From Myxococcota bacterium (GTDB taxonomy: Bacteria; Myxococcota_A; UBA9160; PR03): a DNA stretch of 13,291 nucleotides. The DNA lies in the NCBI GenBank assembly GCA_030066475.1, contig JASJBO010000111.1, forward strand, positions 1 through 13,291, in the 5' to 3' direction. Position 1 is the first letter of the stretch; each line of letters begins with the position of its first letter. Below the pieces are notes generated by a model. The model worked only from the letters and a program-made list of their open reading frames with translations, did no database searches and had not been told where the DNA came from. Shown here piece after piece: positions 1 to 13,291 of this stretch. Position numbers and translations under genes: made by a program.

Positions 1-597
1 CCGCGCGACGACGCGCCCCCCGGCGTCTCGCTCTTCGTGGGTGCCGCGGGCGTGGGCAAGACGACGACCGTCGCCAAGCTCGCCGCGCGCGATCCCGACG
101 GCGTGGCGCTGGTCACCACCGACGTCCACCGCGTCGGCGCCATCGAGGCGCTGCGTGCCTTCTCGGAGCGGCACGGCATCCCGTTCTCCAGCGCCGCGAC
201 GCCCGCGCAGCTGGGGCGCTTCTTGGAGGCGACGCCGGGGCGCCGGGTGCTGGTCGATACGGCCGGCCGCTCGCGCGGCGACCGCGCCGCCTTCGCCGAG
301 CTCGCGCGCGCGCGCGGGATCGCAGGCCGGCGCGGCGACGTGCAGCTCGTGGTGTCGGCGACCACACAGGAGGGGGATCTGCGCGACGAGGTCGCCCGCT
401 TCGCGGACCTCGAGCCGGCGGCGCTCGTGGTGACCAAGGTGGACGATACGCGCAGCCTGGCCGGCCTGGCGAATCTGCTGCTCGACGAGGTCGCGCCGCC
501 GCTCGCCTGGCTCGGCGTGGGGCAGCGCGTGCCCGACGACCTGGCGCTCGCGGAGCCCGTGAGCCTGGCCGACCGCGTGCTGGGAGCGGCGCCGTGA
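1..597 (+). CDS. flhF: FlhF, flagellar SRP-type GTPase (5'-truncated by window edge)
   Basis: This is the C-terminal GTPase (NG) part of FlhF, the SRP-family GTPase that marks the site of flagellar assembly, usually a cell pole. The reading frame is open from base 1, so the N-terminal basic domain lies outside the window. Visible motifs are the P-loop GAAGVGKTTTVAKL (from about base 40), the G2-region segment TTDVHRVGAIEAL, the G3 motif DTAGRS (about base 256) and the G4-like TKVDDT (about base 436). The last is followed by the FlhF-type ending with GVGQRVPDDL. FtsY and Ffh share the fold, but the adjoining flhG and the flagellar context decide for FlhF. The stop overlaps the flhG start by four bases (GTGA), so the two are probably translationally coupled. 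Confidence 0.93.
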   Translation, partial: PRDDAPPGVSLFVGAAGVGKTTTVAKLAARDPDGVALVTTDVHRVGAIEALRAFSERHGIPFSSAATPAQLGRFLEATPGRRVLVDTAGRSRGDRAAFAELARARGIAGRRGDVQLVVSATTQEGDLRDEVARFADLEPAALVVTKVDDTRSLAGLANLLLDEVAPPLAWLGVGQRVPDDLALAEPVSLADRVLGAAP

Positions 598-1373
598 GCG
601 GCTCGGGCGTCCGGCCCGCCGGCCAGCTCGTGACCGTCGTGAGCGGCAAGGGCGGCGTCGGCAAGACCAACCTCGCGGCGAACGTCGCCGTGGCGGCCGC
701 GGGCGAGGGCGCCCGGGTCCTGCTCGTGGACGGCGACCTCGGGCTCGCCAACGTCGACGTGCTGCTGGGGCTGGTGCCCGACACCGTGCTGGCGGACGCG
801 CTCGAGGGCGACGGCTCGCTGCGGTCCGCCGTGGTCGAGGGCCCGGGCGGCGTGCACGTGCTGCCGGCCGCGTCGGGCCGCGGCGAGCTGGCCGCCCTGT
901 CGGGCGATCCGCTCGAGCGACTGGTCGCCGCGCTGCGCGACTTCGCCGGCGGCTACGACCTCACCCTGGTCGACGCCGGCGCCGGGGTCGGACCGGCCGT
1001 CGTGGCGTGGGCCGCGGCCGCCGACCGGCGCCTGCTCGTGACCACCGCCGAGCCGACCAGCCTGGTCGACGCGTACGCCGTGCTCAAGGTCCTGTGCTGC
1101 GACGCCCGGGTGGGCGCGGCCGACCTCGTGGTGAACGACGTGCGGCGCGAGCGCGACGCGGCCGAGACCCACGCGCGGCTCCTGCGGCTCGCGGAGCGCT
1201 TCCTCGAGGTGGAGCTGCGCTACCTCGGCTGCGTGCTGCGCGATCCGCGCGTGGCGCAGGCGGTCCAGCGCCAGCGCAGCGTCGTGGAGGCGTTCCCCAC
1301 GTCGCGCGCCGCGGGCTGCTTCGGCCAGCTGGCGCGCGCGCTGCTGGGGGCGCCGGGAGCGGCCGGGACGTGA
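594..1373 (+). CDS. flhG: FlhG (YlxH/FleN), MinD-like ATPase controlling flagellar number
   Basis: A 259-aa MinD/ParA-family ATPase. FlhG partners FlhF and limits the number of flagella, and in some bacteria it restrains the flagellar master regulator. The deviant Walker A motif SGKGGVGKTN has its signature lysine at K19 and the P-loop lysine at K24. It is followed by the switch segment DGDLGLANVDVLLG (around residues 46-59) and a Walker B-like DLTLVDAGAG. The C-terminal part carries the family pattern DPRVAQAVQRQRSVVEAFPTSRA. The GTG start at 594 overlaps the flhF stop, and no coding-like extension is visible upstream in this frame. Only ten residues precede the ATPase core, and I see no DQAxxLR motif, the segment that stimulates FlhF GTPase activity in characterised FlhG proteins. 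Family assignment is firm; the exact biological output is inferred. Confidence 0.93.
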   Translation: MSGSGVRPAGQLVTVVSGKGGVGKTNLAANVAVAAAGEGARVLLVDGDLGLANVDVLLGLVPDTVLADALEGDGSLRSAVVEGPGGVHVLPAASGRGELAALSGDPLERLVAALRDFAGGYDLTLVDAGAGVGPAVVAWAAAADRRLLVTTAEPTSLVDAYAVLKVLCCDARVGAADLVVNDVRRERDAAETHARLLRLAERFLEVELRYLGCVLRDPRVAQAVQRQRSVVEAFPTSRAAGCFGQLARALLGAPGAAGT

Positions 1374-1573
1374 GCAGCGAGATCGACCGCATTCGCTCCC
1401 CGGCTCCCCATCGGGACGACGTGCCGGCCACGGCGCCCGTCGGCAAGGTCGCCGAGCGCCGCAAGCGCCGCGCCCAGCAGCGCCCGGAGCCCCGGCCGCC
1501 CGCCGCGGGGGAGCCGGAGGAAGATCCCGATCCCGACGACGACAAGGGCCGGCGCCTCGACATCCGAGCCTGA
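1370..1573 (+). CDS. Small charged protein of unknown function downstream of flhG
   Basis: A 67-aa protein that I do not recognise. GTG at 1370 overlaps the flhG stop as GTGA, the same coupling used at most junctions of this cluster, and this is the main argument that it is real. The protein begins MSSEIDRIRSPAP and has a basic centre (AERRKRRAQQRPEPRP). An acidic stretch (EPEEDPDPDDDKG) follows, and the end is GRRLDIRA. It has no hydrophobic segment, signal peptide or cysteine, and is probably largely disordered and cytoplasmic. It sits where the sigma-28 gene fliA is often found. The N-terminal IDRI and C-terminal LDIRA ends look like possible short conserved motifs, but this is an impression. 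Codon use is as GC-rich as the neighbours. A low-complexity non-coding read-through frame remains possible. Confidence 0.6.
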   Translation: MSSEIDRIRSPAPHRDDVPATAPVGKVAERRKRRAQQRPEPRPPAAGEPEEDPDPDDDKGRRLDIRA

Positions 1574-1576
1574 CGT

Positions 1577-1602
1577 CGCGTTCCCCAGGACGCGTTTCAT
1601 TT
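1577..1602 (+). terminator. Possible intrinsic terminator after the flhF-flhG-small gene unit
   Basis: The arm CGCGT-(T)-CC (1577-1584) pairs with GGACGCG (1588-1594) around the loop CCA, with one bulged T. It is followed directly by TTTCATTT (1595-1602), a conspicuous T-rich run in such a GC-rich region. It lies four bases after the stop of the 67-aa gene and about 115 bases before the sigma-54 promoter of the next unit, which fits a boundary between two transcription units. The stem is short, so efficiency is uncertain. Confidence 0.45.
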
Positions 1603-1717
1603 GGAAAGGCCGGTGCTCGCAACCCGGAAGAAGCTGCCGCATCAGGGAGCCGGATCGATCGGCGGATCGCGTCGAAACCACCCGCCGGCACTGCGGGTTC
1701 TCGTCGGAGGCGGCGCC
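1603..1717. promoter_or_regulatory. Upstream control region of the flgF operon
   Basis: Non-coding stretch between the putative terminator and the sigma-54 promoter. It holds the palindrome GATCGATC (1653-1660), centred about 87 bases before the predicted transcription start, a plausible distance for an enhancer-binding activator. It also contains TGCGGGTTC (1692-1700), whose reverse complement GAACCCGCA recurs at 10946-10954 in the flagellin control region. No gene is seen. Assignment of either element as an activator site is inference. Confidence 0.3.
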
Positions 1718-1733
1718 TGGCACGGCGCTTGCT
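1718..1733 (+). promoter_or_regulatory. Sigma-54 (RpoN) promoter of the flgF-fliW operon
   Basis: TGGCACGGCGCTTGCT matches the -24/-12 consensus TGGCACG-N4-TTGCW exactly. The GG (1719-1720) and GC (1731-1732) have the required 12-base offset. The predicted transcription start is near 1744, giving a leader of about 28 bases before the flgF ATG. This promoter type needs RpoN and an enhancer-binding AAA+ activator such as an FlgR/FleQ-type regulator; neither is encoded in the window. Confidence 0.9.
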
Positions 1734-1771
1734 TCACTCGATGCAGCCGAACCGGGGAGGGTGGGCACTCC

Positions 1772-2509
1772 ATGAGCAGCGACCTGTACGTGAGTCTCGC
1801 CGGCGCGCTCGCGCGACTGCGCGAGCTCGACGTCGTCGCGAACAACCTCGCGAACGTCGACACGCCCGGCTTCAAGCGCGACCGGATCTCCTTCGAGGCC
1901 GCGCTCGAGACCACGATCGAGGACCTGGAGCCGAGCGTCGAGGGCGCGCCCGGCCGGGTGTTCACGGCCTTCGGGCCCGCCGGGGTGGACTTCCGCGCCG
2001 GCGCCGTGGCGCGCACCGGCGCTCCGCTGGACGCCGCGATCGACGGACCCGGCTTCTTCGAGGTGGACACGCCGTCGGGCCCGCGCTTCACGCGTGCGGG
2101 CTCGTTCTCGGTGAACGGCGCCGGCCAGCTGGCCACCGCGGATGGCCACGCCGTGCGCGGCGATGCGGGGCCGATCGCGGTGGGCGACCGCTCCGTGACG
2201 ATCGCGTCGTCCGGCGAGGTGCTGGACGAGCAGCAGCGGGCCCTCGGGCGGCTGCAGATCGTGGACTTCGACGAGCCGGCGCTGCTCGAGAAGGAGGGCG
2301 CCAACCTGTTCCGCGCGCCCGCCGCGCTGGTGCCCGAGGCCGTGCCCGGAGCGCGCCTGATTCCGAACTCGGTCGAGCGCTCCAACGTGCAGGCCGTCGA
2401 GGAGCTGGCACATCTCGTGACGCTGCAGCGCGCCTTCGACATCGCGGTCCGTGCGATGCAGTCCGACGACGAAGCGACGCAACGGTTGATCCAGGAGATC
2501 TCGCAATGA
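1772..2509 (+). CDS. flgF: FlgF, flagellar proximal rod protein
   Basis: A 245-aa rod protein that assembles in the periplasmic drive shaft below FlgG. The N-terminus carries the axial-protein (Flg_bb_rod) signature with NNLANVDTPGFKRDR (residues 27-41). The central hook-basal body segment has IDGPGFFEV and FTRAGSFSVNGAGQL, and the C-terminal coiled-coil segment has SNVQAVEELAHLVTLQRAFDIAVRAMQS. It is shorter than FlgG and directly precedes it, the standard arrangement that separates flgF from flgG. The ATG at 1772 is chosen because GGGGAGGG (1754-1761) precedes it and the protein then begins exactly with the family N-terminus; a longer upstream reading would run through the sigma-54 promoter. 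The stop overlaps the flgG start (ATGA). First gene of the sigma-54 operon. Confidence 0.93.
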   Translation: MSSDLYVSLAGALARLRELDVVANNLANVDTPGFKRDRISFEAALETTIEDLEPSVEGAPGRVFTAFGPAGVDFRAGAVARTGAPLDAAIDGPGFFEVDTPSGPRFTRAGSFSVNGAGQLATADGHAVRGDAGPIAVGDRSVTIASSGEVLDEQQRALGRLQIVDFDEPALLEKEGANLFRAPAALVPEAVPGARLIPNSVERSNVQAVEELAHLVTLQRAFDIAVRAMQSDDEATQRLIQEISQ

Positions 2510-3291
2510 GGGCGCTCTACACGGCGGCGACGGGCATGACGGCGCAGCAGCTCCGGCTCGACGCGATCTCGAACAACCTCGCGAACGTGAACACCACCGG
2601 CTTCAAGAAGTCGCGGGCCGAGTTCCAGGACCTGTTCTACGAGACGATCCAGGCGCCCGGCGCCACGTCGGCCGCCGGGGCGACGCTCCCGAGCGGCGTG
2701 CAGGTGGGCAGTGGCGTGCGGCTCGCCTCGATCAGCAAGGTCGTATCCCAGGGCGATCGCGTCAACACCGGTGCCCAGCTCGACATGGCGATCGAGGGCC
2801 AGGGCTTCTTCCAGGTGGAGAAGCCCGGAGGCGAGACGCTCTACACGCGGGACGGCACCTTCAAGACCGATCGCGAGGGCAACCTGGTCACGATCGAGGG
2901 CTTCCGCGTCGTTCCGAACATCCAGATCCCGCCCGACGCGGTCCAGATCACGGTCCTGCGCGACGGCACCGTGTCGGTGCTCGAGGCGGGTGCGGCCGCG
3001 CCGACCGAGGCCGGCCAGATCGAGCTGGCGCGCTTTCCGAATCCCGCCGGCCTGCGCTCCACGGGCGGCAACTTCTTCGCCGTGAGCGAGGCCTCCGGCG
3101 ATCCGCTGCTCGGGCTGCCGGACGAGGACGGCTTCGGCTCGATCGCCCAGGGCTTCCTCGAGTCGTCGAACGTGAACGTGGCCGAGGAGCTGGTGAACAT
3201 GATCCTCGCGCAGCGCTCCTTCGAGCTGAACTCGCGGGTGATCCAGGCAGGCGACGAGATGCTCCAGACCGTCGGAGCCCTGAACCGGTGA
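2506..3291 (+). CDS. flgG: FlgG, flagellar distal rod protein
   Basis: A 261-aa distal rod protein, a typical FlgG length, forming the stiff part of the rod that crosses the peptidoglycan and outer-membrane rings. It begins MRALYTAATGMTAQQ and contains NNLANVNTTGFKKSR. It then has the FlgG-specific stretch YETIQAPGATSAAG followed by TLPSGVQVGSGV, the region linked to rod straightness and absent from the hook protein FlgE. Further motifs are IEGQGFFQV and YTRDGTFKTDREGNLV, and the C-terminus SSNVNVAEELVNMILAQRSF with a final LQTVGALNR. The ATG overlaps the flgF stop (ATGA), and its own stop overlaps the flgA start (GTGA). Confidence 0.97.
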   Translation: MRALYTAATGMTAQQLRLDAISNNLANVNTTGFKKSRAEFQDLFYETIQAPGATSAAGATLPSGVQVGSGVRLASISKVVSQGDRVNTGAQLDMAIEGQGFFQVEKPGGETLYTRDGTFKTDREGNLVTIEGFRVVPNIQIPPDAVQITVLRDGTVSVLEAGAAAPTEAGQIELARFPNPAGLRSTGGNFFAVSEASGDPLLGLPDEDGFGSIAQGFLESSNVNVAEELVNMILAQRSFELNSRVIQAGDEMLQTVGALNR

Positions 3292-3998
3292 TCCGGTTGG
3301 TCCGCGCATGGGCCGCGGGGCTCGCCCTGGTCGCGCTCGCCGCCGGCCCGGCCGCCGCCACGCGGGAGCCGCCGCCGTGGCTGTTCGAGCCGATCTTCGA
3401 GTTCGTCCGGGAGCGCCTGGCCGACCATCCGGTCCACATCGCGATCCCGCCGCTCGACGACTTCGCGCTGCCCGGCGTCGCCCCGGAGCGCATCGGGCTC
3501 GATCTCCGCACGAGCGCCGCAGCGCCGCTGCGCGGCCGCGTGCCGCTCACGCTCGTGATCCGGGTGGACGGCGAGGAGGTGCGCCGCGGCGTGGTCACGG
3601 TGCGCATCGACCCGCTCGAGACGCGCTGGGTCGCGTCGCGCCGGCTGGAGCGCGGCGAGCGGGTGGAAGCGGCAGACGTCGAGGCGCGGCCCTACCAGCC
3701 GGCCTCCGGTGCGCCCGGCGCGATCGCCGACCCGTCGCAGGTGGTCGGCCTGCGCACACGGCGCGCCGTGCCGGAAGGCGCGACGTGGCGGACGGAGCTG
3801 GTCGAGACGGCGCCCGTGGTGGAGCGGGGTGACCGGGTCGAGCTGGTGCTGCAGCGGGGCCCGCTCCGCATCGTCGGCAGCGGCAAGGCGCGTCAGGAGG
3901 GCCGCCCCGGCGAGCGCATTCGCGTGCTGAATCCCAGCTCGCGCCGCGAGGTCGTGGGCCGCGTGTCCGCCGACGGGGTGGTCCATGTCGCGTTCTGA
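3288..3998 (+). CDS. flgA: FlgA, P-ring assembly chaperone
   Basis: A 236-aa periplasmic protein that assists FlgI polymerisation into the P ring. An N-terminal Sec signal peptide is visible: MIRLVRAW, then a hydrophobic core, with likely cleavage after AGPAAA at about residue 24. The C-terminal half holds the SAF-like region (WVASRRLERGERVEAADVEARPY, then GLRTRRAVPEGATWR). The FlgA-type ending has RGDRVELVLQRGPLRIVGSGKA, then GERIRVLNPSSRREVVGRV. The GTG start at 3288 lies in a GTGA overlap with the flgG stop. Position between flgG and flgH supports the call. The 3' end overlaps flgH by 14 bases. Confidence 0.9.
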   Translation: MIRLVRAWAAGLALVALAAGPAAATREPPPWLFEPIFEFVRERLADHPVHIAIPPLDDFALPGVAPERIGLDLRTSAAAPLRGRVPLTLVIRVDGEEVRRGVVTVRIDPLETRWVASRRLERGERVEAADVEARPYQPASGAPGAIADPSQVVGLRTRRAVPEGATWRTELVETAPVVERGDRVELVLQRGPLRIVGSGKARQEGRPGERIRVLNPSSRREVVGRVSADGVVHVAF

Positions 3999-4749
3999 GC
4001 CGCTTCCGATCTGGCGCGCGGCCGCGGCCATCGCCGCGTCGATCGCGCTCGCAGGCTGCGTCGAGACGGCGCTGCTCGAGGCGCGCGAGCCGTTCGACTA
4101 CGGCGCCGTGTTGCCGGAGCCGCCGCCCGGACCGAGCGAGGGCGGTATCTGGCCCGGGGCCTTCCCGTCCGGCTCCTTCCTGTCCTTCGACAGCAAGGCG
4201 CGCGGCGTGGGCGACCTCGTGACGGTCGAGATCCGCGACCAGACCCGCGCCGTGCACGACGCGTCCACGGCCGCCGAGAGCGACTCGACGCTCGGCGCGG
4301 CGATCACCTCGGACGTCGGCTTCCAGTCCCTGATCTCGCAGCCGGTCCGCGGCCTGCTCCGGGCGATCGGGATCGACGGCCCCGGCCGGGACGTGGCCGC
4401 CGGCAGCCAGCTCAACGTCGCGTCCGCCCAGACCACCAACGAGTTCGAGGGCACCGGGACGACCGAGCGCGGCGGCACCTTCCGCGCGACCGTCACCTGC
4501 CGCGTCGTGGCCGCGCTGCCCGGCAACCTGTTCCACCTGCGCGGCCGGCGCGCGATCGTGGTGAACCACGAGCTCCAGTACCTCACGGTCGAGGGCCTCG
4601 TGCGCCGCGAGGACATCGGCATCGACAACACGGTACCCAGCACCGCGCTGGCCGAGGCGCGGATCACGCTCGACGGCCTCGGCGTACTCGACGACAAGCA
4701 GCGGCCCGGCTGGATGACGCGGGTCTTCTCGTGGATCTACCCGTTTTGA
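3985..4749 (+). CDS. flgH: FlgH, flagellar L-ring lipoprotein
   Basis: A 254-aa outer-membrane lipoprotein that forms the L ring, the bushing of the basal body. The lipobox LAGC ends a short hydrophobic signal, with the acylated cysteine at C25. Family motifs follow: SFLSFDSKARGVGDLVTVEI (membrane-proximal), then the stretch from ANEFEG-like TTNEFEGTGTTERGG to ATVTCRVVAALPGN, LFHLRGRRAIVVNHELQYL, and the final VEGLVRREDIGIDNTVPSTALAEARI ending in RVFSWIYPF. ATG at 3985 lies within the flgA tail. The presence of FlgH implies an outer membrane. Some annotators would place the flgI start within its last codons. Confidence 0.95.
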   Translation: MSRSEPLPIWRAAAAIAASIALAGCVETALLEAREPFDYGAVLPEPPPGPSEGGIWPGAFPSGSFLSFDSKARGVGDLVTVEIRDQTRAVHDASTAAESDSTLGAAITSDVGFQSLISQPVRGLLRAIGIDGPGRDVAAGSQLNVASAQTTNEFEGTGTTERGGTFRATVTCRVVAALPGNLFHLRGRRAIVVNHELQYLTVEGLVRREDIGIDNTVPSTALAEARITLDGLGVLDDKQRPGWMTRVFSWIYPF

Positions 4750-5882
4750 CGGCCGTCCGCCGCAGCGCGCTCGGGCTCGTGCTCGCCCTGGCCCTCGCCG
4801 CCCCCGCCGGCGCGGTGCGCATCAAGGAGCTCGCCTCCGTCAAGGGCGTGCGCGACAACCAGATCATCGGCTACGGGCTCGTGGTCGGCCTGAACGGCAC
4901 GGGCGACAAGAACCGCACCGAGTTCACGATCCGGTCGCTCACCAGCCTGCTCGGCAGGATGGGGATCGGCGTCGACCCGCGTCTGGTCCAGGTGCGCAAC
5001 GTCGCCGCCGTGATGGTGACTTCGAACCTGCACCCCTTCGCGAAGACGGGGACGGAGATCGACGCCGTGGTGTCGTCGCTGGGCGACGCCACCAGCCTGG
5101 AGGGCGGCACGCTGCTGATGACGCCGCTCTACGGCGCCGACGGCGAGGTCTACGCGATCGCCCAGGGGCCGATCTCGGTGGGCGGCTTCTCGGCCGCCGG
5201 CGGCGGCAGCAGCGTGCAGAAGAACCACCCGACGGCCGGCCGCATCGCGGGCGGGGCGACCGTGGAGCGCGAGGTCGGCTACACGATCGAAGATCGGACC
5301 TACTTCGACATGTCGCTCCACCACGCCGACTTCACCACGGCGCAGCGCGTCGCCAAGGCGATCAACCGCACCTTCGACGGCCCCTTCGCCCGGGCCCGCG
5401 ACGGGGCGACGCTGGAGGTCGACGTGCCGGAGTCCCTGCAGGGCGACGTGGTCGGCTTCCTCGCGCGGCTCGAGGCCATCGAGGTGGAGCCCGACCGGAT
5501 CGCACGCGTCGTGCTGAACGAGCGCACCGGCACCGTGGTGATGGGGGCGGACGTGCGGATCGGCCGCGTCGCGGTCTCGCACGGCAACCTCTCGGTCACG
5601 ATCAGCGCCACGACCGAGGTCTCGCAGCCCTACCCGGTCAACACGACGGCCGACCTCACGGATGTGACCGCGGTCGGAGGCGGCCGGACCGCGGAGTTCA
5701 CCAACGTGGACGTGGAGACGATCGAGGAGGGTGGGGGCCTGCAGGTGGTCGGCGGAGACACCACGGTGGACGAGCTGGTGCGCGGGCTGAACGCGATGGG
5801 GGTCACGCCGCGCGACCTGATCGCGATCCTCCAGGCCGTGCGCGCCGCGGGCGCGCTGAGCGCCGACCTGGAGATCCTGTGA
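4746..5882 (+). CDS. flgI: FlgI, flagellar P-ring protein
   Basis: A periplasmic P-ring subunit, 378 aa from the start chosen here. Hallmarks are RIKELASVKGVRDNQIIGYGLVVGLNGTGD near the mature N-terminus, then NVAAVMVTSNLHPFAKTGTEIDAVVSSLGDATSLEGGTLLMTPLYGADG, and LNERTGTVVMGADVRIGRVAVSHGNLSV. The ending is GGDTTVDELVRGLNAMGVTPRDLIAILQAVRAAGAL. I chose TTG at 4746 because it gives a TTGA overlap with the flgH stop, like the ATGA/GTGA junctions elsewhere, and a classic signal peptide (MTAVRRSALGLVLALALAAPAGA). An in-frame GTG at 4731 would add five residues including an acidic one. Neither start has a clear Shine-Dalgarno sequence. The stop overlaps flgJ (GTGA). Confidence 0.96.
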   Translation: MTAVRRSALGLVLALALAAPAGAVRIKELASVKGVRDNQIIGYGLVVGLNGTGDKNRTEFTIRSLTSLLGRMGIGVDPRLVQVRNVAAVMVTSNLHPFAKTGTEIDAVVSSLGDATSLEGGTLLMTPLYGADGEVYAIAQGPISVGGFSAAGGGSSVQKNHPTAGRIAGGATVEREVGYTIEDRTYFDMSLHHADFTTAQRVAKAINRTFDGPFARARDGATLEVDVPESLQGDVVGFLARLEAIEVEPDRIARVVLNERTGTVVMGADVRIGRVAVSHGNLSVTISATTEVSQPYPVNTTADLTDVTAVGGGRTAEFTNVDVETIEEGGGLQVVGGDTTVDELVRGLNAMGVTPRDLIAILQAVRAAGALSADLEIL

Positions 5883-6163
5883 CGGCGGGGCGCATCGACG
5901 GAACGAGCCTGCTGCAGGCCGCCGCGCCGCCGTCGCTCGCGGGCACGGCGAAGCGCGAGTTCGCCGCGCTGCTGCTGGAGCAGCTCGCGAGGCCGGCCGC
6001 GGAGCCCGTGTTCGGCGAGACCCCGCTCGACGGCGGTGCCGCGGGCCGGACCTACCGGCAGCTCTTCCTCGCCGAGGTCTCGCGCCGCGCCGCCGCGCGC
6101 GGCGAGCTCGGGATCGGCTCCCTCCTCGGCGAGTCGTTCGGGGCGGAGGCGGCGACGCGATGA
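5879..6163 (+). CDS. flgJ: FlgJ-type rod-cap protein, N-terminal domain only
   Basis: A 94-aa protein matching the rod-binding (FlgJ_N) domain that caps the growing rod. The visible pattern is AKREFAALLLEQLARPA, an internal GRTYRQLFLAEVSRRAA, and GELGIGSLLGESFG. This corresponds to the family pattern of a FEALFL-like helix followed by Y..(M/L)F..E......G.LGI...L. The muramidase domain found in the roughly 310-aa enterobacterial FlgJ is absent, as is common outside gamma- and betaproteobacteria. A separate peptidoglycan hydrolase would be expected elsewhere. The GTG start overlaps the flgI stop (GTGA), and its own stop overlaps the next start (ATGA). The sequence is divergent, so the name rests on motif plus position. 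Confidence 0.82.
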   Translation: MTAGRIDGTSLLQAAAPPSLAGTAKREFAALLLEQLARPAAEPVFGETPLDGGAAGRTYRQLFLAEVSRRAAARGELGIGSLLGESFGAEAATR

Positions 6164-6663
6164 CGGCGCGGGACCACGTGGCGCGCCTGGAGCTGGTGCT
6201 CGACGCCGAAGAGCGCTGCTACGCGGAGATTCGGGACGTGCTCCAGCGAGAGCGCGCGTGCATGGTGGACCGAGACGCCGCCGGCCTGGAGGAAGCCGTG
6301 CGCGAGAAGGAGGCGCTGGCCGAGGAGGCGCGCCTGGTCGCCGAGAGCCGGATCGAGGTGGCCGCGGCACTCGCGCACGAGCTCGGCGTGGACGACCCCC
6401 AGCCGACGCTCGGCGCGCTGTGCGCCGCGCTCGGGGCGGACGACGAGGCGCTGCGCGAGCGCCACGCGCGCCTGTCCGCGCTGCTCGCCGCGGTCCAGGA
6501 GCTGTCGCGTGCGAACGCGTCGTTCGCGCGGCAGGGCATCGACCAGGTGCGCGCGACCCTGCGCACGCTCGGCCGCATCACCGCGGGCGAGCCGATCTAC
6601 GGCCGCGACGGCGCTTCGCAGGCCATGCCGCAGCCGGGCCGGCTGGTCCGGCGGGTGGCCTAG
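6160..6663 (+). CDS. flgN: FlgN-like export chaperone for FlgK/FlgL
   Basis: A 167-aa, highly helical cytoplasmic protein rich in Ala, Glu and Leu with long coiled-coil stretches. Examples are LELVLDAEERCYAEIRDVLQRERACMVDRDAAGLEEAVREKEALAEEA and RHARLSALLAAVQELSRANASFARQ. The C-terminal LRTLGRITAGEPIYGRDG fits the FlgN ending, in which a Y-x-x-x-G element follows the last helix. FlgN proteins are poorly conserved, so the call rests on helical pattern, length and position directly before flgK and flgL, the two proteins FlgN escorts to the export apparatus. ATG overlaps the flgJ stop (ATGA). In many relatives flgM lies between flgJ and flgN; here there is no room for it. Confidence 0.78.
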   Translation: MTARDHVARLELVLDAEERCYAEIRDVLQRERACMVDRDAAGLEEAVREKEALAEEARLVAESRIEVAAALAHELGVDDPQPTLGALCAALGADDEALRERHARLSALLAAVQELSRANASFARQGIDQVRATLRTLGRITAGEPIYGRDGASQAMPQPGRLVRRVA

Positions 6664-6673
6664 GGGCGGGCCC

Positions 6674-8116
6674 GTGGCCGGAATCTTCGGCGTTCTCGGC
6701 GTTGCGAGCCGCGGCCTGGCCGCCACCCAGGCCGGCATCGGCGTGACCGCCCACAACGTCTCGAACGTGAACACGCCGGGCTACACCCGACAGCGCCAGG
6801 TGCTGGCGGCCGGCCCGGCGCTGGCCGGGCGCGACGGCGCGATCGGGACGGGCGTCGATCAGGTCACCATCGAGCGCGTCTCGGACGGCCTCGTGACCCG
6901 ACAGCTCGTCGCCGAGGAGGGGCAGGCCGCGGCGCTGGGCGTCGAGGCGAACGGGCTCGCCGACGTCGAGGCGGTGTTCGCCGAGGGGGCCGGGGTCGGA
7001 ATCGGCGCCGCGCTCTCCGGCTTCCTCGACTCGCTGCACGACCTGGCGTCGTCGGCCTCGGCCGGTGCCTCGGTCGAGCGCGAGGCCGTGCGCGCGGCCG
7101 CCCGCACCTTGATCGACACGGTGCACCGCGCCGACCGCGCGCTGCGCGACGTCCAGTCCCGGGCGGACCAGCGCGCGCGCACGCTGGCCGGCGAGGTCAG
7201 CGAGCTCTCCCGCGAGATCGCCGCGCTGAACGAGAGCATCGTGCGGGCCGAGGTGGTGGCGCCGGCCAACGACCTGCGCGACCAGCGCGACCAGCTCCTG
7301 GCGGAGCTGTCGCGCAAGGTCGACCTCTCCAGCTTCGAGCGCGAGAACGGATCCATCGTGGTGCTCGTGGCGGGCTCGCTGCCGCTGGTCGACGGTGCCA
7401 GCGCACACCGGCTCGTGACGGAGCCCGATCCGTCGAACCCGTTCGACCCCTCGTTCGTGCGCGTCGTCCACGAGCAGGGCGGCCGGCGCGTCGACGTCAC
7501 GGACGCGATCGCGGGCGGCGAGCTCGGCGGTGCGCTGCGCGTGCGCGACACCCTCGCGGCCGGCGGGCTGCGGGCGCTCGACACCATCGCCTTCAACCTC
7601 GTCGAGCGCGTGAACGCCACGCACGGCGCCGGCGTGGGCCTCGACGGACTGGGCGGCGACTTCTTCGCCGGGCTCGCTGCGGTGGAGGACGCGGCGCGTT
7701 CGCTCGCGCTGGACCCGCGCATCGAGGCCAGCCCGGACGCGATCGCTGCGGGACTCACGGCGGCGCCCGGCGACAACCGCAACGCGCTCGACCTGGCGGC
7801 GATCGCCACCACGCCGGGCGCGCTGTTCCTGCCCGGCGATCCGCCCGGGCCGGCGAGCGGTCCGACACGCACGCTGCTGGACCACGTCGCCGTCGTGCAG
7901 GCGGAGGTCGGCGCGCAGTCGCGCTCGACGCAGATCGCGCGCGACGCCCAGGACCGGGTCGTGCTGGAGCTCCAGAACCGCCGCGACGCCGTGTCCGCCG
8001 TCTCGCTGGACGAGGAGATGGTGCAGCTGATCCGGCTCGAGGCCGCCTACCAGGCCAACGCGCGCGTGCTCTCGAGCGTCGACCAGCTGCTCGACGATCT
8101 GCTGGCCACGCTCTAG
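6674..8116 (+). CDS. flgK: FlgK, hook-filament junction protein 1 (HAP1)
   Basis: A 480-aa secreted axial protein that, with FlgL, joins hook to filament. The N-terminal D0/D1 motif is VASRGLAATQAGIGVTAHNVSNVNTPGYTRQR (residues 10-41). A coiled-coil region follows with LAGEVSELSREIAALNESI and NDLRDQRDQLLAELSRKVDLSSFERENGSIVV, a typical FlgK block. The C-terminal D0 helix is SLDEEMVQLIRLEAAYQANARVLSSVDQLLDDLL. The GTG at 6674 is chosen because the protein then begins with the family N-terminus MAGIFGVLGVASRGL, and GGGGCGGG (6663-6670) precedes it. It is separated from flgN by ten bases. Secretion is by the flagellar type III apparatus, so no signal peptide is expected and none is seen. Confidence 0.96.
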   Translation: MAGIFGVLGVASRGLAATQAGIGVTAHNVSNVNTPGYTRQRQVLAAGPALAGRDGAIGTGVDQVTIERVSDGLVTRQLVAEEGQAAALGVEANGLADVEAVFAEGAGVGIGAALSGFLDSLHDLASSASAGASVEREAVRAAARTLIDTVHRADRALRDVQSRADQRARTLAGEVSELSREIAALNESIVRAEVVAPANDLRDQRDQLLAELSRKVDLSSFERENGSIVVLVAGSLPLVDGASAHRLVTEPDPSNPFDPSFVRVVHEQGGRRVDVTDAIAGGELGGALRVRDTLAAGGLRALDTIAFNLVERVNATHGAGVGLDGLGGDFFAGLAAVEDAARSLALDPRIEASPDAIAAGLTAAPGDNRNALDLAAIATTPGALFLPGDPPGPASGPTRTLLDHVAVVQAEVGAQSRSTQIARDAQDRVVLELQNRRDAVSAVSLDEEMVQLIRLEAAYQANARVLSSVDQLLDDLLATL

Positions 8117-8132
8117 GCCGGGAGGAGGAGGG

Positions 8133-9071
8133 ATGACCCGCATCACCGGCTCGATGACCTACCGCACGGCGCTGCAGAACCTCGCCGTCCGGCGCGAGCA
8201 GCTCGCCCGCACCGAGGAGCAGGCGACCAGCGGTCGGCGCATCAACCGGCCGTCGGACGACCCGGTGGGCGCCGGCCGGGCCGCGCGCCTGCGGCTCGAC
8301 GTCGCGACGAGCGACCAGTTCCTGCGCAACGCGAGCGCCGCGAGCGCGCGGCTGCGCGCCACGGAGCAGGCGGTGAAAGGAGCCCACGAGCTGGTGTCGC
8401 GCGCGCGCGCGCTGGCGGTGCAGGGCGCGACCGACACGCTCGACGCCAGCGCGCGGCGGATCCTCGCCACCGATGTCGAATCCCTGCACGCCGACCTCCT
8501 CGCGCTCGCGAACGCGCGGCACGACGGGGGCTCGCTGTTCGCCGGCATGCAGAACGACGGCCCGGCCTTCAGCGCCAGCGGCGGCTTCGCGGCCGCGCCT
8601 CCCACCGTCACCTACCAGGGCGACTCCGCGGAGCTCGAGGTCGAGGTCGAGCCGGGCAGCCGGATCGCCACGACGCTCGACGGACGACGGGTGTTCCAGG
8701 GCGACGCGGACGGCGACGGCGCCCCGGACGGCGGGCGCGAGGACGCGTTCCGGGTACTCGGCGACCTGTGGCAGGCGCTGGTCGACGACGACCGGGCGGC
8801 GGTCGCCGCCACGCTCGATCGCCTCGACACCGTGGAGCTCCAGATCGAGCTCGAGCAGACGCGGGTGGGTGCCGCGGACCGGCGCGTCCAGAACGCGGCC
8901 GCGAACCTGGGCGACACCGGGGTCGAGCTGCGCCAGCGCCTGTCGGAGGTGGAGGACGCGGACACGATCCGCGTGCTGTCCGAGCTCGCCCTCCACCAGG
9001 CGGCCCTCGAGGCGTCGCTGCGCGCGACGGCGAGCGTGGTGCAGAACTCGCTCGTGAGCTTCCTGAGCTAG
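8133..9071 (+). CDS. flgL: FlgL, hook-filament junction protein 3 (HAP3)
   Basis: A 312-aa flagellin-like junction protein. The N-terminus MTRITGSMTYRTALQNLAVRREQLARTEEQATSGRRINRPSDDPVGAGRA matches the FlgL/flagellin N domain. The middle has NARHDGGSLFAGMQNDGPAF, and the C-terminus has DRRVQNAAANLGDTGVELRQRLSEVEDADTIRVLSELALHQAALEASLRA. A run of GGA repeats (GGGAGGAGGAGGG, just before the ATG) forms a strong ribosome-binding site. Residues 191-199 read DADGDGAPD, resembling a calcium-binding DxDxDG loop, which is unusual for this protein. The gene follows flgK by 16 bases and precedes csrA by three. FlgL rather than FliC is decided by the position after flgK and the divergent C-terminus (VVQNSLVSFLS). 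Confidence 0.94.
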   Translation: MTRITGSMTYRTALQNLAVRREQLARTEEQATSGRRINRPSDDPVGAGRAARLRLDVATSDQFLRNASAASARLRATEQAVKGAHELVSRARALAVQGATDTLDASARRILATDVESLHADLLALANARHDGGSLFAGMQNDGPAFSASGGFAAAPPTVTYQGDSAELEVEVEPGSRIATTLDGRRVFQGDADGDGAPDGGREDAFRVLGDLWQALVDDDRAAVAATLDRLDTVELQIELEQTRVGAADRRVQNAAANLGDTGVELRQRLSEVEDADTIRVLSELALHQAALEASLRATASVVQNSLVSFLS

Positions 9072-9074
9072 CGC

Positions 9075-9302
9075 GTGCTGGTCCTGACGCGCAAGCCGGG
9101 CGAGACCATCCGGATCGGGGACGCGGTCCGGGTCACCGTGCTCTCGGCATCGGCGAGCCACGTTCGCCTCGCGGTCGAGGCGCCCGACGAGGTGTCGGTG
9201 CACCGCGAGGAGGTGTTCGTCCGGATCGAGCAGGCGAACCGGGAGGCGGCCGCCTGCGCTCGCAGCAGCGGCGAGCAGGCGGACGGCGGAGGGGGAGCAT
9301 GA
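9075..9302 (+). CDS. csrA: CsrA, RNA-binding translational regulator with C-terminal extension
   Basis: A 75-aa CsrA/RsmA-family protein that dimerises and binds GGA motifs in mRNA leaders, usually blocking translation. The RNA-binding core is intact: MLVLTRKPGETIRIGD at the N-terminus (with L4) and EAPDEVSVHREEVFVRI, in which R44 is the key RNA-contact arginine. After the core there is a tail of about 20 residues (IEQANREAAACARSSG and onward), longer than the 61-aa enterobacterial protein and similar in length to Bacillus subtilis CsrA. N55 lies at the same position as Asn55 of the B. subtilis protein, part of the FliW contact as I recall. The GTG start three bases after the flgL stop has no Shine-Dalgarno sequence, suggesting low or coupled translation. 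fliW follows with an ATGA overlap. Confidence 0.96.
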   Translation: MLVLTRKPGETIRIGDAVRVTVLSASASHVRLAVEAPDEVSVHREEVFVRIEQANREAAACARSSGEQADGGGGA

Positions 9303-9760
9303 CGGAGCGACTGCAGTGCGACACGACGCGGTTCGGGCGGGTCGAAGCCGACGCCGCCGAGGTGATCGAGTTCCCGGGCCTGCCCGGCTTCCCCGGCGCG
9401 CAGCGCTTCGTGCTCCGGCAGCACGACCGCGGCGCCGTGCTCGCCTGGCTGGTGAGCCTCGACGACCCCGACCTGGCGTTCGTGGTCGTGAATCCGTGGC
9501 ATCTCGTGCCGGACTACGCCCCCGCCGTCGCCGCACGCGAGCTGCGGCTGCTGGACGTCGAGAGCGCGGACGAGCTGGAGGTGGTCGTGATCGCGACCGT
9601 CGCGGACGGGACCGCCACGCTGAACCTCGCGGCTCCGCTGCTGATCCACCCGGGTTCGCGCCGCGGGGTCCAGGTGATCCTGGACGACGACCGCTACTCG
9701 ACGCGGGTGACCGCGCCGATCGCCACCTCCGCTCAGATGGAATCGAACCCGGACACGTAG
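9299..9760 (+). CDS. fliW: FliW, flagellar assembly factor and CsrA antagonist
   Basis: A 153-aa cytoplasmic protein. In characterised systems FliW binds both flagellin and CsrA. When flagellin is exported, free FliW sequesters CsrA and flagellin translation resumes. The family pattern is clear: VIEFPGLPGFPGAQRFVL (residues 22-39), then LAWLVSLDDPDLAFVVVNPWHLVPDYAP. The C-terminal half has ATLNLAAPLLIHPGSRRGVQVILDDDRYSTR, equivalent to the common T-NL-APIVIN...G-Q-I..D..Y..R. GGAGGGGGAG precedes the ATG. It is the last gene of the flgF operon. Its final 28 bases overlap the end of the convergent acetyltransferase gene. Confidence 0.95.
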   Translation: MTERLQCDTTRFGRVEADAAEVIEFPGLPGFPGAQRFVLRQHDRGAVLAWLVSLDDPDLAFVVVNPWHLVPDYAPAVAARELRLLDVESADELEVVVIATVADGTATLNLAAPLLIHPGSRRGVQVILDDDRYSTRVTAPIATSAQMESNPDT

Positions 9761-10854
9761 AGCGGCCAGGGCAGGGCGCGCGCGAGCGCGCGGTACTCGG
9801 CGGCGTCGAGCGCGCGGATCGCCCGCGCCGGGCGCTCCGGGCCGAGCAGCAGCGCGAGCGCCTCCGCGTGGGTCAGTGCCACGCGGCCCTGGGAACCGCG
9901 CAGGGCGTAGTCGTCGCCGGCACGGCAGAGCTCGACGCGCGCGAGCGCCGGCTCGGCGCGCGCCACCGAGCGGAGCAGGCGCGAGGCGTCGAGCAGACGC
10001 ATCCAACCCAGCGGGCGGCGATCGAGCGGCGCGCCGGCGGCGCGCAGCGCGCGCGCGGGCTCGTCCTCCGCGTTCGGGGCCAGCCACAGCAGCTCGCCGG
10101 TCCGCTCCGCGAGTGCGGCGAAGCAGGCGAGCACGCCGTCGGGCTCGCCCGCCCACTCGTGGATCACGCCCCGGAAGTCGTCGCCGCGGCCGGCGGCGGC
10201 ATAGGCGGCCGGCCGCCCCTGCCGGCGCGCGACCCGCAGCGTGCAGGACGGCGCGGCGGCCAGCAGCCGCAGCTCTCCGCGGCGCCGACGGGCGCGGGCG
10301 TCCCGCGCCGCCTGGAGCGTCTCGAGCGCCTCCCAGTCCGCGTCGCGAGCGGGCCCGAGCTCGCACTCCGCAGGCCCTGCCAGCGCGCGCGCGGCCTCGC
10401 GGCACAGGGCCGGCGTGACGACCCCGATCTGCTCCGCGCCAGCCTCGGCGAACCCCAGACGGGCGTACCAGTCCGGCAGGTCGCTCCAGAGCAGCGCGAG
10501 CACGGCGCCCTCGCGGCGCAACGCCTCCACGCACGCCTCCACGCAGGCGCTGGCCAGGCCGCGGCCGCGCCAGCGCGGCTCGGTGTAGACCAGGCCCACG
10601 AGCCCGATCGGAAGCTCGCACCCCGCCGCCCGCACGCGGATCGGCCGGGCGAAGGCGTGCGCGGCGAAGCTCCCGCCGACCCGCGCGATGCGGTGTCCCT
10701 CGACTCCGCCCGCGGTCAGGGCGGTCGGGTACTCGCTCGCGAGCTGGCCCGCGCGTCCGTCGCGCAGCCCGGCGTCGAGCCAGCGCAGCAGCGCGGCGCG
10801 CTCGTCGCTCCGGACGGAAACCACCTCGGGACCGAGGCTTCCCTCGCTGCGCAT
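9733..10854 (-). CDS. Eis-like GNAT-family N-acetyltransferase
   Basis: A 373-aa protein with an N-terminal GNAT acetyltransferase domain. The acetyl-CoA-binding motif A is in GLVGLVYTEPRWRGRGLAS (pattern R-x-x-G-x-G/A), followed by LALLWSDLPDWYARLGF, the usual GNAT ending with a candidate catalytic tyrosine. The remaining 200 or so residues look like a degenerate second GNAT domain. A C-terminal part ends LPWPLYVSGFDSI, the three-part plan of Eis-type enzymes (GNAT, GNAT-like, SCP2-like). Eis enzymes acetylate lysines or amines; the substrate here is unknown. GTG at 10869 is possible, but the sigma-54 promoter predicts transcription from about 10871, leaving no leader, so I prefer the ATG at 10854. 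The sigma-54 promoter and flagellar setting suggest a role in motility, for example modifying a flagellar protein; this is inference. Confidence 0.85.
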   Translation of the reverse strand: MRSEGSLGPEVVSVRSDERAALLRWLDAGLRDGRAGQLASEYPTALTAGGVEGHRIARVGGSFAAHAFARPIRVRAAGCELPIGLVGLVYTEPRWRGRGLASACVEACVEALRREGAVLALLWSDLPDWYARLGFAEAGAEQIGVVTPALCREAARALAGPAECELGPARDADWEALETLQAARDARARRRRGELRLLAAAPSCTLRVARRQGRPAAYAAAGRGDDFRGVIHEWAGEPDGVLACFAALAERTGELLWLAPNAEDEPARALRAAGAPLDRRPLGWMRLLDASRLLRSVARAEPALARVELCRAGDDYALRGSQGRVALTHAEALALLLGPERPARAIRALDAAEYRALARALPWPLYVSGFDSI

Positions 10855-10881
10855 CGCGACCTGCGTCACGTGCGGGCGTGG

Positions 10882-10897
10882 TGCAAGGCGGGTGCCA
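10882..10897 (-). promoter_or_regulatory. Sigma-54 promoter of the acetyltransferase gene
   Basis: Read on the minus strand, bases 10897 to 10882 give TGGCACCCGCCTTGCA, matching TGGCAC-N5-TTGCA. The GG (10896-10895) and GC (10884-10883) are correctly spaced. The predicted start of transcription is near 10871, 17 bases before the ATG at 10854. It points away from the flagellin promoter, with which it shares the intergenic region. Confidence 0.82.
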
Positions 10898-10918
10898 CCC
10901 GGCTGGCCCGGAAGCCGC

Positions 10919-10969
10919 CGTTCCGCGGCACCCGGGTTTCAGGATGAACCCGCAATTGCAGGCGGAACG
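10919..10969. repeat. Nested inverted repeat between divergent sigma-54 promoters
   Basis: The outer arms CGTTCCGC (10919-10926) and GCGGAACG (10962-10969) are perfect complements. The inner arms CGGGTT (10933-10938) and AACCCG (10947-10952) share almost the same centre, near 10943. The centre lies about 72 bases from the predicted acetyltransferase transcription start and 187 from that of fliC. It could be an activator site; no protein can be assigned. Confidence 0.35.
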
Positions 10970-10980
10970 CGTTCTCGTGC

Positions 10981-11012
10981 GCGTCGTGGCGCGGCCTGAA
11001 GCCGCACGACGC
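10981..11012. promoter_or_regulatory. 32-bp dyad midway between divergent sigma-54 promoters (candidate enhancer)
   Basis: GCGTCGT (10981-10987), a three-base GGC interruption and GCGGC are mirrored by GCCGC and ACGACGC (11001-11012) around CTGAA. The centre, about 10997, is almost equidistant from the two promoters and lies some 125-135 bases upstream of each predicted start. This is the usual distance for a site bound by a sigma-54 activator and would let one site serve both genes. The role is inferred from geometry only. Confidence 0.4.
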
Positions 11013-11103
11013 AGCATCTCCTGCGCAGCTCCGCTTCGAGCGCGCCGGAATCCAGAGCGCTCGCCGGGCGCGTCGCCGCACCCGCAGCCGCGTGCTCGGT
11101 CCC

Positions 11104-11119
11104 TGGCATCCGGCTTGCA
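11104..11119 (+). promoter_or_regulatory. Sigma-54 promoter of flagellin fliC
   Basis: TGGCATCCGGCTTGCA fits the -24/-12 consensus TGGCAC-N5-TTGCA with one deviation (T for C). The GG at 11105-11106 and GC at 11117-11118 have the correct offset. The predicted start is near 11130, leaving a leader of about 150 bases. Flagellin is more often sigma-28 dependent, but no sigma-28-like TAAA...GCCGATAA element is seen here. Sigma-54 flagellins are known, for example in Caulobacter. Confidence 0.82.
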
Positions 11120-11129
11120 CTAGCTCGAT

Positions 11130-11279
11130 GCGTCCCGAAGCCGGAGCGACGGGGACCCGACTCGCCCGAGTCGGGGAGCCGGCTCCGACGTGAGCGTGTC
11201 CGATCGGGGGATCGGCGCGCCTGGACGAATCCCGCCACGGACGGGCGGGGACCAGTGCGATCAAGGAGGATTCGCCAGC
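11130..11279 (+). promoter_or_regulatory. Structured fliC 5' leader with candidate CsrA-binding hairpins
   Basis: The predicted untranslated leader holds several inverted repeats in a row. CCCGACTC and GAGTCGGG form an 8-bp stem (11156-11175). GGAGCCGGCTCC is a palindrome (11175-11186). CCGATC and GATCGG form a stem (11200-11215). CCCGCC and GGCGGG form a stem (11231-11249) with loop ACGGACG. The ribosome-binding site AAGGAGGA (11263-11270) lies in the loop between GCGA (11257-11260) and TCGC (11272-11275). The last two put ANGGA, the CsrA core motif, in loops, the second on the Shine-Dalgarno itself. csrA and fliW upstream make CsrA control of flagellin translation likely. Confidence 0.6.
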
Positions 11280-12104
11280 ATGGGTCTCAGAGTCAATACG
11301 AACCCCGCGTCGCTCAACGCGCAGCGGAACCTGCAGAACACGACGAACCGGCTGAACCGGTCGCTCGAGCGGCTGTCTTCGGGCCTGCGCATCACGCGCG
11401 CGGCGGACGACGCAGCCGGCCTCGCGATCTCCGAGCGCTTCCGGGCCGAGATCCGGAGCCTCGGTCAGGCGCAGCGGAACGCCAACGACGGCGTGTCGCT
11501 GCTCCAGGTCGCCGAGGGCGCGCTCAACGAGACGAGCGGGATCCTCGTTCGTCTCCGCGAGCTGTCGGTCCAGTCGATGAACGGGACGCTCGGCACCGCC
11601 GAGCGGGCCGCCCTGGACGACGAGTTCCAGGCGCTCCTGTCGGAGATCGACCGCATCGCGGCCGTGACCCAGTTCAACGGGACCCAGGTGCTGAACAGCA
11701 CCGGGGTGTCGGTGACGTTCCAGGTCGGCATCGACAACACGTCCAACGACAGCATCACGGTGTCGGGCGTGGACGCGACCACCTCGGGCATCGGCGTGTC
11801 GGGTCTCGACATCGCGAGCGCCGGCGCGGCCTCGGCCGCCCTGTCGGCCGTCGACGCGGCCGTGGGCGACATCGCCTCGCTGCGCGCCCAGTTCGGCGCG
11901 GCCCAGAACCGCCTCGAGTCGGCGATCCGGTCGCTGGGGGTCTCGATCGAGAACACCTCGGCCGCCGAGTCGCGGATCCGCGACGTGGACGTGGCGTCGG
12001 AGACGGCGGAGCTGACCCGGAACCAGGTGCTCCAGCAGGCCGGTGTGTCGGTGCTCGCCCAGGCGAACTTCTCGACGCAGGTCGCCCTGTCGCTGCTCGG
12101 CTAG
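11280..12104 (+). CDS. fliC: FliC, flagellin (short form)
   Basis: A 274-aa flagellin, the filament subunit, exported by the flagellar type III system. The conserved N-terminal D0/D1 begins MGLRVNTNPASLNAQRNL and runs through SLERLSSGLRITRAADDAAGLAISERFRAEIRSL and NANDGVSLLQVAEGAL. RLRELSVQ (91-98) matches the region recognised by TLR5 in Salmonella-type flagellins. The C-terminal D1/D0 has SLGVSIENTSAAESRIRDVDVASETAELTRNQVLQQAGVSVLAQANFSTQVALSLLG. Only a short linker with beta-rich sequence (around VTFQVGIDNTSNDSITVSG) replaces the surface D2/D3 domains. AAGGAGGA nine bases before the ATG is a strong ribosome-binding site. Own sigma-54 promoter upstream; two hairpins downstream. A single flagellin gene is seen here. 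Confidence 0.97.
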   Translation: MGLRVNTNPASLNAQRNLQNTTNRLNRSLERLSSGLRITRAADDAAGLAISERFRAEIRSLGQAQRNANDGVSLLQVAEGALNETSGILVRLRELSVQSMNGTLGTAERAALDDEFQALLSEIDRIAAVTQFNGTQVLNSTGVSVTFQVGIDNTSNDSITVSGVDATTSGIGVSGLDIASAGAASAALSAVDAAVGDIASLRAQFGAAQNRLESAIRSLGVSIENTSAAESRIRDVDVASETAELTRNQVLQQAGVSVLAQANFSTQVALSLLG

Positions 12105-12116
12105 CGAGGGACACCG

Positions 12117-12148
12117 ACGTCGGGCCGGAGCCGAATCCGGCCTGACGT
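12117..12148 (+). terminator. First hairpin after fliC
   Basis: ACGTCGGGCCGGA (12117-12129) pairs with TCCGGCCTGACGT (12136-12148) around the loop GCCGAA, giving 13 pairs with one G-T wobble. It starts 12 bases after the fliC stop. There is no T-tract, so it may stabilise the abundant flagellin mRNA 3' end rather than terminate transcription. Confidence 0.5.
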
Positions 12149-12149
12149 G

Positions 12150-12186
12150 GCCGGCCCGCCGCGCGGAGCCCGCGCGGCGGGCCGGC
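12150..12186 (+). terminator. Second, very stable hairpin after fliC
   Basis: A perfect 17-bp, all G-C stem spans 12150-12166 and 12170-12186 with the loop AGC. It lies one base after the first hairpin and about 28 bases before fliD. It is not followed by a T-run (AATCACCCC follows). It probably ends or attenuates the flagellin transcript, so fliD would be made from read-through at a lower level, since no other promoter is visible before fliD. Confidence 0.6.
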
Positions 12187-12214
12187 AATCACCCCCCCGG
12201 CAAGGGAGTTCGAG

Positions 12215-13291
12215 TTGACGGAGGTCGGATCGTCGCGGCTCACGTTCGGCGGGCTCGCGACCGGGGTCGACACGGCGGCGATCGTCGACGCGCTGATCGA
12301 CGTGCAGCGCCAGCCCCTCCTGCGCCTCCAGGACGATCGCCGGGGGATCGTCCGGCAGCAGGACCTGCTGCGGCAGCTCAACACCCTCGTCCTCGACCTG
12401 CGCGAGGCCGCGCGCGCCATCGACAACCAGAGCGCCTTCCTCACCGGCCCGTCGCTGAACGAGGAGCTCCTCGCGCTGACCGCCTCCTCCTCGGACGAGG
12501 GCGTGCTGGTCGCCAGCGCGGACGACGGCGCGGCGCTGTCCGGCAGCTTCGACGTCACCGTCGGCCAGGTGGCGACCGGCAGCCGCCGCATCAGCGCGGC
12601 CTATGCCTCCGCCGCGGACGTGGTCGGGCAGGCGGGCGACACGGTCTCGATCGCCTACGGGGGCGCCGCGAGCATCGACTTCACGCTCACCGCGGGCACC
12701 ACCCTGGAGCAGGTCCGCGACGCGATCAACCTCGACGCGAACAACGACGGCAGCGTCCGCGCGGACCTCCTGGACGACGGCCAGGGCGGCGTGCGGCTGA
12801 TCCTGTCGGGCACGAAGACCGGGAGCGCGAACGACGTCAGCGTCACCACCACGGTCCTCGGTCCCGGCGGCGTGCCCTTCCTCGACGCGGACCTGAGCGA
12901 GGACGCCCAGGACGCCCAGCTCACGGTCTTCGGCGTCGCCATCACCCGGCCCGGCAACGAGATCGCGGACGCGATCCCCGGGCTGACCCTCCAGCTCAAG
13001 GGCGACGGGGACGCCACGGTCGATCTCTCGCGCGACGACGAGGCGATCGCGTCGCGCCTCCAGACCTTCGTGGACGCCTACAACGCGATCCTCGACTTCT
13101 CGGACCGGCAGACGCAGGTCGACGCCGACACGCAGCGCGCCGGGCCGCTCTCCGGCGACTTCACCATGCGGACCTCGGTGCAGACGATCCAGACGATCGC
13201 GACGGACCTGTACGCGTTCACCGACAATCCGTTCCAGTCGCTCTCCCAGATCGGCGTCGGCTTCGACGCCAATGGCCGCCTCTCGCTGGAT
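12215..13291 (+). CDS. fliD: FliD, filament cap protein (3'-truncated by window edge)
   Basis: The first 359 codons of FliD (HAP2), the cap under which flagellin polymerises at the filament tip. The frame is open to the last base of the window. The N-terminal domain has SRLTFGGLATGVDTAAIVDALIDVQRQPLLRLQDDRRGIVRQQDLLRQLNTLVLDLREAAR, typical of FliD_N. LSGSFDVTVGQVATGSRRIS, LTAGTTLEQVRDAIN and LILSGTKTGSANDV follow, and then the FliD_C opening with IPGLTLQL, RLQTFVDAYNAIL and LSQIGVGFDANGRLSLD. The start is a TTG at 12215, six bases after CAAGGGAG (12201-12208); no ATG or GTG is better placed. It follows the two fliC hairpins by 28 bases and has no promoter of its own in that gap. fliS would be expected next. 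Confidence 0.94.
   Translation, partial: MTEVGSSRLTFGGLATGVDTAAIVDALIDVQRQPLLRLQDDRRGIVRQQDLLRQLNTLVLDLREAARAIDNQSAFLTGPSLNEELLALTASSSDEGVLVASADDGAALSGSFDVTVGQVATGSRRISAAYASAADVVGQAGDTVSIAYGGAASIDFTLTAGTTLEQVRDAINLDANNDGSVRADLLDDGQGGVRLILSGTKTGSANDVSVTTTVLGPGGVPFLDADLSEDAQDAQLTVFGVAITRPGNEIADAIPGLTLQLKGDGDATVDLSRDDEAIASRLQTFVDAYNAILDFSDRQTQVDADTQRAGPLSGDFTMRTSVQTIQTIATDLYAFTDNPFQSLSQIGVGFDANGRLSLD

What the first reader, a model, noticed from the sequence alone, without database searches (positions are those of the whole stretch)
11130..11279. Flagellin leader looks like a two-site CsrA switch beside its own csrA-fliW pair
The predicted 150-nt leader has a 6-bp hairpin (CCCGCC/GGCGGG) that exposes ACGGA in its loop. 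About 25 bases later the Shine-Dalgarno AAGGAGGA sits in the loop of a GCGA/TCGC stem. Both loops carry the CsrA core ANGGA. This parallels the hag leader of Bacillus subtilis, where CsrA binds one upstream hairpin and one site over the ribosome-binding site. Three more inverted repeats upstream (from 11156) are not explained by CsrA and might protect or delay translation of the message.
Basis: partly seen in the sequence, partly recalled or inferred. Interest (0 to 1): 0.72.

Follow-up and report, generated by a model that had tools for sequence, protein, structure and literature searches.

The report
Two-site CsrA switch before flagellin
The start of this bacterium's flagellin message carries a conserved hairpin and a ribosome-binding site that both look like docking points for the repressor CsrA, so the cell probably limits flagellin production the way Bacillus and Campylobacter do.

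Summary
A sigma54-type promoter (11104-11119) predicts a start at 11130. The hairpin 11230-11250 shows ACGGA in its loop, 26 nt before the AAGGA of the Shine-Dalgarno site. In the window alone this is only moderately improbable (0.6-4% of shuffles). Of 35 leaders of flagellins over 67% identical, 28 keep an ANGGA-loop hairpin (15 decoy motifs: 0-5), on stems that change with pairing kept; 27 of the 28 also have ANGGA at the ribosome-binding site. Of 23 held genomes, 22 have one csrA and one fliW; the one without either has no hairpin. A Desulfuromonadales-type order shows the same plan in 33 of 34 leaders read. Two details change: the GCGA/TCGC stem is not conserved (4 of 35), and the upstream repeats are not conserved individually, though the 5' part of these leaders is over-structured in general (mean z -1.68 against -0.20 in random segments), unexplained. 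Many more distant fliW-bearing leaders lack the hairpin, and several paralogues here lost it. A new member of a known kind (B. subtilis hag, C. jejuni flaA).

The parts
11104..11119 (+). sigma54-type -24/-12 promoter TGGCAT-CCGGC-TTGCA, predicted transcription start 11130
   Evidence: Sequence; score 10 of 11 (consensus recalled); 33 of 35 close leaders score >=9 of 11 against 1.9% of mononucleotide shuffles
11130..11279 (+). predicted 150-nt flagellin mRNA leader
   Evidence: From the promoter position; start site not mapped
11142..11220 (+). structured 5' part of the leader (8-bp hairpin 11156-11175 inside an outer helix 11142-11187; hairpin 11194-11220)
   Evidence: Folds; the 5' part of 33 leaders has mean z -1.68 against -0.20 for 132 random segments; not conserved in sequence or number
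11230..11250 (+). upstream CsrA-site hairpin (BS1-like), loop ACGGACG
   Evidence: 28 of 35 close leaders at E<=-4; stem covariation 0.408 against 0.221 shuffled, 0 of 500 shuffles as high
11237..11241 (+). ACGGA core of the upstream site
   Evidence: A, GG and A are the same in the 30 sequences of A1, which were chosen by this motif
11262..11270 (+). second CsrA-type site CAAGGAGGA overlapping the Shine-Dalgarno
   Evidence: ANGGA in 31 of 35, CANGGA in 28 of 35 close leaders; spacing to the upstream motif 26 nt here, 21-35 nt over the 27 leaders with both
11257..11275 (+). GCGA/TCGC stem around the Shine-Dalgarno (weak, not conserved)
   Evidence: -2.8 kcal/mol; a Shine-Dalgarno hairpin in only 4 of 35
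11280..12104 (+). flagellin
   Evidence: PF00669 1.7e-42, PF00700 1.5e-25
9075..9302 (+). csrA, 75 aa, R44, I51, N55, C-terminal extension
   Evidence: PF02599 4.3e-22; PDB 5dmb chain D 2.7e-12; residues
9299..9760 (+). fliW, overlapping the csrA stop by 4 nt (ATGA)
   Evidence: PDB 5dmb FliW 3e-13; translation

Best explanation
The leader is a two-site CsrA translational switch for flagellin. Shown here: a hairpin with an ANGGA loop, a second ANGGA overlapping the Shine-Dalgarno about 25 nt downstream, stem covariation around a kept loop motif, and co-occurrence with csrA and fliW. Inferred from the B. subtilis and C. jejuni systems: one CsrA dimer grips the hairpin loop with one pocket and reaches the Shine-Dalgarno site with the other, blocking the ribosome; FliW bound at CsrA N55 releases it; unexported flagellin binds FliW and so restores repression until export resumes. 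Transcription is from a sigma54-type promoter, by sequence only. The 5' hairpins upstream probably serve message stability and not CsrA binding; this is a guess.
For: ANGGA-loop hairpin at -30 to -52 in 28 of 35 close leaders, decoys 0-5 of 35, shuffles 2.1% at the stricter <=-6 cut. Stem covariation 0.408 against 0.221, 0 of 500 shuffles as high; minimum pair-type changes on the flagellin tree add up to 64 over eight stem positions. Shine-Dalgarno ANGGA 31 of 35, CANGGA 28 of 35, against ANGGA in 15 of 104 long reading frames of the same loci, flagellins included. 22 of 23 held genomes of these relatives (two of them more distant neighbours) have one csrA and one fliW; the 27 close hairpin-bearing leaders with a held genome all lie in fliW-bearing ones, and the one genome without fliW and csrA (G064) has a flagellin leader without hairpin (L113). 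N55 and R44 in 14 of 14 CsrA read. Same plan in 33 of 34 leaders of a Desulfuromonadales order, Shine-Dalgarno ANGGA 34 of 34. In 88 distant leaders (one label corrected) Shine-Dalgarno ANGGA is in 42 of 62 with fliW and 5 of 26 without; hairpin <=-2 in 18 of 62 against 1 of 26.
Against: No binding or expression data. 7 of 35 close leaders lack the hairpin at E<=-4; 6 of them are in fliW-bearing genomes (G005 three, G044, G065, G008). 53 of 62 distant fliW-bearing leaders lack it at <=-4, and so do 7 of 8 leaders of more distant flagellins in the relatives' own genomes, none of which has ANGGA at the Shine-Dalgarno. Two Desulfuromonadales genomes without a fliW match (G196, G207; small drafts) still have hairpins (L192, L191). 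In the window an alternative stem 11221-11232 / 11268-11278 competes with the hairpin. The hairpin stem is hardly populated in the predicted ensemble of L010, L012 and L015. One measure, the number of pairs with a change on both sides (8), is reached by 95 of 500 shuffles, and the -1 slide is nearly as good (0.394), presumably because 6-nt loops fall in that register. The hairpins were picked by energy, so they pair by construction. Sequences are related, so counts are not independent.
Confidence: 0.87

Rival explanations
1. Only the Shine-Dalgarno site is used by CsrA; the upstream hairpin is an insulating or stabilising structure and its loop motif is incidental.
For: Many distant fliW-bearing leaders have a Shine-Dalgarno ANGGA without a hairpin, and two close paralogues (L099, L008) have a hairpin on the Shine-Dalgarno itself and no ANGGA-loop hairpin upstream.
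Against: Hairpins in this place have ANGGA in the loop in 28 of 35 while 15 decoy motifs are rare, and the stem changes around it. A purely structural hairpin would not need ANGGA.
Confidence: 0.05
2. The leader is read by another RNA-binding protein or an antisense RNA, not CsrA.
For: No binding data; the window's own genome is not held, so other regulators were not looked for.
Against: ANGGA in a hairpin loop and over the ribosome-binding site is the CsrA-bound arrangement reported for flaA (PMC4894983, passages), and the trait goes with fliW.
Confidence: 0.04
3. A structural switch: the stem 11221-11232 / 11268-11278 covers part of the Shine-Dalgarno and competes with the upstream hairpin, with CsrA tipping the balance.
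For: Minimum-energy fold of the leader cut at the start codon; duplex energy -15.2 in the window, third strongest of the 28 leaders compared.
Against: Over 28 leaders own 5'/3' pairs are hardly better than swapped ones (mean -10.40 against -9.70, sd 3.30), so it is not conserved.
Confidence: 0.04

Closest known systems
Campylobacter jejuni flaA leader (SL1/SL2), CsrA-FliW
   Same: Two ANGGA motifs, the first in a hairpin loop, the second over the ribosome-binding site; compensatory stem changes among species; FliW as antagonist (PMC4894983, passages).
   Different: 45-nt 5'UTR with both sites in stem-loops and a reported role as CsrA titrator; here the predicted leader is 150 nt with extra 5' structure and the second hairpin is not conserved.
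Bacillus subtilis hag leader (BS1, BS2), CsrA-FliW
   Same: Two sites, the second overlapping the Shine-Dalgarno; BS1 A51-A55 and BS2 C75-G82 (PMC8523840, passage), a spacing of about 24 nt against 26 here.
   Different: Sigma-D promoter there (recalled) and fliW before csrA (PMC6529632, passages); here a sigma54-type promoter and csrA before fliW with a 4-nt overlap.
E. coli glgC leader
   Same: A hairpin site upstream and a Shine-Dalgarno site bridged by one dimer (PMC7652899, passage).
   Different: Not a flagellin gene; E. coli has no FliW match in the control, and its CsrA is held by CsrB/C RNAs (same paper).

Membership tests
CsrA-controlled two-site flagellin leader (hag/flaA type) | ANGGA in a hairpin loop upstream of the Shine-Dalgarno | tested here: met
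   Window E -12.1; 28 of 35 close leaders at <=-4
CsrA-controlled two-site flagellin leader (hag/flaA type) | Second GGA site overlapping the Shine-Dalgarno at a spacing a dimer can bridge | tested here: met
   26 nt in the window, 21-35 nt over 27 leaders; 10-63 nt reported bridgeable (PMC7652899, passage)
CsrA-controlled two-site flagellin leader (hag/flaA type) | Site hairpin supported by covariation | tested here: met
   Covariation 0.408 against 0.221, 0 of 500 as high; pairs with a change on both sides 8 against 6.6, 95 of 500 as high
CsrA-controlled two-site flagellin leader (hag/flaA type) | CsrA binds the leader and represses translation | not testable with these tools
   Needs RNA-protein binding and a reporter
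FliW-regulated CsrA | Asparagine at position 55, V or I at 51, and a C-terminal extension | tested here: met
   N55 in 14 of 14 read; I51 and 75 aa in the window; position 51 is L in 2 relatives; criteria from PMC7829508 (passages)
FliW-regulated CsrA | fliW in the same genome | tested here: met
   Adjacent in the window; 22 of 23 relatives' genomes
sigma54-dependent promoter | -24 GG / -12 GC element at the right spacing | tested here: met
   10 of 11 matches in the window; >=9 in 33 of 35
sigma54-dependent promoter | Transcription start mapped and dependent on RpoN | not testable with these tools
   No RNA data

The most novel reading that the evidence does not exclude
The two-site flagellin leader is an ancient RNA element, spread over several phyla, that marks FliW-controlled flagellins, with the loop kept and the stem free to turn over. 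In this lineage it is joined to a second, separate structured 5' module, and it has been lost from individual flagellin paralogues, so that one genome holds CsrA-governed and CsrA-free flagellins.
Probability: 0.4. Interest if true: 0.55.

Novelty: new member of a known kind. Interest (0 to 1): 0.4.

Why it matters
It extends the hag/flaA type of flagellin control to an uncultured order whose assemblies are labelled Myxococcota, Proteobacteria or Deltaproteobacteria, with sigma54-type flagellin promoters, and to a Desulfuromonadales order. Two Geobacter papers (2025, 2026) say that direct CsrA binding to proposed targets still awaits a test (passages). The flagellin leader is a concrete target, and the paralogues without the hairpin are natural controls.

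Tried and rejected
Whole-leader folding as evidence: z about -1, uninformative. Sigma70 promoter and intrinsic terminator scan of 9000-13291: nothing. Rfam: no family reached its gathering score. The GCGA/TCGC stem as part of the switch: rejected, 4 of 35. A conserved Shine-Dalgarno-sequestering stem: rejected. Other CsrA targets: model R1 gave 29 matches at E<=1e-5 in 23 genomes; 27 are flagellin leaders, all 27 in the model's own training set, so they prove nothing new, and 2 lie elsewhere: L185 inside a dnaB-like reading frame and L186 before a small hydrophobic protein. Only 150 candidates a genome were scored and two training members (L010, L013) did not reach that level, so other targets are not excluded. 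The window's second match 1711-1774 (11.2 bits; not found again on a short stretch) covers a sigma54-type box before flgF, not a hairpin site. In one search I gave fliW in a wrong frame (9286 instead of 9299), so that Pfam line says nothing about fliW; its identity rests.

Rows dropped before counts: of 133 unique leaders searches drew on 131 (L045 and L055 failed length limits). Matches starting after flagellin residue 6 were left out. One search used 88 of the 96 distant leaders (loci up to L080); the other 8 are. In one search L058 was labelled fliW-bearing, but its assembly is that of L049, without a match; counts are corrected by hand to 62 and 26. In one search CsrA of L126 was not read. 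In some searches two leaders with predicted starts at -50 and -52 were too short, leaving 33, which include L111's second copy and L112, whose promoter scores are poor (6 and 8). Alignment A1 holds the 28 close and 2 more distant hairpin-bearing leaders; hairpin-less ones were left out. In one search, 34 leaders came from 27 of the 30 loci. Of the 5 hits of the ANGAA decoy, 3 are the ANGGA hairpins themselves, L140 and L156 are others.

Novelty searches: (listings). Passages only were read in PMC4894983, PMC8523840, PMC7652899, PMC13407953, PMC6529632, PMC7829508 and PMC11934962. In those searches of open-licence papers I saw no report of this leader in Myxococcota-type bacteria.

Full report
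What is there. The window is a flagellar cluster: flhF, flhG, flgF, flgG, flgA, flgH, flgI, flgJ, flgN, flgK, flgL, csrA, fliW, a GNAT gene on the other strand, flagellin and fliD. csrA, flagellin, fliD, the flagellin-like flgL and the GNAT gene were checked with Pfam, FliW and CsrA by solved structures such as 5dmb; the other names are by eye from the translations. csrA (9075-9302) and fliW (9299-9760) overlap by 4 nt. All elements in the finding are present at the stated coordinates. No whole genome is held for the window.

Promoter. TGGCAT-N5-TTGCA at 11104-11119 matches the sigma54 -24/-12 consensus (recalled) at 10 of 11 positions and puts the start at 11130. Of 35 leaders of flagellins more than 67% identical to the window's (the window included), 33 have a box with at least 9 of 11, against 1.9% of mononucleotide shuffles. 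Their predicted starts lie 50-196 nt before the start codon. L108 and L113, without hairpin, have starts at -52 and -50.

The upstream hairpin. In the window the ACGGA loop sits on a 7-pair stem (E -12.1). On its own this is moderately unusual: 0.6% of 2000 shuffles reach -12, 4.2% reach -6. In relatives an ANGGA-loop hairpin is found in 28 of 35 at <=-4 and 27 of 35 at <=-6, the motif starting at -30 to -52; 15 other ANXYA motifs give 0 to 5 of 35, 3 of those 5 being the same hairpins. Shuffles of all 35 give 2.1% of 3500 at <=-6; of 104 long reading frames of the loci (real and spurious mixed) 11 have such a hairpin, 8 of them flagellins. In 30 aligned hairpin-bearing leaders all eight stem pairs show changes on both sides: 71.0% of cells paired against 58.5% shuffled, covariation 0.408 against 0.221, both 0 of 500 as high; the plain number of such pairs is reached by 95 of 500 shuffles, and the -1 slide scores 0.394. 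Minimum pair-type changes on the flagellin tree add up to 64 over eight positions, on hairpins selected by energy.

The Shine-Dalgarno site. ANGGA overlaps the ribosome-binding region in 31 of 35 leaders and CANGGA in 28 of 35; with the hairpin 27 of 28, without it 4 of 7. The distance between the two motif starts is 21-29 nt in 26 of 27 and 35 in one; 26 in the window. The stem GCGA/TCGC around it is weak (-2.8), and a hairpin there occurs in 4 of 35, two of them (L099, L008) in paralogues without the upstream hairpin. Median predicted openness is 0.94 for the upstream motif and 0.51 for the Shine-Dalgarno site.

Link to CsrA and FliW. Of 23 held genomes (those of the close relatives and two more distant neighbours), 22 have one fliW and one csrA match each. 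The exception, G064, lacks both; its flagellin leader L113 has no hairpin and its flagellin match has an in-frame stop. In 17 of the 23, csrA, fliW and a flagellin lie on one contig (two of these flagellin matches are partial). CsrA carries R44 and N55 in 14 of 14 proteins read; N55 is needed for FliW binding in C. jejuni and B. subtilis (PMC7829508, passages). Among 88 distant flagellin leaders, after one label correction, 62 lie in genomes with a fliW match and 26 in genomes without: Shine-Dalgarno ANGGA 42 and 5, hairpin <=-4 9 and 1, <=-2 18 and 1. So 53 of 62 distant fliW-bearing leaders lack a strong hairpin: the upstream site is not universal. Eight more leaders of distant flagellins in the relatives' own genomes have 1 hairpin and no Shine-Dalgarno ANGGA. 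These are draft assemblies, and absence of fliW may be a gap.

A second order. Of 78 genomes of the order of a Desulfuromonadales-labelled assembly, 45 have matches to its flagellin, weak ones included. Of 34 leaders read from 27 of the 30 loci returned, 33 have an ANGGA-loop hairpin at <=-4 with the motif at -34 to -42, and 34 have ANGGA at the Shine-Dalgarno; nine decoy motifs gave 0-4. No sigma54 box of the pattern used was found in these 34 and a sigma28-like pattern (recalled) in 5, so the plan is not tied to one promoter type. fliW is found in 25 of 27 of these genomes; the two without (G196, G207) nevertheless have hairpins on L192 and on one of two L191 leaders. L051, an Actinomycetota-labelled assembly with fliW, also has both sites.

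The 5' part of the leader. The three repeats are not conserved as such, but between predicted start and hairpin (or -50) 33 leaders have mean z -1.68 with 17 below -1.65, against -0.20 and 18 of 132 for random segments of the loci and -0.52 and 2 of 23 for segments upstream of the promoter (Mann-Whitney 1.4e-7 and 1.4e-3; relatedness not corrected; with other shuffles gave -1.57 and 16). A message-stabilising 5' structure is my best guess; nothing here tests it.

Paralogues. Hairpin-less flagellins occur beside hairpin-bearing ones in G005 (1 of 4 with), G044, G065 and G008; on a tree of 38 flagellins (the 35 and three more distant) presence needs 5 changes, 4 forced by well-supported branches.

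Comparison with known systems. The C. jejuni flaA leader has two ANGGA stem-loops, the second over the ribosome-binding site, with compensatory changes among Campylobacter species (PMC4894983, passages). B. subtilis hag has BS1 A51-A55 and BS2 C75-G82 (PMC8523840, passage). One dimer can bridge sites 10-63 nt apart (PMC7652899, passage). The window matches this plan. Mechanistic steps beyond sequence (binding, bridging, FliW release, feedback by flagellin) are inferred.

Verdict. A real, conserved, two-site CsrA-type flagellin leader; a new member of a known kind, with an unexplained structured 5' part and patchy loss among paralogues as the less ordinary points.

Noticed in passing
window 1718-1733: A sigma54-type box TGGCACGGCGCTTGCT lies before flgF, so the run flgF to flgL-csrA-fliW may share sigma54 with flagellin.
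   Followed up: partly
G005 (L099, L124, L008), G044 (L140), G065 (L111, second copy), G008 (L108): Flagellin paralogues without the upstream ANGGA hairpin in genomes that keep it on another copy; L099 and L008 carry a hairpin on the Shine-Dalgarno instead, and L140 has a hairpin with a GGA but not ANGGA loop.
   Followed up: partly
G064 (L113): The one relative without csrA and fliW matches; its flagellin match has an in-frame TAG and no leader hairpin, as if the control had decayed together with flagellin, or the draft is incomplete.
   Followed up: partly
window 11221-11232 with 11268-11278: An alternative stem would cover the end of the Shine-Dalgarno and compete with the hairpin; not conserved.
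   Followed up: yes
window 9299-9302: csrA and fliW overlap by ATGA, suggesting translational coupling, in the reverse gene order from B. subtilis.
   Followed up: no
L186 1501-1552 (minus strand): A leader-model match (29 bits) just before a small hydrophobic protein reading MLSWSITFLILALIAG, a possible second CsrA target in one genome.
   Followed up: no
L042, L043, L046, L065, L066, L077: Bdellovibrio-type flagellin leaders with ANGGA at the Shine-Dalgarno and another ANGGA some 45-60 nt before the start, without a strong hairpin.
   Followed up: no
L144, L146, L147, L149, L150, L151, L152, L155: More distant flagellins in the relatives' genomes; none has ANGGA at the Shine-Dalgarno and one of eight has a hairpin, so they may lie outside CsrA control.
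   Followed up: partly
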